64,000 nt of DNA from Lentilactobacillus senioris DSM 24302 = JCM 17472 (GTDB lineage Bacteria; Bacillota; Bacilli; Lactobacillales; Lactobacillaceae): assembly GCF_001436555.1 (NCBI RefSeq), contig NZ_AYZR01000009.1, forward strand, positions 62,001 to 126,000, given 5' to 3'. The position numbers and the translations under genes are program-made. The first letter of the stretch is position 1. Each line of letters begins with the position of its first letter. The notes below the pieces were generated by a model. The model made no database searches and was not told the DNA's origin. It was given only the letters and a program-made list of their open reading frames with translations. Positions 1-64,000 of this stretch are shown here, piece after piece.

Positions 1-741
1 TAATTGCATCTGACGGACCCATTTAAGATCTGCAAAAATATCTTGTGGACTACCCTGTTTAGTAATTTCGCCATGACTCATTACCACTACCTGTTCAGCG
101 TATTGCACAACGTCATCCATTTGATGGGTGACCAAAATGATGGTAATCCCCATTTCATCATGTAGCCGAGCTACCAGAGCCATAATATCAGCATGGCCCC
201 GAGGATCTAAGCCCGCGGTGGGTTCGTCCAAAATTAGAATGGAAGGATTCATTGCTAATACTCCTGCAATTGCCACCCGCCGCATTTGCCCACCTGACAG
301 ATCAATTGGTGATTGATCTTGATATTGTTGAGGTAACCCCACCAAATCCATTGCATTTAAAGCTGCTTGCTTGGCTTCCGCCTCCGTTGCTCCATAATTA
401 AGTGGACCAAACATAATATCTTTGATAACCGTTTCTTCAAAAATCTGTTTTTCTGGAAACTGAAATACCATGCCTACTTTTTGACGCAGCGGACGCAGAT
501 TTTTATTAGTGGTCTTATGAGTAATTACATAATCACCCACGCTGACTTCACCACTTGTAGGTTTGATTAACGCATTAATGTGTTGAATGAGAGTAGATTT
601 ACCACTTCCGGTATGACCGATAATTGCGGTAAAGCTCCCTTCCGTTAACGTTAAATTAATATCCTTAAGTGCTTGGTGCGCATCAGGAGAGTCCTCATGG
701 TAGACATAATTTACATTTTGGAATTTAATTTGACCAGCCAT
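1..741 (-). CDS. ecfA2: ECF transporter ATPase EcfA2 (3' end cut by window edge)
   Basis: ATP-hydrolysing subunit of an energy-coupling-factor importer, which powers uptake of vitamins and similar micronutrients together with EcfA1, EcfT and exchangeable S components at the membrane. I see 247 open codons from the ATG at 741 to the window edge with no stop, so the C-terminal end is missing. Walker A GHTGSGKST lies at residues 42-50; a Q-loop, an LSGGQMRRVAIA signature, Walker B ILILDEP and a switch histidine (VTHQ) follow. The start overlaps the end of ecfA1 by about 30 bases, so the two are translationally linked. In lactobacilli this pair follows rplQ and precedes ecfT and truA, which should lie beyond the edge. 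Confidence 0.93.
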   Translation of the reverse strand, partial: MAGQIKFQNVNYVYHEDSPDAHQALKDINLTLTEGSFTAIIGHTGSGKSTLIQHINALIKPTSGEVSVGDYVITHKTTNKNLRPLRQKVGMVFQFPEKQIFEETVIKDIMFGPLNYGATEAEAKQAALNAMDLVGLPQQYQDQSPIDLSGGQMRRVAIAGVLAMNPSILILDEPTAGLDPRGHADIMALVARLHDEMGITIILVTHQMDDVVQYAEQVVVMSHGEITKQGSPQDIFADLKWVRQMQL

Positions 742-1544
742 TTGATCACCTCCTCATCGTTTAAATACTGATCAGGTAAGCTCACTCCCGCTTTTCGGAG
801 TTGTTCAGCCAATTGACTGGCAAATGGTACATCTAGTCCATCATTTTTAAGTAGTTCCGGATTATTTAATACCTTATCCGGCGTATCTTCCAATACTAAT
901 TGACCGTTATTAAGTAACATGATTCGATCAGCCACTGCGGCTTCATTAATATCATGTGTAATGGAAATAACCGTTAAATCCTCCTGTTGTTTAAGGGTTT
1001 GGATTAAGGAAATAATTTCTTTTCGCCCTCGAGGATCTAACATGCTAGTAGCTTCATCTAAGATTAAAATTTGTGGACGCACAGCAATAATTCCAGCAAT
1101 CGCCACCCGTTGTTTTTGGCCTCCAGACAAATTAGCCGGAATTCGTTCCCGAAAATCCAGCATGTTAACCGCCTTAAGACTATCTTCAATGATTGGTCCC
1201 ATTTGCTCTCTAGAAACTTGGCGATTTTCCAATCCAAAGGCTACATCTTCTTCAACAGTCGCCCCCACAAATTGGTTATCTGGATTTTGAAATACCATTC
1301 CAATTTGGTTGCGAACAGCTCCAAGATGCTCTTCGTCAACGGGTAACCCCGAAACCATGATCTGACCGCCTGCGGGTTCCAATAAGCCGTCCATTAATTT
1401 GGCCAACGTACTTTTACCGCTACCATTTTGACCAATAATAGCGAGCCATTCTCCCTGTTTAACGTTAAGGGATAGGTCGTTGAACACAACGTGTTCATCT
1501 GGATATTCAAATGAAAGGTGACTAACCGTTACGATATTTGTCAT
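711..1544 (-). CDS. ecfA1: ECF transporter ATPase EcfA1
   Basis: First ATPase of the energy-coupling-factor importer; forms the EcfA1-EcfA2 heterodimer that drives the EcfT scaffold and substrate-binding S components. The 277-residue protein has Walker A GQNGSGKST at residues 38-46, the ABC signature LSGGQKQRVAIA near residue 140, Walker B ILILDEA and a switch histidine in SITHD. Length is normal for the family. It starts 170 bases after rplQ; I see no convincing terminator in that gap, so transcription may continue from the alpha operon. Its 3' end overlaps the start of ecfA2. Confidence 0.93.
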   Translation of the reverse strand: MTNIVTVSHLSFEYPDEHVVFNDLSLNVKQGEWLAIIGQNGSGKSTLAKLMDGLLEPAGGQIMVSGLPVDEEHLGAVRNQIGMVFQNPDNQFVGATVEEDVAFGLENRQVSREQMGPIIEDSLKAVNMLDFRERIPANLSGGQKQRVAIAGIIAVRPQILILDEATSMLDPRGRKEIISLIQTLKQQEDLTVISITHDINEAAVADRIMLLNNGQLVLEDTPDKVLNNPELLKNDGLDVPFASQLAEQLRKAGVSLPDQYLNDEEVIKWLVKLNSKM

Positions 1545-1714
1545 TGCTGCTCTTCCTTAACCTTTTTTATGTACAAAAAAATCACTGACAGGTTAACGGC
1601 GCATGAGAAATTCATCTCACATTCAAACTAGACTAGGACAAAGCCACCATCATAGCGTTCTATACCGAAAACCCGAGTGATTCTCGTGAAAACAAATTGT
1701 TTAATTATTTAAAA

Positions 1715-2098
1715 CTAGTCAACTAATTGTAAGATGACCATTTGGGCACCGTCCCCGCGACGAGGCATAGTCTTGTAAATTCGAGTGTACCCACCGTTAC
1801 GGTCAGCATACTTAGTTGCAAGATCTCCGAATACCTTTTGCAATGCAGTAGTTACAGTTACGTTATCGCCGTCTTCGTTAACGTCGGCAACTACGTCACG
1901 TAAAAATGCAGCAGCTTGGCGACGAGCATGAAGATCCCCGCGCTTGCCAAGTGAAATCATCTTATCAGCAGTTGAGCGAACTTCTTTGGCTTTAGCTTCA
2001 GTAGTTACGATTTGACCGTTAACGATCAAGTCAGTAGTAAGGTTACGAAGCAAAGCTTTACGATGTTCACTGGTCCGTTGTAATTTCCGGTAACTCAT
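1715..2098 (-). CDS. rplQ: 50S ribosomal protein L17
   Basis: Large-subunit ribosomal protein L17, 127 residues, normal bacterial length. It opens with the conserved [16 protein letters not shown] segment and ends with the conserved region around the [13 protein letters not shown] motif. It is the last ribosomal gene of the alpha operon, 22 bases after rpoA, with a clear purine-rich ribosome binding site. The ECF ATPase genes follow it. Confidence 0.98.
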
Positions 2099-2120
2099 GA
2101 ATGAATCTCCTCCTTATCCT

Positions 2121-3071
2121 TTAGTCTTCTTTGCGAAGTGACAAACCAAGACCCGCTAATTTTTCCTTAACTTCTTCAAGTGACTTACGGCCCAAGTTAC
2201 GAACCTTCATCATATCAGCTTCGGAACGATCAGTTAATTCTTGAACGGTGTTAATTCCTGCTCGTTTCAAACAGTTATATGACCGGACAGAAAGATCGAG
2301 TTCTTCGATAGTCATTTCAAGCATTTTTTCCTTGTGTGTTTCTTCCTTCTCAACCATGATTTCAGCGTTTTTAGCTTCGTCAGTGAGATTAACAAACATT
2401 TCAAGGTGTTCAGTGAGAATTTTGGCGGCCAGACTAATTGCTTCACTAGCTGTAATAGAGCCGTTGCTCCAAACATCAAGTGTCAGCTTGTCAAAATCAT
2501 CTCTTTGACCAACTCGTGTACTTTCAACTTGATAGTTAACACGTTCAATTGGGGTGTAAATGGAATCGACAGGAAGAACCCCGATAGGCATATCAATGCT
2601 ACGCTTCTTGTTTTCCATTGCGGAAACATAACCTCGACCCTTGTTAGCAGTTAAGTTCATATGGAAGCTAGCACCGTCAGCAACGGTAGCAATGTGCAAA
2701 TCTGGATTTAAGATAGTAACATCACTTCCACCAACAATGTCAGCAGCAGTAACTTCGGTAGGGCCGATTACATCAATTTCCAAATTTTCTTCTTCTTCAT
2801 CAGGTCCATCTAATTTCAAAGAAATTTTCTTAACATTCAAAATGATTTGAGTCACATCTTCAACAACCCCTTTGATTGTTGAAAATTCATGAAGGACGCC
2901 ATCAATTTGAATACTGGTAATAGCAGCACCTGGAAGTGAAGACAACAAGGTTCTACGTAAGGAGTTTCCCAACGTAGTTCCATAGCCTCGTTCTAGCGGT
3001 TCAACAATTACTTCTCCAAAATTACTGGTTTCTTCAACTTTATGAATGTTAGGCTTTTCAAATTCAATCAT
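2121..3071 (-). CDS. rpoA: RNA polymerase alpha subunit
   Basis: Alpha subunit of RNA polymerase, which nucleates assembly of the core enzyme and contacts UP elements and activators. The N-terminal assembly domain (about residues 1-230) is followed by a linker and a C-terminal DNA-binding domain containing the helix-hairpin-helix region around [13 protein letters not shown] and [14 protein letters not shown] chose the ATG at 3071 (MIEFEKP, 316 residues) because the family starts there; an upstream ATG at 3080 in the same frame sits closer to the AAAGGGG ribosome binding site, so the start is not certain. Gene order rpsK-rpoA-rplQ is the standard alpha operon. Confidence 0.97.
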
Positions 3072-3154
3072 TCTTATCATTAACCCCTTTCAAAACGTGC
3101 GAGTTTATATATAAATCATATCGGAAGGATAACAATGGCACACTTCTTCCAGTA

Positions 3155-3544
3155 TTAAACCCGACGACGCTTTGGAGGACGAGATCCATTATGAGGAACT
3201 GGAGTAACGTCACGAATTGCAGTGACTTCCAAACCAGTTGCTTGAAGTGCACGAATAGCAGCTTCACGACCTGAACCAGGACCTTTAACCGCAACTTCAA
3301 CAGTCTTCATACCGTGTTCCATTGATGCTTTAGCAGCAGCTTCAGCAGCCATTTGGGCAGCAAAAGGTGTTGACTTACGGCTACCACGGAATCCAAGGGC
3401 ACCAGCTGATGACCAAGAAATAGCGTTTCCTTGCACATCGGTAATCATAACCAACGTGTTGTTAAACGTTGAGTGGATATGAGCAACACCTGATTCGATG
3501 TTCTTCTTTACCCGGCGCTTACGATTTGTTTTTCTCTTTACCAT
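3155..3544 (-). CDS. rpsK: 30S ribosomal protein S11
   Basis: Small-subunit platform protein S11, 129 residues as usual. The conserved core [18 protein letters not shown] and the C-terminal [18 protein letters not shown] tail are present. It lies between rpsM and rpoA in the alpha operon, 22 bases after rpsM, with a GGAGG-type ribosome binding site. Confidence 0.98.
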
Positions 3545-3566
3545 GGGAACAGTTAACCTCCTTTAT

Positions 3567-3932
3567 TTATTTCTTCTTGCCTGCGATGGCAACTGCTTTA
3601 CCCTTACGAGTACGAGCGTTGTTCTTAGTGTGTTGACCACGAACTGGCAAGCCACGACGGTGACGCATACCACGGTATGAGCCAATTTCTTGAAGACGCT
3701 TGATGTTCATGCTTACTTCACGACGAAGATCACCTTCGACTTTGTAGTTGTCAACAACTGCACGAATCTTGTCTTCTTGATCAGGAGTTAAGTCCCGAAC
3801 ACGAACATCTTCAGAAACGTCAGCTTGTGTGAGAATCTTTTGGGCAGTAGTGTTACCAATCCCGTAGATATAAGTTAATGCAATAACAATTCGTTTATCA
3901 CGAGGTAAATCGATTCCGGCAATACGAGCCAT
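3567..3932 (-). CDS. rpsM: 30S ribosomal protein S13
   Basis: Small-subunit head protein S13, 121 residues. It begins [14 protein letters not shown] and ends with the lysine-rich tail that reaches the P site; the [14 protein letters not shown] segment is typical. It follows rpmJ with a short gap and precedes rpsK, the normal order of the alpha operon. Confidence 0.98.
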
Positions 3933-3956
3933 TTAACATACACCTCCTAGTTACGT

Positions 3957-4076
3957 TTATTTACCTTGACGTTGTTTGTGTTTAGGGTTTGCTGAGCAAA
4001 TAATCATTACTCGACCCTTACGTTTGATAACTTTACAATGTTCGCACATTGGTTTTACAGATGGTCTTACTTTCAT
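3957..4076 (-). CDS. rpmJ: 50S ribosomal protein L36 (zinc-binding form)
   Basis: A 39-residue protein between infA and rpsM, the standard place of rpmJ. It begins [14 protein letters not shown]. The cysteines at residues 11, 14 and 27 and the histidine at 33 form the zinc-ribbon pattern of the C+ form of L36. A GAGGG ribosome binding site precedes the ATG at 4076. It is too short for most ORF-length cut-offs. Confidence 0.97.
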
Positions 4077-4110
4077 TTTTAAACCCTCCTCAAAAAATGA
4101 TGAAGACTAA

Positions 4111-4329
4111 TTACTTAAACCGATAAGTAATCCGACCTTTACTTAGGTCATAAGGAGACATTTCAACGGTAACTTTGTCACCTGGTAAGATTCGAATGTA
4201 ATGCATTCTAATTTTACCTGAAACGTGTGCTAAAATTTCATGTCCATTTTCGAGTTCAACTCGGAACATGGCGTTAGGTAAGGTTTCAAGTACCTTACCT
4301 TCAACTTCAATAACATTATCCTTAGCCAT
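4111..4329 (-). CDS. infA: Translation initiation factor IF-1
   Basis: IF-1, a 72-residue OB-fold protein that binds the A site of the 30S subunit during initiation. The conserved [19 protein letters not shown] start and the [16 protein letters not shown] core are both present. It lies between adk and rpmJ. A good promoter sits in the 120-base gap upstream (-35 TTGAAA, -10 TAGAAT), so infA-rpmJ-rpsM-rpsK-rpoA-rplQ can be transcribed separately from the upstream spc genes. Confidence 0.98.
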
Positions 4330-4407
4330 TATTATCCACCTCCAACTAACTAAGTTAGATTGATTCTAGAAAACGTCACAATAGCTAACGAGTAGTCTAT
4401 CACAGTT

Positions 4408-4436
4408 ATTCTAGCATATCAATCCTGTAGTTTCAA
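4408..4436 (-). promoter_or_regulatory. Promoter of the infA-rpmJ-rpsM-rpsK-rpoA-rplQ unit
   Basis: On the minus strand I read -35 TTGAAA (4431-4436), a 17-base spacer and -10 TAGAAT (4408-4413), with TGC before the -10 (extended -10). It lies in the 119-base adk-infA gap, the only sizeable gap within the spc/alpha block. Confidence 0.75.
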
Positions 4437-4448
4437 AATGATGAAGGG

Positions 4449-5105
4449 CTATAGTGACCGTAAAATAGCATCGACATCTTGCCAAACGGCATCAATTTCT
4501 TGATCCCCATTGACGGTGTGAAGTAAGTTACGTTCATCATAGTAGGAAACTAACGGAGTGTTCATCTTGATATTGACGTCTAACCGATTCTTAACAGCTT
4601 CTGGCTTGTCGTCATCACGTTGGTAAAACTCATGACCACCACAAACATCACAAGTGCCAGGAACCTTTGGCATATGGTACAACTTATGATAAGTTGCGCC
4701 ACATGTCTTACAGATGAATCGTCCGGTAAGACGATCCGTCAAAACTTTAGGATCTACATCAATGTTGATAACCGCGCTCAATGGCTTGTTCAATACATCA
4801 GTCATTTCTGCTAATGCATCAGCTTGAGCCAAAGTCCGTGGGAATCCATCTAGTAAAAAGCCAGGTTCAGTATCAGGTTGACTTAGTCGTTCTTTAACGA
4901 TCCCAACAGTGACATCGTCAGGAACTAAATCGCCCTTATCAATGAATTCTTTAGCTTTTAATCCCATTTCAGTTTCGTTTGCCATTGCTTCTCTAAACAT
5001 ATCCCCGGTTGAAATATGAGGAATATGATATTCATCCACAATGTATTGGGCTTGTGTCCCTTTTCCTGCACCAGGGAGACCCATTAAAATTAAATTTAAT
5101 GCCAT
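4449..5105 (-). CDS. adk: Adenylate kinase with zinc-binding lid
   Basis: Catalyses ATP + AMP to two ADP in the cytoplasm. The P-loop GLPGAGKGT is at residues 9-17, followed by the NMP-binding helix region (STGDMFREA). The lid (about residues 128-155) carries two CxxC pairs (CKTC and CDVC), so it is the long, zinc-stabilised Gram-positive form; 218 residues fits this. The gene sits between secY and infA as in most Firmicutes. Confidence 0.97.
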
Positions 5106-5137
5106 TTCGTTTTCCTCCTGTATTTTGAGATTAACTA

Positions 5138-6451
5138 TTATTCAGTCGGCCGTGAATCTTGGATAAATCCAACGTATTGTCGTTTCATCATCAATCCACG
5201 AATTTGCCGGATGGTTTCGATAGCAACCCCAACAACAATAAGTAAACTAGTCCCACCTAATCCGATTGACTCGCTCAAGTGCCAAACGTTTGAAGCAATT
5301 AATGGAATTAAGGCCACAATTCCTAAGAATAGAGAACCAACGGTACTTAATCTCATTAACAAACGAGAGATATATGATTGAGTTTCGTGTCCAGGCCAAA
5401 CACCAGGAATATAACTGCCTTGCTTTTGCAAGTTTTCAGATAACTTTTCTGGGTTAACTTGAACAAATGCATAGAAATAGGTAAACATAATGATTAATAA
5501 AGTGTAAAGCGTTGCGCCAACTGGCGTTTGCATGTTAAACACATTATTTAATACTTGATACCAAGTATCTTCAGAATGGTTATTAGCAAAAGCCATTAAA
5601 ATCGTTTGTGGAGTTGAAATAAATGAGCTAGCGAAGATAACTGGGATAACTCCGGCAACGTTAACCTTCAATGGAAGATAACTGCTGTCAGGAGCTCCGG
5701 CTACTCGACGAGTATATTGAATTGGTACCCGTCGTTCAGCTTGTTGTACCCAAGTTACCCAAGTAACAATGATCAAGATAACAATTGCCAAAGCAATTGC
5801 GAACAAAATTGGTTTCCAGAGGTCTTCTGTGGCTACTCCAACAAAATATTGTTGGTATAGTTGTTGAAGGCCAACCGGAATTCGAGCAATGATCCCGGCA
5901 AAGATGATCATTGAAATCCCATTTCCGATTCCTCGATCAGTAATCATGTCCCCCATCCAGGTAGTTAACATTGAACCACCGGTAAGAATCATACCGATAG
6001 TAATGTAAGTAGTTGCCGATGGATGAGAAACTAAATTCAAACTACTCAAAGTATTAAATCCAGCAGTAATCCCAATTGATTGGAAGAATGCTAATACCAC
6101 CGTTAGATAACGAGTGACTTGATTTAATTTTCTTCGACCAACTTCCCCTTGTTTCCCCCATTCCACAAAACGTGGAACAATATCCATTTGGAGAAGTTGC
6201 ACAATGATTTGCGCGGTAATATATGGTGACACCCCCATGGCAAAGATGGAATAGTTAGTTAGCCCGCCACCACTAAAGGTGTTCAAAATGCTAACCAACC
6301 CAGATGATGCCACTGACTGGAGTGCCTTTGCGTTAATACCTGGAACCGTAATATATGCCCCAAGTCGAAAGATCACAAGAACCATCAGCGTAAAGAGGAT
6401 CTTATTTCTAATATCTTTGACTTTAAAAGCATCTTTCAGGGTCGAAAGCAT
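5138..6451 (-). CDS. secY: Protein translocase subunit SecY
   Basis: Channel-forming subunit of the SecYEG translocon in the cytoplasmic membrane. The 437-residue protein shows ten hydrophobic segments and the conserved cytoplasmic loop before the PIQYTRR motif. Its ATG overlaps the rplO stop by one base (TAATG), which implies translational coupling. adk follows after 32 bases. Confidence 0.98.
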
Positions 6452-6885
6452 TAAATCACCTCGATTGAACCGCCAGCGTTTTCAATTGCAGATTGTGCAG
6501 ATTTTGAGAATTTGTTAGCCTTAACGGTTAACTTCTTTGAAAGTTCGCCTTCACCAAGAATCTTGATACCGCTCTTAACGTTCTTAACGATACCAGCAGC
6601 GATCAATGATTCTGGAGTAACTTCAGCGCCGTTGTCAAATGCTTCTAATCTAGAAACGTTAACAACTGCATATTCCTTGCGGTTGATGTTGTTAAAACCA
6701 CGTTTAGGAATTCGACGATACAAAGGCATTTGCCCACCTTCAAAGCCTAAACGAGTCTTGCCACGAGCCTTTTGACCTTTTTGGCCACGGCCAGCAGTTT
6801 TACCTTTACCAGCTGAACGTCCGCGACCTTTACGCATGCGTGATGACCGTGAACCTTCTGCAGCTTGTAGTTCATTTAACTTCAT
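6451..6885 (-). CDS. rplO: 50S ribosomal protein L15
   Basis: Large-subunit protein L15, 144 residues. It begins [13 protein letters not shown] and has the glycine/arginine-rich N-terminal extension ([18 protein letters not shown]) typical of the family. I chose the ATG at 6885: a GTG twelve bases upstream lies inside the AAGGAGG ribosome binding site and cannot be the start. The stop overlaps the secY start. Confidence 0.97.
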
Positions 6886-6908
6886 GAAAATTGGCACCTC
6901 CTTGTTAA

Positions 6909-7094
6909 TTAATCTTTAACTTCTTCAACTTCAATTAAGTGTGCAATGTGGAAAAGTGCTCCACGGATAGCTTCGTTGTCAGGTTTAACAACTGAGCTGT
7001 TGATGCGGCCCAAGCCAAGTGCCTTAACAATTTTACGTTGCTTAGGGAGGCGATGAGCTGCGCTACGTTTTAAAGTAATTTTTAATTGAGCCAT
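6909..7094 (-). CDS. rpmD: 50S ribosomal protein L30
   Basis: Small large-subunit protein L30, 61 residues, beginning [20 protein letters not shown], as expected between rpsE and rplO. The start has a good GGAGG ribosome binding site and lies 13 bases after the rpsE stop. Confidence 0.97.
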
Positions 7095-7107
7095 CTTAAT
7101 TCCCTCC

Positions 7108-7611
7108 TTATTCAGCTAAGTGTGCGGTTGAAACGCCACGTAATGCTGAAACTTCTTCAGCATTCTTCAAGCCTTCAAGACCGGCAAAAGTTGCGCGAAT
7201 AACGTTGACAGGAGTGTTTGAACCAAGACGCTTACTAGTAACATCATCGATACCAGCAAGTTCCATAACGGCACGAACAGCCCCACCAGCTGCAACCCCA
7301 GAACCTTCTTCGGCAGGCTTAAGCATAATGCGGCCACCACCGTAAGTTCCAATGATTTCATGAGGAATGGTAGTACCCACGATTGGAACTTCAATCAAGT
7401 TCTTACGAGCTGCTTCGATAGCTTTACGAATAGCTTCGGGAACTTCTTGAGCTTTACCAGTACCAAAGCCAACATGACCGTGCTTATCACCGACAACGAC
7501 TAAAGCAGCGAAACGAAGACGACGTCCACCCTTAACAACTTTAGTGATCCGGTTAATGGAGACAACGTTGTCTTCAAGTTCTAACTTATCGGGATCAATA
7601 AACTTCTTCAT
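7108..7611 (-). CDS. rpsE: 30S ribosomal protein S5
   Basis: Small-subunit protein S5, 167 residues, involved in decoding fidelity and mRNA unwinding. The conserved [16 protein letters not shown] double-stranded-RNA-binding domain is followed by the C-terminal domain with [10 protein letters not shown] and [12 protein letters not shown]. Position between rplR and rpmD is standard. Confidence 0.98.
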
Positions 7612-7631
7612 GTGCGGTTATTCCTCCTTCT

Positions 7632-7985
7632 CTAAAATTCTAATCCGTTCTCGCGAGCTGCTTCGGCGAGAGCTTGGACACGACCATGATAAATGTATCC
7701 ACCACGATCAAATACGACATTTTTAATGTTCTTAGCAGCTGCACGTTCTGCAACTAACTTACCAACACTAGCAGCTTGTTCAGTCTTAGTACCACTGACA
7801 GCTTCTTCTAATGTTGAGGCACTAACAAGCGTTACACCCGCTACGTCATCAATTACTTGAGCGTAGATGTTTTGGTTAGAGCGAAAAACATTCAAGCGTG
7901 GGCGCTCTGCAGTACCAGAGATCTTATTGCGGACACGATTGTGACGTCGTTTCCGATTTTTGTTCTTATCTGGTTTTGAAATCAA
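7632..7985 (-). CDS. rplR: 50S ribosomal protein L18 (TTG start)
   Basis: 5S-rRNA-binding protein L18, 117 residues from the chosen start, containing the conserved [15 protein letters not shown] segment. I place the start at a TTG (7983-7985), reading MISKPDKNK, because the GTG nine bases upstream is part of the GAGGTG ribosome binding site. This is one of several TTG starts in highly expressed genes of this window. Confidence 0.95.
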
Positions 7986-8019
7986 AATAGTCACCTCAAA
8001 TTTTATTTAGGCTGATAAA

Positions 8020-8559
8020 TTACTTACCAGTCTTACCTTCTTTGCGAATAATGTGTTCATTTTCGTAACGAATACCTTTACCTTTGTAAGGTTCTGGTGA
8101 ACGAACGGCACGAACTGAAGCAGCAAAGTCTCCAACGTGTTGCTTATCAATACCTGAGATATTGATAGTAGTGTTGTCAGGAACTTCAACAGTCAAGTCT
8201 TCTGGGACAGTCATTTCAACTGGGTTTGAGTAACCAACGTTAAGGGTCAAAGTGCTGCCTTTAAGTTGAGCACGGTAACCAACACCGACAAGCTTAAGAG
8301 TTTTCTTAAAACCATCAGTAACCCCTTCAACCATGTTGTTGAAGTTGGCACGTGAAGTACCATGCATTGCACGAACTTTGTTGTTGTAGTTGCCTACTGG
8401 TTCAAAGTTAACTTCGTTGCCTTCGATATTCATCTTAATCATGTCAGAGAATTCACGGCTTAAAGTACCTTTAGAACCTTTAACAGTAACCACGTTACCT
8501 TCTTGTTTTACTTCTACACCAGCTGGTAAAACAACTGTTTTATAACCAATACGACTCAT
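8020..8559 (-). CDS. rplF: 50S ribosomal protein L6
   Basis: Large-subunit protein L6, 179 residues, two repeated alpha/beta domains; begins [15 protein letters not shown] and ends with the conserved [14 protein letters not shown] region. Located between rpsH and rplR in the spc operon, with a GGAGGT ribosome binding site. Confidence 0.98.
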
Positions 8560-8590
8560 TTTTATTTCACCTCCAATTCCTTTTTAATTT

Positions 8591-8989
8591 TTACCAAACG
8601 TAAGCTAATACTTCGCCACCGATTTTTTTAGCGCGAGCTTCTTTATCAGTGATAACTCCGTTTGAAGTTGAAATAATAGCAATTCCTAAACCATTAAGAA
8701 CCTTAGGAACAGCATCTGCTTTGACGTATGAACGCAAACCAGGTTTTGAAATTCTCTTAAGACCAGTAATAACACGTTGGTTATCTTGACCGTACTTAAG
8801 GAATACGCGGATAATGCCTTGCTTATCGTCTTCGATATATTCTACATCGCGAACGAAACCTTCGCGCTTAAGAATTTCAGCAATATCGCCTTTGATTTTT
8901 GAAGCAGGTACTTCGACAGTTTCGTGACGAACCATGTTGGCGTTACGAATACGAGTCAAGAAGTCTGCGATTGGATCAGTCATAGACAT
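8591..8989 (-). CDS. rpsH: 30S ribosomal protein S8
   Basis: Small-subunit protein S8, 132 residues, starting [18 protein letters not shown] and ending in the conserved [13 protein letters not shown] and GGEVLAYVW segments. In E. coli S8 represses its own operon; whether that applies here cannot be seen. It lies between rpsN and rplF. Confidence 0.98.
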
Positions 8990-9019
8990 GTGCGAACAAC
9001 CTCCTTTTTATGTTTATTT

Positions 9020-9205
9020 TTACCAACTAGCTTTCTTCATACCAGGGATTTGACCTTCATGAGCAAGTTGACGAAGGCAAATACGGCAAAGATGGAATTT
9101 TTGGTAGACTGCACGAGGCCGTCCACAGCGTTCACAACGAGTGTAAGCTTGCGTTGAAAACTTAGCTGGACGTTCACTTTTTACAATTAATGATTTTTTA
9201 GCCAA
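9020..9205 (-). CDS. rpsN: 30S ribosomal protein S14, zinc-binding type (TTG start)
   Basis: Type Z S14, 61 residues, with zinc cysteines at positions 24, 27, 40 and 43 (CERC and CRIC). The start is a TTG at 9203-9205, seven bases after AGGAGG, giving M-A-K-K-S; frames extending further upstream run back into the rplE gene and lack a ribosome binding site. The short zinc form is the usual copy in the spc operon of Firmicutes. Confidence 0.96.
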
Positions 9206-9221
9206 TGTGAAACCTCCTAGA

Positions 9222-9764
9222 TTACTTTGTGAATGGCATACCGAATTGACCAAGCAACTCATGTGCTTCTTCATCGGTATTGGCAGTAGTAACGATAACG
9301 ATGTCTAAACCACGAACACGGTTAACATTATCATAATCAATTTCAGGGAAAATCAATTGTTCCCGAATACCTAGAGTGTAGTTACCACGACCATCGAATG
9401 AACGAGAGTTAACACCGTGGAAATCACGAACTCGAGGAAGAGAAATGTTGATTAACTTGTCAAGGAAGTCGTACATACGGTCACCACGAAGAGTTACCTT
9501 AGCACCAATTGACATTCCTTCACGTAATCTGAATCCGGCAATTGACTTTTTAGCTTTAGTAACCAAAGGTTTTTGACCTGAGATTAAAGCTAATTCAGCA
9601 ACTGCTTCATCCAAGTTTTTAGCGTTGGTAACGGCGTCACCAACACCCATGTTCAAAACAATTTTATCAAGCTTAGGAGCTTGCATGATTGACTTGTAGC
9701 CAAATTTGTCCATCATATGTGGAGTAATTTCGCCATTGAATTTTTCTTGTAAACGACTTGACAT
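9222..9764 (-). CDS. rplE: 50S ribosomal protein L5
   Basis: 5S-rRNA-binding protein L5, 180 residues, with the conserved [15 protein letters not shown] and [19 protein letters not shown] segments. It follows rplX by 20 bases and precedes rpsN by 16. No unusual feature. Confidence 0.98.
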
Positions 9765-9784
9765 TTAAGTGTGGTCCTCCTTTC

Positions 9785-10093
9785 TTAATCGATAGCCTTA
9801 TCTGACTTCTTTGAAAAACGAATTTTTTTACCATCTTCAACGCGGAAACCAACACGGGTTGGTTCGTTGTTTGATGGGTCGATGAGCATTACGTTAGAAA
9901 CATGGATAGGTGCTTCAGTATCAACAATTCCTCCTTGAGGATTGGATTGAGAAGCCTTGTTATGTTTCTTAACCATATTAATGCCTTCAACGATAACGCG
10001 GTCTTTAGAAGCAATAGTCTTTTTTACTGTTCCTTCTTTACCCTTGTCCTTGCCGGCAATGACACGAACTTTGTCACCAGTTTTTACAAACAT
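9785..10093 (-). CDS. rplX: 50S ribosomal protein L24
   Basis: Assembly-initiator protein L24, 102 residues, with an N-terminal KOW motif ([18 protein letters not shown]). I chose the ATG at 10093 because the GTG nine bases upstream is embedded in the AAGGAGGTG ribosome binding site. Between rplN and rplE as usual. Confidence 0.97.
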
Positions 10094-10120
10094 TACGGGC
10101 ACCTCCTTATTTTTGGTAGT

Positions 10121-10489
10121 TTAGAGAACTTCTGGGGCTAATGATACAATTTTCATGAAATTGCTATCACGTAATTCACGAGCAACCGGGCCAAAAATAC
10201 GAGTACCTTGAGGGCTCTTGTCATCACGAATTAAAACAGCAGCATTTTCATCAAAACGAATATATGAACCATCATTACGACGAGTTGCAGCTTTAGTCCG
10301 AACAACAACTGCCTTGACAACGTCACCTTTTTTGACAACGCCACCTGGTGTTGCTTGTTTGACAGTAGCAACAATCACATCACCGATACCGGCATATCTT
10401 CTAGTAGAGCCACCTAAAACCTTAATGGTCAGAATTTCTTTTGCACCTGAGTTGTCGGCAACTTTTAAACGACTTTCTTGTTGAATCAC
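10121..10489 (-). CDS. rplN: 50S ribosomal protein L14
   Basis: Large-subunit protein L14, 122 residues; begins [18 protein letters not shown], the strongly conserved family start, and ends in [20 protein letters not shown]. It lies between rpsQ and rplX. Confidence 0.98.
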
Positions 10490-10544
10490 AGGTTTATCCT
10501 CCCTTCATTTTTTAAATCAGAATACGATAAAAAATGATTTTAAA

Positions 10545-10811
10545 TTAAATAATAACTGCTTTTTCAACAATATCGATCAAACGGAAACGCTTTGTTGCAG
10601 ACAAAGGACGAGTTTCCATGATTCGAACGATATCGCCAACCTTTGCTTCGTTGTTTTCATCATGAGCGGTGTACTTCTTTGAGTACTTAACACGCTTGCC
10701 ATATGTTGGATGGTTTTTGTAAGTTTCAACAACGACGGTGATGGTCTTGTTGTTCTTATCAGAAACAACGCGTCCTTGATATACCTTTCGCTGGTTACGT
10801 TCTTCAGCCAT
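10545..10811 (-). CDS. rpsQ: 30S ribosomal protein S17
   Basis: Small-subunit OB-fold protein S17, 88 residues, with the conserved [17 protein letters not shown] and [16 protein letters not shown] segments. rpmC lies upstream and rplN downstream. The 55-base gap after it is the longest in this part of the operon and shows no terminator. Confidence 0.98.
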
Positions 10812-10833
10812 TAATCATACCTCCTATCGTATT

Positions 10834-11028
10834 CTATTTGCTTAGTTCTTGTTGACGAAGAGCTGTCTTGATACGAGCAATGTTCTTACGAACTTGCTTA
10901 AGACGAGCAGTGTTTTCCAATTGACCAGTGGCTAGTTGGAAACGAAGATTGAACAATTCGTCTTTGTAATCTTTCTCTTTTTCAAGCATCTGAGCAGTGG
11001 TTAATTCATTAATTTCTTTAGCCTTCAT
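10834..11028 (-). CDS. rpmC: 50S ribosomal protein L29
   Basis: Large-subunit protein L29, 64 residues from the chosen ATG ([11 protein letters not shown]), a two-helix protein near the exit tunnel. The chosen start overlaps the 3' end of rplP by 11 bases. A GTG 12 bases further upstream (11040) is possible, but the family starts at MKAKEI and the AGGTGG sequence is well placed for the ATG. Confidence 0.95.
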
Positions 11029-11452
11029 TTGATTCGCCACCTACTTCCTCACGTTTTATGATCTTAGTGCGAACGGGAAGTTTCATTGCGGCAAGGCGCA
11101 AAGCTTCACGAGCAGTTGCTTCATCAACGCCGGCAACTTCAAACATTACCTTTTGGCGTTTTACAGGAGCTACCCATCCAGCTGGAGTACCTTTACCATT
11201 ACCCATTCGGACACCGACACCTTTTTCAGTATATGACTTGTGAGGGAAAATCTTAATCCAAACTTTCCCACCACGCTTCATGTGACGGGTCATCGCAATA
11301 CGAGCAGCTTCGATTTGACGGTTTGAGATCCAGTGTGAATCAAGGGATTGTAAACCGAATTCACCGAATGTTACCGTCTTACCGCCTTTAGCTTCGCCAC
11401 GCATGTGACCACGGTGCTCACGACGGAACTTAACACGCTTTGGTACTAACAT
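11018..11452 (-). CDS. rplP: 50S ribosomal protein L16
   Basis: Large-subunit protein L16, 144 residues, begins [15 protein letters not shown]. It organises the A-site region. The conserved segment [19 protein letters not shown] is present. It follows rpsC immediately and overlaps rpmC. Confidence 0.98.
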
Positions 11453-11454
11453 GT

Positions 11455-12120
11455 TTATTCCCCTCCTTTTTCAGCTTTTTGACTATTTGGCTTATCTGGA
11501 AGGATTTCACCACGGTAGATCCAAGTTTTAACACCAATGGCACCGTAAGTAGTAAATGCTTGTTCCCATGCATAATCAATATCTGCACGCAAAGTATGCA
11601 ATGGAACAGTTCCTTCTGAATAAGATTCAACACGTGCCATGTCGGCACCATTCAAACGACCAGCAACTTGAGTACGGATACCAAGGGCACCAGAACGCAT
11701 AGTCCGTTGAATAGCTTGACGCATAGCCCGACGGAATGCAACACGGCCTTCCAATTGACGAGCAATGCTTTCACCAACTAATTTAGCATCTAAATCAGGT
11801 TTCTTGATTTCGATGATGTTGATGTGAACACGTTTACCGGTAAGGTTGTTAAGTTCCTTACGTAGGTTTTCAACTTCAGAACCACCCTTACCGATAACCA
11901 TACCTGGTTTAGCGGTGTGGATAGAAATGTTAACGCGGTTTGCGGCACGTTCGATTTCAATAGTTGAAACTGAAGCACTTGCAAGACGCTTTTCGATGTA
12001 TTTACGAATTTGTAAATCTTCACGCAAGTAGTTAGCGTAATCTTTTTCAGCATACCACTTAGCTTGCCAGTCACGAATAATACCTACTCGTAAACCGTTA
12101 GGATTGATTGTCTTAGCCAC
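11455..12120 (-). CDS. rpsC: 30S ribosomal protein S3
   Basis: Small-subunit head protein S3, 221 residues, with a KH domain ([14 protein letters not shown] near residues 75-90) and the C-terminal domain [14 protein letters not shown]. It forms part of the mRNA entry channel and helicase. It begins 3 bases after the rplV stop. Confidence 0.98.
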
Positions 12121-12123
12121 GCT

Positions 12124-12480
12124 TTATCCCTCCTTTTTTTCAGACACAACGATAGTGATGTGACTTGTTCTTTTGTTGATTGGTGATGCAGATCCTTTAG
12201 CTCTTGGGCGGAAACGCTTCAAAGTAGGACCTTCATTCACGATTGCTTTACTAATGTAAAGATCTTGACTATCTAAGTCAAAGTTGTTTTCTGCATTTGC
12301 AACTGCTGAGTTAAGAACTTTAGCAACTACTGGAGATGCACCACGTGGGGTGAACTTCAAGATTGCTAAGGCTTCAGCAACACTTTTACCTCTAACTAGG
12401 TCAACCACAAGGCGGACCTTACGTGCTGCAATTCGAACAGTTTTGGCAGTTGCCGTTGCTGATGTGATTTGTTCAGCCAT
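12124..12480 (-). CDS. rplV: 50S ribosomal protein L22
   Basis: Large-subunit tunnel protein L22, 118 residues. The conserved C-terminal loop [19 protein letters not shown], which lines the exit tunnel and is a known site of macrolide-resistance changes, looks intact. Between rpsS and rpsC. Confidence 0.98.
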
Positions 12481-12497
12481 TGTTATCCTCCTTGCTA

Positions 12498-12773
12498 TTA
12501 ACGAGTTTTTTTGTCGTCGCCACCATGACCGTGGAACGTACGAGTTGGAACAAATTCACCCAACTTGTGTCCTACCATGTCTTCTTGCACGTAAACTGGT
12601 ACGTGTTTCCGACCATCATAAACAGCGAATGTGTAGCCGATAAAACTAGGGAAAATCGTTGAACGACGTGACCAAGTTTTGATGACAGCTTTCTTTTCTA
12701 CATCTTTTTGGGCATCAACCTTTTTGAGTAAGTACTCATCGGCGAAAGGTCCCTTTTTCAAACTACGACCCAT
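12498..12773 (-). CDS. rpsS: 30S ribosomal protein S19
   Basis: Small-subunit head protein S19, 91 residues, begins [16 protein letters not shown] and contains the conserved [20 protein letters not shown] segment. Standard position between rplB and rplV. Confidence 0.98.
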
Positions 12774-12813
12774 GTTGAAACCTCCTCTACTAAATCTTTT
12801 TGCTTAGTTTAAA

Positions 12814-13653
12814 TTACATCTTCGAGCCTTTACGACGACGAACGATAAACTTATCAGACTTAGCTCTCTTAGAACGAGTCTTCTTACCAACCGTCTTCTT
12901 ACCCCATGGTGATAATGGTGATGGACGTCCGACAGGAGCTTTACCTTCACCACCACCGTGTGGATGGTCGTTAGGGTTCATTACAGAACCACGAACGTGT
13001 GGGCGTTGACCTTTGTAACGGTTACGACCAGCTTTACCAACGTTAACTAATTCGTGTTCTTCGTTACCAACTGCACCGATTGTGGCACGGTTAACAGCAA
13101 GGACCATCCGAACTTCACCAGAAGTCAAACGAACCAAAGCATATTTACCGTCACGACCAAGTAATTGAGCAGAAGCACCAGCAGAACGAGCCAATTGGCC
13201 ACCCTTACCAGGTTTCAATTCAATGTTGTGGATAACTGAACCAACAGGAATGTTAGTAAGTGGTAATGCGTTACCAACTTTAATATCAGCATCTGGACCA
13301 GATTCGATCTTATCGCCAACCTTTAAGCCCTTAGGAGCTAAAATGTAAGCTTTAATACCATCCTCATAATATACCAATGCAATATTTGCAGTCCGGTTTG
13401 GATCGTATTCGATTGCCTTAACAGTTGCAGGCACGTTATCTTTGTTACGCTTGAAATCGATGACACGGTACAAGTTCTTGTTACCGCCGCCACGATGACG
13501 AACAGTCATATGACCGTAGTTGTTACGACCAGCAGTCTTGTTCTTTGATTCAAGCAATGATTTTTCAGGCTTTGACTTAGTGATTTCACTGTAGTCAAGG
13601 CTTGTCATATTACGTCGACCGTTGCTGGTTGGCTTATATGTTTTAATCGCCAC
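12814..13653 (-). CDS. rplB: 50S ribosomal protein L2
   Basis: Large-subunit protein L2, 279 residues, next to the peptidyl transferase centre. The conserved C-terminal [17 protein letters not shown] motif containing the functionally important histidine is intact. It lies between rplW and rpsS. Confidence 0.98.
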
Positions 13654-13687
13654 GATGTTTCCCTCCTATATAAAAGATATTATTTAA

Positions 13688-13975
13688 TTATTCTTGACCG
13701 AATAATTGAATTTCATTTGAGTCAGCAGATAAAGTTACGATTGCCTTACGACGTTTCTTAGTGTAACCAGAGTAACGACCTTGGCGCTTTAACTTACCGC
13801 GAACATTCATGATGTTTACTTTAACAACTTGAACATCAAAGATGTCTTCGATTGCTTTTTTAACTTGAGTTTTAGTTGCTCGTAAATCCACGTCAAAGGT
13901 GTAACGCTTGTCGTCCATCTTAGAAGTTGATTCTTCGGTAACTACTGGGCGCAAAATAATATCACGTGATTCCAT
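13688..13975 (-). CDS. rplW: 50S ribosomal protein L23
   Basis: Tunnel-exit protein L23, 95 residues, which docks trigger factor and SRP. It begins [17 protein letters not shown]. Its ATG overlaps the rplD stop by one base (TAATG), suggesting coupled translation. Confidence 0.98.
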
Positions 13976-14598
13976 TATGCGAGCACCTCCTCTACTTGAG
14001 AAAGAGCAGTCTTAGTCATTACGACTTTGTCGTAGTTAGCAACATCTAAAACGTTAACTTCTTTAGCGTCGATAACCTTAACATTTTCAAGGTTACGAGC
14101 TGAACGAATAGCGTTATCGTTGTCGTTTTCCAAGACTACCAAAGTTTTTGTATCAGCATTTAAAGCATTTAGCATGTTAGCAAATTCTTTAGTCTTTGGT
14201 GCATCAAAGGCAAGAGAATCAATCATAACAAGCTTGTCATCAGCTACCTTAGCGGAAAGAACTGACTTCATTGCAAGTCTAGTTACCTTGCGAGGTAAAT
14301 GATAAGCGTATGAACGAGGTGTAGGACCAAATACGACACCACCACCACGCCATTGTGGGGAACGAATAGAACCTTGGCGAGCACGGCCAGTTCCCTTTTG
14401 ACGCCATGGCTTCTTACCACCACCACGAACAGCAGAACGGTTCTTAACGGCGTGAGTACCTTGACGCATTGATGCCCGTTGCATCAAAATGGTATCAAAA
14501 ACAACGTGTTCGTTTGGTTCGATACCAAAGATTTCGTCATTCAAAGCAATAGTGCCGTTTTGACTACCATCTTGTTTGTATAATGCTACATCAGTCAT
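13975..14598 (-). CDS. rplD: 50S ribosomal protein L4
   Basis: Large-subunit protein L4, 207 residues, with the extended internal loop ([20 protein letters not shown]) that reaches into the exit tunnel. In E. coli L4 also represses the S10 operon; any such control here would act on the rpsJ leader. Stop overlaps the rplW start. Confidence 0.98.
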
Positions 14599-14615
14599 TT
14601 ATCATTTCCTCCTTT

Positions 14616-15251
14616 CTATTTCTTTGAGCCGCGAGCGGCAGTTTTAATTGTAACAAATGATTTGTTAGCGCCTGGAACGTTACCTTTAATCAAGATTACG
14701 TTGTTTTCAACATCTGTGCTAACAACTTCTAAGTTTTGAATAGTAACAGTCTTGTTACCCATTCGACCTGGTAATTTCATTCCTGGAACAACCCGGTTAA
14801 TAATAACACCAAGTGAACCTGGACGACGGTGATAACGAGAACCATGAGTTTCAGGTCCACGACGTTGGCCGTCTTTATGGATGTTACCTTGGTAACCATG
14901 ACCCTTTGTAGTACCAGTTACGTCAACAACGTCACCTGGTTCAAAGATGTCAACCTTAACTTCGTCACCTGCATTGTAATCGCTAAGCTCAACATCTTTG
15001 ATTTCTTTAATGAAGCGCTTAGGATTAGTGTTAGCTTTCTTTGCGTGGCCATCTGCCGGTTTGTTACTTAATACTGCACGCTTGTCATCAAAGCCAAGTT
15101 GAACAGATTCGTAACCGTCAGTTTCGTTAGTCTTAACTTGCATAACAACGTTAGGAGTTACTTCGATAACAGTAACTGGAACTAATTCGCCGTTTTCAGT
15201 AAAGACTTGCGTCATACCAACCTTTTTTCCTAAGATTCCTTTTTTGGTCAT
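14616..15251 (-). CDS. rplC: 50S ribosomal protein L3
   Basis: Large-subunit protein L3, 211 residues, begins [17 protein letters not shown] and contains the conserved W-loop region around [21 protein letters not shown], although the usual tryptophan of that loop reads tyrosine here at first sight. It follows rpsJ by 27 bases. Confidence 0.97.
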
Positions 15252-15278
15252 GAGTACACCTCCGATATAAATGTATTT

Positions 15279-15587
15279 TTATAGTTTGATTTCGATATCC
15301 ACACCACTAGGAAGATCCAATTTCATTAATGAATCAACAGTCTTTGGCGTTGGGTTCAAAATATCAATTAACCGCTTGTGGGTTAAAATTTCAAATTGTT
15401 CACGCGCATCCTTGTATTTATGTGGTGAACTTAAAACAGTATAGATTGTACGTTCAGTTGGCAATGGAATTGGGCCAGAAATAGTAGCACCAGTCCGTTG
15501 TGCTGTAGCAACAATCTTGTCTGCTGATTGGTCTAAGATACGATGTTCGTATGCCTTCAACCGAATCCGAATTTTTTGTTTTGCCAT
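15279..15587 (-). CDS. rpsJ: 30S ribosomal protein S10
   Basis: First gene of the S10 operon; 102 residues starting [17 protein letters not shown]10 is a head protein and also NusE, a transcription antitermination factor. I place the start at the ATG 15587, which has a GGAGGG ribosome binding site; the frame remains open 30 codons upstream but that part lies in the untranslated leader. Promoter and leader are described separately. Confidence 0.98.
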
Positions 15588-15739
15588 TGTGTTCCCTCCT
15601 TCGTCTATTTTGAAAATAGGACTAACTCCGTGAAAATTACCGCCGCACCCATGGCAAAGCATCCGGGTGTGTCGCAACCTTTCACATCAAAGCTAATACA
15701 TACTTATTTAGAGCCTAATTGCCCCTTAAACACAAGTAC
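15588..15739 (-). promoter_or_regulatory. Untranslated leader of the S10 operon
   Basis: About 150 bases lie between the inferred transcription start and rpsJ. The RNA contains a GGTTGCGACACACCC segment and a hairpin closing CACCC with GGGTG (around 15633-15656), then an AT-rich hairpin with arms CTATTTT/AAAATAG close to the ribosome binding site. I infer an autoregulatory leader (the ligand could be L4) but the sequence alone does not prove it. Confidence 0.4.
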
Positions 15740-15745
15740 TAGATC

Positions 15746-15774
15746 ATTCTACATGAAATCCAGGCTGGACGCAA
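15746..15774 (-). promoter_or_regulatory. Promoter of the S10 operon
   Basis: Minus strand: -35 TTGCGT (15769-15774), 17-base spacer, -10 TAGAAT (15746-15751). It is the best promoter match upstream of rpsJ and lies between the fusA terminator and rpsJ. Together with the leader and the terminator it accounts for most of the 359-base gap 15588-15946. Confidence 0.7.
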
Positions 15775-15860
15775 GGTCTAGCGCGCAAGTTTTCGTTTTT
15801 TCTTCAAATTGTAATATAAAGTAGAATTACAATCTGCCTAAATTATTTTTTAACACAAAA

Positions 15861-15898
15861 AAATAGGAGTTAAGGTCCTACGACCTTAACTCCTATTT
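15861..15898 (-). terminator. Terminator after fusA
   Basis: A perfect 17-base-pair stem (15861-15877 with 15882-15898) around a four-base loop. On the minus strand it is followed by a run of seven T. It separates the rpsL-rpsG-fusA unit from the S10 operon promoter. Confidence 0.93.
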
Positions 15899-15946
15899 AA
15901 GTTAGAGTCAAGCTAAAACTTAACTCAGTTTAATTGAAATTAAGAA

Positions 15947-18040
15947 TTAACCAGCGTTACCGCCATTTTTTTCAATAATTTCTTTTTGAATGCTCTTAGG
16001 CACTGCTTCGTAGTGATCAAAAGTCATAGTGAAAGTACCACGGCCTTGTGATGCAGAACGAAGAGTAGTTGCGTAACCAAACATTTCTGACAATGGAACG
16101 AATGAATGGATAACCTTAGCACCGGCACGATCTTCCATACCGTCAAGACGGCCACGACGTGCGGTAACTTGGCCCATGATATCACCCATGTATTCTTCAG
16201 GAACACTGATATCAACCTTCATAATTGGTTCCAAGATAACAGAATCAGCGGTCTTAGCAGCATTTCTCAATGCCATTGAAGCAGCCACTTTAAAGGCAGC
16301 TTCACTAGAATCGACTTCATGGTAACTACCATCGTATAACTTAGCTTTCAAGTCAACCATTGGGTAACCGGCAAGAACACCGTTTTCCATAGCTTCCTTC
16401 AAACCTTGTTCAACTGAAGGGATGTATTCACGAGGAACAACCCCACCAACGATAGCATCTTCGAATTCGAAACCTTTACCTTCTTCGTTTGGTTCAAATT
16501 CAATCCAAACGTCACCGTATTGACCTTTACCACCAGACTGACGAACAAACTTACCTTGTGCGGAAGTCTTCTTAGTAAATGCTTCACGGTATGAAACTTG
16601 AGGAGCACCGATGTTGGCTTCAACGTTAAATTCACGCTTCATCCGGTCGATGATGATATCAAGTTGTAATTCACCCATTCCGGCGATTAAAGTTTCACCA
16701 GTTTCATGGTTAGTTTCAGCTCTAAATGAAGGATCTTCTTCAGCAAGCTTTTGAATAGCAACATCCATCTTATCACGGTCAGCCTTTGATTTTGGTTCAA
16801 CGGCAACTTGGATAACTGGATCAGGAATTTCCATTGATTCAAGGTGTAATGGATGATCTGGATCAGTCAAAGAATCACCAGTAGTAGTGTTCTTCAAACC
16901 AATAGCAGCAGCAATATCACCAGAGAATACTTCAGGAATTTCGTTACGTTGGTTAGAATGCATTTGAACCAAACGACCGATACGTTCACGCTTGTCCTTA
17001 GTAGAGTTAAGTACGTAAGAACCAGATTCCAAAGTACCAGTGTAAACACGGATAAATGTCAAACGACCAACGAATGGATCAGTGATGATCTTAAATGCCA
17101 AGGAAGCAAATGGTGCGTTGTCATCAGCTTTAAGTTCAACTTCTTCACCAGTTTCAGGGTCAGTAGCGTTGTATGGCTTAACATCAAGTGGTGATGGTAA
17201 GTAGTCAACAACGGCATCTAACATCATTTGAACACCCTTGTTCTTGAAGGCAGAACCAGCAAGTACTGGGAATAATTCAAGTGATAAAGTACCTTTACGG
17301 ATAGCTGCTTTAATTTCTGGAACAGAAATTTCTTCACCTTCCAAGTACTTTTCCATGATGTCTTCATCGATATCAGCTAATTTTTCAATCATTTGATCAC
17401 GACGTTTTTGGGCTTCTTCTTTGTATTCATCAGGAATATCAACAGTATCCCATTCAGTTCCGAGTTCGTCTTCGTCGTAGAGATCGGCTTTCATTTCAAC
17501 CAAGTCGATAACCCCTTCGAAGTCATCTTCGGCACCGATAGGCATTTGAATTGCTAAAGCATTAGCGTTCAAACGTTCGCCGATTGAATCAACTGAGAAG
17601 TCAAAGTCAGCACCCATCTTATCCATCTTGTTAGCAAAGACGATACGAGGAACACTATATTCAGAAGCTTGACGCCAAACAGTTTCGGTTTGTGGTTCAA
17701 CACCGGCTTGAGCATCAAGAACGGTTACGGCACCATCAAGAACCCGCAATGAACGTTCAACTTCCATAGTGAAGTCCACGTGACCTGGGGTATCGATGAT
17801 GTTAACCCGGTAACCTTTCCATTGAGCAGTGGTAGCTGCTGATTGGATAGTGATACCACGTTCTTGTTCTTGTTCCATCCAGTCCATTTGTGAAGCACCA
17901 TCATGGGTTTCACCAATTTTGTGAATCTTACCAGTATAGTACAAGATACGTTCAGTGGTAGTAGTTTTACCGGCATCGATATGGGCCATGATACCAATGT
18001 TACGAGTTTTTTCTAGGGGAAATTCTCGTTTGTTAGCCAT
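15947..18040 (-). CDS. fusA: Translation elongation factor G
   Basis: EF-G, the GTPase that drives ribosomal translocation and, with RRF, ribosome recycling. 697 residues, normal length. The G1 motif AHIDAGKTT begins near residue 19, DTPGHVDF is G3 and NKMDK is G4; domains II to V follow. It is the last gene of rpsL-rpsG-fusA, 69 bases after rpsG, and ends before a strong terminator. tuf is not in the window. Confidence 0.98.
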
Positions 18041-18109
18041 TAAATTGTTACTCCTCTCGATTTAAAATCAGAAATAAAGTCGGCTAGACGGCCGACTTTA
18101 AAATAAATA

Positions 18110-18580
18110 TTACCAACGGTAGTGAGCGAATGCTCGGTTGGCTTCAGCCATTTTATGAGTATCTTCGCGTTTCTTAACAGCTGCACCAGTGTTGTTGGCT
18201 GCATCCATAATTTCACGTGCAAGACGTTCGTTCATAGTGTGTTCACCACGTGAACGAGCGTATTGAACGATCCAACGAAGACCAAGAGTTGATCGACGAT
18301 CTGGACGAACTTCGATCGGAACTTGATAGTTAGAACCACCAACACGGCGAGCTTTAACTTCAAGAACTGGCATAACGTTCTTCATTGCTTCATCAAATAC
18401 TTCAACTGGATCGTTACCAGTTTCTTCTTTGATAAGGTCAAAAGCATCGTATAAGATTGTTGAAGCAGTACCACGCTTACCATCAAGCATTAAGTGGTTG
18501 ATCAAGCGGGTAACCATTTTTGAGTTGTAAATTGGATCAGGAAGTACTTCCCGTTTTTGGACGTTTCCTTTTCTAGGCAT
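18110..18580 (-). CDS. rpsG: 30S ribosomal protein S7
   Basis: Small-subunit head assembly protein S7, 156 residues, begins [16 protein letters not shown] and contains the conserved [16 protein letters not shown] segment. Between rpsL and fusA as in most bacteria; a GGAGG ribosome binding site precedes the ATG. Confidence 0.98.
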
Positions 18581-18623
18581 ATCGTCATCCTCCTATATTT
18601 AAATATTTAAATTAAGCTGTATG

Positions 18624-19037
18624 TTAGTCCTTAGGCTTCTTTGTACCGTACTTAGAACGACTTTGACGACGATCAGTAACACCGGCAGTATCAAGAGCAC
18701 CACGGATAACGTGATAACGAACCCCAGGTAAATCCTTTACACGGCCCCCACGGATCAAAACAACACTATGTTCTTGTAAGTTATGGCCGATACCAGGGAT
18801 ATAAGCAGTAACTTCGATCAAGTTAGAAAGACGAACACGAGCGTATTTCCGCAAAGCAGAGTTAGGCTTCTTTGGTGTCATAGTTCCAACACGGGTAGCA
18901 ACGCCTCGTTTTTGAGGAGCTGGGTTGTCAGTTAACTTTTTCTTGTAACTGTTGTAACCGTAGTTCAAAGCAGGAGCATTTGATTTAGTAGTTCTTGATT
19001 TACGTCCTTTACGGACCAATTGATTAATTGTAGGCAT
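18624..19037 (-). CDS. rpsL: 30S ribosomal protein S12
   Basis: Decoding-centre protein S12, 137 residues, first gene of the rpsL-rpsG-fusA operon. The segments [11 protein letters not shown] and [10 protein letters not shown], where streptomycin-resistance changes occur in other bacteria, carry the normal sensitive residues as far as I can tell by eye. A strong promoter lies about 155 bases upstream and a long hairpin sits in the leader. Confidence 0.98.
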
Positions 19038-19080
19038 CTAAAAGTTCTCCTTTCATTTTTCCATTGTAAGTCCACACATC

Positions 19081-19119
19081 CAGGTGGTTCTTTTTTGGGT
19101 AAAAAAGAATCGGCACCTG
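19081..19119 (-). promoter_or_regulatory. Hairpin in the rpsL leader
   Basis: An inverted repeat in the 5' untranslated region of rpsL: CAGGTG pairs with CACCTG at the base and TTCTTTTTT with AAAAAAGAA above, around a four-base loop. It is not followed by a T tract on the minus strand, so it is not a normal terminator; it could modulate mRNA stability or be a ribosomal-protein binding site. Confidence 0.5.
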
Positions 19120-19192
19120 CACACACACTTTTTGATCGAACAGTCAGCATGTCTGATCGTTTCAGAAACCTGTCGCAAAAAGCACCTTCATC

Positions 19193-19221
19193 AATTTATC
19201 ATTGCTGGTTAAAAATGTCAA
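19193..19221 (-). promoter_or_regulatory. Promoter of rpsL-rpsG-fusA
   Basis: Minus strand: consensus -35 TTGACA (19216-19221), 17-base spacer, -10 TAAATT (19193-19198) with TGA before it (extended -10). This is among the strongest promoter matches in the window. Confidence 0.82.
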
Positions 19222-19273
19222 TCCTTCAGAGGATTTTTCCACCATTTTCGTATCTTGCTATTGAGGTGAAAAT

Positions 19274-19963
19274 ATGACAATTAATTTTATTTTAGGGGCA
19301 TGTTGGGCCTCGTTTTTTAACTTAGTAATCCAACGACACTTGCGTAATGAATCTATTCTACTCCCCGCTTCTCACTGTGACAATTGCCATCATCGATTAG
19401 CCTGGTATGATCTTATTCCGATAGTTAGTTTTCTTATACTGCATGGTCGCTGCCGATACTGTCATGCTCAAATTAACACCTTAATTTTACAAACGGAGTT
19501 ACTTTTAGGCGTGGGATTTGCTTTGATTATTCCCAATATCACTTCCAATTATCAAATTTTGATTTTAATTTTGTTTGCCTACTTAGCAATTTGGGATTGC
19601 CATACTCAAACTATTCCTAGTTGGCCTCTGGGAGTCTGGCTTGGGCTTTGTCTATGGATCCTTCCTTGGCAACTTAATTACCTCAAATTACTCCCTATCT
19701 ATTTACTAGTAACTAGTCTTAACCATTTGAGTTCCTTTATTGGTAGTGGAGATATCGATATTTTATTTTTAATTTGGTTAACTAGCGGTCCCCTCTTTAC
19801 CATTTGGGTCCTCTTTCTTGCTTGCGTATTATCTCTAGTCTACCTATTGCTAGTTCCTCGGCTTTATTTTAATCATCGAATCGCCTTTGTGCCCTTTTTA
19901 TTCTGCGGCTATGCTCTTACCACCAACTTCACAGCTCAATTATTAACCTTTACGATTCCATAA
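19274..19963 (+). CDS. comC: Prepilin peptidase (ComC/PilD type)
   Basis: Membrane aspartic protease that cleaves and methylates type IV prepilin-like proteins; in Gram-positive bacteria it processes the ComG pseudopilins needed for DNA uptake. The 229-residue protein has the N-terminal domain with two CxxC pairs (CDNCHH and CRYCHA), then several hydrophobic segments; acidic residues in LAIWDCHTQ and GSGDIDI match the two catalytic aspartates of the family. It stands alone on the plus strand between rpsL and rpoC, has a GAGG ribosome binding site, and shares a bidirectional terminator with rpoC. Its presence suggests a competence apparatus elsewhere in the genome. Confidence 0.88.
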   Translation: MTINFILGACWASFFNLVIQRHLRNESILLPASHCDNCHHRLAWYDLIPIVSFLILHGRCRYCHAQINTLILQTELLLGVGFALIIPNITSNYQILILILFAYLAIWDCHTQTIPSWPLGVWLGLCLWILPWQLNYLKLLPIYLLVTSLNHLSSFIGSGDIDILFLIWLTSGPLFTIWVLFLACVLSLVYLLLVPRLYFNHRIAFVPFLFCGYALTTNFTAQLLTFTIP

Positions 19964-19964
19964 A

Positions 19965-19993
19965 AAAACAGGATGCTAATCGCATCCTGTTTT
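19965..19993. terminator. Bidirectional terminator between comC and rpoC
   Basis: Twelve-base-pair perfect stem AAAACAGGATGC / GCATCCTGTTTT with a five-base loop, with A runs on the left and T on the right, so it can stop both convergent genes. Confidence 0.92.
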
Positions 19994-20001
19994 AGTCAAA
20001 C

Positions 20002-23000
20002 TTAGTTATTTTCTTGAGCTTCAGCCTTCATGCGTTCTTCCAATTCACTAATTGAAAGGACACCGTCAGTGGCAGAACCGCCAACTTCTTCTGGCTTAAT
20101 ACCACGGTAGTCACCCATACCAGTACCGGCTGGAATCAACTTACCAATAATAACATTTTCTTTCAAACCAACTAACGGATCGTTCTTGCCACGAATTGCA
20201 GCATCAGTAAGAACCCGTGTAGTTTCTTGGAATGAAGCGGCTGACAAGAAACTGTTAGTTTCAAGTGCGGCCTTAGTAATACCAAGTAATACCGGACGAG
20301 CTGTGGCTGGAATACCACCAGAAACAACAGTGTCAGCATTGCTTTCTTTAAAGTCATTAATATCCATTAAAGTTCCTGGAAGAACATCAGTGTCACCAGA
20401 ATCCATGATTCGAACTTTCCGAAGCATTTGGCGAATCATAATTTCCACGTGCTTATCAGAAACTTCCACCCCTTGCATACGGTAAACTTTTTGTACTTCA
20501 TGCAATAGGTAGTTTTCAGTAGAAAGAACATCACGAACTTTAAGCATTTCCTTAGGATCAACAGAACCTTCATTCAATGCAGAACCACGGTGAATAAAGT
20601 CACCTTCAGCAACTCTCATTCGAGCAGCGATTGGAACAGTGTAAGTCCGAGTATCGGCTTCACCTTTAATGGTAACCTCTTTAGTTCTTTCGGCTGGATT
20701 TTCTTCAATAGATTCAACCGTACCAGTAACTTCAGTGATTTCCGCTTTACCTTTAGGGTTTCTAGCTTCAAAGATTTCTTGAACCCGGGGAAGCCCTTGG
20801 GTAATATCGGCGTTACCGGCAACCCCACCAGTATGGAAGTTACGCATGGTTAACTGAGTACCAGGTTCACCGATTGATTGAGCGGCAACGGTACCAACAG
20901 CTTCACCAACTTCAACTTCGTCACCGGTAGCCATGTTACGACCATAACATTTCTCACAAACACCGTGAACAGTGTTACAAGTAAATGCAGAACGAATAGT
21001 AACTTTTTCGACACCAGCAGCATCGATCTTGTCAGCATCGTCTTCATCAATCATAGTATCAGCCGGAACAATTACGTCACCAGTTTGAGGATCAAAGACA
21101 GTCTTCAAAGCATAACGACCAACAATTCGATCGTACAATGGTTCGATCATTTCGTTACCTTCAGTAATTGCACTGATGGTTAAACCACGATCGGTACCAC
21201 AGTCTTTTTCACGAACAATAACATCTTGAGCCACATCAACCAAACGACGAGTCAAGTAACCAGAGTTGGCAGTCTTCAAGGCCGTATCGGTCATACCTTT
21301 ACGAGCCCCATGAGTAGAAATAAACATTTCCAACACTGAAAGTCCTTCACGGAAGTTTGAAGTGATAGGCAATTCCATGATTTCACCGCTAGGAGCGGCC
21401 ATCAAACCACGCATACCGGCAAGCTGAGTAAAGTTCGAAACGTTACCACGAGCACCAGAATCACTCATCATAAAGATCGGATTTTGTTGTTCGAAACTTT
21501 CCATCAAGCGTTCTTGAATTTCGTCTTTGGCATCATTCCAGATTCCAATTACTCGTTCATAACGTTCATGATCGGTAATTAAACCACGACGGAATTGTTT
21601 AGTAACCATATCAACTTTCTTTCTAGCGTCTGAAATAATTTCAGGTTTTTCAGAAAGTTCAGTAATATCAGCAATTCCGACAGTCAAACCAGACTTAGTA
21701 GAATCATCATAACCAAGATCCTTCATTCTATCCAAGAGCAATGAAGTTTCGGTTACTTTATATTGCTTGTAAACTTCAGCGATAATGTCACTTAAGAAAC
21801 CTTTCTTAAATGGCAAGATCAATTCAGCATTAGCTAAGTGATCATGAATATCTTCACCAGCTGCTAAGAAGTACTTATCTGGCACGTATCCATTTAAGTT
21901 AGTGCTAGTTGGTTCATTCAAGTAAGGGAAAGCTTCTGGCAAAATCATGTTAAACAAGATCTTACCTACAGAAGTAACCATTACCTTATTGCTTTGTTCT
22001 TCAGTAAATGGCTTCTTAGGGAAAGCAGAAGTCCGAATTCCGACACGTGAGTGCCAGTGAACTAACCCATTTCTAAATGCTAAATCAGCTTCCTTAGGTG
22101 AGTTAAAGATCATACCTTCACCTTCACGGCCAGCTTCTTCCATAGTTAGATAGTAGTTACCGATAACCATATCTTGAGAAGGAGCCACAACCGGCTTACC
22201 ATCTTTAGGAGCTAAGATGTGACCAGCGGCTAACATAAGTAACCGTGATTCAGCTTGAGCTTCATCTGAAAGCGGAACGTGAATAGCCATTTGATCCCCA
22301 TCGAAATCGGCATTGTAAGCTTCACAAACCAATGGATGTAGACGCATAGCTTTACCACTAACCAGAACTGGTTCAAAGGCTTGAATCCCAAGTCTATGCA
22401 ATGTAGGGGCCCGGTTAAGCAGAACTGGGTGTTCCTTGATAACGTCTTCTAAGACTGCAAAGACATCATCATCTTGGCGTTCAATCTTGCGCTTAGCATT
22501 CTTAATGTTAGAAGCTAAATCACGAGCAACCAATTCCTTCATGATGAATGGCTTGAAGAGTTCCATCGCCATTGGCACAGGAAGCCCCATTTGGTTCATC
22601 TTCAAGTTAGGACCAACATCGATAACGGAACGGCCAGAGTAGTCAACCCGCTTACCAAGTAAGTTTTGACGGAAACGACCTTGCTTACCTTTCAACATGT
22701 GTGAAAGAGACTTAAGTGGACGGTTACCAGGACCAGCAACTGGACGGCCACGACGACCGTTATCAATCAAAGCATCAACGGCTTCTTGAAGCATCCGCTT
22801 TTCGTTTTGAACGATAATTCCAGGAGCATTTAAGTCCAACAATCTCTTCAAACGGTTGTTACGGTTGATAACCCGACGATACAAATCGTTCAAATCAGAA
22901 GTGGCAAAACGGCCACCTTCAAGTTGTACCATTGGTCGTAAATCAGGTGGAATAACTGGAATGGTATCCATTACCATCCAAGAAAGTTCGTTACCTGAGT

Positions 23001-23652
23001 TAACGAAGGCTTCAAGAATGTCCAAACGACGAACCGCACGAGTCCGCTTTTGACCAGTAGCATTCTTAAGTTCTTCTTTTAATTCCACAACTTCTTTTTC
23101 TGAATCCACGTTGTCTAACAACGTCTTGATGGCTTCAGCTCCAATTTGAGCTTCGAATCGGTTACCATATTCTTGTTTCTTATCACGGTATTCACGTTCA
23201 GAAAGTAATTGCTTGTTTTCCATTGGTGTATTACCAGAATCGGTAACCACGTATGAAGCAAAGTAAATAATTTCTTCAAGGGCCCGAGGGCTCATGTCAA
23301 GAACCAATCCCATTCGACTTGGGATTCCTTTGAAGTACCAGATGTGAGTTACTGGGGCAGCTAATTCAATATGTCCCATTCGTTCACGACGAACCTTAGA
23401 ACGAGTAACTTCAACCCCACAACGGTCACAAACGATTCCTTTGTATCGAATTCGCTTGTACTTACCACAGGCACATTCCCAGTCCTTTGTAGGGCCAAAG
23501 ATCCGCTCATCAAAGAGGCCATCTTTTTCTGGTTTTAATGTTCGGTAGTTGATAGTTTCTGGCTTTTTAACTTCACCGTATGACCAACTACGAATTTTAT
23601 CGGGAGATGCAAGACCAATTTGCATACTCTCAAATTTATTAACATCGACCAC
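20002..23652 (-). CDS. rpoC: RNA polymerase beta' subunit
   Basis: Largest RNA polymerase subunit, 1216 residues. The N-terminal zinc ribbon ([20 protein letters not shown]), the catalytic NADFDGDQM motif holding the Mg-binding aspartates, and the trigger-loop region after [16 protein letters not shown] are all present. It follows rpoB by 18 bases and ends at the bidirectional terminator. No large lineage-specific insertion is apparent. Confidence 0.98.
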
Positions 23653-23670
23653 TAATTCAACCTCCCTTGG

Positions 23671-26600
23671 TTAATCATTATTGCTAGTATTGGTTGATTC
23701 CGTCTCATTTACGCTGCTATCTACAGGGGCTTGGACTGGTTGATCAGCTTCCGCCTTCTTTTCAGCAGCTTCGCTAATGGCGTTAACATTGATTACGTCA
23801 TCATCATCTTCATCAAGATCACGTAATTCAATTTCGTTATTACCATTGTCAAGAACCTTCATATCCAAACCTAAAGCTTGTAATTCCTTAACTAATACTC
23901 GGAATGATTCAGGCACACCAGGCTTTGGAATTGGTTCGCCCTTAACGATGGCTTCATAAGTCTTAACCCGACCTACCACGTCATCAGACTTGTAAGTCAA
24001 GATTTCTTGCAAGGTGTAGGCAGCCCCATAAGCTTCAAGGGCCCAAACTTCCATTTCACCAAAACGCTGGCCACCGAATTGAGCTTTACCACCAAGTGGT
24101 TGTTGAGTAACTAATGAGTATGGTCCAATTGAACGAGCATGGATCTTATCGTCAACCATGTGGGCCAACTTCATGTAGTGCATAACCCCAACGGCAATTC
24201 GCTTATCAAATGGTTCACCAGTTCGACCATCATAAAGAACGGTCTTACCATCGTCAGCCATCCCAGCTTCCTTAACTGCAGCCCAGATATCTTCATCTCG
24301 AGCCCCATCGAAAACTGGAGTAGCAATGTGAATTCCCAATTTACGAGCAGCCATTCCCAAATGAATTTCCAACACTTGTCCGATATTCATACGAGAAGGC
24401 ACACCCATGGGACTCAACATAATGTCGATTGGAGTTCCATCTGGCAAGTATGGCATGTCTTCTTGAGGGATAACAACGGAAACGGTACCTTTGTTACCAT
24501 GACGACCGGCCATCTTATCACCAACTTGAAGCTTACGCTTTTGAGCGATATAAACTCGAACCATCTTGTTAACACCTGGAGAAAGTTCGTCACCATTTTC
24601 GCGGGTGAAGACCTTAACGTCTTGAACAATCCCGCCGCCTCCATGAGGAACCTTAAGAGAAGTATCCCGAACTTCACGAGATTTTTCACCAAAGATAGCG
24701 TGAAGAAGTCGTTCTTCGGCAGATAATTCAGTAACCCCTTTTGGTGTTACTTTACCTACTAAAATGTCACCATCATGAACTTCAGCACCAACCCGGATAG
24801 TACCGGTTTCGTCCAAGTTCTTAAGAGCTTCTTCACCAACGTTAGGAATTTCCCGAGTCATTTCTTCAGGTCCTAACTTAGTGTCACGAGTTTCTGATTC
24901 GTATTCTTCAATATGAATTGAAGTATAAACGTCATCTTTAACTAACCGTTCGTTAATAGCAATGGCATCTTCGAAGTTATAACCTTGCCAAGTCATGAAG
25001 GCAACCACTGGGTTTTGACCCAAGGCTAATTCTCCGCCTTCCATTGATGGACCGTCAGCTAAAATTTCGTCATTTTCAACTCGATCGCCAACCTTAACGA
25101 TTGGACGTTGGTTGTAGTTTTTACCACCGTTTGAACGGCGGAATTTCATTAGTTTGTAAGTGTCTAACGCACCATCATCGCGACGAACTCGAACTTCACG
25201 AGCGTCCACGTATTCAACGGTACCATCGTGACGACAAATTAAAGCAACCCCGGAATCGTGCGCAGCTTTATATTCAATACCAGTACCAATCAATGGAGCA
25301 TGAGGATCAAGCAATGGAACAGCTTGACGTTGCATGTTGGCCCCCATCAAGGCCCGGTTAGAGTCATCGTTTTCCAAGAAAGGAATACATGCAGTGGCAA
25401 CAGCAACTACTTGCTTAGGAGAAACGTCCATGTAGTCAACGTTATCAATGCTAGTTTCGATGTTGTTAGATTGGGCACGGGCCATAACCACATCATTAAC
25501 AAATGAACCATCATCGTTTAATGGTGAGTTAGCCTGGGCAATAACAAAGTTATCTTCTTCGTCGGCAGTTAAGTAGTCGATTCGGTCAGTAACTTTATGA
25601 GTGTTCCAATCAACACGACGATATGGAGTTTCAATAAAACCATACCGGTTAACTCGAGCATAACTAGAAAGACTGTTAATCAAACCGATGTTAGGTCCTT
25701 CAGGAGTTTCAATTGGACACATCCGGCCATAGTGGGTGTAGTGAACGTCTCGGACTTCATATCCGGCACGGTCACGAGTCAAACCACCAGGTCCCAAGGC
25801 AGACAAACGACGTTTGTGAGTTAATTCGCCTAATGGGTTAGTTTGGTCCATGAATTGAGACAATTGTGATGAACCAAAGAATTCTTTCACGGAAGCAACA
25901 ACTGGTCGAATATTAATCAATTGTTGTGGGGTTACAGTAGCGGTATCTTGAATTGACATCCGTTCTCTAACTACCCGTTCCATTCTTGAAAGTCCGATTC
26001 GGAATTGGTTTTGTAATAATTCACCAACTGAACGAATTCGACGGTTACCCAAGTGATCGATATCATCAACACTACCAATACCTTCTTGTAGGTTAAAGAA
26101 GTAGTTCATAGAAGCGATAATATCAGCAGGAGTAATATGCTTGTAGTCGATGTCGATATTATCGTTACCGATAACTGGCACTACTCGTTCAGGATCATTT
26201 TCAGATTGAACTTTGATAATTTGAACCGTCATTGGTTCAGTAACAACAGCTTCTTCAGAAGGGTTGAATGTGTATGCTTTGAAGTCTTTGTTGTCCAAGA
26301 ATGGAGCCAATACCTTCATTGCATCCTTATCAATTACAGTTCCCTTTTGTAAAATAACTTCCCCAGTTTCTGGGTCGGCAAGGGTTTCTGCAAGAGTCAA
26401 GCCAAGCAAACGAGTCTTCAAGCTTAACTTCTTGTTAGTCTTGTAACGACCAACTGGAGCCATGTCGTAACGCTTAGGATCGAAGAATCGAGCGGTCAAT
26501 AAGCTCCGAGATGAATCGGCAGTCTTAGGTTCACCTGGCCGCAAACGTTCGTAGATATCCTTCAAGGATTCTTCAACTCGAGAATCATCAGTATCCTTAT

Positions 26601-27276
26601 GAACATCTTTGTCTAAAGTTAATTCCAAACTGTCGTTAGTGCCCAAAATATCAATGATTTCTTGATCACTACCAAAACCTAATGCCCGGACTAACTCAGT
26701 CAACGGAATCTTACGGGTCCGATCAATTCGAACGTAAGAAATATTCTTGGCATCTGTTTCAAATTCTAACCAAGCACCCCGGTTAGGGATGATAGTAGTA
26801 CCGTAAGATACCCGACCATTTTTATCGGTATCTTCATGGTAGTAAACCCCTGGTGAACGAACTAATTGAGAAACAATAACTCGTTCAGCACCATTAATAA
26901 TGAAGGTCCCTTGTTCAGTCATCAATGGGAAATCACCAAAGAAAACGTCTTGGGTCTTGATTTCACCAGTTTCATGGTTAGTCAACTTCAACGTAATGTG
27001 CAATGGAGCAGAATAGTTAGCTTCGTGTTCACGAGCTTCTTCTACCGTATATTTAGGTTCGAGCAATTGGTAACCAACGAATTCTAAAGAAAGCTTTCCT
27101 TGGAAATCGTCAATTGGCATAATGCCTTCAAAAGTTTCTTTTAAGCCTTCATCCAAAAACCAGTTATAGGAATCGGATTGAATCTCGATCAAATTAGGTA
27201 GATCAAGGACTTCTTTAATTCGTGCATAACTTCGTCGGGTACGGTGTTTACCATATTTAACTAAGTGTCCTGCCAA
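23671..27276 (-). CDS. rpoB: RNA polymerase beta subunit (TTG start)
   Basis: Beta subunit of RNA polymerase, 1201 residues from the TTG at 27276 ([10 protein letters not shown]). The GTG nine bases further upstream overlaps the GAGAGG ribosome binding site, so the TTG is the better start. The rifampicin pocket ([20 protein letters not shown]) is wild-type-like. The C-terminal tail is acidic and low in complexity. rpoB and rpoC form one operon; the promoter just upstream was not clear to me. Confidence 0.97.
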
Positions 27277-27374
27277 ATTTTTCACCTCTCCAAATTCTTG
27301 TCAGCTCGAAATGTTACAATTTGATTACATTTTGTCTTTTAGGCCTGTTTTGCCGGTTTAATGGCAAAAAAAAT

Positions 27375-27401
27375 CCAAAAACAAGCTAAACTTGCTTTTG
27401 G
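27375..27401 (-). terminator. Terminator after clpC
   Basis: Stem CCAAAA.CAAG / CTTG.TTTTGG with one mismatch and a five-base loop; a run of eight T follows on the minus strand (and six T on the plus strand). It separates ctsR-clpC from rpoB. Confidence 0.82.
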
Positions 27402-27506
27402 TTTTTTATGCAGGCCAGCCCGGACAATAGATCGCGTTGACCATTTCGATTCACAATAAATACAGAATATAATATATCATTTTTAACGACTAGCGTCAAG
27501 ACTTAA

Positions 27507-29990
27507 CTACTTTGCATCAGAAGTTGCTTTAGCAGTTGTACTAGTTTTATCAGTGTGCTTAATTGCAATCGTAACCTTACCGTTACGACCACCAATTGTA
27601 ATGACGTCCCCTACTTGAATATCGTTGGTTAACAACTGTTCACTCAATTGATCTTCAACTTGAGACTGAATAGCCCGCCGAATTGGTCGAGCACCAAATT
27701 CAGGATCATAACCTTCCTTAGCAATCACGTCCACAGCTGTTTTGGTAATCCGAACCGTAACCCCTTGAGCTTCTACCCGACTCTTAAGAGGCTTAAGCAT
27801 CAAGCGAACAATTTCATGAATTTCGGTTTCAGTTAGCGAATGGAAAATTACCGTTTCATCAATTCGGTTCAAGAATTCTGGCCGGAAGCTTTGCTTTAAA
27901 GTAGCCAGGATAGTTGACTTCATCGCATCGTAGTCAGCCTTTGCGGTTTCATTACCAAAGCCAACCGTCTTCTTGTCCCGTAGCGTTGTTGCTCCCAAGT
28001 TAGAGGTCATGATGATAATCGTATTACGAAAATCAACTCGCCGGCCCTTAGAATCGGTTAAGAATCCATCGTCTAATACTTGCAGTAACAAATTAAAGAC
28101 ATCCGGATGCGCTTTTTCTACTTCGTCCAATAAAATTACCGAGTAAGGCTTTTGCCGGACCTTTTCAGTTAATTGACCGCCTTCGTCGTAACCAACGTAA
28201 CCAGGAGCAGAACCAATTAACCGACTAGTGGAGTATTTTTCCATGAATTCGCTCATATCAACCCGAATCATGTCATCTTCAGAGCCAAAAACAGCTTCGG
28301 CCACTGCTTTAGCCAATTCGGTTTTCCCTACCCCAGTAGGTCCTAAGAACATAAATGAGCCAATTGGCCGGTTCGGATCTTTTAGACCACTACGAGCCCG
28401 CCGAATAGCACGAGAAACTGCTGAAACAGCTTCATCCTGTCCTACTACCCGCTTGTGTAATACTTTTTCTAAGTTCACTAACCGTTGAGCTTGGGTAGCA
28501 GTTAATTGAGCGACAGGAATGCCAGTCCATTCTGCTACTACTTCGGCTACATCCTTAGCGGTTTCCTTCGTCACAAACTTAACCTGACTGTTATCAGCTT
28601 GTTCCGCTTGTCTTTCAGCCTTCTTTTGAAGTTGATCGGCTTGTTTTCTAATTTGAGTAGCTAATTCATAATCTTGATCGATTAAAGCTTGACTCAAGGC
28701 GTCCATCAATTCGGTTAATTTGGGTTTTTCAGTAACCGTTGGTTGGTTCCCCATTTTATCAATTCTAACCTTGGCTGCAGCTTCATCCATTAAATCAATG
28801 GCTTTATCGGGCAAGAACCGATCACTAATATAACGGTTAGATAGATTAACTGCAGCATCAATGGCATCATCAGTAATTTGAACTTTATGATGTTTTTCAT
28901 ACTTAGGCCGTAGTCCCATCAAAATCGCTTTAGTATCTTCAACTGATGGTTCAGCCACCATTACTTTAGCAAACCGACGTTCCAATGCCGCATCAGCTTC
29001 AATATACTTTTGGTATTCATCTAATGTAGTGGCCCCAATCATTTGGAGTTCGCCACGAGCTAGCGCGGGCTTCAAAATATTAGAAGCATCGATAGCACCT
29101 TCAGCTCCACCAGCCCCAATTAAGGTATGCAACTCATCAATGAAGAGGATTACATGTCCATCATTATAAATTTCTTCAATTACTTTTTTCAGCCGATCTT
29201 CGAATTCGCCTCGGTACTTAGTACCCGCTACCAATGATCCCATGTCTAACATCATCAGTCGTTTATTAGCCATATCTTCAGGAACATCACCAGTCACAAT
29301 ACGCTGTGCTAATCCTTCAGCAATCGCAGTTTTCCCTACCCCGGGTTCTCCAATCAGTACCGGATTATTCTTAGTTCTGCGGGCTAAAATTTGGATCACC
29401 CGTTTCACTTCTTTATCCCTACCAATAGTCGGATCTATCCGATCTTGACGGGCTAATTCAGTTAAATCACGGGCTAACGAGTCCAAAGTAGGCGTTCCCT
29501 CTTCGGCCTGCTGTGGTCGTTGACTGTTTCTAGTGGCAAAAGCTTTACCACTAACTCCCATCTTTCTAAGCGTTACTTTTCGTAAATCAGTAATGTTAAC
29601 CCCTAGGTTAATTAGAATCCGAGAAGACAAAATGGTTTCATCGGTTAGTAGAGCTAGCAAAATATGTTCAGTTCCTAGTTTGGGAACCCCATTACGTTGT
29701 GCAAAATCACTAGCTAGATCTAAAATGTTTTTGGCTTTAGGTGAGTACGGTAAATAGTCATCTCGGTCAAGGCCAGTTAAATCGCCATAACCAGCGAAGC
29801 GTTCAATTTCTTCGCGCACGTCAGTAGCACTAATGGCAAACTGGTCTAAAGCCTTGTAGGCAATTCCGTTTTGTTCCATTAATAACCCTAATAAAAGATG
29901 TTCCGTACCAATTGCTTGGTGCTTATAGTACTTAGCTTCATCCTGGGCAAAATTCAAAACGTTTTTGGCGCTTGGAGTAAGATTATTCAA
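27507..29990 (-). CDS. clpC: ATP-dependent Clp protease ATPase ClpC
   Basis: Hsp100/AAA+ unfoldase that feeds substrates to ClpP and helps protein quality control. 827 residues: two N-terminal Clp repeats (to about residue 145), first AAA+ module with Walker A GEPGVGKT, a central coiled region of the UVR/M-domain type (around 425-465), and a second AAA+ module with Walker A GPTGVGKT. It follows ctsR by 16 bases. There are no mcsA or mcsB genes between them, as in other lactobacilli, so adaptor use must differ from B. subtilis. Confidence 0.96.
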
Positions 29991-30006
29991 TTGATAGCCT
30001 CGCTTT

Positions 30007-30471
30007 CTACTTTTCGTATCGTAAATGGTTCAATATTGATACTAATACATTGGCTCGCATTACTTCAGTTAAATCATTGTCGACATCATACGCGTTTTTA
30101 TCAACTACCGCTAGGATAATGTTGGCTTCTCGTCGATCAATCAATCCATTTTCGTATAGGGTTTTAACAATCGTTTGTCCATCACGTTGCGACAGGCGAT
30201 TACCAATCCCACTGATCAAAGCATCCAAGACTTCCCCATCATCTAATAGGTTAGCCTTTTCAATTCGAATATAGCCACCGCCACCTCGTTTACTTTCAAC
30301 AATGTAACCATTTTGAATGGTAAACCGAGTATTAATTACATAATTAATTTGGGATGGCACCACGTCGAACAATCCAGCAATCTCAGATCTCCGAATCTCA
30401 ATTTGATTGTTTTCGGCCAAAATTTCCTTTAAGTAACGTTCAATCAGGTCGGAAATATTTTTCCCCGCCAT
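30007..30471 (-). CDS. ctsR: Class III heat-shock repressor CtsR
   Basis: Dimeric winged-helix repressor of clp genes. 154 residues: N-terminal DNA-binding domain with the diagnostic glycine-rich wing RGGGGYIRI near residues 60-70 and a C-terminal four-helix dimer domain. First gene of the ctsR-clpC operon, with a CtsR box directly downstream of its own -10, so it is autoregulated. The arginine of the wing that McsB phosphorylates in B. subtilis is kept although mcsB is absent here. Confidence 0.96.
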   Translation of the reverse strand: MAGKNISDLIERYLKEILAENNQIEIRRSEIAGLFDVVPSQINYVINTRFTIQNGYIVESKRGGGGYIRIEKANLLDDGEVLDALISGIGNRLSQRDGQTIVKTLYENGLIDRREANIILAVVDKNAYDVDNDLTEVMRANVLVSILNHLRYEK

Positions 30472-30487
30472 CTCATCATCACCAATC

Positions 30488-30504
30488 TTTGACTAATATT
30501 GACT
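30488..30504 (-). promoter_or_regulatory. CtsR operator
   Basis: Minus strand reads AGTCAAT-ATT-AGTCAAA, a tandem heptad repeat with three-base spacing that fits the known CtsR box. It covers the expected transcription start region, just below the -10, so bound CtsR would block transcription of ctsR-clpC. Confidence 0.88.
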
Positions 30505-30507
30505 ATT

Positions 30508-30535
30508 ATTATACGAAACTGGGACAAAAAAGCAA
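30508..30535 (-). promoter_or_regulatory. Promoter of ctsR-clpC
   Basis: Minus strand: -35 TTGCTT (30530-30535), 16-base spacer, perfect -10 TATAAT (30508-30513), directly followed by the CtsR box. Confidence 0.78.
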
Positions 30536-30559
30536 TGATTTATATTGGAACAACGAAAA

Positions 30560-30580
30560 AAGCAGACCTAAAGTCTGCTT
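30560..30580 (-). terminator. Terminator of the tRNA operon
   Basis: Eight-base-pair stem AAGCAGAC / GTCTGCTT with a five-base loop, followed on the minus strand by a T run. It lies 23 bases after the last tRNA gene. Confidence 0.87.
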
Positions 30581-30602
30581 AACCAATGTATTAATATCAA
30601 AA

Positions 30603-30676
30603 TCGGGAAAACAAGATTTGAACTTGCGACCCCTACGTCCCGAACGTAGTGCTCTACCAAGCTGAGCTACTTCCCG
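30603..30676 (-). tRNA. tRNA-Pro (anticodon CGG)
   Basis: Cloverleaf with acceptor CGGGAAG, D arm, anticodon loop TTCGGGA (anticodon CGG, codon CCG) on a CTACG/CGTAG stem, and T loop TTCAAAT. Discriminator A; CCA is not encoded. The first 28 bases are identical to the neighbouring tRNA-Pro(TGG); the two differ in the anticodon and T arms. Confidence 0.95.
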
Positions 30677-30723
30677 AAGTACTATACCTAATATAGCACA
30701 AAATTGATAAATTCAAAAAAATA

Positions 30724-30797
30724 TCGGGAAGACAGGATTCGAACCTGCGACCCCCTGGTCCCAAACCAGGTGCTCTACCAAGCTGAGCTACTTCCCG
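30724..30797 (-). tRNA. tRNA-Pro (anticodon TGG)
   Basis: Cloverleaf with acceptor CGGGAAG, anticodon loop TTTGGGA (anticodon TGG) on a CCTGG/CCAGG stem, and T loop TTCGAAT. CCA not encoded. Probably the ancestral partner of the tRNA-Pro(CGG) next to it. Confidence 0.96.
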
Positions 30798-30816
30798 AAA
30801 AAATGACACAAAAAAA

Positions 30817-30890
30817 TGCACCCAGTAGGAGTCGAACCTACAACCTTCTGATTCGTAGTCAGACACTCTATCCAGTTGCGCTATGGGTGC
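30817..30890 (-). tRNA. tRNA-Arg (anticodon ACG)
   Basis: Acceptor GCACCCA/TGGGTGC, anticodon loop CTACGAA (ACG), read with inosine at position 34 to decode CGU, CGC and CGA. Discriminator A; CCA not encoded. Confidence 0.96.
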
Positions 30891-30909
30891 AAGGTTATTA
30901 AAAAGAAAA

Positions 30910-30981
30910 AGCGGAAAACGGGATTCGAACCCGCGACCCCCACCATGGCAAGGTGGTGCTCTACCACTGAGCTATTTCCGC
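30910..30981 (-). tRNA. tRNA-Gly (anticodon GCC)
   Basis: Acceptor GCGGAAA/TTTCCGC, short D loop, anticodon loop TTGCCAT (GCC), discriminator T as is usual for bacterial glycine tRNAs. Lies three bases from the tRNA-Thr gene. Confidence 0.96.
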
Positions 30982-30984
30982 ATA

Positions 30985-31058
30985 TGCCGACTAGACGATT
31001 CGAACGCCCGACCCCCTCATTACTAGTGAGGTGCTCTGACCAACTGAGCTAAGTCGGC
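30985..31058 (-). tRNA. tRNA-Thr (anticodon AGT, unusual A34)
   Basis: Acceptor GCCGACT/AGTCGGC, D arm GCTC/GAGC, anticodon stem CCTCA/TGAGG around loop CTAGTAA, so the anticodon is AGT. The G1-C72 and C2-G71 pairs and G35-T36 are threonine identity elements. A at position 34 in a threonine tRNA is rare in bacteria and would need deamination to inosine to read ACC and ACA. The T arm uses two G-T pairs but folds. Confidence 0.9.
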
Positions 31059-31079
31059 AAAATATAAAAAATGAACCAA

Positions 31080-31161
31080 TGCGGGCGAAGGGATTCGAAC
31101 CCCCACGTCATAAGACACTAGAACCTAAATCTAGCGCGTCTGCCAGTTCCGCCACGCCCGC
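31080..31161 (-). tRNA. tRNA-Leu (anticodon TAG)
   Basis: Class II tRNA of 82 bases with acceptor GCGGGCG, a long variable arm, and anticodon loop TTTAGGT (TAG, codons CUN). Discriminator A; CCA not encoded. Confidence 0.95.
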
Positions 31162-31179
31162 AAAAGTTAAAACTGGCAA

Positions 31180-31252
31180 TGAGCCGTGACAGGCTCGAAC
31201 TGTCGACCCTCTGATTAAAAGTCAGATGCTCTACCAACTGAGCTAACGGCTC
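31180..31252 (-). tRNA. tRNA-Lys (anticodon TTT)
   Basis: Acceptor GAGCCGT/ACGGCTC, anticodon loop CTTTTAA (TTT) on a TCTGA/TCAGA stem; T loop TTCGAGC. CCA not encoded. Confidence 0.96.
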
Positions 31253-31255
31253 ATA

Positions 31256-31328
31256 TGGAGGATACAGGGTTCGAACCTGTGACCCCCTGCTTGTAAGGCA
31301 GATGCTCTCCCAGCTGAGCTAATCCTCC
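31256..31328 (-). tRNA. tRNA-Val (anticodon TAC)
   Basis: First gene of the tRNA operon. Acceptor GGAGGAT/ATCCTCC, anticodon loop CTTACAA (TAC), T loop TTCGAAC. It starts about 45 bases downstream of the inferred transcription start. Confidence 0.96.
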
Positions 31329-31377
31329 ATTTACAACTATAATCAAATGGCAGGAACATCCATAAGACAACTATTAA

Positions 31378-31406
31378 ATAGTAACATTACCAGTTCTAAA
31401 AGTCAA
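31378..31406 (-). promoter_or_regulatory. Promoter of the eight-gene tRNA operon
   Basis: Minus strand: -35 TTGACT (31401-31406), 17-base spacer, -10 TACTAT (31378-31383) after TGT. A second TATAAT element lies further upstream near 31460, so there may be a second start. No rRNA gene precedes the cluster. Confidence 0.8.
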
Positions 31407-31503
31407 ATACTTTTTATAAAAAATTATAAGTAAGTTGTTTGAACTTTTTCAACAAAAAATATTATATCGTATCTCTAGCCATTTGACTAGTCTTTTTTAT
31501 AAA

Positions 31504-31534
31504 AAAAGCAAAATCGATATTCGATTTTGCTTTT
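31504..31534 (-). terminator. Terminator after serS
   Basis: Fourteen-base-pair perfect stem AAAAGCAAAATCGA / TCGATTTTGCTTTT with a three-base loop; a run of T follows on the minus strand. Confidence 0.92.
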
Positions 31535-31540
31535 GCGTGA

Positions 31541-32824
31541 TTAAACTTGCTTTTCAATTTTAGTCATTCCATGCATATAAGGGCGAAGAACTTCTGGAAT
31601 CGTAACGGTTCCGTCTTCATTTTGGTAGTTTTCCAAAATGGCTGCTACTGCCCGACCAACTGCTAATCCAGAACCATTCAATGTGTGGATAAATTGAAGC
31701 TTGCCGTTTTCATCCCGGTATTGAATATGAGCCCGACGAGCTTGGAAGTCGGTAGTGTTAGAACAACTAGAAATTTCGCGGTAACGTTCTTGGGCTGGGA
31801 ACCAGACTTCAAGATCGTGAGTCATTGCCGCAGTGAAACTCATATCACTAGTGGTTAAAGTAATCACATGATATGCTAACCCCAATTTTTCTAGCAATTC
31901 ACCTGCATGATCAGTAAGCTGCTGTAACGCATCCCAAGATTCATCAGGTTTAGTAAACTTAACCATTTCTACCTTATTGAATTGGTGTAACCGAATCAAT
32001 CCCCGAGTATCCTTACCGGCACTCCCAGCTTCTGAACGGAAAGCTGGAGACAAAGCAGTTACCGAGATTGGTAATTTTTCTTCCGGAATCACTTCATCAC
32101 GATAATAGTTAACCAGTGGAACTTCCGCAGTTGGAATCATGGTTAGATCACTATCTTCAATTTCATAACCAGCATTATTTTCTAGGAACTTAGGGAATTG
32201 ACCAGTGCCATACATAGAGTCAGCATTGACCATGTATGGAGTAATCATTTCAGTATAACCGGCCTTAGCATTTTCATCTAAGAAGAAATTATAGACGGCT
32301 CGTTCTAAAAGCGCACCAGCTCCTACGTAATAAACAAACCGACTACCCGATACCTTAGCAGCCCGTTCAAAGTCCAAAATGCCTAAATCTTCACCGATTT
32401 CATAGTGAGGCTTAGGAGTAAATCCTAGTGGTTTAATTTCCCCCACTTTTTTGATTTCTTCCGCACCTTCTTCAGTTAAACTAACTGGTACTCCATCAGC
32501 AGGTAGATTGGGTAGGTGAGCAGCTTTGCTTTGTTCTTGATCATCAATCTCAGCTAATTGTGCATCTAAATCTTTGATTTCAGCCCCTACTTCTCGCATA
32601 GCGGTAATAGCTTCTGAAGCATCTTCCTTGTTACGTTTCAAAGTAGAAATTTGATCAGAAACTTCATTACGCTTAGCTTTTAAGGTTTCTGAAGCTACAA
32701 TCAATTCCCGCCGTTTTTGGTCTAGTGCCAATAACTCATCAATGGCTTCAGCAGGAACTCCTCGAGTAGCCAATTTTTCTTTAACAAAATCTGGTTGTTG
32801 CCGAATTAGTTTCATATCTAACAT
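31541..32824 (-). CDS. serS: Serine--tRNA ligase
   Basis: Class II aminoacyl-tRNA synthetase that charges tRNA-Ser (and tRNA-Sec where present). 427 residues from the ATG at 32824 ([18 protein letters not shown]), seven bases after AGGAGG. The N-terminal coiled-coil arm that grips the long variable arm of tRNA-Ser spans about residues 30-105; class II motif 2 ([21 protein letters not shown]) and motif 3 ([16 protein letters not shown]) follow. Transcription is controlled by the T-box directly upstream. Confidence 0.97.
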
Positions 32825-32856
32825 GTGCTTTCCTCCTAAGATAAATAACAATATAC

Positions 32857-33057
32857 AAAAAAGGACCCTCGTCGTTGGGACGAAGGATCCTTTTTCGCGG
32901 TACCACCCAAGTTCTCAGCCTAAGCCAAGCCCTCAAATGATAACGGTCATTAGCCGTGCAGCATTACCTGCCCGTTTGATGTACTGGAATTTTCGATAGC
33001 AATTCTCACCAACCATTGCCTCTCTGAAATCTACTTGATAGGTACAAACGTTTAATT
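32857..33057 (-). promoter_or_regulatory. T-box riboswitch of serS
   Basis: Leader RNA that senses uncharged tRNA-Ser. On the minus strand the diagnostic T-box sequence TGGGTGGTACCGCG is at 32896-32909, just before a terminator hairpin (32857-32895) ending in a T run. Further 5' are AGTA and GGTGAGAA elements of stem I. A serine UCC codon at 32986-32988 is the likeliest specifier, which I infer from position rather than a full fold. The tRNA acceptor end would pair with TGGN in the T-box and disrupt the terminator. Confidence 0.93.
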
Positions 33058-33063
33058 TTCTTG

Positions 33064-33093
33064 ATTATAACTCAATTAAAAGGTGCTTAGCAA
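33064..33093 (-). promoter_or_regulatory. Promoter of serS
   Basis: Minus strand: -35 TTGCTA (33088-33093), 18-base spacer, perfect -10 TATAAT (33064-33069), directly upstream of the T-box leader and only a few bases below the stop of the upstream kinase gene. Confidence 0.72.
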
Positions 33094-33097
33094 GCCC

Positions 33098-33736
33098 TTA
33101 AATACCCAGTTTAACGATTTGGTCATCAATCATCTGTAGCACTTGGTTACGATCGGCTTCGTTTTCTACAAAGTCATACTTGTCGCCATCAATTTGCATT
33201 TTGGCAGATTTATCATAACTTTGGTACCAATCATCATAACGTCGATTCAAATCTTTGTAGTATTCAAATAAAGCTGGGTCGTTTTCAATTTGTTCATAAG
33301 AGCGGCCGCGCTTTTGGATTCGACTTAACATTGTGTCAAAGGAGATATTGATGTGAATTAACAGATCCGGATTTTTAGTATTAGGAGTATCTGGTAATTC
33401 TTGCATCATATTTTTAAGTAATGAATCATAAATTTGAACTTCAGTTTCAGTAGCCCGCCCCAAATCGGCGTTCAAATGAAAGAGTAGTGAATCTTCAAAG
33501 ATTGAACGGTCCAACACGCTTTCTGGATTATTCCAAGCATGCTTAATATCATCCATTCTCCGATTCAAAAAATCGATTTGGAGTAAGAAAGCATACTTTT
33601 TAGGATCCTTATAAAATAAGGGTAAAATTTGATTGTCATCTACAGATTCATAATAAGCAGGGGTCTGTAAGTGATCAGAAAGCATGTGAGTTAAAGACGT
33701 TTTTCCAGCGCCAATTGTTCCGGCTAGTACAAGCAT
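33098..33736 (-). CDS. Deoxynucleoside kinase (dAK/dGK family)
   Basis: Phosphorylates purine (or pyrimidine) deoxynucleosides in the salvage pathway; lactobacilli depend on such kinases. 212 residues from the ATG at 33736, which follows AAGGAG by nine bases; the open frame upstream lacks a ribosome binding site. P-loop GTIGAGKTSL at the N terminus, the DRS motif (LDRSIFEDSLLF) and the arginine-rich lid RIQKRGRSYEQ are present. Many lactobacilli carry two adjacent kinase genes that form a heterodimer; only one is here. Substrate (dA, dG or dC) cannot be decided by eye. Confidence 0.88.
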   Translation of the reverse strand: MLVLAGTIGAGKTSLTHMLSDHLQTPAYYESVDDNQILPLFYKDPKKYAFLLQIDFLNRRMDDIKHAWNNPESVLDRSIFEDSLLFHLNADLGRATETEVQIYDSLLKNMMQELPDTPNTKNPDLLIHINISFDTMLSRIQKRGRSYEQIENDPALFEYYKDLNRRYDDWYQSYDKSAKMQIDGDKYDFVENEADRNQVLQMIDDQIVKLGI

Positions 33737-33780
33737 TTCAACATTCTCCTTTGTTTCGTGTGTCATAAGCAACACAACAT

Positions 33781-33809
33781 ATTGTACTAGTTTCTGACCA
33801 TGGTCGCAA
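33781..33809 (-). promoter_or_regulatory. Promoter of the deoxynucleoside kinase gene
   Basis: Minus strand: -35 TTGCGA (33804-33809), 17-base spacer, -10 TACAAT (33781-33786). A perfect ten-base palindrome GACCATGGTC (33796-33805) overlaps the -35 and spacer and could be an operator. Confidence 0.6.
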
Positions 33810-33822
33810 TATCTGGGCAGAA

Positions 33823-34863
33823 TTATTTAATGTCTGGCCGTTCAATGATTTCGATTTCATCCTTACCACCATACATATCATACCAAGGGGTGGCATTAGC
33901 GGATAAAATTTCTTTAAGATCCATCACATTTTGGGTTCCTTTATGTTCTAGCCAGTCAACTAAACCAGCCTCACCATCCTTAGCGTAAACATTAATACCA
34001 TCTCGCCAGGTTGCTCGACCACTTAAAACACCAGAAAATTTGGTTCCCACACTACCAGCCAACTTGAGTTGCCGTTGGAATACTGGAGTAGGAACTCCTG
34101 CACTTAAGAAAATAAATGGCCGAGTAGCTGCTGCACTAAGTTCGCGTAAGTAGCCCTTTACTTCTTCTTCTGTATAGGCATATTCTCCATCATCATTCCA
34201 TTCCTTAACAAATTTAGGATTAAATGGCATTTCCATTTTTAAAACGTCGATGTGGTACTTGTCTTGAGTGAACTCTTTCATAGCCTCGATTACCATTTGA
34301 GGCTTTTCTTTAGCAAATTCAATGGAGTCACTAGCATAACGATCGTCATAGGTTACCACTTCAAAGAAAGTAGGAACGTCTACTGCCAGTGCTTCAGTAC
34401 CATATCGTTGAGAAAAAGCCTGCTTAGTTCGATTAATATCATCCGTATCATTGGTGTTTAAGTAAAGCAAAACTTTAAGTGCGTCCGCCCCTTCTTCTAC
34501 CATAATTTGAGCAGACTGATTTTGAATTAACTTAGGCAAGCGGCCGGGAGTATCAACATCATATCCAGTTTGTTCATAAGACATTATAAGCCCCGTAGCA
34601 GGATCTTTAGCCTCAATGCCTTCAAATCCCATCTGAGCATCCAATAAAATTGCTGAGCTAATTGGACTTAAAACTTGAGAAACTAACTTCTTAAAATCAT
34701 AAACCATCTTCATAGAAAATGGCTTGCCGTTATCAGCGGCAGCTTGCTTCATCATTTTGACTAATGATCCTCGTTGATCGAGTGCAAGAGCATCAATAAC
34801 TCCGTCTTCGTTAGCTAACTTTTGCATCCGGTTAAACTTTTGTTTCGTCATTACTTTTGTCAT
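33823..34863 (-). CDS. lacD: Tagatose-1,6-bisphosphate aldolase-like protein (LacD family)
   Basis: Class I Schiff-base aldolase of the LacD family, which cleaves tagatose 1,6-bisphosphate (and some related sugars) into two triose phosphates. 346 residues, slightly longer than the usual 325-330. The segment ALALDQRGSL near the N terminus and the DVLKMEMPFNP strand with the expected active-site lysine are present, as is FIFLSAGV further on. No other lac or galactose genes surround it, so the physiological substrate is unclear; it has its own promoter and a palindromic operator. Confidence 0.85.
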   Translation of the reverse strand: MTKVMTKQKFNRMQKLANEDGVIDALALDQRGSLVKMMKQAAADNGKPFSMKMVYDFKKLVSQVLSPISSAILLDAQMGFEGIEAKDPATGLIMSYEQTGYDVDTPGRLPKLIQNQSAQIMVEEGADALKVLLYLNTNDTDDINRTKQAFSQRYGTEALAVDVPTFFEVVTYDDRYASDSIEFAKEKPQMVIEAMKEFTQDKYHIDVLKMEMPFNPKFVKEWNDDGEYAYTEEEVKGYLRELSAAATRPFIFLSAGVPTPVFQRQLKLAGSVGTKFSGVLSGRATWRDGINVYAKDGEAGLVDWLEHKGTQNVMDLKEILSANATPWYDMYGGKDEIEIIERPDIK

Positions 34864-34888
34864 AAACTTAGCTCCTTAATTCATATTT

Positions 34889-34902
34889 ATACCAATTGGT
34901 AT
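34889..34902. promoter_or_regulatory. Palindromic operator candidate upstream of lacD
   Basis: Perfect 14-base palindrome ATACCAATTGGTAT placed at the expected transcription start, one base below the -10. The position suits a repressor site. It is not a catabolite-response element; I cannot name the regulator. Confidence 0.6.
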
Positions 34903-34903
34903 C

Positions 34904-34933
34904 ATTGTAGCAAAAAAGCGTTAACACTTCCAA
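34904..34933 (-). promoter_or_regulatory. Promoter of the LacD-family aldolase
   Basis: Minus strand: -35 TTGGAA (34928-34933), 18-base spacer, -10 TACAAT (34904-34909) with TGC before it. Confidence 0.7.
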
Positions 34934-34952
34934 CCATTTAGCCTTTCGCAAT

Positions 34953-34980
34953 AAAAAAAGCCCATCCTCATGGGATAGAC
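34953..34980 (-). terminator. Terminator after the lysine permease
   Basis: Short stem CCCAT/ATGGG with a four-base loop followed on the minus strand by seven T. The stem is short but the T tract is good. Confidence 0.6.
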
Positions 34981-34993
34981 CAATTTTAAAAAA

Positions 34994-36478
34994 TTACTTA
35001 TCTTCGGTTAATTTTCCTTCAGTTCTAGTAGGAGACACGTCCACTTCATCTAATGGAATAATCTTAGTATGATGACGAATCTTATAGCCTAGATACAAAA
35101 TAATTACCAGCGGTACACTCATATAGGTAACTAGAATTTGTTGCCAATCAAAGTGCGCAAAAGCACTCGGATCCTGACCAACGATTACCAACACGCATAG
35201 GATTAAACATAATACCGGTCCAAATGGGAACCACTTAGCATGATACTTCAATTCGCTAAGTGAATGTCCCTGCTTGATAAACGCGCGACGGAACCGGAAA
35301 TGAGAAATAGCAATCCCAAACCAAGCGATAAAGCCAGTCAAACCAGATGCGGCCACTAACCACATGTAAATATGTGGACCTGCAATACTAGAAATAAAGG
35401 TTATCGAGGCTACCAACGTCGTAACGATTAACGCCCGGTAAGGAATACCATTTTTACCAGTTTTGCTTAATGCCTTGGGAGCAAATCCCCCGTTAGCCAT
35501 AGAATACAACATCCGAGTAGAAGCGTACATTCCAGAGTTAGCTGAGGAAATAACGGCGGTTAAAATAACAGCGTTCATCACACTAGCAGCTGCAGCTAAG
35601 CCAGCCCGTTGAAATACCAACGTAAATGGGCTAATTGCAACGTCTGTGGCACTAGAGCCTAAAAGAGAATGACTAGTATAAGGAATCAAGGCGGCAATTA
35701 CAAAAATAGCAAAAATATAAAAGAGAACAATTCTCCAAAAAACATCCTTAATTGCTTGAGGGACACTCTTTTCTGGATCTTCAGATTCACCAGCAGTAAT
35801 CCCAACTAGTTCTGTTCCTTGAAATGAAAATCCAGCTACCACGAAAACACTGATAATTGCAGGAATTCCACCAACAAACGGAGCTTTTTGGTAAGTAAAG
35901 TTTCTCATCCCTACAAAGTGACCACCCATGATACCAAAGATGGTTAACACCCCAACGGCCAAAAAGATAATTACAGTCACTACTTTAATAGCTGACATCC
36001 AAAATTCAGCTTCCCCAAAAGTAGATACTGACATCGCATTGATCAACACAATTAATACTAATGCGATGGTACTCCAAATCCAAGATGGCGTGTTAGGTAA
36101 CCAAAACTTCATTACCAGAGCAACCGTACTAATATCAACGGGAACCGTGATTGCCCAGTTAAACCAATAATTCCATCCCATTGCAAACCCTAAAGCCGGA
36201 TCCACGTATTTACCAGCATAGGCAGCAAATGAACCAGAAATAGGCATGTTAGTCGCCATTTCTCCCAAACTAGTCATCAAGAAATATACCATGATGCCCA
36301 TTAAGCCATAGGCGACTAACGCTCCTCCAGGGCCTGCCTCACTAATCGCTGAACCACTAGCGACAAACAACCCCGTTCCAATACAACCACCCAGGGCAAT
36401 CATAGAAACATGGCGGGTCTTTAGTCCCCGCTTAACTTCGGTGCTTTGCTGATCAACATTTCTTGTCTCTTCATCCAT
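34994..36478 (-). CDS. lysP: Lysine permease (APC superfamily)
   Basis: Proton-coupled amino-acid importer of the AAT/LysP group, 494 residues with about twelve hydrophobic segments. The first segment carries the diagnostic ALGGCIGTGLFVASG motif, followed by the GPGGALVAYGLMG region. I chose the ATG at 36478, ten bases after AGGAGG. The lysine riboswitch upstream is strong independent evidence that the substrate is lysine. It is transcribed alone, from its own promoter. Confidence 0.9.
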   Translation of the reverse strand: MDEETRNVDQQSTEVKRGLKTRHVSMIALGGCIGTGLFVASGSAISEAGPGGALVAYGLMGIMVYFLMTSLGEMATNMPISGSFAAYAGKYVDPALGFAMGWNYWFNWAITVPVDISTVALVMKFWLPNTPSWIWSTIALVLIVLINAMSVSTFGEAEFWMSAIKVVTVIIFLAVGVLTIFGIMGGHFVGMRNFTYQKAPFVGGIPAIISVFVVAGFSFQGTELVGITAGESEDPEKSVPQAIKDVFWRIVLFYIFAIFVIAALIPYTSHSLLGSSATDVAISPFTLVFQRAGLAAAASVMNAVILTAVISSANSGMYASTRMLYSMANGGFAPKALSKTGKNGIPYRALIVTTLVASITFISSIAGPHIYMWLVAASGLTGFIAWFGIAISHFRFRRAFIKQGHSLSELKYHAKWFPFGPVLCLILCVLVIVGQDPSAFAHFDWQQILVTYMSVPLVIILYLGYKIRHHTKIIPLDEVDVSPTRTEGKLTEDK

Positions 36479-36521
36479 TACACAATGACCTCCTAAAATC
36501 GGAAGCATCTAATCTGCAAAG

Positions 36522-36750
36522 AAAAAAGATCCCTCTCCAAGAATATGGAAAGAGACCTTAAAAGTTTCTTCATATCTCAGATAGCACTCCGTAGTTATGA
36601 ACTACGACAGTCCTTGACCTATTCAGCCAAGACCCAACTACCAATTTGAAAAGCAAATGGTAATTTCGGCAAACGCTCCTTTGACTAATCCTCACAGCTG
36701 CTTTTCCAGCTCCGATTAGCTACTAATATTGTCTGCGCCTCTACATCGAA
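36522..36750 (-). promoter_or_regulatory. Lysine riboswitch (L box)
   Basis: The minus-strand RNA begins with GTAGAGGCGCAG and ends with GAGTGCTATCTGAG, the two sides of the riboswitch P1 region, and holds the conserved AGTAG, GGAGCG-TTGCCGAA and GGCTGAATAGGTCAAGG elements in the right order. A terminator follows (36522-36557: TCTCTTTCCA pairs with TGGAGAGGGA, then a T run). High lysine should stop transcription of lysP. This fills the 332-base gap 36479-36810. Confidence 0.95.
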
Positions 36751-36772
36751 TTTCATTTAAATGTTTGTCAAT

Positions 36773-36801
36773 ATTATAACGTTCCTTCTTCAATAGCACA
36801 A
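36773..36801 (-). promoter_or_regulatory. Promoter of the lysine riboswitch-lysP unit
   Basis: Minus strand: -35 TTGTGC (36796-36801), 17-base spacer, perfect -10 TATAAT (36773-36778). Confidence 0.72.
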
Positions 36802-36810
36802 GTAAAGAAC

Positions 36811-37293
36811 TCAAAAATTAGCTAGTTTGTACATGTTAACTTTCGTGTCGGCAAATGGCTCCGTATATTCATCCACTAATTGAAAATCAAGTCCGATCAA
36901 TACCCGTTGAGAGGCCTGATTGTCAGGCAGAGTTTCTGCCCAAAGTGTCTTATTTTTTAATGGACCGGCCAATACTTGTCGTAGCGCATCCGTCATAATT
37001 CCTTGATTCCAATAATCCGGGTGTAAGAAATAAGAAATTAACAAATTAGCTTCATCTGGTTGGCCTTGACTTCCTACCATAGGAGCCCAATTAATAATGC
37101 CAATCACCTTTTTTTCAACTTCAATTCCCCAAACAGTTTCAAATTCTAATTGGTGTTGCAAAATTTGACTAGCTTGCTTTTCAGTTTCAATAGTTCCCAA
37201 TTTAGCACCCGCTTGGACTGCCGGTTGTTTTACAATTTGAAAATAGTCAGCTTGATCTTGTAACGTTAAGGGCCGTACCATGATTGCTTTCAT
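36811..37293 (-). CDS. GNAT-family N-acetyltransferase (RimJ/RimL type)
   Basis: Cytoplasmic acetyl-CoA-dependent transferase, 160 residues from the ATG at 37293 (five bases after GGAGG). The N-terminal VRPLTLQDQADYF and the acetyl-CoA-binding region near the WNQGIMTDALRQVL segment fit the RimJ/RimL branch, which includes ribosomal-protein N-acetyltransferases, but the Q/RxxGxG motif is degenerate. The substrate cannot be predicted. It lies downstream of the PAP2 gene, which ends in its own terminator, and appears to be monocistronic. Confidence 0.8.
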   Translation of the reverse strand: MKAIMVRPLTLQDQADYFQIVKQPAVQAGAKLGTIETEKQASQILQHQLEFETVWGIEVEKKVIGIINWAPMVGSQGQPDEANLLISYFLHPDYWNQGIMTDALRQVLAGPLKNKTLWAETLPDNQASQRVLIGLDFQLVDEYTEPFADTKVNMYKLANF

Positions 37294-37311
37294 AATTTCC
37301 TCCAAATAAAA

Positions 37312-37331
37312 AAGGACGGTTCCCCATCCTT
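37312..37331 (-). terminator. Terminator after the PAP2 phosphatase gene
   Basis: Eight-base-pair stem AAGGATGG / CCGTCCTT on the minus strand (one G-U pair) with a GGAA tetraloop, followed by T6. It sits within the short gap before the acetyltransferase gene. Confidence 0.8.
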
Positions 37332-37334
37332 AGC

Positions 37335-38000
37335 TTAATATTTCGACTTGTTCAGTAGTGGCCAGTTAGCAATTTTCGGTGCTACTATTGGATATAAATT
37401 TTCAGCTAGCAACAGCCAAGTATAACCAATTACCACTGCGCCGATCGTATCAGTAGGATAATGGGCGTTTAGATATACCCGAGATACCATGAGTAAAAAC
37501 ATCACTACTACTATTAAGATTTTAACAATAATCCTGGTAGCCTTTTTTTGGATTAAAGGTACTACCACGATCCATAACACTGCCAAAACGATAAATGCTC
37601 CCAATGTATGACCACTTGGATAACTGTAGCCATCATCTGCGGCTAAATGCAATTCGGGACGTGGCCGTTGCACGATATTTTTGACTAAAAACCCGATTAT
37701 ATCGGCACCAGCTAACGTTGCTAGCCCCCAAAGCGCTGGAATTCGATAATGAAAGCCCCATAAAAAGAAAGCAATCACTAACATCCAGAAAATATCTAAG
37801 GATGGACTAAACAAGAAAGTAATTCCACTATAGAAGTGTTCCCAAAATGGACTGGGAGATTTTTGAATTTCAGTAATTCCTATCGAATCCAAAAATGTTA
37901 GGTAACCGAAATTGGCCTTAACAAGGGCCGTTAATATAATAGCAAACACAAAACTAACTATCAATTTAGCAGTCCGGTTGCCGTCGCGATCAATCATCAT
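37335..38000 (-). CDS. PAP2-family membrane phosphatase
   Basis: Integral membrane phosphatase, 221 residues, about six hydrophobic segments. The three family motifs are complete: KNIVQRPRP, YPSGH and SRVYLNAHYPTD, so it should be active on a lipid phosphate such as undecaprenyl pyrophosphate or phosphatidylglycerol phosphate. Which of these it uses cannot be seen. It follows the thrE-like genes after a 110-base gap that contains a possible extended -10 promoter, and ends in a terminator. Confidence 0.9.
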   Translation of the reverse strand: MMIDRDGNRTAKLIVSFVFAIILTALVKANFGYLTFLDSIGITEIQKSPSPFWEHFYSGITFLFSPSLDIFWMLVIAFFLWGFHYRIPALWGLATLAGADIIGFLVKNIVQRPRPELHLAADDGYSYPSGHTLGAFIVLAVLWIVVVPLIQKKATRIIVKILIVVVMFLLMVSRVYLNAHYPTDTIGAVVIGYTWLLLAENLYPIVAPKIANWPLLNKSKY

Positions 38001-38035
38001 AGTTAATTCAAACCTCTCCCTTCAAAATCACTTAG

Positions 38036-38044
38036 AGTATACCA
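38036..38044 (-). promoter_or_regulatory. Possible extended -10 promoter of the PAP2 gene
   Basis: Minus strand TGGTATACT (TGn plus -10 TATACT) about 35 bases before the start codon; no good -35. Confidence 0.45.
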
Positions 38045-38110
38045 TAATAGATTTGTTGAAAACCGATTTGGTGTCTAAGCTTAACCATTTATTGAGAATC
38101 TGTAATTAAA

Positions 38111-38575
38111 TTACATTTTCTTACGAAACGCTACTCGGTAAGTTGTCACCTGGTGAACGATTCGTAAAATAGTTTCCGCAGCGATAAAGCCTAAAGCAAT
38201 AGAACCAGCAATCCAAATTACCTGAGTCGCATAGTTCCACGCTTCGGAGTAATGACCAGTAGCAAAATTTTTGATTAATTCGTAAGCTTGTCCTCCGGGA
38301 ACCAACGGGACTAACCCAGGAACGTCGAACAAAATACTAGGCATTCGCATAATTCGCGCAACTATCATAGCAAATACCCCTAGCGCCATAGCCCCACTAA
38401 AATTAGCGATACCAATACCAGTATTAGGTAACGAATCAACTAAGTAGTAACTCCCCCAGCCAACTACCCCACTAATTCCGGCTAAATTAAGGGCTCGATA
38501 TGGCAAATTCACGATGAGTCCAAATCCCACTCCAGCAAGGTAAACACATCCGATTTTAAGAATTAAAAATACCAT
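38111..38575 (-). CDS. Threonine/serine exporter family protein, short subunit (ThrE C-terminal half)
   Basis: A 154-residue membrane protein with four to five hydrophobic segments, homologous to the C-terminal half of the ThrE exporter (DUF3815 type). In Firmicutes ThrE is usually split into two proteins, and the other half is encoded immediately upstream, 10 bases away. The pair probably exports small amino acids or a similar solute. No direct evidence for the substrate. Confidence 0.85.
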   Translation of the reverse strand: MVFLILKIGCVYLAGVGFGLIVNLPYRALNLAGISGVVGWGSYYLVDSLPNTGIGIANFSGAMALGVFAMIVARIMRMPSILFDVPGLVPLVPGGQAYELIKNFATGHYSEAWNYATQVIWIAGSIALGFIAAETILRIVHQVTTYRVAFRKKM

Positions 38576-38585
38576 TAGTTACCTC

Positions 38586-39344
38586 CTAGAAAAAATGCAA
38601 GCCCACGGCTACACCGAAACCCAATGCACTGGCACTAATTAACGCTTCGATTCCTCTAGCTGGGCCACTCACCAGATTACCAGCTAATAGGTCACGAACT
38701 GCGTTGGTTAACGGGATTCCCGGTACTAACGGCATTAAACTACCAATTACGATGTCATCCATGTTGTGGCCCCAACCAATATTTACCAATAAAGCCGCTA
38801 GCCCAGCAATCATAAACGCCGCTGCAAATTCACTCAAGAACCGAATATTAACGTACCGATTTAAAAAGTAAAACAAGATCCACGCTAACGCTGCTACTAA
38901 ACACGACGGCAAAAAATCAATCCAGTTATTCCGAAAAACTACTACTAGCGGTCCGCTAACCAAAATGGCCCCAACAATTTGAATTCCCAGCGGAAAGAAA
39001 TCGTTTTGCACTTCAATTAATTTTAGCTCATCAAAGAAGACGGGGATAGTAATCTGGCCGCTAGCAAATTGTCGGGATAGTTCATTTACCTTGGCAATTT
39101 TAGTTAAATTAAAGCTCCGCCTTTTAATGTCAATTACCCGTCCGGCAATATCAGGGTTGGCAGACATAACAATCGCCGTTACCGTAATATACGCATTAGC
39201 GTTTCTCAATCCCGCATTTTGAGCGATTCGATAAATAATATCATCCACCCGTTGCATGTCGGAACCACTTTCAATCATTATCTTGCCAGCCAACAAACAG
39301 GTATTAATCACCAGTTGATAATAATGCTCATTTTCATTTTTCAT
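38586..39344 (-). CDS. Threonine/serine exporter family protein, long subunit (ThrE N-terminal half)
   Basis: A 252-residue protein with a cytoplasmic N-terminal domain (about 110 residues, containing GSDMQRVDD and NAYITVTAIVMS, typical of the DUF1212 half of ThrE) and five hydrophobic segments, including PLVPGIPLTNAVRDLLAG. It starts 8 bases after the DtxR-family gene and precedes the short subunit by 10 bases, so all four genes from the CDF exporter onward form one operon. Confidence 0.87.
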   Translation of the reverse strand: MKNENEHYYQLVINTCLLAGKIMIESGSDMQRVDDIIYRIAQNAGLRNANAYITVTAIVMSANPDIAGRVIDIKRRSFNLTKIAKVNELSRQFASGQITIPVFFDELKLIEVQNDFFPLGIQIVGAILVSGPLVVVFRNNWIDFLPSCLVAALAWILFYFLNRYVNIRFLSEFAAAFMIAGLAALLVNIGWGHNMDDIVIGSLMPLVPGIPLTNAVRDLLAGNLVSGPARGIEALISASALGFGVAVGLHFF

Positions 39345-39352
39345 TGCATCAC

Positions 39353-40000
39353 CTATTTTACAAAAATATAATGAGAAGCCTTATAGCCAATAGTAACCAC
39401 CGCTCCATCACTTAGCCGTTTAATTTCCACTGCGCCCTCAAAGGAGTCGTGATCTAAAATTAAAATTTTATCGTTTAAATGCAAGTGAATTTCACTTAAA
39501 TAAGTTAAGAAATCATAGTTATCAATAAACCGAGCAATTGTATATTCATGCCCTACTTCGGCATCGTTCAACACCAGGTGGGTATCTTCAGTGTACAACC
39601 CATCCTTGCTAGGAATTACTCCTCCGTGAGGACAAGTAGTCGGATTCCCTAAATAATTGTCTAGATGATCGATCATCTTATCACTGGTAACGTGTTCTAA
39701 TTTTTCAGCTTCTACATCCACATCCGGCAAATCAAATTTTAATTCCCGGTTTAAGAATACTTCCCATAAACGGTGTTTGCGAACCAATTCTTCTGCGTAG
39801 TCAATTCCCTTTTCAGTGAGTTTTACCCCTGAATATGGTTTGTGAGTAACAAAGTTATCGGCTAGTATTTTATTCACCATCTCGGTTACAGAACCAGCAG
39901 CTACATTAAGACTGATCGCAATTTGCTTATTGCTGACCATCTTAGTGGCTCCCCCTAATTCAAAAATGATTTTGAGGTAATCCTCTTTCATTGGCGTCAT
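39353..40000 (-). CDS. DtxR/MntR-family metal-dependent transcriptional regulator
   Basis: 215 residues: N-terminal winged helix (about 1-65, SLNVAAGSVTEMVNKIL as recognition region), metal-binding and dimerisation domain (70-135, with EKLEHVTSDKMIDHLDNYLG and CPHGGVIPSKDG), and a C-terminal FeoA/SH3-like domain. Such proteins repress metal uptake or activate efflux in response to Mn or Fe. It lies in the same operon as a CDF exporter and a ThrE-type exporter; metal identity is not visible in sequence. Confidence 0.9.
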   Translation of the reverse strand: MTPMKEDYLKIIFELGGATKMVSNKQIAISLNVAAGSVTEMVNKILADNFVTHKPYSGVKLTEKGIDYAEELVRKHRLWEVFLNRELKFDLPDVDVEAEKLEHVTSDKMIDHLDNYLGNPTTCPHGGVIPSKDGLYTEDTHLVLNDAEVGHEYTIARFIDNYDFLTYLSEIHLHLNDKILILDHDSFEGAVEIKRLSDGAVVTIGYKASHYIFVK

Positions 40001-40016
40001 TTAATTAATCTCCTGT

Positions 40017-40931
40017 TTATGGTATATCTTTTCCCTGATCATATATTATATCCTGGTTGACTCCTCGACTAGCTTCAGCCTGGATCGTAACGTGACAAAC
40101 TCCGTACTTAGTTTTTAAGATTTTAGTGATTTGATCATAAATTACTTCAGCCTTACTAATCTTCATGTCACTAAGGTTAACGTGAACTGAAACAATAATA
40201 TTATTTTCATCAATTAACCACGCATGTAAATGATGGACTCCTTTGACATCAGGAAGGGCCAACAAATCATTCTTTACAGCATCGAAATCAAGATTAGTGG
40301 GGGCTCCTTCCATCAAAATCTTGATAGTTTCTTTAATAATGGGAGCCGATTCATACATAATATAAATTGCTACGGCAATCGTGACTGCCGGATCGACCCA
40401 GGTCCAATTAAAAATCTGAATTAAGATACCGCCTATAATAATCGCTACTGACGATAAAGCATCGCTCATAATATGCAAATAAGTAGCCCGCATATTGAGA
40501 TTATTCTTGGACCCTGAGCTTAATAACAATGCCGAAATCACATTAGCTGCTAAGCCAATCACCGCCACCGTTAACATTAACGTGCCATTAATAGGTTCGG
40601 GATGCGAAATTCTGCGAACGGCTTCAATCACCAAAATCGCACACACTAAAATCAAGGCTAATGCATTTAACAATGCAGTAATGATTTGAGCTCGTCGATA
40701 CCCATATGTATTAGTTTCAGTCTGAGGCTTTCGACTTATACGATGTGCAAAATAACTAATTACGATCGAAAGCGAATCTCCCAAGTTATGAAAGGCGTCA
40801 GACAATAGTGACAAACTACCAGCCACGGCTCCCCCGACAAATTCAGCAATGGTGATCACTACATTTAAAACGGTAACCCAAAAGAAACGGCGCCCACTCA
40901 TATCAGAATCAGTATGTTGGTGTTTTGTCAT
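40017..40931 (-). CDS. Cation diffusion facilitator metal exporter
   Basis: CDF-family metal/proton antiporter of the CzcD/ZitB group; exports Zn, Co, Mn or similar ions across the cytoplasmic membrane. 304 residues with six membrane segments and a cytoplasmic C-terminal domain. The HNxGD motif in the second segment (SDAFHNLGDS) and HIMSDALSSV in the fifth are the expected metal ligands. The N terminus is rich in histidine and aspartate (KHQHTDSD). First gene of a four-gene operon with a DtxR-type regulator, which points to control by metal. Confidence 0.93.
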   Translation of the reverse strand: MTKHQHTDSDMSGRRFFWVTVLNVVITIAEFVGGAVAGSLSLLSDAFHNLGDSLSIVISYFAHRISRKPQTETNTYGYRRAQIITALLNALALILVCAILVIEAVRRISHPEPINGTLMLTVAVIGLAANVISALLLSSGSKNNLNMRATYLHIMSDALSSVAIIIGGILIQIFNWTWVDPAVTIAVAIYIMYESAPIIKETIKILMEGAPTNLDFDAVKNDLLALPDVKGVHHLHAWLIDENNIIVSVHVNLSDMKISKAEVIYDQITKILKTKYGVCHVTIQAEASRGVNQDIIYDQGKDIP

Positions 40932-40991
40932 CTCAACCCCTCCAATCTATTCAGTTGTAATTATCGCACGGACAGTTGAGTTTTTCCAGAG

Positions 40992-41028
40992 TTGGTAACT
41001 AATTACCGCTGATTTTTTATGTTACCAA
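40992..41028. promoter_or_regulatory. Inverted repeat upstream of the CDF exporter operon
   Basis: TTGGTAAC (40992-40999) and GTTACCAA (41021-41028) form a perfect eight-base inverted repeat separated by 21 bases; a nested GGTAA-N4-TTACC also occurs. A possible extended -10 (TGCGATAAT, about 40957-40965) lies downstream. It may be an operator of the DtxR-type regulator in the operon. Confidence 0.4.
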
Positions 41029-41045
41029 ACATTTTTTTAAGGCAC

Positions 41046-41267
41046 AAAAAAACGGTACGGATTACTCCGCACCGTTATTACGAATCGGTTCACCACCAGC
41101 TAAGGTTTAATTAAATTCACTTCGTTTAATATACTCGGAGACTGACCCAACCTAAGATTGAGTTCTCAAAGTGCTATTTGCTGCACCAACTTACATTCGT
41201 TCGTTAAAACAGACATTGACAAAACGACATCCAATTAATCAAAAGACCGATGAGTGAACCGATTCTC
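41046..41267 (-). ncRNA. Structured small RNA, possibly 6S RNA
   Basis: Independent transcription unit of about 220 bases in the 380-base gap 40932-41311. It starts just below a good promoter and ends at a strong terminator (41051-41076). The 5' segment 41254-41265 is perfectly complementary to 41082-41093 (12 pairs). Inside, CATCGG pairs with CTGGTG and TTTGATTAA with TTAATTAAA, then CGTTT with AAACG, giving a long rod with internal loops. No plausible ORF. This shape fits 6S RNA, which binds RNA polymerase, but I did not recognise the primary sequence. Confidence 0.65.
41051..41076 (-). terminator. Terminator of the small RNA
   Basis: On the minus strand an eleven-pair stem AACGGTGCGGA / TCCGTACCGTT (one G-U) with a four-base loop followed by seven T. 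On the plus strand the same pair is an A-C mismatch, so the direction is minus. Confidence 0.9.
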
Positions 41268-41273
41268 ATTGTT

Positions 41274-41302
41274 AGAATAGCACGTCCACTTAGATTCGAC
41301 AA
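41274..41302 (-). promoter_or_regulatory. Promoter of the small RNA
   Basis: Minus strand: -35 TTGTCG (41297-41302), 17-base spacer, -10 TATTCT (41274-41279) with TGC before it (extended -10). The inferred start lies at the beginning of the long closing stem. Confidence 0.7.
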
Positions 41303-41311
41303 TTAATATGA

Positions 41312-41536
41312 TTAGCCTAGCTTACAGTGCCCAATTAGTTGTTTTAATTCAGCCACCGAAGTCCCGTTGCCCACAAAGCACTGGATAACTCCCATCCAGT
41401 AATTATCGGAATCATCAAATGACATTTCGGTGCCTGAAGTACCGTTGGTAGGTAATAAACCGGCTGCAACATACTTCTCAATTTCTGCAGTCGAAACATT
41501 ACATTTGGTTGCAAATTCCTCTAATGTCCACTTCAT
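41312..41536 (-). CDS. Small MerR-like helix-turn-helix protein
   Basis: 74 residues. The N-terminal part (MKWTLEEFATKCNVSTAEIEKY and VAAGLLPTNG) resembles the MerR recognition helix and the start of its wing, but the long dimerisation helix and ligand domain of MerR regulators are missing. It could be a small DNA-binding protein or an anti-activator. The start has a purine-rich ribosome binding site. Its 3' end abuts the promoter of the small RNA; a link between the two is speculation. Confidence 0.65.
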   Translation of the reverse strand: MKWTLEEFATKCNVSTAEIEKYVAAGLLPTNGTSGTEMSFDDSDNYWMGVIQCFVGNGTSVAELKQLIGHCKLG

Positions 41537-41598
41537 AATCGTTACCTCGAAAAAAGATTTTAACCGTATTCTACAACCCTCTGGCTAAAAGAACAAGC

Positions 41599-42006
41599 TT
41601 ATTCTTCCACCATTCTCCAATCACCTTCAGCAGCTTTAGAGATTTGGTTAATGAAATGCAATAGTGACTGAGCTTGCTCCTCATCGTGGGCCTGTAATAA
41701 GTTTAGACCAGCCCCGGTCGTCATCGGTACGCTTAGTGAAAAATCAGTACCCTTTTCGCCGTCTTGTTCACCAGTAGCAAAAACCAACACCGTAGTTCCA
41801 TCCTCAATAGTTGTAATAATAAAAAAGAGACTAAAATCATCATCTTGCTTCATATAAGCTGGCATTGCCCAAACATCATCAGCAATTTGAATTAACTCTT
41901 CATTACCATACTTATAATCTTTATGGTTAGCTTTCGTTACCGGATTAGCTAAAACAAACATCATATTATCGAATACGGGATTACCTAATTTAATATTATC
42001 TTCCAT
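41599..42006 (-). CDS. Conserved-looking protein of unknown function
   Basis: 135 residues, acidic (pI low), no membrane segment or signal peptide. I do not recognise a family. Predicted mixed alpha/beta, with a TIEDGTTVLVFATGEQDG hairpin. The start follows TAGGA by seven bases and overlaps the end of the 42-codon ORF upstream, so the two may be translated together. It lies between the small MerR-like gene and a GNAT gene. Confidence 0.7.
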   Translation of the reverse strand: MEDNIKLGNPVFDNMMFVLANPVTKANHKDYKYGNEELIQIADDVWAMPAYMKQDDDFSLFFIITTIEDGTTVLVFATGEQDGEKGTDFSLSVPMTTGAGLNLLQAHDEEQAQSLLHFINQISKAAEGDWRMVEE

Positions 42007-42124
42007 TATTTTTTCCTACCATTTCTTTTTGATTAGTTAATAAGGATAGTGCCACCATTGAAAGTACCGCGTTAGTTCCTAGTGCCGCACAGGTAATCAC
42101 CATCACCGCTGTATTTTTCTTCAT
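41996..42124 (-). CDS. Small hydrophobic protein (42 residues)
   Basis: ATG at 42124 seven bases after AAGGGTG; 42 codons ending in TAA inside the start region of the downstream 135-residue gene. The sequence is MKKNTAVMVITCAALGTNAV followed by a second hydrophobic stretch and a short polar tail, so it looks like a single-pass membrane peptide or a signal-like leader. Function unknown. The tight overlap with the next gene is the best evidence that it is translated. Confidence 0.5.
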   Translation of the reverse strand: MKKNTAVMVITCAALGTNAVLSMVALSLLTNQKEMVGKNNGR

Positions 42125-42146
42125 TAATATTCACCCTTATATTAAA

Positions 42147-42170
42147 AATGGCCACCCAAGGGCGACCATT
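42147..42170 (-). terminator. Terminator after the GNAT gene 42174-42764
   Basis: On the minus strand AATGGTCGCCC pairs with GGGTGGCCATT along its length (G-U pairs included), followed by five T. It lies 3 bases below the stop of the acetyltransferase. Confidence 0.78.
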
Positions 42171-42173
42171 AAA

Positions 42174-42764
42174 TTAAGCATAAACTGGTTCGGAAACCGT
42201 AGCCGCTTTTTGCATATGATAATAAAGATGATCACCGATCATTTGCGTCCCCACAGTTTCAAAGCCATTTCGTTCGTATAGTTTTTTTGCGTTTGGATTT
42301 TCAAAATCAACGTTTAATCCAACCGTTTTCTTCCCATCATTCAACGCCACATTAGGCACCGTCTTTAGTAGACGACTCCCTACTCCACAGCCCTGATAGT
42401 CTGGTCGAACAGCGATTGAATCTAAGTACCATTCATCACTATTAGTTTCTGAATCAGCAATAAATGGTGTTTTAAAATCTGCACTTTGTTTTGACAAATT
42501 ATAAAGAACTTGATTAATAGTTCCTTCGTTTTCGCTGGGATAACCAAACATTACCCCAACAACTTGGCCATCGGCCTCGGCCACCACGGTAGATGCTTTA
42601 TCGAACAAATACGTATCTGTTTGATAAGCCTTCGTGATGACCTTGGCTAAACCAGGTTCGGGAACGTCTTCGAGTTCTTCTAATTGCATCTCGTCAAAAA
42701 TAATATCAATTAACGGGGCTATCTGGCCAGCGTCGTCTGATTGTGCATCTCTAATCGTTATCAA
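42174..42764 (-). CDS. GNAT-family N-acetyltransferase (TTG start)
   Basis: 196 residues starting at a TTG (42762-42764), six bases after AGGAGG, reading M-I-T-I-R-D-A. The acetyl-CoA-binding motif A is clear in the VRPDYQGCGVGSRLLKTVP segment (Q-x-x-G-x-G), followed by NPNAKKLYERNGFE typical of motif B. The substrate is unknown. It has its own terminator. Confidence 0.85.
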   Translation of the reverse strand: MITIRDAQSDDAGQIAPLIDIIFDEMQLEELEDVPEPGLAKVITKAYQTDTYLFDKASTVVAEADGQVVGVMFGYPSENEGTINQVLYNLSKQSADFKTPFIADSETNSDEWYLDSIAVRPDYQGCGVGSRLLKTVPNVALNDGKKTVGLNVDFENPNAKKLYERNGFETVGTQMIGDHLYYHMQKAATVSEPVYA

Positions 42765-42842
42765 AAAAATCCTCCTAGTAATTAAACCTTGTTATTAAAA
42801 TTATTTTTACATATTACTTCTATTTACACAATTTGTCAAAAA

Positions 42843-43568
42843 CTAGTTCTTTTTAGTTTTTTCTTCTCGTAAGTCGTCTAATTCAGTCCTAATTTGACTC
42901 AGAATTTCAATTTGAATTTTTTGAATTTCTAACGTATGTGGTAATTGGTGTTGGGTTAAATGATCCAGCTTAGCATGCAAAATTCGCAATTCATGTTCAG
43001 ATTTCAAATTAACGTGATAATCATTTTCAGAATCCATCCGATCCCTATCGGCTGCCCGATTTTGGCTCATCATGATAATTGGTGCTTGAATGGCAGCCAC
43101 ACAGCTTAACACTAAGTTTAATAAGATAAAGGGATACTTATCGAAATTCACTCCAAATAACCCTAATCCGTTCACTAGCATCCATGCAATTAACACAAAA
43201 ACAAATACCCCGATAAAGCCCCAGCTACCACCAAAACGAGCAACTGCATCAGATACTTTTTGGCCAAAAGTTAAACTCCGGCTCAAACTATCGTTAACGT
43301 CGATAATATCGTAGTCATCGCTTTCTAACGCTTTAGTCAAGCGACGATTAATCTTTTGGTTTTGCTTTAAATCGGCATTAATCAGTCCATCCACTCGTAG
43401 TAACTGATATTTAAGTAAATGATGATTGCAAATGAAATCCGTTACTTTGGCATTGGGGTAATCAGCTTTAATTAAGTTCTTAGTCGTTGCATCTAATTGT
43501 GATAGAATTACCCCTTCAGAAATTGAATACTGCCGTTGATCCACTAAACAAGTTTGCATTTCACTCAT
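42843..43568 (-). CDS. DUF1003 family membrane protein
   Basis: 241 residues. The central part has two hydrophobic segments (GFIGVFVFVLIAWMLVNGLG and FILLNLVLSCVAAIQAPIIM) followed by a MSQNRAADRDRMDSENDYHVN motif, the hallmark of DUF1003 proteins. The C terminus is a predicted coiled coil (about 195-241). The N-terminal 100 residues contain a CNHHL segment of unknown role. Function of the family is not known. A ribosome binding site AAGGAG precedes the ATG. Confidence 0.85.
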   Translation of the reverse strand: MSEMQTCLVDQRQYSISEGVILSQLDATTKNLIKADYPNAKVTDFICNHHLLKYQLLRVDGLINADLKQNQKINRRLTKALESDDYDIIDVNDSLSRSLTFGQKVSDAVARFGGSWGFIGVFVFVLIAWMLVNGLGLFGVNFDKYPFILLNLVLSCVAAIQAPIIMMSQNRAADRDRMDSENDYHVNLKSEHELRILHAKLDHLTQHQLPHTLEIQKIQIEILSQIRTELDDLREEKTKKN

Positions 43569-43620
43569 CTTTTTTCTCCTTCACTCAGTTTGTTTCTACT
43601 ATAGTAAGTATAGAAGAAAT

Positions 43621-44547
43621 TTACTCTTCCTGCGAGTCAATAAACCGAATCACTAAATCAGAAACTGATAAGTGGTTATGTTCAAAATAATTAGTTAGAT
43701 CCGCCGGTAAATCAGCGGTTATTTTTTGAATTTGATTGGTAAACGGATCCATAAACTGTAAAGCCAGCGCGTGAAGAGCCTGTCGGGTCAACCCTTGATC
43801 TAACGGGCCATGGTACAATTCATCGCCAATTAATGGATGCCCTAAATGCCTAAAATGTGCTCTAATTTGGTGGGTACGTCCAGTATGCAATTGCACTTTA
43901 AGGACCGTATTACCGTTAAATTCAGCCAATTTCCAATATTCAGTAACTGCCTTTTTACCATCTGACGTTACCAATTGATCGTATCCCGTGGGACTCTTAG
44001 CTAACGGTAAATCAATTACCTCGTGATCAGATAATCCAGTTCCACTTACCACCGCTAAATACTGCTTTTGAATCTGATGATTTTCTTGTAATTGGTTAGC
44101 CAAACTATTTGCTAGTCGGTTATGGGCAACTAGTACTGCCCCACTAGTATCTCGATCTAATCTGGTAATGATATGAGGGACTAAATCCTGACTACAAGCT
44201 TTTTGCCAGTGACCTTTAATTTTATTCACTAACGTAGTTTGCCGATCGCTAGGTCCCGGGACCGACGAAACACCGGCGGCCTTATTCACCACTAGCCAAT
44301 TATAATTTTCCAGAATGACTTGAATAGGAGTGGTATCGACGGTTACTTCAGGATCCCCTGTTTCGGCTGGAAAATTAACTTGAACCTTAGCGTTGGCTGG
44401 TACTTCTGCACGCTGCTTGCCATTAACTAAAATTGCTCCGGAAATTCCCTTTAGCTCAGCATACATTCGGTGACTAATGCCCTGTTGATTTAAAAAACGC
44501 TTGGTACTAATCGATTCATCAGTTGTATTAACCCAAGTAAATTTCAC
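43621..44547 (-). CDS. RluA-family pseudouridine synthase
   Basis: Converts specific uridines in rRNA or tRNA to pseudouridine. 308 residues: an S4-like N-terminal region is followed by the catalytic domain with the motif RLDRDTSGAVLVAHN, whose aspartate is the nucleophile, and the HTGRTHQIRAHF motif. It probably belongs to the RluD-like Bacillus YjbO/YlyB/YhcT group, but the target site cannot be told. It starts 9 bases below the GNAT gene. Confidence 0.9.
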   Translation of the reverse strand: MKFTWVNTTDESISTKRFLNQQGISHRMYAELKGISGAILVNGKQRAEVPANAKVQVNFPAETGDPEVTVDTTPIQVILENYNWLVVNKAAGVSSVPGPSDRQTTLVNKIKGHWQKACSQDLVPHIITRLDRDTSGAVLVAHNRLANSLANQLQENHQIQKQYLAVVSGTGLSDHEVIDLPLAKSPTGYDQLVTSDGKKAVTEYWKLAEFNGNTVLKVQLHTGRTHQIRAHFRHLGHPLIGDELYHGPLDQGLTRQALHALALQFMDPFTNQIQKITADLPADLTNYFEHNHLSVSDLVIRFIDSQEE

Positions 44548-44556
44548 TGTTACCTC

Positions 44557-45012
44557 CTAAATTGGCCGAGTTAAAATAATTAGATCCACGGCTCGAATAT
44601 CATTTTCAAAAATTGGTTGAGCATACTCAGTAAAATAATTGGGTTGAATGCTATTAAACCGGAATCCTAGCTTTTGATAAAATCTCAAATTATCAAGACT
44701 GGAATTAGCAGTTCCCACTTTCATCTGAGAATACCCTAGTTGATGATAATGTTCAAAAAGATTGCTAATAGTATAACTTGCTAATCCCCGACCTCGATAG
44801 GCTGGTAAAACAGCAATATTTTTAATTTCGACAATCGTATCATTCTTTTTTAAAACCGCTACAGCTCCTAAAGTTTGGGGGCCGACCATTATAGCAAAAA
44901 CGTCAGCCACTTCAAGGTACTTAGCGATCTGCTTGGGGTCTGGATCAGCTAATAACAATATTTTTAAAAGCGAACTTCGATTGTTGTTAACGGGTTTAAT
45001 TTCTATTTCCAT
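44557..45012 (-). CDS. GNAT-family N-acetyltransferase
   Basis: 151 residues; motif A VLPAYRGRGLASYTISNL (R-G-x-G-L) and motif B SLDNLRFYQKLGFRF are both clear, so acetyl-CoA binding is very likely. The substrate is unknown. It is co-directional with the pseudouridine synthase gene, 9 bases upstream of it, and divergent from the NADH oxidase gene. Confidence 0.85.
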   Translation of the reverse strand: MEIEIKPVNNNRSSLLKILLLADPDPKQIAKYLEVADVFAIMVGPQTLGAVAVLKKNDTIVEIKNIAVLPAYRGRGLASYTISNLFEHYHQLGYSQMKVGTANSSLDNLRFYQKLGFRFNSIQPNYFTEYAQPIFENDIRAVDLIILTRPI

Positions 45013-45051
45013 AATTGCGCCTTCTTTTTTGTAAGTATTTCACTATAATTA

Positions 45052-45079
45052 TTGACACCGATTTCATAATTGTTACAAT
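45052..45079 (+). promoter_or_regulatory. Promoter of nox
   Basis: Consensus -35 TTGACA (45052-45057), 16-base spacer, -10 TACAAT (45074-45079) with TGT before it. Confidence 0.82.
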
Positions 45080-45132
45080 ACTAGTAGAACCACATTTTGT
45101 GAACTAATGTTCAAAAAAGGAGATTGAATAAT

Positions 45133-46470
45133 ATGAAAGTTGTAGTAATTGGTTGCACCCATGCTGGCACATTTGCCATTAAGCAAATTTTATCAGAATA
45201 CCCAGATGCAGATGTCACTGTTTACGAAAAAAACGATAATATTTCATTTCTTTCCTGCGGAATCGCCTTATATTTGGGGGACCAAATCAAAGATCCACAA
45301 GGACTATTTTACTCTAGTCCAGAGGAATTAAAAGAACTTGGCGCAACGGTTAAAATGTTGCACGAAGTTACCGATGTTGATTTGGAAAATAAGGTAGTAA
45401 CCATTGAAAACTTGGATACAGAAGATACACTAACTGATTCCTACGATAAATTAGTAGTAACCACTGGTTCTTGGCCAATCATTCCACCAATCAAGGGGAT
45501 AGATAACGATAAAGTTTTCCTTTGCAAAAACTGGAATCATGCTCAAGAACTCTTCAAAAAAGCACCTGATGCTAAACGAATCACAGTAATCGGAGCTGGT
45601 TATATTGGCGCCGAACTAGCAGAAGCTTACAGCCGAACTGGTCATGAAGTTACCTTAATCGATGGTGCTGACCGGGTAATGCCTAAGTACTTCAACAAGG
45701 AAATGACTGACATTATTGAAAAAGACTATACTGACAATGGCGTTAAGTTAGGTCTTGGAGAATCCGTTGAAGAAATCAGTGGTGATGATACCATCACCGT
45801 TAAAACTAACAAGGGAGTTTACGAAACTGATTTGGTAATCCTTTGTGTTGGATTCCGACCAAACACTAGTCTTTTCAAGGGCAAGTTGGATATGCTACAA
45901 AATGGTGCCTTGATTACTAATGATTACATGCAAACTTCAGATCCTGACGTTTTCGGTGCCGGTGACAGTGTTGCTGTTCATTACAACCCAACGCATAGTA
46001 ACGCCTATATTCCACTAGCTACTAACGCCGTTCGTCAAGGAATTTTAGTTGGTAAGAATTTAGTTAAGCCAACCGTTAAATACATGGGAACTCAATCTAC
46101 TTCCGGATTGAAACTATACGAACGAACAGCAGCTTCTACCGGTTTAACCATTGAAGCCGCTAAAGCTCAGGGCATCAACGCTCGGGAAGTTCGCTTAACC
46201 GATAATTATCGTCCGGAATTCATGGAAACTACTACTCCAGTAGTAATGTCATTAGTTTACAATCCTGATACTAGACAAATCTTAGGTGGTGCTCTTCTAA
46301 GCTTGTATGATGTAGCTCAATCAGCTAACACCCTATCAGTAATGATTCAAAACCAAAACACTATTGACGACCTCGCCATGGTGGATATGTTATTCCAGCC
46401 TCAATTTGACCGTCCATTCAACTACTTGAACGAATTAGGCCAAGCTGCACAGGCACAAGAAGCAAAATAG
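45133..46470 (+). CDS. nox: NADH oxidase, H2O-forming type
   Basis: FAD-dependent NADH oxidase that reduces O2 to water and regenerates NAD in heterofermentative metabolism. 445 residues from the ATG at 45133 (ten bases after AAGGAG; a TTG at 45124 is too close to it). N-terminal FAD motif GCTHAGTFA, the redox-active cysteine in SFLSCGIALYLG (residues 38-49), the NADH-binding GAGYIGAELAEAY and the second FAD motif VFGAGDSV are all seen. Monocistronic with a strong promoter and terminator. Confidence 0.93.
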   Translation: MKVVVIGCTHAGTFAIKQILSEYPDADVTVYEKNDNISFLSCGIALYLGDQIKDPQGLFYSSPEELKELGATVKMLHEVTDVDLENKVVTIENLDTEDTLTDSYDKLVVTTGSWPIIPPIKGIDNDKVFLCKNWNHAQELFKKAPDAKRITVIGAGYIGAELAEAYSRTGHEVTLIDGADRVMPKYFNKEMTDIIEKDYTDNGVKLGLGESVEEISGDDTITVKTNKGVYETDLVILCVGFRPNTSLFKGKLDMLQNGALITNDYMQTSDPDVFGAGDSVAVHYNPTHSNAYIPLATNAVRQGILVGKNLVKPTVKYMGTQSTSGLKLYERTAASTGLTIEAAKAQGINAREVRLTDNYRPEFMETTTPVVMSLVYNPDTRQILGGALLSLYDVAQSANTLSVMIQNQNTIDDLAMVDMLFQPQFDRPFNYLNELGQAAQAQEAK

Positions 46471-46497
46471 TATTATATAGCTTAATAATCTCCAACT

Positions 46498-46539
46498 AAA
46501 AAGATCTAACGCTTAAGAACATATGCGTTAGATCTTTTT
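46498..46539 (+). terminator. Terminator after nox
   Basis: Stem of about 15 pairs (AAAAAGATCTAACGC with GCGTTAGATCTTTTT) around a 12-base loop, followed by T. Confidence 0.9.
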
Positions 46540-46606
46540 ACTTTCGTTAATTTACTACAGCCTGTGCCTTATTCCACAACAATGTAGAAGTATAATATTG
46601 TTCATT

Positions 46607-47281
46607 TCAATTTACCTTGGACAACTCATCAATTGTTTTTCCAGTTTGGTTTTTTAAAATTAACCAACTATTAGTGCCCCCATAGTACAAAAAAAGACCG
46701 ACTTCATTAACACTCTTGAGAATAATATCTTCGGTAGTAACAAAATTTTCAAATTGAGTGCTATGTTCTGCCCGCAACTGTTCGGCAAATCTAGCACTAA
46801 AACCTAACTTACCATCTTGATTTAATGGTGCGGTGCTTCGCATAGTGGCCCCTCTTTGAATTACTAACTCTGCTCGTTTACGCCAATAAACAATTGCCTG
46901 ACTACCTTCATAATCAACGTAAAACGGCATATCTGACAGTTGTTTCTTAAATTTATGTTGGGCTTTACCATTAGACTTAGCCGGAACCAGCGAACATCCC
47001 AACAAACCTAAGATGTTAAGCCAATAATCATGTTGAGGATCCGCTTCGGATTCAATTGCGTTTTTAAGCTCTAATGGGGTTTTTCCCATCGCTTCTAAGC
47101 TAATGATACGTTCCATCTTAAGCTGCTTAATTGAAGTGGTTACCTCAGTTATCCGATTATGGTTTATATATATGTACACCGCGTTTTGCGGAATTCCTTC
47201 AAGTTCCGTTTGAACCGTAATAGTGATTTCATCATTAGATAGCTTTAAACCAGCTGGTTGTTGTCTTAAACTCAAATCCAT
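46607..47281 (-). CDS. DUF4357 domain protein
   Basis: 224 residues from the ATG at 47281. The C terminus (ILKSVNEVGLFLYYGGTNSW then KNQTGKTIDEL) matches the DUF4357 pattern (segment with GRSANGW-x-W-K-N-K-G-K-T-L-D). The N-terminal 130 residues include IPQNAVYIYINHNRI and are not recognisable to me. DUF4357 proteins are often linked to nucleic-acid enzymes but the role is unknown. The gene lies alone between nox and azlC. Confidence 0.75.
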   Translation of the reverse strand: MDLSLRQQPAGLKLSNDEITITVQTELEGIPQNAVYIYINHNRITEVTTSIKQLKMERIISLEAMGKTPLELKNAIESEADPQHDYWLNILGLLGCSLVPAKSNGKAQHKFKKQLSDMPFYVDYEGSQAIVYWRKRAELVIQRGATMRSTAPLNQDGKLGFSARFAEQLRAEHSTQFENFVTTEDIILKSVNEVGLFLYYGGTNSWLILKNQTGKTIDELSKVN

Positions 47282-47426
47282 TTTCTGCACCCCATTCCAA
47301 TGTTTTAATTGCTAATTTAATTTTAGCCTATCTAACTTGAAACTACCTAATATCTTATCTGGGGATGAATCTCTTAGCTAAACATGCTTTAATAGTATTA
47401 GACTGTTAGGAGGTTCGATTTAAATC

Positions 47427-48134
47427 ATGAATCACGAATTAAATTCTTCTGCGGCTATCAAGGAGGCTTTACCAACCGTATTTGGTTATATCGGAATTGG
47501 GTTGGCCTTTGGGATAGTTGCTAAAGCCGCTGGATTTAGTCCATGGATCACGTTATTAATGTCTTTGTTTATTTATGCCGGCTCGGCGCAGTTTATTGCA
47601 GTCAGCATGCTAGCTGCTCACAGTCCGGTAGCATCCATTGTTTTTGCCGTTTTCTTGGTTAATGCTCGGATGATCTTAATTAGCACCACCGTCGCGGGCT
47701 ACCTTCCCGCTCAAGCGACTTGGAAAAACGTAGTTCTGGGAAGCTTCATTACCGACGAGAGTTTTGCTTTAAGCATGAACAAAATCAACTATACTAATCA
47801 TCGGTTAAACTTCGAGTGGTTAAATGCTGCCAACCTTGTGGCTTATTGGGTCTGGGCTGGAGCTTCAGTTGTAGGTGCCATTTTAGGCAATTTCATCACC
47901 GATCCACAAGCTTGGGGATTAGATTTCGCAATTGTAGCAATGTTTTTAGGATTACTATACCTGCAAATTATTTCAGAACAGGTTCTTTCTTATTCACTTC
48001 AGCTGCTGGTAGTGTTAATCACTTTAGGTCTAATGTACGTTGGATTTATCTTTATCCCCACCAACTTGTTAGTCTTAGTGGTCACCTTAATCACATGTGG
48101 ATTGGGGGTGTGGCTCAAAAATGAATTCTTCTGA
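47427..48134 (+). CDS. azlC: Branched-chain amino acid exporter, large subunit AzlC
   Basis: 235 residues with several hydrophobic segments, starting MNHELNSSAAIKEALPTVFG. It contains the segment SLFIYAGSAQFIAVSMLA typical of AzlC. AzlC and AzlD export branched-chain amino acids or analogues such as azaleucine. A ribosome binding site AGGAGG lies 13 bases before the ATG, rather far. The 3' end overlaps azlD. Confidence 0.92.
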   Translation: MNHELNSSAAIKEALPTVFGYIGIGLAFGIVAKAAGFSPWITLLMSLFIYAGSAQFIAVSMLAAHSPVASIVFAVFLVNARMILISTTVAGYLPAQATWKNVVLGSFITDESFALSMNKINYTNHRLNFEWLNAANLVAYWVWAGASVVGAILGNFITDPQAWGLDFAIVAMFLGLLYLQIISEQVLSYSLQLLVVLITLGLMYVGFIFIPTNLLVLVVTLITCGLGVWLKNEFF

Positions 48135-48444
48135 GTACGTTTTACTGACTATTTTTGGTTGTGGCTTGGTCACTTGGTTATCTCGAGTATTACCATTAGT
48201 GCTTCTCCAAAAATTTCGACTGTCTCCAAAGGTCACTGAATTTTTAAGCTTTGTTCCAATTGTTATCATGGCTGCCCTCTGGTTCGAAAATCTTTTTACC
48301 CAACGTTTAGGCCACTTGCCAACCCCTAATTGGGATAATATTATTGCTTCAGTGCCCACTTTTGTTGCTGCCGTAATCACCAAAAGCTTGTTATGGATAG
48401 TTGTCATTGGCATGTTATCCTTGGTGGTAGTTCGCCACATTTAA
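48121..48444 (+). CDS. azlD: Branched-chain amino acid exporter, small subunit AzlD
   Basis: 107 residues from the ATG at 48121; three or four hydrophobic segments. It overlaps the end of azlC by 14 bases, and a GGGGGTG sequence about ten bases before the ATG serves as ribosome binding site. Contains the family feature WLSRVLPLVLLQ. Functions with AzlC. Confidence 0.92.
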   Translation: MNSSEYVLLTIFGCGLVTWLSRVLPLVLLQKFRLSPKVTEFLSFVPIVIMAALWFENLFTQRLGHLPTPNWDNIIASVPTFVAAVITKSLLWIVVIGMLSLVVVRHI

Positions 48445-48573
48445 CTTTACATTCATCCTTAAATCACTTAGGGTAGAACATATAAATTCCGACAGCGAAC
48501 TTGACGTTCGTCATAATACTAGTAAAGCACGCTTTCTAGGTAGGAAACTAAATTTAGAAGGAGTGTTTTTATT

Positions 48574-49731
48574 TTGTCCAAAAAATATTTAACGATGGTA
48601 GTGGTGTTAATCGCAGCTAACCTCAGATTAGCAGTAACCGGAATGACTCCCATTTTTAGCACAATCCAAAGTGCTTGGAAGGTGGATTCAACGTATACTT
48701 CGTTGCTAATGACCATTCCCTTACTATGCTTTGCGATTGGAGCCATGCTGACACCACAGATTTTAAAACAAATTGGCTTAAATTGGTTTGTAGCGTTATC
48801 AGCTGTATTGTTGGCAGTTGCTAATCTGCTACGGGTCATTAATGTGACCACTATGTTAACTGGCACCATTTTGGTAGGACTAGCTATTGCCTTTTTAAAT
48901 GTGCTAGTGCCCACCATTATTGCCCAATACCGGCCTAACGACGCCACCCAGTTAACCAGTTATTATTCCTTGACGATGAGTCTTTTTTCGGCCATTGGAA
49001 TGGGTTTGGTAGTCCCAATGAGTAACTTAGTAAGCTGGCAGTTTAGCATCCAGCTATTCAGTATTCCAGCTATTATAGCTTTAATAGTCTGGTTATTGTC
49101 TCAAAAGAAACTACAAACTGGCTTACAGCAACCCATTAAGAAAACTGATGCTCAACCTATCAGTTTCATGCAAACTCTGTTACACGACCATTATGCTTGG
49201 TTATTAGCTCTATTTATGGGGTTACAATCTCTAATTTTTTACAGTTTAAACACCTGGTTGCCATCCATCTACGTTGACCATGGCGTTTCCTCAGCTACTG
49301 CTGGTTTTATGCTTTCCTTATTCCAGTTAATCGGAATTCCAGCTGCGTTGTTACTAACTTGGATTTTTAATAAACGAATCATCTTAACCATCATCTTAAT
49401 TGGCTACGTTGGCGGGATGTTAAGCATCTTGCTCAATGGAATTGGCCTGTGGATTTCGGCTCTGCTACTAGGTTTTACCAGTGCATTGATTTTCACCCTA
49501 GCAATGGCTTTAATTACCAGTAGCAGTAACCGAATGGAAGTTATCGCCGTCAGATCTGGGTTCGCTCAATTTATCGGCTATTTAATTGCCGCAGTTGGGC
49601 CCCTCTTATTCGGACAGCTCCATAGCGTTACTGGTGGCTGGCTAAGTGTTATTATTACCTTCATCATCTTCATGGTAGTTACTATTAGCATCGGGTTTAA
49701 AATTACTGCCAGTGAACAATTTCAACAATAA
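48574..49731 (+). CDS. MFS transporter, CynX/NimT family (TTG start)
   Basis: 385 residues, twelve hydrophobic segments. The N-terminal segment (VVLIAANLRLAVTGMTPIF) resembles CynX, the cyanate/nitroimidazole group of the major facilitator superfamily. I place the start at TTG 48574 (ten bases after GGAG). The substrate is unknown. Upstream, a palindrome-like CGAAC-TTGAC-GTTCG near 48499-48513 could be an operator. Confidence 0.85.
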   Translation: MSKKYLTMVVVLIAANLRLAVTGMTPIFSTIQSAWKVDSTYTSLLMTIPLLCFAIGAMLTPQILKQIGLNWFVALSAVLLAVANLLRVINVTTMLTGTILVGLAIAFLNVLVPTIIAQYRPNDATQLTSYYSLTMSLFSAIGMGLVVPMSNLVSWQFSIQLFSIPAIIALIVWLLSQKKLQTGLQQPIKKTDAQPISFMQTLLHDHYAWLLALFMGLQSLIFYSLNTWLPSIYVDHGVSSATAGFMLSLFQLIGIPAALLLTWIFNKRIILTIILIGYVGGMLSILLNGIGLWISALLLGFTSALIFTLAMALITSSSNRMEVIAVRSGFAQFIGYLIAAVGPLLFGQLHSVTGGWLSVIITFIIFMVVTISIGFKITASEQFQQ

Positions 49732-49764
49732 AAAATCAGGGTCTTAATTAGATCCTGATTTTTT
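49732..49764 (+). terminator. Terminator after the MFS gene
   Basis: Stem AAAATCAGGGTCT / AGATCCTGATTTT with a five-base loop and a T run; it begins directly after the stop codon. Confidence 0.87.
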
Positions 49765-49925
49765 ATTTGAATTAATCTAGCGCTTGTAAAAAAGTTCACA
49801 CAAATTAATCATCTCTTGGTATACTAAAAAGGTACTATAAGTACTAATGAATAGCTAATCAGTTAGATCAAGGGCTAATTGATTATCAATGTTTGTTAGT
49901 TAATTCATTTAGGAGATGAAAGACC

Positions 49926-50168
49926 ATGAAAGCATTACGCAAAACCGCAATTTTAATTGCTGCTACTTTTACCATTGGTGGTGGAATGACTGCTATTCCT
50001 GCAGCCCCAGCGCAAGCTAAAACTCGCTACGTTTGGATTGCCCCTAGATATGGGAAAAAATATCATTATAAAAAACACTGCCGCGGCCTTAACAACGCCT
50101 CTAAATTAAAGCACGTCACTTTAAAATGGGCTAAACACCATCATTATAAATTATGTAAATGGGGATAA
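49926..50168 (+). CDS. Small secreted, lysine/histidine-rich protein
   Basis: 80 residues. A signal peptide (KALRKTAILIAATF then a hydrophobic core, with a likely cleavage after PAQA at about residue 31) leads to a very basic mature part of about 49 residues with two cysteines and clusters such as YHYKKHCRGL, KHHHYKLC. The pattern Y-H-x-x-x-H-C-R-x-L with a later A-x-x-x-G/H-x-x-x-C is found in small lactobacillus surface proteins, possibly metal-binding; function unknown. AGGAG lies ten bases before the ATG. Confidence 0.75.
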   Translation: MKALRKTAILIAATFTIGGGMTAIPAAPAQAKTRYVWIAPRYGKKYHYKKHCRGLNNASKLKHVTLKWAKHHHYKLCKWG

Positions 50169-50180
50169 CCATATATAAAT

Positions 50181-50212
50181 AAAAAGCAACCGAAGTTTTT
50201 CGGTTGCTTTTT
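50181..50212. terminator. Bidirectional terminator
   Basis: Stem AAAAAGCAACCGA / TCGGTTGCTTTTT with a six-base loop. It can stop the small secreted protein gene (plus) and mprF (minus). Confidence 0.87.
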
Positions 50213-50282
50213 ATTTTATCTTTTATCAAATTGCCTCTCTTAGTCAACCAGCTAGTAATTAAACATGCATGTTCATAAACAA

Positions 50283-52901
50283 TCACTCTTTAGCAACGTC
50301 ATCCTTGCCGGGATCTAGTTGAGGATCTTTTTTCCTATTAAGTCCCAATAACTTCGATTTTTTACTAATAGTTCTGTTATCAACTAACAAGATTACAATC
50401 ATTACATAGATAACCCAAGCTTTTCTAGGGTATAGGGTGTACCGTGAAATCCACTCAGGCGAGTACTTTTCTTTGTAGTCTCGAATTCCTTGGAAGGAAT
50501 AAAAACGCGCACCAAATTCGTAAACCAAATGGGCAATCCGTTCCTGCATAAAACTCCGCTTTGAAAGTCCCACATTAGATAGCGGCGCCATGCCTAAATC
50601 AAAATATTTAATTCCCCGAGTTTTCATGTAATCAAACAAGTTTACAAACAAGAAATCCATACTCCCTGAAGGGGCATCCTTACCATGTCTCATTAGATCA
50701 ATAGTTCCAATGGTCTTTGTATACGTAGGCATAAAATTAGCAAACGACACAATCTTGCCATCTGGGTCTTTAACTACAGCGATTGGTGCCCGTTGAAGGT
50801 AGCTCTCCGAGAAAAAGCCCATAGAAAAGCCTTTTTCCTTTCGTCCTTTCAACCAGTAATCCGAAATTTCCTGTAAGGTCAACATTAAATCTTCATCAAA
50901 TGGTGGTTGGAGCACTTCAAATTGGTACCCTTCTTTAGTGATTTTATTAATCGTAGAACGAGTCCCTTTCATTTTTTTACCAGCAGTAGTAAAGGTATCC
51001 AAATCAACTAGGGCCTGTTCCCCCATTTTAATGAAATCGTATCCCATTTCGTGCAGGGCAATAATACTACTTTCATTCGTTTCATAGAAGATCGGTTGAT
51101 AACACCAACGATCGGCATCGTCTAAGAACTGCTGAATAGCTGCTTGAATATCTGATTGTTTGCCCGCCGGATCTCCCATGACGATACATTTATTGTTATA
51201 AGTAACAAATTGGAAAAAAACGGTATCTTCTTCACCATCATTATAAAAATAAAATGCTTTATCACCTAAAAAGGCTAACTGACTATCAATATTTCCACCA
51301 TATTGGTTTAATATCTTTAAGACTCGTTCCTCATCCAAAGGCACGCCGATTTTATGCTTACTACCTTCCAAATAATGGAAGAACAATAACATAAAAATAG
51401 CAACGATTAGGATAGCAATAAACCCAGTTATCCACAACCTTTCTGACGGAAACAAGAAGAATGAAATGGTACCTCTATGTGGATGATGGCGTCCCACATG
51501 GTTATAAACCCCAATAATAGTGTACAAAATAACTAAAACACCAATAATAAAACCATCAGCAGTCATCCACTGCCAAGAATACACTAACTGTTCTCTGTAA
51601 AGTTCAGTTCTGGAAACCACAATCATGATCAACATAATCCCTAAAACAAATAAGGCTACCATACTAAAGTCAAAGAAGAAGGTGTACAAAATAGCAACTA
51701 TCAACAAAGCAATGGTTGGCCAGTATGCTCGTTTTACCCGCGCAGCGATCCCACGGCCCATAACTAATAACGAAAAGCCCAAGATAATATTAGGGAATTC
51801 CGAAATAATATGATAATGGTAGATGTTGATCATTTTTAACCATGGAATCTTAGTGAATCCCTGTGGAATAGTAGCCAATAAAATAATCATAATTCCAGAA
51901 AAGTAAAGTAAGAAGACCTCCACCTTATGGAAAAATTCCAATGCTAAATTCTTAGGGATTCCGGAATACTGAGTGTTGATCGATTGCCAAGTATTATCAA
52001 AGAAGAAGCTTCCACCGATAATCAATGGAATAACGTAGTATGCTAATCGGAATAAAATTAGCCAAATAACGCTAGTTGCCCTGGGCACTCCTAAACTCGA
52101 TAACCCTAAAATCATAATGACATCAAATGACCCTAAGGCTCCGGGAAGCATAGAAACGATCCCGATAACAGAAGCGGCAATGAAAAGTGGCAAAATTTCT
52201 TTAATAGAAACTGAAACTCCCATGGCCCACCCAACACACATAAAGGCTAAGACCACACCAGACCATTCCAGAAATGAAGTTAAAGTTAATCCTAATCGTT
52301 CCTTATTAGCTAAGCCACCTAATAGCCCGCTTTTTTTGAATTTGGTAAAGATATACACCGCAGGAAAATAAAGACTTCCCCCTACCAGCCAAATCCAATA
52401 TTGGCGTAAGAAAGCCACCGTATTACCGGTAACCACTAAAATTAAACTTGCCAAACTAAGTAATGATAACCCGGCTTCTAAGAATAATAAAATTTTAGAT
52501 AACGCCGACATTACTTCTTTGGGATCATTATCCTTCGCATAAAATTCCGAACGTAAGCCAACACTAATTAGGCCTCCAAAACCAGCAAGGTTATTAACTG
52601 TGTTGACAAGCCAACTAGTCTCAAAAACATAACGTTTTTTATGCTTGGTATGTAACATACTATTCAAAATAAAGTCGTATCCCGTCATTGGTAAAATCGA
52701 AACAATTCCGACTAAGACAGTGATTAACAACTTATAGGCTGGAATAGCTTTCACGGTTAGCTTCAACTGTTCATAAGAAATGGACTTAGCAATTGACAAT
52801 AACTCTCCAAAAACAATAAAGATAACAGTGACTAAAAAGACTGCTTTTAACAATTTTAAATTACTACGAAACCAATTCACTATAGACTTCAATATGGTCA
52901 C
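50283..52901 (-). CDS. mprF: Bifunctional lysylphosphatidylglycerol synthase/flippase MprF
   Basis: Membrane protein that adds lysine from Lys-tRNA to phosphatidylglycerol and flips the product outward; this lowers surface negative charge and protects against cationic peptides. About 872 residues. N-terminal flippase part with about 14 hydrophobic segments (to about residue 540) and a C-terminal cytosolic synthase (DUF2156/GNAT fold). The start is uncertain: GTG at 52901 fits AAAGGA best, but TTG at 52916 or 52892 is possible. It follows two envelope genes in the same direction and is probably in their operon. Confidence 0.92.
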   Translation of the reverse strand: MTILKSIVNWFRSNLKLLKAVFLVTVIFIVFGELLSIAKSISYEQLKLTVKAIPAYKLLITVLVGIVSILPMTGYDFILNSMLHTKHKKRYVFETSWLVNTVNNLAGFGGLISVGLRSEFYAKDNDPKEVMSALSKILLFLEAGLSLLSLASLILVVTGNTVAFLRQYWIWLVGGSLYFPAVYIFTKFKKSGLLGGLANKERLGLTLTSFLEWSGVVLAFMCVGWAMGVSVSIKEILPLFIAASVIGIVSMLPGALGSFDVIMILGLSSLGVPRATSVIWLILFRLAYYVIPLIIGGSFFFDNTWQSINTQYSGIPKNLALEFFHKVEVFLLYFSGIMIILLATIPQGFTKIPWLKMINIYHYHIISEFPNIILGFSLLVMGRGIAARVKRAYWPTIALLIVAILYTFFFDFSMVALFVLGIMLIMIVVSRTELYREQLVYSWQWMTADGFIIGVLVILYTIIGVYNHVGRHHPHRGTISFFLFPSERLWITGFIAILIVAIFMLLFFHYLEGSKHKIGVPLDEERVLKILNQYGGNIDSQLAFLGDKAFYFYNDGEEDTVFFQFVTYNNKCIVMGDPAGKQSDIQAAIQQFLDDADRWCYQPIFYETNESSIIALHEMGYDFIKMGEQALVDLDTFTTAGKKMKGTRSTINKITKEGYQFEVLQPPFDEDLMLTLQEISDYWLKGRKEKGFSMGFFSESYLQRAPIAVVKDPDGKIVSFANFMPTYTKTIGTIDLMRHGKDAPSGSMDFLFVNLFDYMKTRGIKYFDLGMAPLSNVGLSKRSFMQERIAHLVYEFGARFYSFQGIRDYKEKYSPEWISRYTLYPRKAWVIYVMIVILLVDNRTISKKSKLLGLNRKKDPQLDPGKDDVAKE

Positions 52902-52970
52902 CTTCGATCCTTTCAAGATTGGGCGGCGCGAACATAAAAATTAGGTGTGGAGATAATATAATAACTACTT

Positions 52971-54233
52971 CTATTGTGATTCGTATGGCAAAATAGCAAA
53001 CCTATCAACATAGGTAGCATAATTTGAACCGACTCGCCGTTCTCGATATTCTTTGGCTCCACTTTCAAACACCATGCTAATAGTGTTCATTTGGTGATCA
53101 ATAGAAACTTCTTCAACTGAATGTGGAACTTTAAACCTATCAGAACCAATATCCGGAGACTTAAAATCAAAGTGCAACGGATGGTGATCGGAATAGTTTT
53201 GGACTTTAATTAATACCGTGCCTGGTAAATTACCAGCTGACTGACTTAAGATTGCCAAGCCATTGTTTAGCATTGAAACTCCTTGGACACTGTCCCACCC
53301 AGGATAATAAGCATCAATCACTTTATTCTCAACAAACCAATTCATCAAATTAATAATAGCTGCTTTTTTACTTTTTGCTGAAAGATGGTGATCCTTCTCA
53401 TCCTTCAGAAATCTTTGAATATACTTTTTTCTTTGTGAAATCGAAATAGAATTCGGTAATCCGGTTTTATTAGTGGGAATTAGAACAATCGAACGATGCG
53501 CTGGATTCTTCCCATACTTAGCCACCACTAATAAATTCTTGTACGTTGTAATTGCCGATGTTCTAGTTCCTAAAGCAAACGGTATTTTTTTAGACTTAAT
53601 CGCTCGTTTAACTATTTGGGGATTATAAGCATCTATAGTCCCCTGTTTAATAGCACCAAACCCCGCCACTCCGTTGAGATCATTAGAATAAATTAATTGC
53701 TTATGCTTTTCTTCATATGTAATTCCCCCAACATGAGCCATTGAATTTAAAATGAGTGACTTATCATATTTACGCGTTTTTTTGTCAATTTGGAAAATTA
53801 ACGAGTTTAGTTTATGGTCGCCATCGTAAACACTAATAAAGTATTTCTTATCGGATTGGGTGAGTCCCTGGGGCACCCAATCAGTTCCAAAGACCGGCTT
53901 ATTAGTCTGATTATTAATCGACCACGCCCCCCGTAATCCTGGAATTATACCGAACTTAAGATTACTAAAGGTAACATGTCTAGACTTATTTTCCCGATTT
54001 AAACTAGTAAACTGCTTTCTAGTAGCCGCTTCGCTTTGTAGTGGCCTGGGATCAGCAGTCCACTTAGGAACATCCTTAGGATTGTCGACTAATTCTGCTA
54101 AGGCTTGTTGTTGTAGATAACGTTTAACAGTTAAGATCCCTCCAACTATCAAGATTCCTCCCAACAAAAGCACAATAATCCACTTGGTCCACTTACTTAT
54201 CATATTTGTTCTGCTATTTGCATCTCCCCTCAT
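52971..54233 (-). CDS. Membrane-anchored extracytoplasmic protein of unknown function
   Basis: 420 residues with one N-terminal membrane anchor (about residues 18-36, IIVLLLGGILIVGGIL) and no other hydrophobic segment, so most of it lies outside the cell. Repeating hydrophobic strands, for example DWVPQGLTQSDKKYFISVYD and SMAHVGGITYEE, suggest a beta-propeller fold, as in secreted YncE- or NHL-like proteins. I cannot name a family. The start (54233 or the ATG at 54203) is not supported by a good ribosome binding site. It lies between a DUF998 gene and mprF and reads like part of a cell-envelope operon. Confidence 0.72.
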   Translation of the reverse strand: MRGDANSRTNMISKWTKWIIVLLLGGILIVGGILTVKRYLQQQALAELVDNPKDVPKWTADPRPLQSEAATRKQFTSLNRENKSRHVTFSNLKFGIIPGLRGAWSINNQTNKPVFGTDWVPQGLTQSDKKYFISVYDGDHKLNSLIFQIDKKTRKYDKSLILNSMAHVGGITYEEKHKQLIYSNDLNGVAGFGAIKQGTIDAYNPQIVKRAIKSKKIPFALGTRTSAITTYKNLLVVAKYGKNPAHRSIVLIPTNKTGLPNSISISQRKKYIQRFLKDEKDHHLSAKSKKAAIINLMNWFVENKVIDAYYPGWDSVQGVSMLNNGLAILSQSAGNLPGTVLIKVQNYSDHHPLHFDFKSPDIGSDRFKVPHSVEEVSIDHQMNTISMVFESGAKEYRERRVGSNYATYVDRFAILPYESQ

Positions 54234-54269
54234 AGAAATTAAATCCCAGTCTTCATAGTTATCTGAATG

Positions 54270-54914
54270 TTATCGATTTTTGAAAACGGGTAAGTTTTTG
54301 ACAGCCACGATGAAAAACGGCAAGTACAAGAATAAGAGGTTTAAGCGTTGCCACAATCCACGGTGAGAAATTTGAAAGGTGTTAACAAATGGAATCTTAG
54401 GCAAAGCAAAAAGCAACATAAAGAATCCTGAAATTAGAAAAATAACTATTAAAGTAATCACCATCGCGTTATTTTGTTGCAAATAAAACAACCAAATTAA
54501 CAGGAAAGTCCCGATCAATAATGCTAAAAAACCTGCTCCAGAAGCAAAGTTATGGAGCATGCTTGCAAAGCCAACTTCATCTGCAGAACTTGCTCGATCC
54601 ACTAATCCAGTAATAATACAGTCACCAATCCCAAAAATAACAATACAAATAGCAATCCACATAGACAGCGAATGTGAAGTCTGATTAAAATGTGCGTAAA
54701 ATGCTGGTGCCGCTAGGACAAACAAAGTACCATTAATAATTTCCCAAATCTTAAAAGCCGTTTTAGTCGGCATTCCGGTTTCACCAAAATTAGAAATCAA
54801 CATTTCCACTTGGCTATACCCTTTTATGTAACGTCCTAATACAAATGGCAAAACCAATTCACTAATTACAGCTATAATCAGTAAATAAAAGCCATAACGT
54901 TCTAATATTTTCAT
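54270..54914 (-). CDS. DUF998 family membrane protein
   Basis: 214 residues with six hydrophobic segments. The pattern is consistent with DUF998, a family of small integral membrane proteins without assigned function; the first loop contains GYSQVEMLISNFGETGMPTK, a typical feature. It is first in the run DUF998 - unknown membrane-anchored protein - mprF, with 36- and 54- or 70-base gaps. No promoter is obvious. Confidence 0.8.
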   Translation of the reverse strand: MKILERYGFYLLIIAVISELVLPFVLGRYIKGYSQVEMLISNFGETGMPTKTAFKIWEIINGTLFVLAAPAFYAHFNQTSHSLSMWIAICIVIFGIGDCIITGLVDRASSADEVGFASMLHNFASGAGFLALLIGTFLLIWLFYLQQNNAMVITLIVIFLISGFFMLLFALPKIPFVNTFQISHRGLWQRLNLLFLYLPFFIVAVKNLPVFKNR

Positions 54915-55133
54915 AGTTCCATCCCCTAATTTTTAATCACTCCGTTACTAATTTTTATTGTACCTGTTGCTTTCAAAAAGTTCCAAGGAATAGCTCGCCA
55001 AGATTAAGGAGAAAGTTATGGAGGGGTAAATTGGTTAATTATTGAATTAGCTATATCGCAAAAATTCAAAACCATTTTGTAATACAGTTTTTCTGAGAAT
55101 TTCATTAATTTCAATAACTTTTTAAACAAAAAA

Positions 55134-55157
55134 AGACCGGCAAACTAATGCTGATCT
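55134..55157 (-). terminator. Degenerate terminator
   Basis: On the minus strand AGATCAGC pairs with GCCGGTCT (one mismatch) across an eight-base loop, followed by seven T. It resembles the guaA terminator at 55310-55331 in loop and flanks and may be a diverged copy. Confidence 0.55.
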
Positions 55158-55183
55158 CTAAAAACGGAGCTATAGATTTATTT

Positions 55184-55261
55184 GGTGGTATTAAGAGCGA
55201 TTTTTAAAAATGTACCGCCCGATATTTTAAAAATGATTTTTGTACCGCCTAATATACCACC
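55184..55261. repeat. Short direct and inverted repeats
   Basis: TGTACCGCC occurs at 55211-55219 and 55241-55249 (30-base period), and a related TACCACC at 55255-55261. GGTGGTAT (55184-55191) is the inverse complement of ATACCACC (55254-55261). TTTTTAAAAA tracts lie between. Nothing here looks like a gene. Confidence 0.65.
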
Positions 55262-55309
55262 TTTTTATCGTTTTCTATCTGTTTAAATCGGTTTTAAGCA
55301 ACAAAAAAA

Positions 55310-55331
55310 GACTGACAAATCAATGTCAGTC
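55310..55331 (-). terminator. Terminator after guaA
   Basis: Eight-base-pair perfect stem GACTGACA / TGTCAGTC with a six-base loop, followed on the minus strand by seven T. Confidence 0.9.
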
Positions 55332-55373
55332 CTTGATACAACCCTATTCAACTCGATAGAGCTATGTGGAAAA

Positions 55374-56927
55374 TTATTCCCATTCAATTGTCGAAGGTGG
55401 CTTGCTCGTAATGTCATACACTACGCGGTTAATCCCTTCAACTTCGTTTACGATACGGGTTGAAATTTTTTGTAGAACGTCCCAAGGTAACTTGGAGAAG
55501 TCAGCAGTCATACCATCAATGGAGCTAACGGCACGAATAGCAACGGTGTAATCATAAGTCCGACCGTCACCCATGACACCAACACTCTTGAAGCCAGGCA
55601 AGACAGTAAAGTATTGCCAAACTTCTTGATCCAAGCCAGCTTTGGCGATTTCATCACGTAAAATCCAATCACTTTCGCGAACGATTTCTAGTTTGTCTTC
55701 GGTAACTTCACCAATCACCCGAATTCCCAAACCTGGTCCTGGGAATGGTTGACGCCAAACTAAATCATGAGGAATTCCCAACTTTTCACCTAATTCACGA
55801 ACTTCATCCTTGAATAAGGTGTTAAGTGGTTCGATCAATTCAAAGTGCATGTCTTCTGGTAATCCACCAACGTTATGGTGAGACTTAATGGTTTGCGCCG
55901 TGTCAGTCCCACTTTCAATAACATCGGTATACAAAGTACCTTGAGCTAAGAAATCGATACCTTCCAGTTTTTGAGCTTCGTCATTGAAAACTTGAATAAA
56001 CTCGTTACCAATGATCTTACGTTTCTTTTCAGGATCGCTAACTCCGGCTAATTTGGATAAGAACCGTTCTTGCGCATTAACTTGCACAATGTTTAAGCCA
56101 AATTTACCAGCTAAACTGTCCATTACTTGTTCGGCTTCGTTCTTCCGTAACAAACCATGGTCTACAAAGATACTAGTTAATTGATCACCAATTGCTTTAT
56201 GAAGCAAAACACCAACAACACTAGAATCTACCCCACCAGAAAGACCGAGCAATACTTTTTTATCACCAACAGTATCTCTGATTTTTTGGATTGAAAGATC
56301 AATGAAGTCATCCATTGACCAATTAGCGGTGGCTTGGCAAACGTTAAAGGCAAAGTTCTTCAAGATATCAATACCGAATTCGGTGTTACGAACTTCGGCA
56401 TGGAATTGAATTCCATAAAATTGACGGCTAGTATCTTGCATTGCCGAAATTGGGCAAGACTCACTAGTTGCAACTGATTCAAAACCTTCAGGAACTGAAG
56501 TAACTAAATCACCATGGCTCATCCAAACGGTTTGTTCGCGTGGCAAGCCTTCAAATAAACGGGCGTCATCATTAGTTATCTTAATGGTGGCGTGTCCATA
56601 TTCACTGTTATCGGCCTTTTCAACTTTCCCACCAAGATCGTAGGCCATTAATTGCATCCCATAACAAATTCCTAGGATTGGAATCCCTAGGTTAAAGATT
56701 TCTGGGTCAATGTGAAAAGCACCATCATCATATACACTATTAGGTCCACCAGAGAAAATAATTCCCTTAGGAGCCATTGCTTTGATTTCAGTTGCGGACA
56801 TTTTATGAGACTTAAGTTCAGAATATACGCCTAAATCACGAATGCGCCGCGTAATCAATTGGTTGTATTGACTACCGAAGTCTAGCACTAAAATTTTATC
56901 GAATGTTGATAAGTCAACGTTTGCCAA
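55374..56927 (-). CDS. guaA: GMP synthase (glutamine-hydrolysing; TTG start)
   Basis: Converts XMP to GMP. 517 residues from the TTG at 56927 ([11 protein letters not shown]), five bases after AAAGGGTGG; the GTG nine bases upstream is inside this ribosome binding site. N-terminal class I amidotransferase with the nucleophile cysteine in GICYGMQLM and the motif FHAE instead of the more common FHPE, then the ATP pyrophosphatase P-loop LSGGVDSS and the C-terminal dimerisation domain. Monocistronic; strong promoter; no purine riboswitch visible. Confidence 0.96.
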
Positions 56928-56957
56928 GAGGTCCACCCTTTCAAATTTAATATTACT

Positions 56958-56986
56958 ATTCTATCCATTTTTGGCTCTCAGGTCAA
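56958..56986 (-). promoter_or_regulatory. Promoter of guaA
   Basis: Minus strand: -35 TTGACC (56981-56986), 17-base spacer, -10 TAGAAT (56958-56963). Confidence 0.78.
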
Positions 56987-57013
56987 TACATCTTCACAAA
57001 AGACAAACATTCA

Positions 57014-57937
57014 TCAATATTTACGTAAATAAAGTTTATCAATGATGTGATGCTTAGTCTTGTGCATAATCATATCTGCCCTACTTCGAGTAGGTAAAAT
57101 GTTTTCTTCTAGGTTGGGTAAATCAATTGTATCCCAAACGTTATTGGCAATTTCAAACGCCTCCGCTCGATTACCTTGAGCATATTTATAGTAATGGTTT
57201 TGCGGATCTTGAAAAGCGGTATCCATTAACTTACCAAATCGTTCTAGGTACCATTCTCGAATCTGATTAGCATCAGCATCCACATAAATAGAAAAATCGG
57301 TAAAATCACTAACGTAAATTTGCTCATTGCTAGGCAGTTGCAAAACGTTAATTCCTTCGATAATTAAAATATCCGGTTGATCGATAATGTCGAATTCTCC
57401 CGGCACAATATCGTAAACTTGGTGAGAATAGACTGGCACTTTCACGTTATAAACTCCGGCCTTCACGTTATTTAAAAAGTTAATCAACGCAGCCATGTCA
57501 TAACTTTCTGGAAAACCTTTACGATCCATGATTCCTTGCCGTTTCAACTCTGCTGTCGGATATAAAAAACCATCCGTGGTAATCAGTTGAACCTTATTTT
57601 CCGGAAAATAATAACTCAATAATTCCTCTAGTAATCGCGCAGTAGTAGATTTGCCCACTGCCACACTTCCAGAGATTCCGATAATAAACGGAACTTTTCG
57701 GGCTGCCTTATGTAAAAAATTAGCCTTAGTTTCTTGCCAGTTATTAAAGTTAGTTAGTTGTAGTGACAACAAGTGTACCAACGGAATGTAGATATTCGAA
57801 ACATCTTGTAAGGAAATTTTATCATTAAAAGCTTTAATGCTCCGTAATTCAGAAGCGGTTAACGGCACCGTTTTCTTTTCATAGAAGTGTTTCCACTCCT
57901 CTTTGTCAAAAGAATAATAGTTAATTAAATCATTCAT
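57014..57937 (-). CDS. coaA: Pantothenate kinase
   Basis: Phosphorylates pantothenate, the first step of coenzyme A synthesis. 307 residues from the ATG at 57937, twelve bases after GAGG. It is the bacterial type I enzyme: P-loop GSVAVGKST in the GISGSVAVGKSTTAR segment, and the SYDMAALINFL and PDILIIEGINVLQ regions. The upstream neighbour in transcription is a CorA-type channel, not a CoA gene. Confidence 0.96.
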   Translation of the reverse strand: MNDLINYYSFDKEEWKHFYEKKTVPLTASELRSIKAFNDKISLQDVSNIYIPLVHLLSLQLTNFNNWQETKANFLHKAARKVPFIIGISGSVAVGKSTTARLLEELLSYYFPENKVQLITTDGFLYPTAELKRQGIMDRKGFPESYDMAALINFLNNVKAGVYNVKVPVYSHQVYDIVPGEFDIIDQPDILIIEGINVLQLPSNEQIYVSDFTDFSIYVDADANQIREWYLERFGKLMDTAFQDPQNHYYKYAQGNRAEAFEIANNVWDTIDLPNLEENILPTRSRADMIMHKTKHHIIDKLYLRKY

Positions 57938-58002
57938 GATTAGCGACAACCTCAGTATATTAGTAATAAATCATTATAGCATTGAAACCGGTTTCTCCAA
58001 AC

Positions 58003-58920
58003 TTATTTTTTGTTGAAATCATGCATTTTAACCAAAATCCCCACCAATATTGTAAATATCACGGAGACCCCAATAGTTGCCAGCCAGCCACTCTTAGTTC
58101 CAGAAAATGGTAAATCAACGTTTTGACCAAAAAAGCCAAAAATAATAGTTGGAATTGCCATCAAAATTGAAATGACGGTTAAAAATTTCATCGTATTATT
58201 CAAATCATTATCTAAAACATTAGTATAAGCATCCGATAAATGAGCAATCACTTCACTGGCCATTTGAGCCATCTCTAACCCCTGACGTAATTCAACGTTA
58301 ATATCATCAATTCGCTCTTTATCATCATCAGAAACCCGAAAATTTCTGGAGTATGACATGTCCGCCACTACTGAAGTATTGGAACGTAACGAAGTTAAAT
58401 AGTAAACCAGGTTAGTTTGCAAATCCATCAACTGCGTAATTGAATCACGGCTCGTCTTTACCTTTAAATTTTTCTGGAGGTGCTGTCTGCGTTTATCAAT
58501 TGCATGAATTACGTCAAAATACCGACCAGATAATTTATACATTACGCGCAACATGACTTGCAAAGCAGTAGCGTTTATAGCCTGTAATTTAGATTGCTCA
58601 GCCAATAATTGTTCCACTACGAAACGATTAATTGGAGCCGAAAAGATCACCAGAGTTTCCCCATCCAACGCAAACGTAATTGGCGCAGTGGGATCCTTTT
58701 CCCCATCACTGTCCTTTGAAACCACAACGTCATAGACAATTAACGTTAACGGTGAATCATCTACTGACTCAATTCGAGCACGTTCATCAATATCAAAAGC
58801 GTAGCCGAACATTTCGTTAGTCATTCCATAGCGTTCCTGAAGGCTCTTTTTTTCAGTTTCGTCCGGCTGAAAAACGTCAACTAGTTGACATGCCGACGTA
58901 AATTGCATTGATTTAATCAT
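58003..58920 (-). CDS. CorA-family magnesium transporter
   Basis: Pentameric divalent-cation channel, 305 residues from the ATG at 58920, which lies six bases after GGAGAG. The long cytoplasmic N-terminal domain is followed by two C-terminal membrane segments (about 245-300). The selectivity-filter region reads GFFGQNVDLPFSG: the canonical GMN tripeptide of CorA is replaced by GQN, a variant found in some lactic acid bacteria. Likely carries Mg, possibly Co or Ni. Confidence 0.87.
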   Translation of the reverse strand: MIKSMQFTSACQLVDVFQPDETEKKSLQERYGMTNEMFGYAFDIDERARIESVDDSPLTLIVYDVVVSKDSDGEKDPTAPITFALDGETLVIFSAPINRFVVEQLLAEQSKLQAINATALQVMLRVMYKLSGRYFDVIHAIDKRRQHLQKNLKVKTSRDSITQLMDLQTNLVYYLTSLRSNTSVVADMSYSRNFRVSDDDKERIDDINVELRQGLEMAQMASEVIAHLSDAYTNVLDNDLNNTMKFLTVISILMAIPTIIFGFFGQNVDLPFSGTKSGWLATIGVSVIFTILVGILVKMHDFNKK

Positions 58921-58997
58921 ATTATTCTCTCCATTAATTTCTATCATTAACGTTACCGATTAGCTTTTAGGAAGTCAACTATTGGCGTTTAAGAACA

Positions 58998-59037
58998 AAA
59001 AAAGAATTTTGACTTTGGTTGGTCAAAATTCTTTTTT
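58998..59037 (-). terminator. Terminator after helD
   Basis: Sixteen-pair stem (AAAAAAGAATTTTGAC / GTCAAAATTCTTTTTT approximately) with an eight-base loop. Both flanks are A/T runs, but on the minus strand it closes the helD gene. Confidence 0.87.
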
Positions 59038-59041
59038 GATT

Positions 59042-61342
59042 TTAATCCTCGATTAGTTCATATTCAGTTTGAGGAACTTCTTTAAACAGTGGTGATAATT
59101 GTTCAATTGCTACAATCGTTAAGCGATGCATTGCCCGCGTACAGATCGTGTAAACTAGTTGCCGATCAGCATCATCAGGATATTCGTTAGTGGAAGCATT
59201 CCACATTACCACACTATCAAATTCTAGCCCTTTAGCTAAATAAGATGGCACTATGATTACCCCGTTCACTAGCCGTTGATTTTCAGTACGGATCAAGGTG
59301 GCTTTTACTCCGGATGACTTTAATAGTTCATAAATATGTTCACACTCGGTAAGGGTTTTACCAATAATAGCAGTGGTTTCATGAATTTTTAAATTAGAAG
59401 CCACTTGAACTTTAACGGCTTCTAAAGCCTTAGCTTCATCAGAAACTACGTGGATTTGAGGCAACTCTCCCTGTCGATCAAATGCTTCAATCGCTTCCCC
59501 ATCAGTTAGCAAGTGCTTGGTGAAGTTAGTGATTTGGGCGGTAGAACGATATGACTTAGTCAATTGAATCACCCGCGTTTTAGACTTGTCAAACATGGTT
59601 CCCAACTCATTTAATAGTTGCTGACTGTTTTCATGAGTAAAGATTGCTTGATTCAAGTCCCCGAGCAACGTAAATTTAGCCCGTGGAAAACTAAATTTTA
59701 AGAATGCCAACTGAAAGGCACTATAATCTTGAACTTCGTCTATAAAGAGGTACTTGATGTCTTTTTGTCCCCGTTTGCCAGTCATTAAGTCGTATAGATA
59801 TAGGTATGGAGCTACATCAGCCATTGCCAGCTTATTTTGCTTAATGTCTTCGATTACACTATCAACGTTGTCCGACCACTCCTCTTTAGTTAACCCATAA
59901 TCGCGAAGATTAATAATTTGTGGCACGCTTCTTAAGAAGTGCACAAATTGATGGGTAATGGTTAGGAAATGATTTCGAACAATCTGCCGCCGTACTTTTT
60001 GGAATGCTTGGGTCACAATTCCCCGGGCTAAGAAATTAAATTCCTTATCGGCGTCTTGGATTTCAGTTTCCGCATCATGGTGCATCTTTTGGATTTGTTC
60101 TTTAGTTAAGTTTTGAACCGCTTCTTCTACCCAATCGGTCTTCATTTCTACGTGAATTTTGCGGTTTAAGATCTTAAGCAGCGCTTCTTTGGTACCATCC
60201 AAACGATTTCTCAAGTTATAGTTTTCATTAAAGCCATAGTAGATTTCAGCAATTTTTTCTTTAGCAATCAACACCCGGCCTTTAAAGACGATATTTCTAA
60301 AACGCATATCTTCTTTATTCAAATGATTAGCGTAGGCCGTAACTGCTTTAAAATACTGCAAGCTACCTTTCATAGTCGTAGCAGCCTTTTTCTCAGGATT
60401 GAACTGTTCGTCAAACCGTTCTCCCAAAGTTTCCACCTGCATATTAGGTAGTCGGTGAGAGCTATATTGATAAAAGGTCATCTGCACCATGTTTTGTTCG
60501 CCCAATTCTGGCAAGACTTGGTTAATATAATCATTAAAGAGTTGGTTGGGTGAAAATAAAATGACTTGAGCTGAGTTCAAGTGGCCCCGGTACTGGTACA
60601 GCAGGTAGGCCACCCGTTGCAAAATAGCAGCCGTTTTCCCAGAACCAGCGGCTCCTTGAACAAATAATAGTTCAGATTTAGTATCTCGAATGATTTGGTT
60701 TTGTTCTTTTTGAATCGTAGTTACGATACTTTTCATTTTAGTATCGGATTGGTTCCCCAATGCATCTAACAACATTTGGTCGCCGACCACTTCTTCGGTG
60801 TCAAAAACGGTTTTAATTTCACCATTAGCAATTTGGAATTGTCGCTTTAATTTTACGTCAACTGTTTGTTCTCCTGCAGGAGTTTGATAAGTAACTTTAC
60901 CGATTCCACCATCGTAATAAATACTGGAAATGGGAGCCCGCCAATCGTAAATCAAATAGTGATCTGGCCGGTCGGTAAAAGAGGCCATCCCGATATAAAT
61001 CGTTTCGGCGTTTTGTTCGCCATTTTCATGGAAATCTAATCTGGCAAAATACGGATTAATTTCCATTTTTTGCAAGGTAGCCAACTGCTTAGCAGCATAA
61101 CTCTGACGGGTTTGGCGTTCAGTCAACATTTGCTGTTGTTGGCGAATCGTCAAGGCGGTTTCCATCATGCCACTATAAGTAGTGGTTTTCAGCCGCACAT
61201 CGTTGTAGAAATTATGGTTGATTTCATCAACGTCTTGTTTAGCTTTGCTACCCTTTTGTTCTTCCACTTTTTCAGCTGCTCGAACCTTGCTGATTACTTC
61301 GTCCAAATGGGCCTGTTCTTGTGCTTTTACCTTATCAGTCAT
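59042..61342 (-). CDS. helD: RNA polymerase recycling motor ATPase HelD
   Basis: UvrD-like superfamily I ATPase that dissociates stalled RNA polymerase from DNA. 766 residues from the ATG at 61342; another ATG at 61345 is equally possible. An N-terminal coiled coil (about 1-70), Walker A GAAGSGKTAAILQR in the segment SELLFVQGAAGSGKTA, a large central insertion, Walker B (YLFIDEVQDYS) and motif VI region near QLVYTICTRAMHRL identify the HelD/HelR group rather than a true DNA helicase. Monocistronic, followed by a good terminator. Confidence 0.9.
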   Translation of the reverse strand: MTDKVKAQEQAHLDEVISKVRAAEKVEEQKGSKAKQDVDEINHNFYNDVRLKTTTYSGMMETALTIRQQQQMLTERQTRQSYAAKQLATLQKMEINPYFARLDFHENGEQNAETIYIGMASFTDRPDHYLIYDWRAPISSIYYDGGIGKVTYQTPAGEQTVDVKLKRQFQIANGEIKTVFDTEEVVGDQMLLDALGNQSDTKMKSIVTTIQKEQNQIIRDTKSELLFVQGAAGSGKTAAILQRVAYLLYQYRGHLNSAQVILFSPNQLFNDYINQVLPELGEQNMVQMTFYQYSSHRLPNMQVETLGERFDEQFNPEKKAATTMKGSLQYFKAVTAYANHLNKEDMRFRNIVFKGRVLIAKEKIAEIYYGFNENYNLRNRLDGTKEALLKILNRKIHVEMKTDWVEEAVQNLTKEQIQKMHHDAETEIQDADKEFNFLARGIVTQAFQKVRRQIVRNHFLTITHQFVHFLRSVPQIINLRDYGLTKEEWSDNVDSVIEDIKQNKLAMADVAPYLYLYDLMTGKRGQKDIKYLFIDEVQDYSAFQLAFLKFSFPRAKFTLLGDLNQAIFTHENSQQLLNELGTMFDKSKTRVIQLTKSYRSTAQITNFTKHLLTDGEAIEAFDRQGELPQIHVVSDEAKALEAVKVQVASNLKIHETTAIIGKTLTECEHIYELLKSSGVKATLIRTENQRLVNGVIIVPSYLAKGLEFDSVVMWNASTNEYPDDADRQLVYTICTRAMHRLTIVAIEQLSPLFKEVPQTEYELIED

Positions 61343-61431
61343 CATCTGTCTCCCCTCTAACTTGACATAATAGTTTAGCACAAATGACTTTACTTGGCAA
61401 AAGCGTGTAACCGGTTACCAAATTGGTATAC

Positions 61432-61461
61432 TTGCGATAAACGGGAGCCTTATGGTACAAT
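61432..61461 (+). promoter_or_regulatory. Promoter of the histidine phosphatase gene
   Basis: -35 TTGCGA (61432-61437), 18-base spacer, -10 TACAAT (61456-61461) with TGG before it. Confidence 0.68.
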
Positions 61462-61498
61462 GTAAGCGTTTTGATAGCAAACATATAGGAGGATTTTT

Positions 61499-62155
61499 AT
61501 GGCAATCACATTATACTGTGTCCGTCACGGACAAACTTACTTAAACAAGTACCACCGAATTCAAGGAGTGGCTGATTCAGCCTTGACGGACCAAGGAATT
61601 GCAGACGCCATTGATGCCGGCAAACGACTAAGCAAGGTTAAATTTGACCGGGCATATAGTAGTAATTCCCCTCGTGCCATCCATACTGGTAAACTTATTT
61701 TAAAAGAAAACCCTAGTGACTTAGACACCCCGATTATTGAACCCGCCTTTCGCGAAGAAAACTTCGGTTACTTTGAAGGTAATGACAATACTAATACCTG
61801 GCATATTGTAGGTGGTCCGTTAGGCCAAAATTCCTTCAATGAAATCATTGCCGCTAATACTATTGAAGGCTCCAAGGATATGATTGCGGCCGCTGATCCT
61901 TACGGTGACGCTGAAACCAACGAACAATTTTGGGCTCGGTTGCAACCAGGTATTGACCGAGTTTTAGCCGATGCTAACGATGGTGATAATATTTTGATTG
62001 CTACTCACGGGACTCTCATCCGCAGTATGGTTAGCAAGTGGAATAAAGATATCAACGTGGCCGAATCTACTTTAAATGGTAGTGTCAGCAAGTTTGTCTG
62101 GGACAATGGCCAAATGACCGTTGAGTACTTTAATAACGTTAGCGAAAACATTTAA
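61499..62155 (+). CDS. Histidine phosphatase family protein
   Basis: Phosphoglycerate-mutase-like fold, 218 residues. The catalytic RHGQT at residues 9-13 and the second histidine in the segment LIATHGTLIRSM, and the GxxxFxExxFGxFEG region, are present. In lactobacilli several such genes exist; they may act on sugar phosphates or other small phospho compounds and need not be glycolytic. A perfect AGGAGG lies seven bases before the ATG. Divergent from helD, followed by a terminator. Confidence 0.88.
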   Translation: MAITLYCVRHGQTYLNKYHRIQGVADSALTDQGIADAIDAGKRLSKVKFDRAYSSNSPRAIHTGKLILKENPSDLDTPIIEPAFREENFGYFEGNDNTNTWHIVGGPLGQNSFNEIIAANTIEGSKDMIAAADPYGDAETNEQFWARLQPGIDRVLADANDGDNILIATHGTLIRSMVSKWNKDINVAESTLNGSVSKFVWDNGQMTVEYFNNVSENI

Positions 62156-62165
62156 TATTTAACTG

Positions 62166-62198
62166 ACAGCGAGTGATTTATTCACTTCGCTGTTTTTT
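62166..62198 (+). terminator. Terminator after the histidine phosphatase gene
   Basis: ACAGCGAGTGA pairs with TCACTTCGCTGT (one bulge) across a five-base loop, followed by six T. Confidence 0.85.
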
Positions 62199-62241
62199 AA
62201 TGCTTAAAAAACATCCATTGAGTTCGGCACAATGTTAAACG

Positions 62242-62250
62242 TGCTATACT
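62242..62250 (+). promoter_or_regulatory. Extended -10 promoter of the leader ORF-hflX unit
   Basis: TGCTATACT: TGn followed by -10 TATACT (62245-62250). No good -35 at the normal distance. The implied 5' leader before the first start codon is only about 20 bases. Confidence 0.6.
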
Positions 62251-62262
62251 AGTAACACTAAT

Positions 62263-62390
62263 CAAGGAGGTCAGACGAATGTCACAAATGAGAATCACTC
62301 CAGTAATTATAAAACGAGTGACAAACTTATAGCACCCATTCAAGGAGGACTAACGAATGACAGAAGTAACCCTTACTCCAGTAATCACCA
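62263..62390. repeat. Tandem partial duplication of the hflX start region
   Basis: CAAGGAGG...ACGAATG with the following ten codons occurs twice, 78 bases apart (62263-62312 and 62341-62390). Both copies have the ribosome binding site CAAGGAGG at the same distance from the ATG and the shared codons ACTCCAGTAAT (T-P-V-I). Confidence 0.85.
62279..62332 (+). CDS. Leader ORF of hflX (17 codons)
   Basis: ATG at 62279 with a perfect AAGGAGG ribosome binding site, 17 codons (MSQMRITPVIIKRVTNL) and a TAG at 62330-62332, ending 24 bases before the hflX start. The R-I-T-P-V-I stretch copies the T-L-T-P-V-I of the HflX N terminus. Transcribed from the same promoter as hflX. It could be a regulatory leader peptide or a remnant of a duplicated start. 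No attenuator hairpin is visible between the two. Confidence 0.6.
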   Translation: MSQMRITPVIIKRVTNL

Positions 62391-63634
62391 TTGCATTGGA
62401 TCTTAACTCACCGAACTTTACTTACGCGGTGGAAGAATTAAACAACTTAGTCGAAGCTAATAACATGGAAGTTGCCGAAACTTTAACCCAAAAACTTGAT
62501 CGATCAGATCCCGCCACTTATTTTGGCAAGGGAAAAATCGAAGAACTTAAGGAATTGGTCATCGAAACCGGTGTTGATACCGTCATCGCTAACGACGAAC
62601 TTTCTCCTAGTCAAATTCGAAACATTGAAAAAGCTATCGATGCCCGAATCATCGACCGAACCGGTTTGATCTTAGAAATTTTCGCTAACCGGGCTCAATC
62701 TAAAGAGGCCAAACTCCAAGTCGAATTAGCTAAGTTAAAATACCAATTGCCTAGACTCCACACTAGTGCTAGCCAACGACTAGATCAGCAAACTGGTACC
62801 AGTGCCGGCGGTGGATTTACCAACCGTGGTGCTGGTGAATCTCAATTAGAATTGAATCGCCGAACATTACAAAAACGAATTACCCACGTTCAAGAGGAAT
62901 TAAAGGAAGCCCAAAAGGCCGATGAGACTAAACGGAAACAACGCGATCGCAGTGAACTACCCACTGTAGCGCTAGTTGGTTATACCAACGCTGGTAAGTC
63001 GACGATTATGAACGGCCTCATTAAGCTATTTGGCGAAAATGAAGAAAAACAGGTACTGGTTAAAAACATGTTATTTGCCACCCTGGATACTTCCGTACGT
63101 AAGTTAACGCTCCCCGATCAAAAGAGCTTCTTACTTAGTGATACGGTTGGGTTCGTTAGCCAATTGCCCCATCAATTAGTCCAGGCCTTCAAATCAACAC
63201 TGGCTGAAGCTGCTAATGCTGACTTGCTAGTCCAAGTAGTAGACTATTCTGATCCAGATTACCAATTGATGATGGAAACTACCGCTAAGACTTTAGCTGA
63301 AATTGGGATCGAAAACCGCCCAATGATTGTTGCTTTAAATAAGGCTGACCGAATTGAGGGTCCTTATCCCACCCGAGAAGGTAACGATTTGATTATGGCC
63401 GCTACAGACGAAACTTCCCTTCAGGAATTAACTTCAATGATCGTTGAACTAGCCTTTGATGATTATGAAACCAAGACGTTATTAATTCCGTTTAACCGGG
63501 GTGACGTAATTAGTTACCTCAACGATAATGCTAATGTTTTAAGCACTGAATACTTAGCTGAAGGCACCCAAGTTACCGTCGAATTAGGTGGTGCGGACCT
63601 TAACCGCTTTGATGATTTCTTAATCACTAACTAA
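62357..63634 (+). CDS. hflX: GTPase HflX
   Basis: Ribosome-associated GTPase that splits stalled 70S or dimeric ribosomes, with a role in heat and antibiotic stress. 425 residues: N-terminal HflX domain with the glycine-rich SAGGGFTNRGAGESQLELNR loop, a coiled coil (about 165-200), then the GTPase domain with G1 GYTNAGKST, G3 DTVGF and G4 NKAD, and a short C-terminal domain. Strong AAGGAGG ribosome binding site. Preceded by a leader ORF; a terminator follows. Confidence 0.95.
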   Translation: MTEVTLTPVITIALDLNSPNFTYAVEELNNLVEANNMEVAETLTQKLDRSDPATYFGKGKIEELKELVIETGVDTVIANDELSPSQIRNIEKAIDARIIDRTGLILEIFANRAQSKEAKLQVELAKLKYQLPRLHTSASQRLDQQTGTSAGGGFTNRGAGESQLELNRRTLQKRITHVQEELKEAQKADETKRKQRDRSELPTVALVGYTNAGKSTIMNGLIKLFGENEEKQVLVKNMLFATLDTSVRKLTLPDQKSFLLSDTVGFVSQLPHQLVQAFKSTLAEAANADLLVQVVDYSDPDYQLMMETTAKTLAEIGIENRPMIVALNKADRIEGPYPTREGNDLIMAATDETSLQELTSMIVELAFDDYETKTLLIPFNRGDVISYLNDNANVLSTEYLAEGTQVTVELGGADLNRFDDFLITN

Positions 63635-63636
63635 CC

Positions 63637-63675
63637 AAAAAGTCTTTCATCCTAATTTGGATGAAAGACTTTTTT
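63637..63675 (+). terminator. Terminator after hflX
   Basis: Sixteen-pair perfect stem (AAAAAGTCTTTCATCC / GGATGAAAGACTTTTT) with a six-base loop and further T. Also usable from the opposite side for the ABC permease gene. Confidence 0.93.
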
Positions 63676-63712
63676 TATTTGTAATTCTTAAAACAGCTAG
63701 CGTTTAAGAATA

Positions 63713-64000
63713 TTAATTAGTCCCTACTTCACTAATGTCTTCTTCTACTACCGCTCCATTCCGTTGCAATCGTCGTTCAAAATAGTTAGATAACAATGAC
63801 AATGCGTAACAAACAACGAAATACATTACGGCTAGGGCGATAAACATCGGAATTGTATAGTTAGTATTTTGTCCGTAAATGATTTGCGCATGGTTCATCA
63901 AATCCGGAAGTACGATGATGGTTGCCAATGAAGTATCTTTTACTAAGGAAATAAATTGACTAACCAATGCTGGAATCATGTTCTGAATAGCTTGCGGCAC
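63713..64000 (-). CDS. Amino-acid ABC transporter permease (5' end beyond window)
   Basis: C-terminal 95 residues of a polar amino-acid ABC permease of the HisM/GlnP type. The visible part has the cytoplasmic loop that docks the ATPase (PQAIQNMIPALVSQ followed by ISLVKDTSLATII) and two hydrophobic segments, one ending with the ERRLQRNG region. The frame runs to the edge; the GTG at the edge is only a codon, not the start. Its partners should lie to the right. Confidence 0.9.
   Translation of the reverse strand: MPQAIQNMIPALVSQFISLVKDTSLATIIVLPDLMNHAQIIYGQNTNYTIPMFIALAVMYFVVCYALSLLSNYFERRLQRNGAVVEEDISEVGTN

Follow-up and report, generated by a model that had tools for sequence, protein, structure and literature searches.

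What kind of gene, if any, occupies the minus-strand interval between a small MerR-type regulator gene and a CDF cation-efflux gene in Lentilactobacillus, a genus known from silage, kefir and other ferments? We addressed this question for the copy of the interval in Lentilactobacillus senioris DSM 24302, which lies in a 64,000-nucleotide stretch of contig NZ_AYZR01000009.1 (hereafter, the window). A preliminary description, made from the letters of the window alone, had proposed an unnamed, independently promoted structured RNA, possibly 6S RNA. The first part of this proposal is supported by sequence and covariation, and the second fared poorly. Our best reading of the whole, to which we assign a probability of roughly 0.7, is a stand-alone structured ncRNA gene of an undescribed family, that is, a predicted transcription unit whose product would act in trans. 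As expected of a gene of this kind, the locus has its own promoter, a covarying structure, its own terminator and no family-wide open reading frame.

Promoter, terminator and fold of the window's copy

The RNA is predicted to be about 220 bases long, with a start near 41267 and a 3' end within the T run at 41050-41046 (Table 1). The extended -10 promoter that had been described is present on the minus strand, 17 nt from the -35 element, and the pattern TTGTNN-17-TANNCT was picked by script in 23 of the 24 Lentilactobacillus loci; at the 24th, L119, the script chose another site, yet the sequence has TTGTTT and TATTCT. A generic promoter scan misses this site, so the support for the promoter comes from its conservation in the genus. 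At the other end of the RNA, a terminator scan found one terminator, compared with 0.3 in shuffles, and the G-U wobble that had been noticed in its stem, present on the minus strand only, can be read from the sequence. A script found a terminator-like hairpin at 45 of the 46 loci of the RNA family. Together, these elements show a predicted independent transcription unit with its own sigma-A-type promoter and terminator. The downstream CDF gene has a promoter-like site of its own at 40988-40960, in a scan that found one site where 1.5 were expected by chance.

The window's copy is predicted to fold much more stably than shuffled sequence. Over 41282-41050 on the minus strand the folding energy is -80.4 kcal/mol, compared with -51.8 +/- 4.2 kcal/mol for shuffles, and none of 200 shuffles is as stable (z -6.88); over 41080-41270 the z-score is -5.08 for the minus strand and -3.10 for the plus strand. 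The perfect 12-bp closing stem proposed between the RNA ends, in which GAATCGGTTCAC pairs with GTGAACCGATTC, appears in the minimum-energy fold, as do two of the pairings proposed further inward, CATCGG/CTGGTG and CGTTT/AAACG; a third, TTTGATTAA/TTAATTAAA, is there only in part. The rod shape that had been suggested for the whole RNA stands as far as the long stalk is concerned, but not as a simple rod, for the comparative structure has a three-hairpin head.

Table 1. Features of the predicted RNA gene and its neighbours, in window coordinates.
Feature	Position	Strand	Basis or remark
Predicted transcript of structured RNA	41046..41268	-	Promoter, fold, terminator, genus-wide conservation
-35 element TTGTCG	41297..41302	-	17-nt spacer to -10
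Extended -10 TGC TATTCT	41274..41282	-	Sequence, genus conservation
Intrinsic terminator	41046..41076 (stem 41076-41051, T run)	-	Terminator scan
Closing stem P1, 5' arm GAATCGGTTCAC	41254..41265	-	12 bp, perfect; minimum-energy fold
Closing stem P1, 3' arm GTGAACCGATTC	41082..41093	-	Pairs with GAATCGGTTCAC
Inner pairing CATCGG with CTGGTG	41247..41252 with 41099-41094	-	Minimum-energy fold
Core matched by covariance models R1 and R2	41104..41240	-	68.2 bits (R1), 90.1 bits (R2)
Stem P2a	41238-41229/41116-41107	-	Within R1/R2 core
Stem P2b	41227-41221/41128-41122	-	Within R1/R2 core
Domain matched by model R3	41115..41197	-	68.4 bits; common to three further genera
Hairpin H2, GTGC...GCAC	41171..41186 (41186-41183 with 41174-41171)	-	Family alignment
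Hairpin H3	41145..41163 (41163-41156 with 41152-41145)	-	Family alignment; best covarying element
Upstream neighbour, small MerR-type HTH gene, 74 aa	41312..41536	-	Pfam; not part of the RNA
Downstream neighbour, CDF cation-efflux gene	40017..40931	-	Pfam

Conservation and covariation in Lentilactobacillus and three further genera

An exact pattern from the conserved core matched 10 contigs in a named genome collection, all of them from Lentilactobacillus. With blastn against 150 relatives, 18 genomes matched: our own, 12 further Lentilactobacillus and 5 from outside the genus. These last 5 matches, of 26-42 bases each, were dropped as chance. A covariance model built from 11 genus sequences (R1), from which both our own copy and that of the closely similar G014 were left out, found one copy each in all 24 Lentilactobacillus genomes among 397 genomes of the family, including the window's copy at an E-value of 7e-12, and gave no match in the other 373. 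The training sets of two further models, R2 and R3, include the window's copy.

In the genus core alignment of 24 sequences (22 distinct), 95.2% of cells are paired and 16 pairs changed on both sides, compared with 7.2 in shuffles, figures that lean towards the model to which the alignment was fitted. When the partner is slid by 1-3 columns, pairing falls to 33-44%. The closing stem P1 provides independent support for the structure, because it lay outside the model. Its mean duplex energy is -29.6 kcal/mol, compared with -18.6 kcal/mol when the arms are taken from different species and -13.8 kcal/mol when they are shuffled. At each of the 24 genus loci the two arms of the same RNA pair more strongly than the median cross-species pairing, and the sequence of P1 changes across the genus while the stem stays (24/24). 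Conservation of the stems in relatives, named in the preliminary description as a check, is thus borne out both by P1 and by covarying pairs in the core. Taken together, the comparisons show that selection acts on the predicted secondary structure, and that the genus RNA is predicted to form a long stalk (P1, P2a and P2b) bearing a head of three hairpins (H1, H2 and H3). Within this head, the alignment and covariation mark H1 as variable, H2 as GYGC/GCRC and H3 as fully covarying; the strands of the internal loop read UUUGAGU, in most copies from the genus and from a further genus, g20, and NAGNNNYCG. By eye, the H2 loop and UAUUCG might form a pseudoknot, an idea that was dropped, since the pairing is not kept in L001, L003 or L013.

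Outside the genus, R1, and R2 with filters, missed the relatives in two g20 genomes (G042 and G078), which were revealed by synteny and unfiltered search: in both genomes an intergenic RNA lies behind the orthologue of the MerR gene. Run unfiltered, R2 gave 29.7 bits (E 3.4e-5) for the G078 RNA, with the expected strand and position, and 13.3 bits for the G042 RNA (E 0.36, or 0.011 over 701 bases); the two RNAs share 75% DNA identity (E 4e-55). A 79-position domain model (R3), built from 19 genus and 3 g20 sequences, had matches with an E-value of 0.05 or lower in 62 of the 397 genomes of the family. At E below 5e-4 it matched all 15 genomes of the g20 set, 2 g15 genomes and 5 g38 genomes, besides 24 of 24 Lentilactobacillus, the g15 and g38 figures being counts of matches given without the number of genomes searched. 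Nineteen of these 22 non-genus genomes were absent from the training of R3. R3 did not match G037 (g15), and its matches include neither G074 (g15) nor G060 (g38). The 16 weak R3 matches (E 0.001-0.05) were taken as chance, with about 20 expected over 397 genomes; 10 of them were fetched, and 7 of these lie in or overlap long open frames.

The structure can be followed into these genera. In all 14 of the non-genus loci that were aligned (of 22), the 5' end carries the extended -10 sequence ATGNTANNNT, followed by H2, H3, the strand AGNAAYCGU and the terminator region. Across 46 loci (40 distinct), H3 shows changes on both sides at all 8 of its pairs, and 117 cells carry such changes, compared with 34 in shuffles; counted as pairs with a both-side change, the figure of 11 is not above shuffles (9.1, with 68 of 500 as high). 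H2 is paired in 100% of cells, and one of its four pairs varies (C-G 20, U-A 20). The internal-loop helix, P3, is paired in 73.6% of cells across genera, and one g20 pair in it is G opposite A. H1 was not seen in g20, g15 or g38. The two MerR-linked g20 loci, both g15 loci and all five g38 loci have an extra hairpin, CAAUCGAUCUU/GGCUGGAUUG, which is unlike H1 and shows paired changes in L227 and L272. Behind this hairpin, in L226 (g20), L269-L270 (g15) and L271-L275 (g38), are CAUGUUG and CGUGUU stretches; on visual inspection, these might compete for the 3' strand (CAACGUG or similar), a possible switch. In a scripted test of the closing stem, 9 of the 46 loci (L119, L264, L265, L269 and L271-L275) had z-scores no lower than -1.2; in L119, L264 and L265 the value is weak because the script took the wrong start. 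Five of the nine were folded, with long end-to-end pairing in L264, L271 and L272 and none that is clear in L269 and L275.

No Rfam family matches the RNA. A scan of the whole 64-kb window with Rfam 15 at curated scores gave no match at the RNA, and no Rfam gathering score was reached at the RNA in the loci searched, 20 of the 24 in the genus and 10 of the 22 elsewhere. At E up to 10 the window's RNA region has two Rfam matches, both chance-like. Hits to Leu_leader (L101, L106), ncr952 (L114) and STnc390 (L115) that touch or border the RNA, at 22-23 bits against cut-offs of 50-100, were also taken as chance. RNase P, which the preliminary description had already set aside as an identity, served as a search control and was found elsewhere in the genome, so this identity falls away. 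Elsewhere in the window, Rfam places a lysine riboswitch (120 bits) at 36574-36751 on the minus strand, upstream of a 504-aa gene (36508-34994) that we take, by eye, to be an amino-acid permease, and a cluster of eight tRNA genes at 30603-31328, also on the minus strand. One Lentilactobacillus pattern of the RNA gave 0 matches in viral contigs.

Lactobacilli have other orphan structured ncRNAs, such as GOLLD and ROOL, which are conserved, highly structured and stand-alone. The new RNA resembles them in being a stand-alone conserved structured RNA; it differs in size, GOLLD and ROOL being several times larger, and has no Rfam match here. The Lacto-usp RNA (RF01710) offers another comparison, being likewise structured, restricted to Lactobacillales and without an assigned role, according to a published table (PMC2864571). 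Its model, however, has no match at the window's RNA region or in the 20 of 24 genus loci searched, and the new RNA is not upstream of usp. Among the papers that searches of open-access literature brought up, none reports the new RNA in its title or opening abstract lines; a supplementary table may list it as an unnamed sRNA. The model searches show a putative family that has no Rfam entry, with members in each of the 24 searched genomes of Lentilactobacillus and in a further three genera of Lactobacillaceae.

Relation to 6S RNA

The likeness to 6S RNA (SsrS, RF00013) that prompted the original suggestion extends to a length of about 190-220 nt, an own promoter, a long closing stem, a terminator, a single copy and genus-wide presence. 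The new RNA differs in having no covariance match, no full motif, no place at the rarA-uspA site and no kept central bubble. RF00013 was found in 82 of 150 relatives (stricter filters) and in 0 of 24 Lentilactobacillus genomes, a count made up of 23 same-genus genomes (stricter filters) and our own (laxer filters). At the RNA itself, RF00013 gave no match at E up to 10 in the window's copy or in the 20 of 24 genus loci searched, and none at E up to 5 in the 10 of 22 other loci searched. As positive controls, L035, L049, L053 and L289 were found at gathering level (56-74 bits), and three weaker 6S loci, L057, L061 and L065, fell below the gathering cut-off in the control search, as in the survey of relatives.

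The 6S RNA of lactic-acid bacteria sits between rarA and uspA and has been located in over 91% of LAB genomes, the misses being predominantly partial genomes (PMC8414754). We found 6S between rarA and usp in four relatives that were read through (L049, L053, L066 and L289). In Lentilactobacillus this slot is closed. At 22 of the 23 rarA loci of the genus (L071-L093, from 24 genomes searched; our own rarA is at G000:C3:251966-253231), a script found a gene for a small hydrophobic protein within 29 nt of rarA; at the 23rd, L086, the script missed this gene, which the sequence places 10 nt behind rarA, and in the 24th genome, G007, only a rarA paralogue was found. Because the slot is closed in the genus, the 6S gene is absent from its usual place, and not missed in assembly. 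The slot is closed also in 8 loci of g23, g32, g26, g36 and g9, out of the 24 loci without an RF00013 match in which the rarA frame was found (30 given).

Could the new RNA do the work of 6S without sharing its ancestry? It would then be a second RNA polymerase-binding RNA, 6S-like though not homologous to 6S, and perhaps the sole one where 6S is gone. Conservation and a layout typical of housekeeping RNAs speak for this idea, as does the presence of the RNA in 24 of 24 Lentilactobacillus genomes, where no 6S was detected. However, the structure does not keep a large single-stranded bubble, conservation within it is lowest on the 5' side of the head, and the searches found neither RNA in g26, g32 and g36. 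We therefore regard it as unlikely. We see still less chance in the fuller, non-homologous takeover scenario, by which Lentilactobacillus would have lost 6S from the ancestral locus and would now rely on a separate structured RNA that was already beside 6S in g20 and that would bind RNA polymerase or another global regulator.

The features shared with 6S, together with the lack of an Rfam 6S match in the genus and the closed rarA slot, would also suit the genus's own 6S, diverged and moved away from rarA-uspA, but several results make this very improbable. Besides the negative RF00013 searches, the motifs TTGACCGA and CCCACCTG are both absent from all 46 loci of the new RNA but present in 20 of 29 and 29 of 29 6S loci, respectively. 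These motifs, whose letters were read from fetched LAB 6S loci (30 fetched; L028, at a contig edge, was left out), were tested as the conserved pRNA template and the opposite hairpin of LAB 6S, for which conserved pRNA positions are reported (PMC8414754). The shorter motif GACCGA occurs in 3 of 46 new-RNA loci, with 1.35 expected by chance, compared with 20 of 29 6S loci. The head is branched, and the consensus of a stalk plus three hairpins has no large central bubble of the 6S type. The window's RNA sits between the MerR and CDF genes, not between rarA and uspA. The slot is closed too in g26, g32 and g36 (loci read), yet these genera have no R3 match (stricter filters). Finally, both G042 and G078 (g20) have a rarA-linked, gathering-level 6S (69.4 and 66.1 bits, respectively) beside the new RNA; because its relatives coexist with 6S in these genomes, the new RNA is not the missing 6S. 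Descent from 6S is already refuted on present data.

Neighbouring genes, coding potential and biological meaning

The preliminary description had also raised a cis-regulatory element of the downstream CDF operon, and this possibility tested negative. As a cis-acting leader or attenuator of the cation-efflux operon, with a regulated terminator, the RNA should at every locus immediately precede one and the same gene and share its orientation. It does have a terminator at its end, and it lies upstream of the CDF gene in our own genome and immediately before that gene in 6 of 10 named relatives, but its neighbours vary. In 4 of the 10 named loci (L127, L129, L132 and L133) a gene of 190-222 aa, by eye presumably an oxidoreductase, stands between the RNA and the CDF gene. 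A GNAT-like gene (by eye) comes next in several g20 loci and in one g15 locus; in g20 it is on the same strand in L226-L228, L260, L262, L263, L265 and L266 and on the opposite strand in L268. In all five g38 loci the next called ORF is convergent. Conversely, the CDF gene also occurs where the RNA is missing: in g23, g32, g34 and g36, at one locus each, a 135-aa gene is followed directly by CDF, and both the MerR gene and the RNA are lacking. A cis-acting role is accordingly highly doubtful, and on this evidence the CDF gene is not under the control of the RNA.

On the other side of the RNA, a profile search found the MerR gene upstream in 22 of 24 genus loci and in 2 of 22 others, and a link with MerR was dropped after this search. 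As far as sequence comparison goes, the constant element among changing neighbours is the predicted RNA. In Lentilactobacillus the MerR gene is itself preceded by the 135-aa gene, which in the window lies at 41599-42006 on the minus strand. Its protein has no Pfam match; it is matched a second time in our own genome, at G000:C3:339811-340188, and at least twice in every one of the remaining 23 genus genomes.

That the RNA instead encodes a small peptide has a negligible chance of being correct. The earlier claim that there is no ORF holds in that no sense ORF of at least 20 codons is common to the genus, but not for the window's copy, which holds a 21-codon frame from an ATG near its 5' end. 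This frame occurs also in the closest relative, G014, close relatives have other short frames in common, and a frame of 21-26 codons that begins with TTG and lies over the conserved core is common to 8 of the 15 g20 loci; against this, the window's own frame is found in 2 of 24 genus loci, 10 of the 24 have no sense ORF of at least 20 codons at all, no frame is, by eye, common to different genera, and the sequence changes preserve base pairs instead.

The reading we favour thus remains a stand-alone structured ncRNA acting in trans. In such an RNA the stalk, whose sequence drifts while its pairing is kept, would protect and present the head, and the conserved internal loop beside H2 and H3 may dock a protein or a partner RNA. 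Because it is genus-wide, covaries strongly and has no Rfam entry, the RNA is likely to be a housekeeping-type or global regulator. Lentilactobacillus, in which the usual place of the 6S gene is closed, is a natural test case for whether anything replaces 6S, and what.
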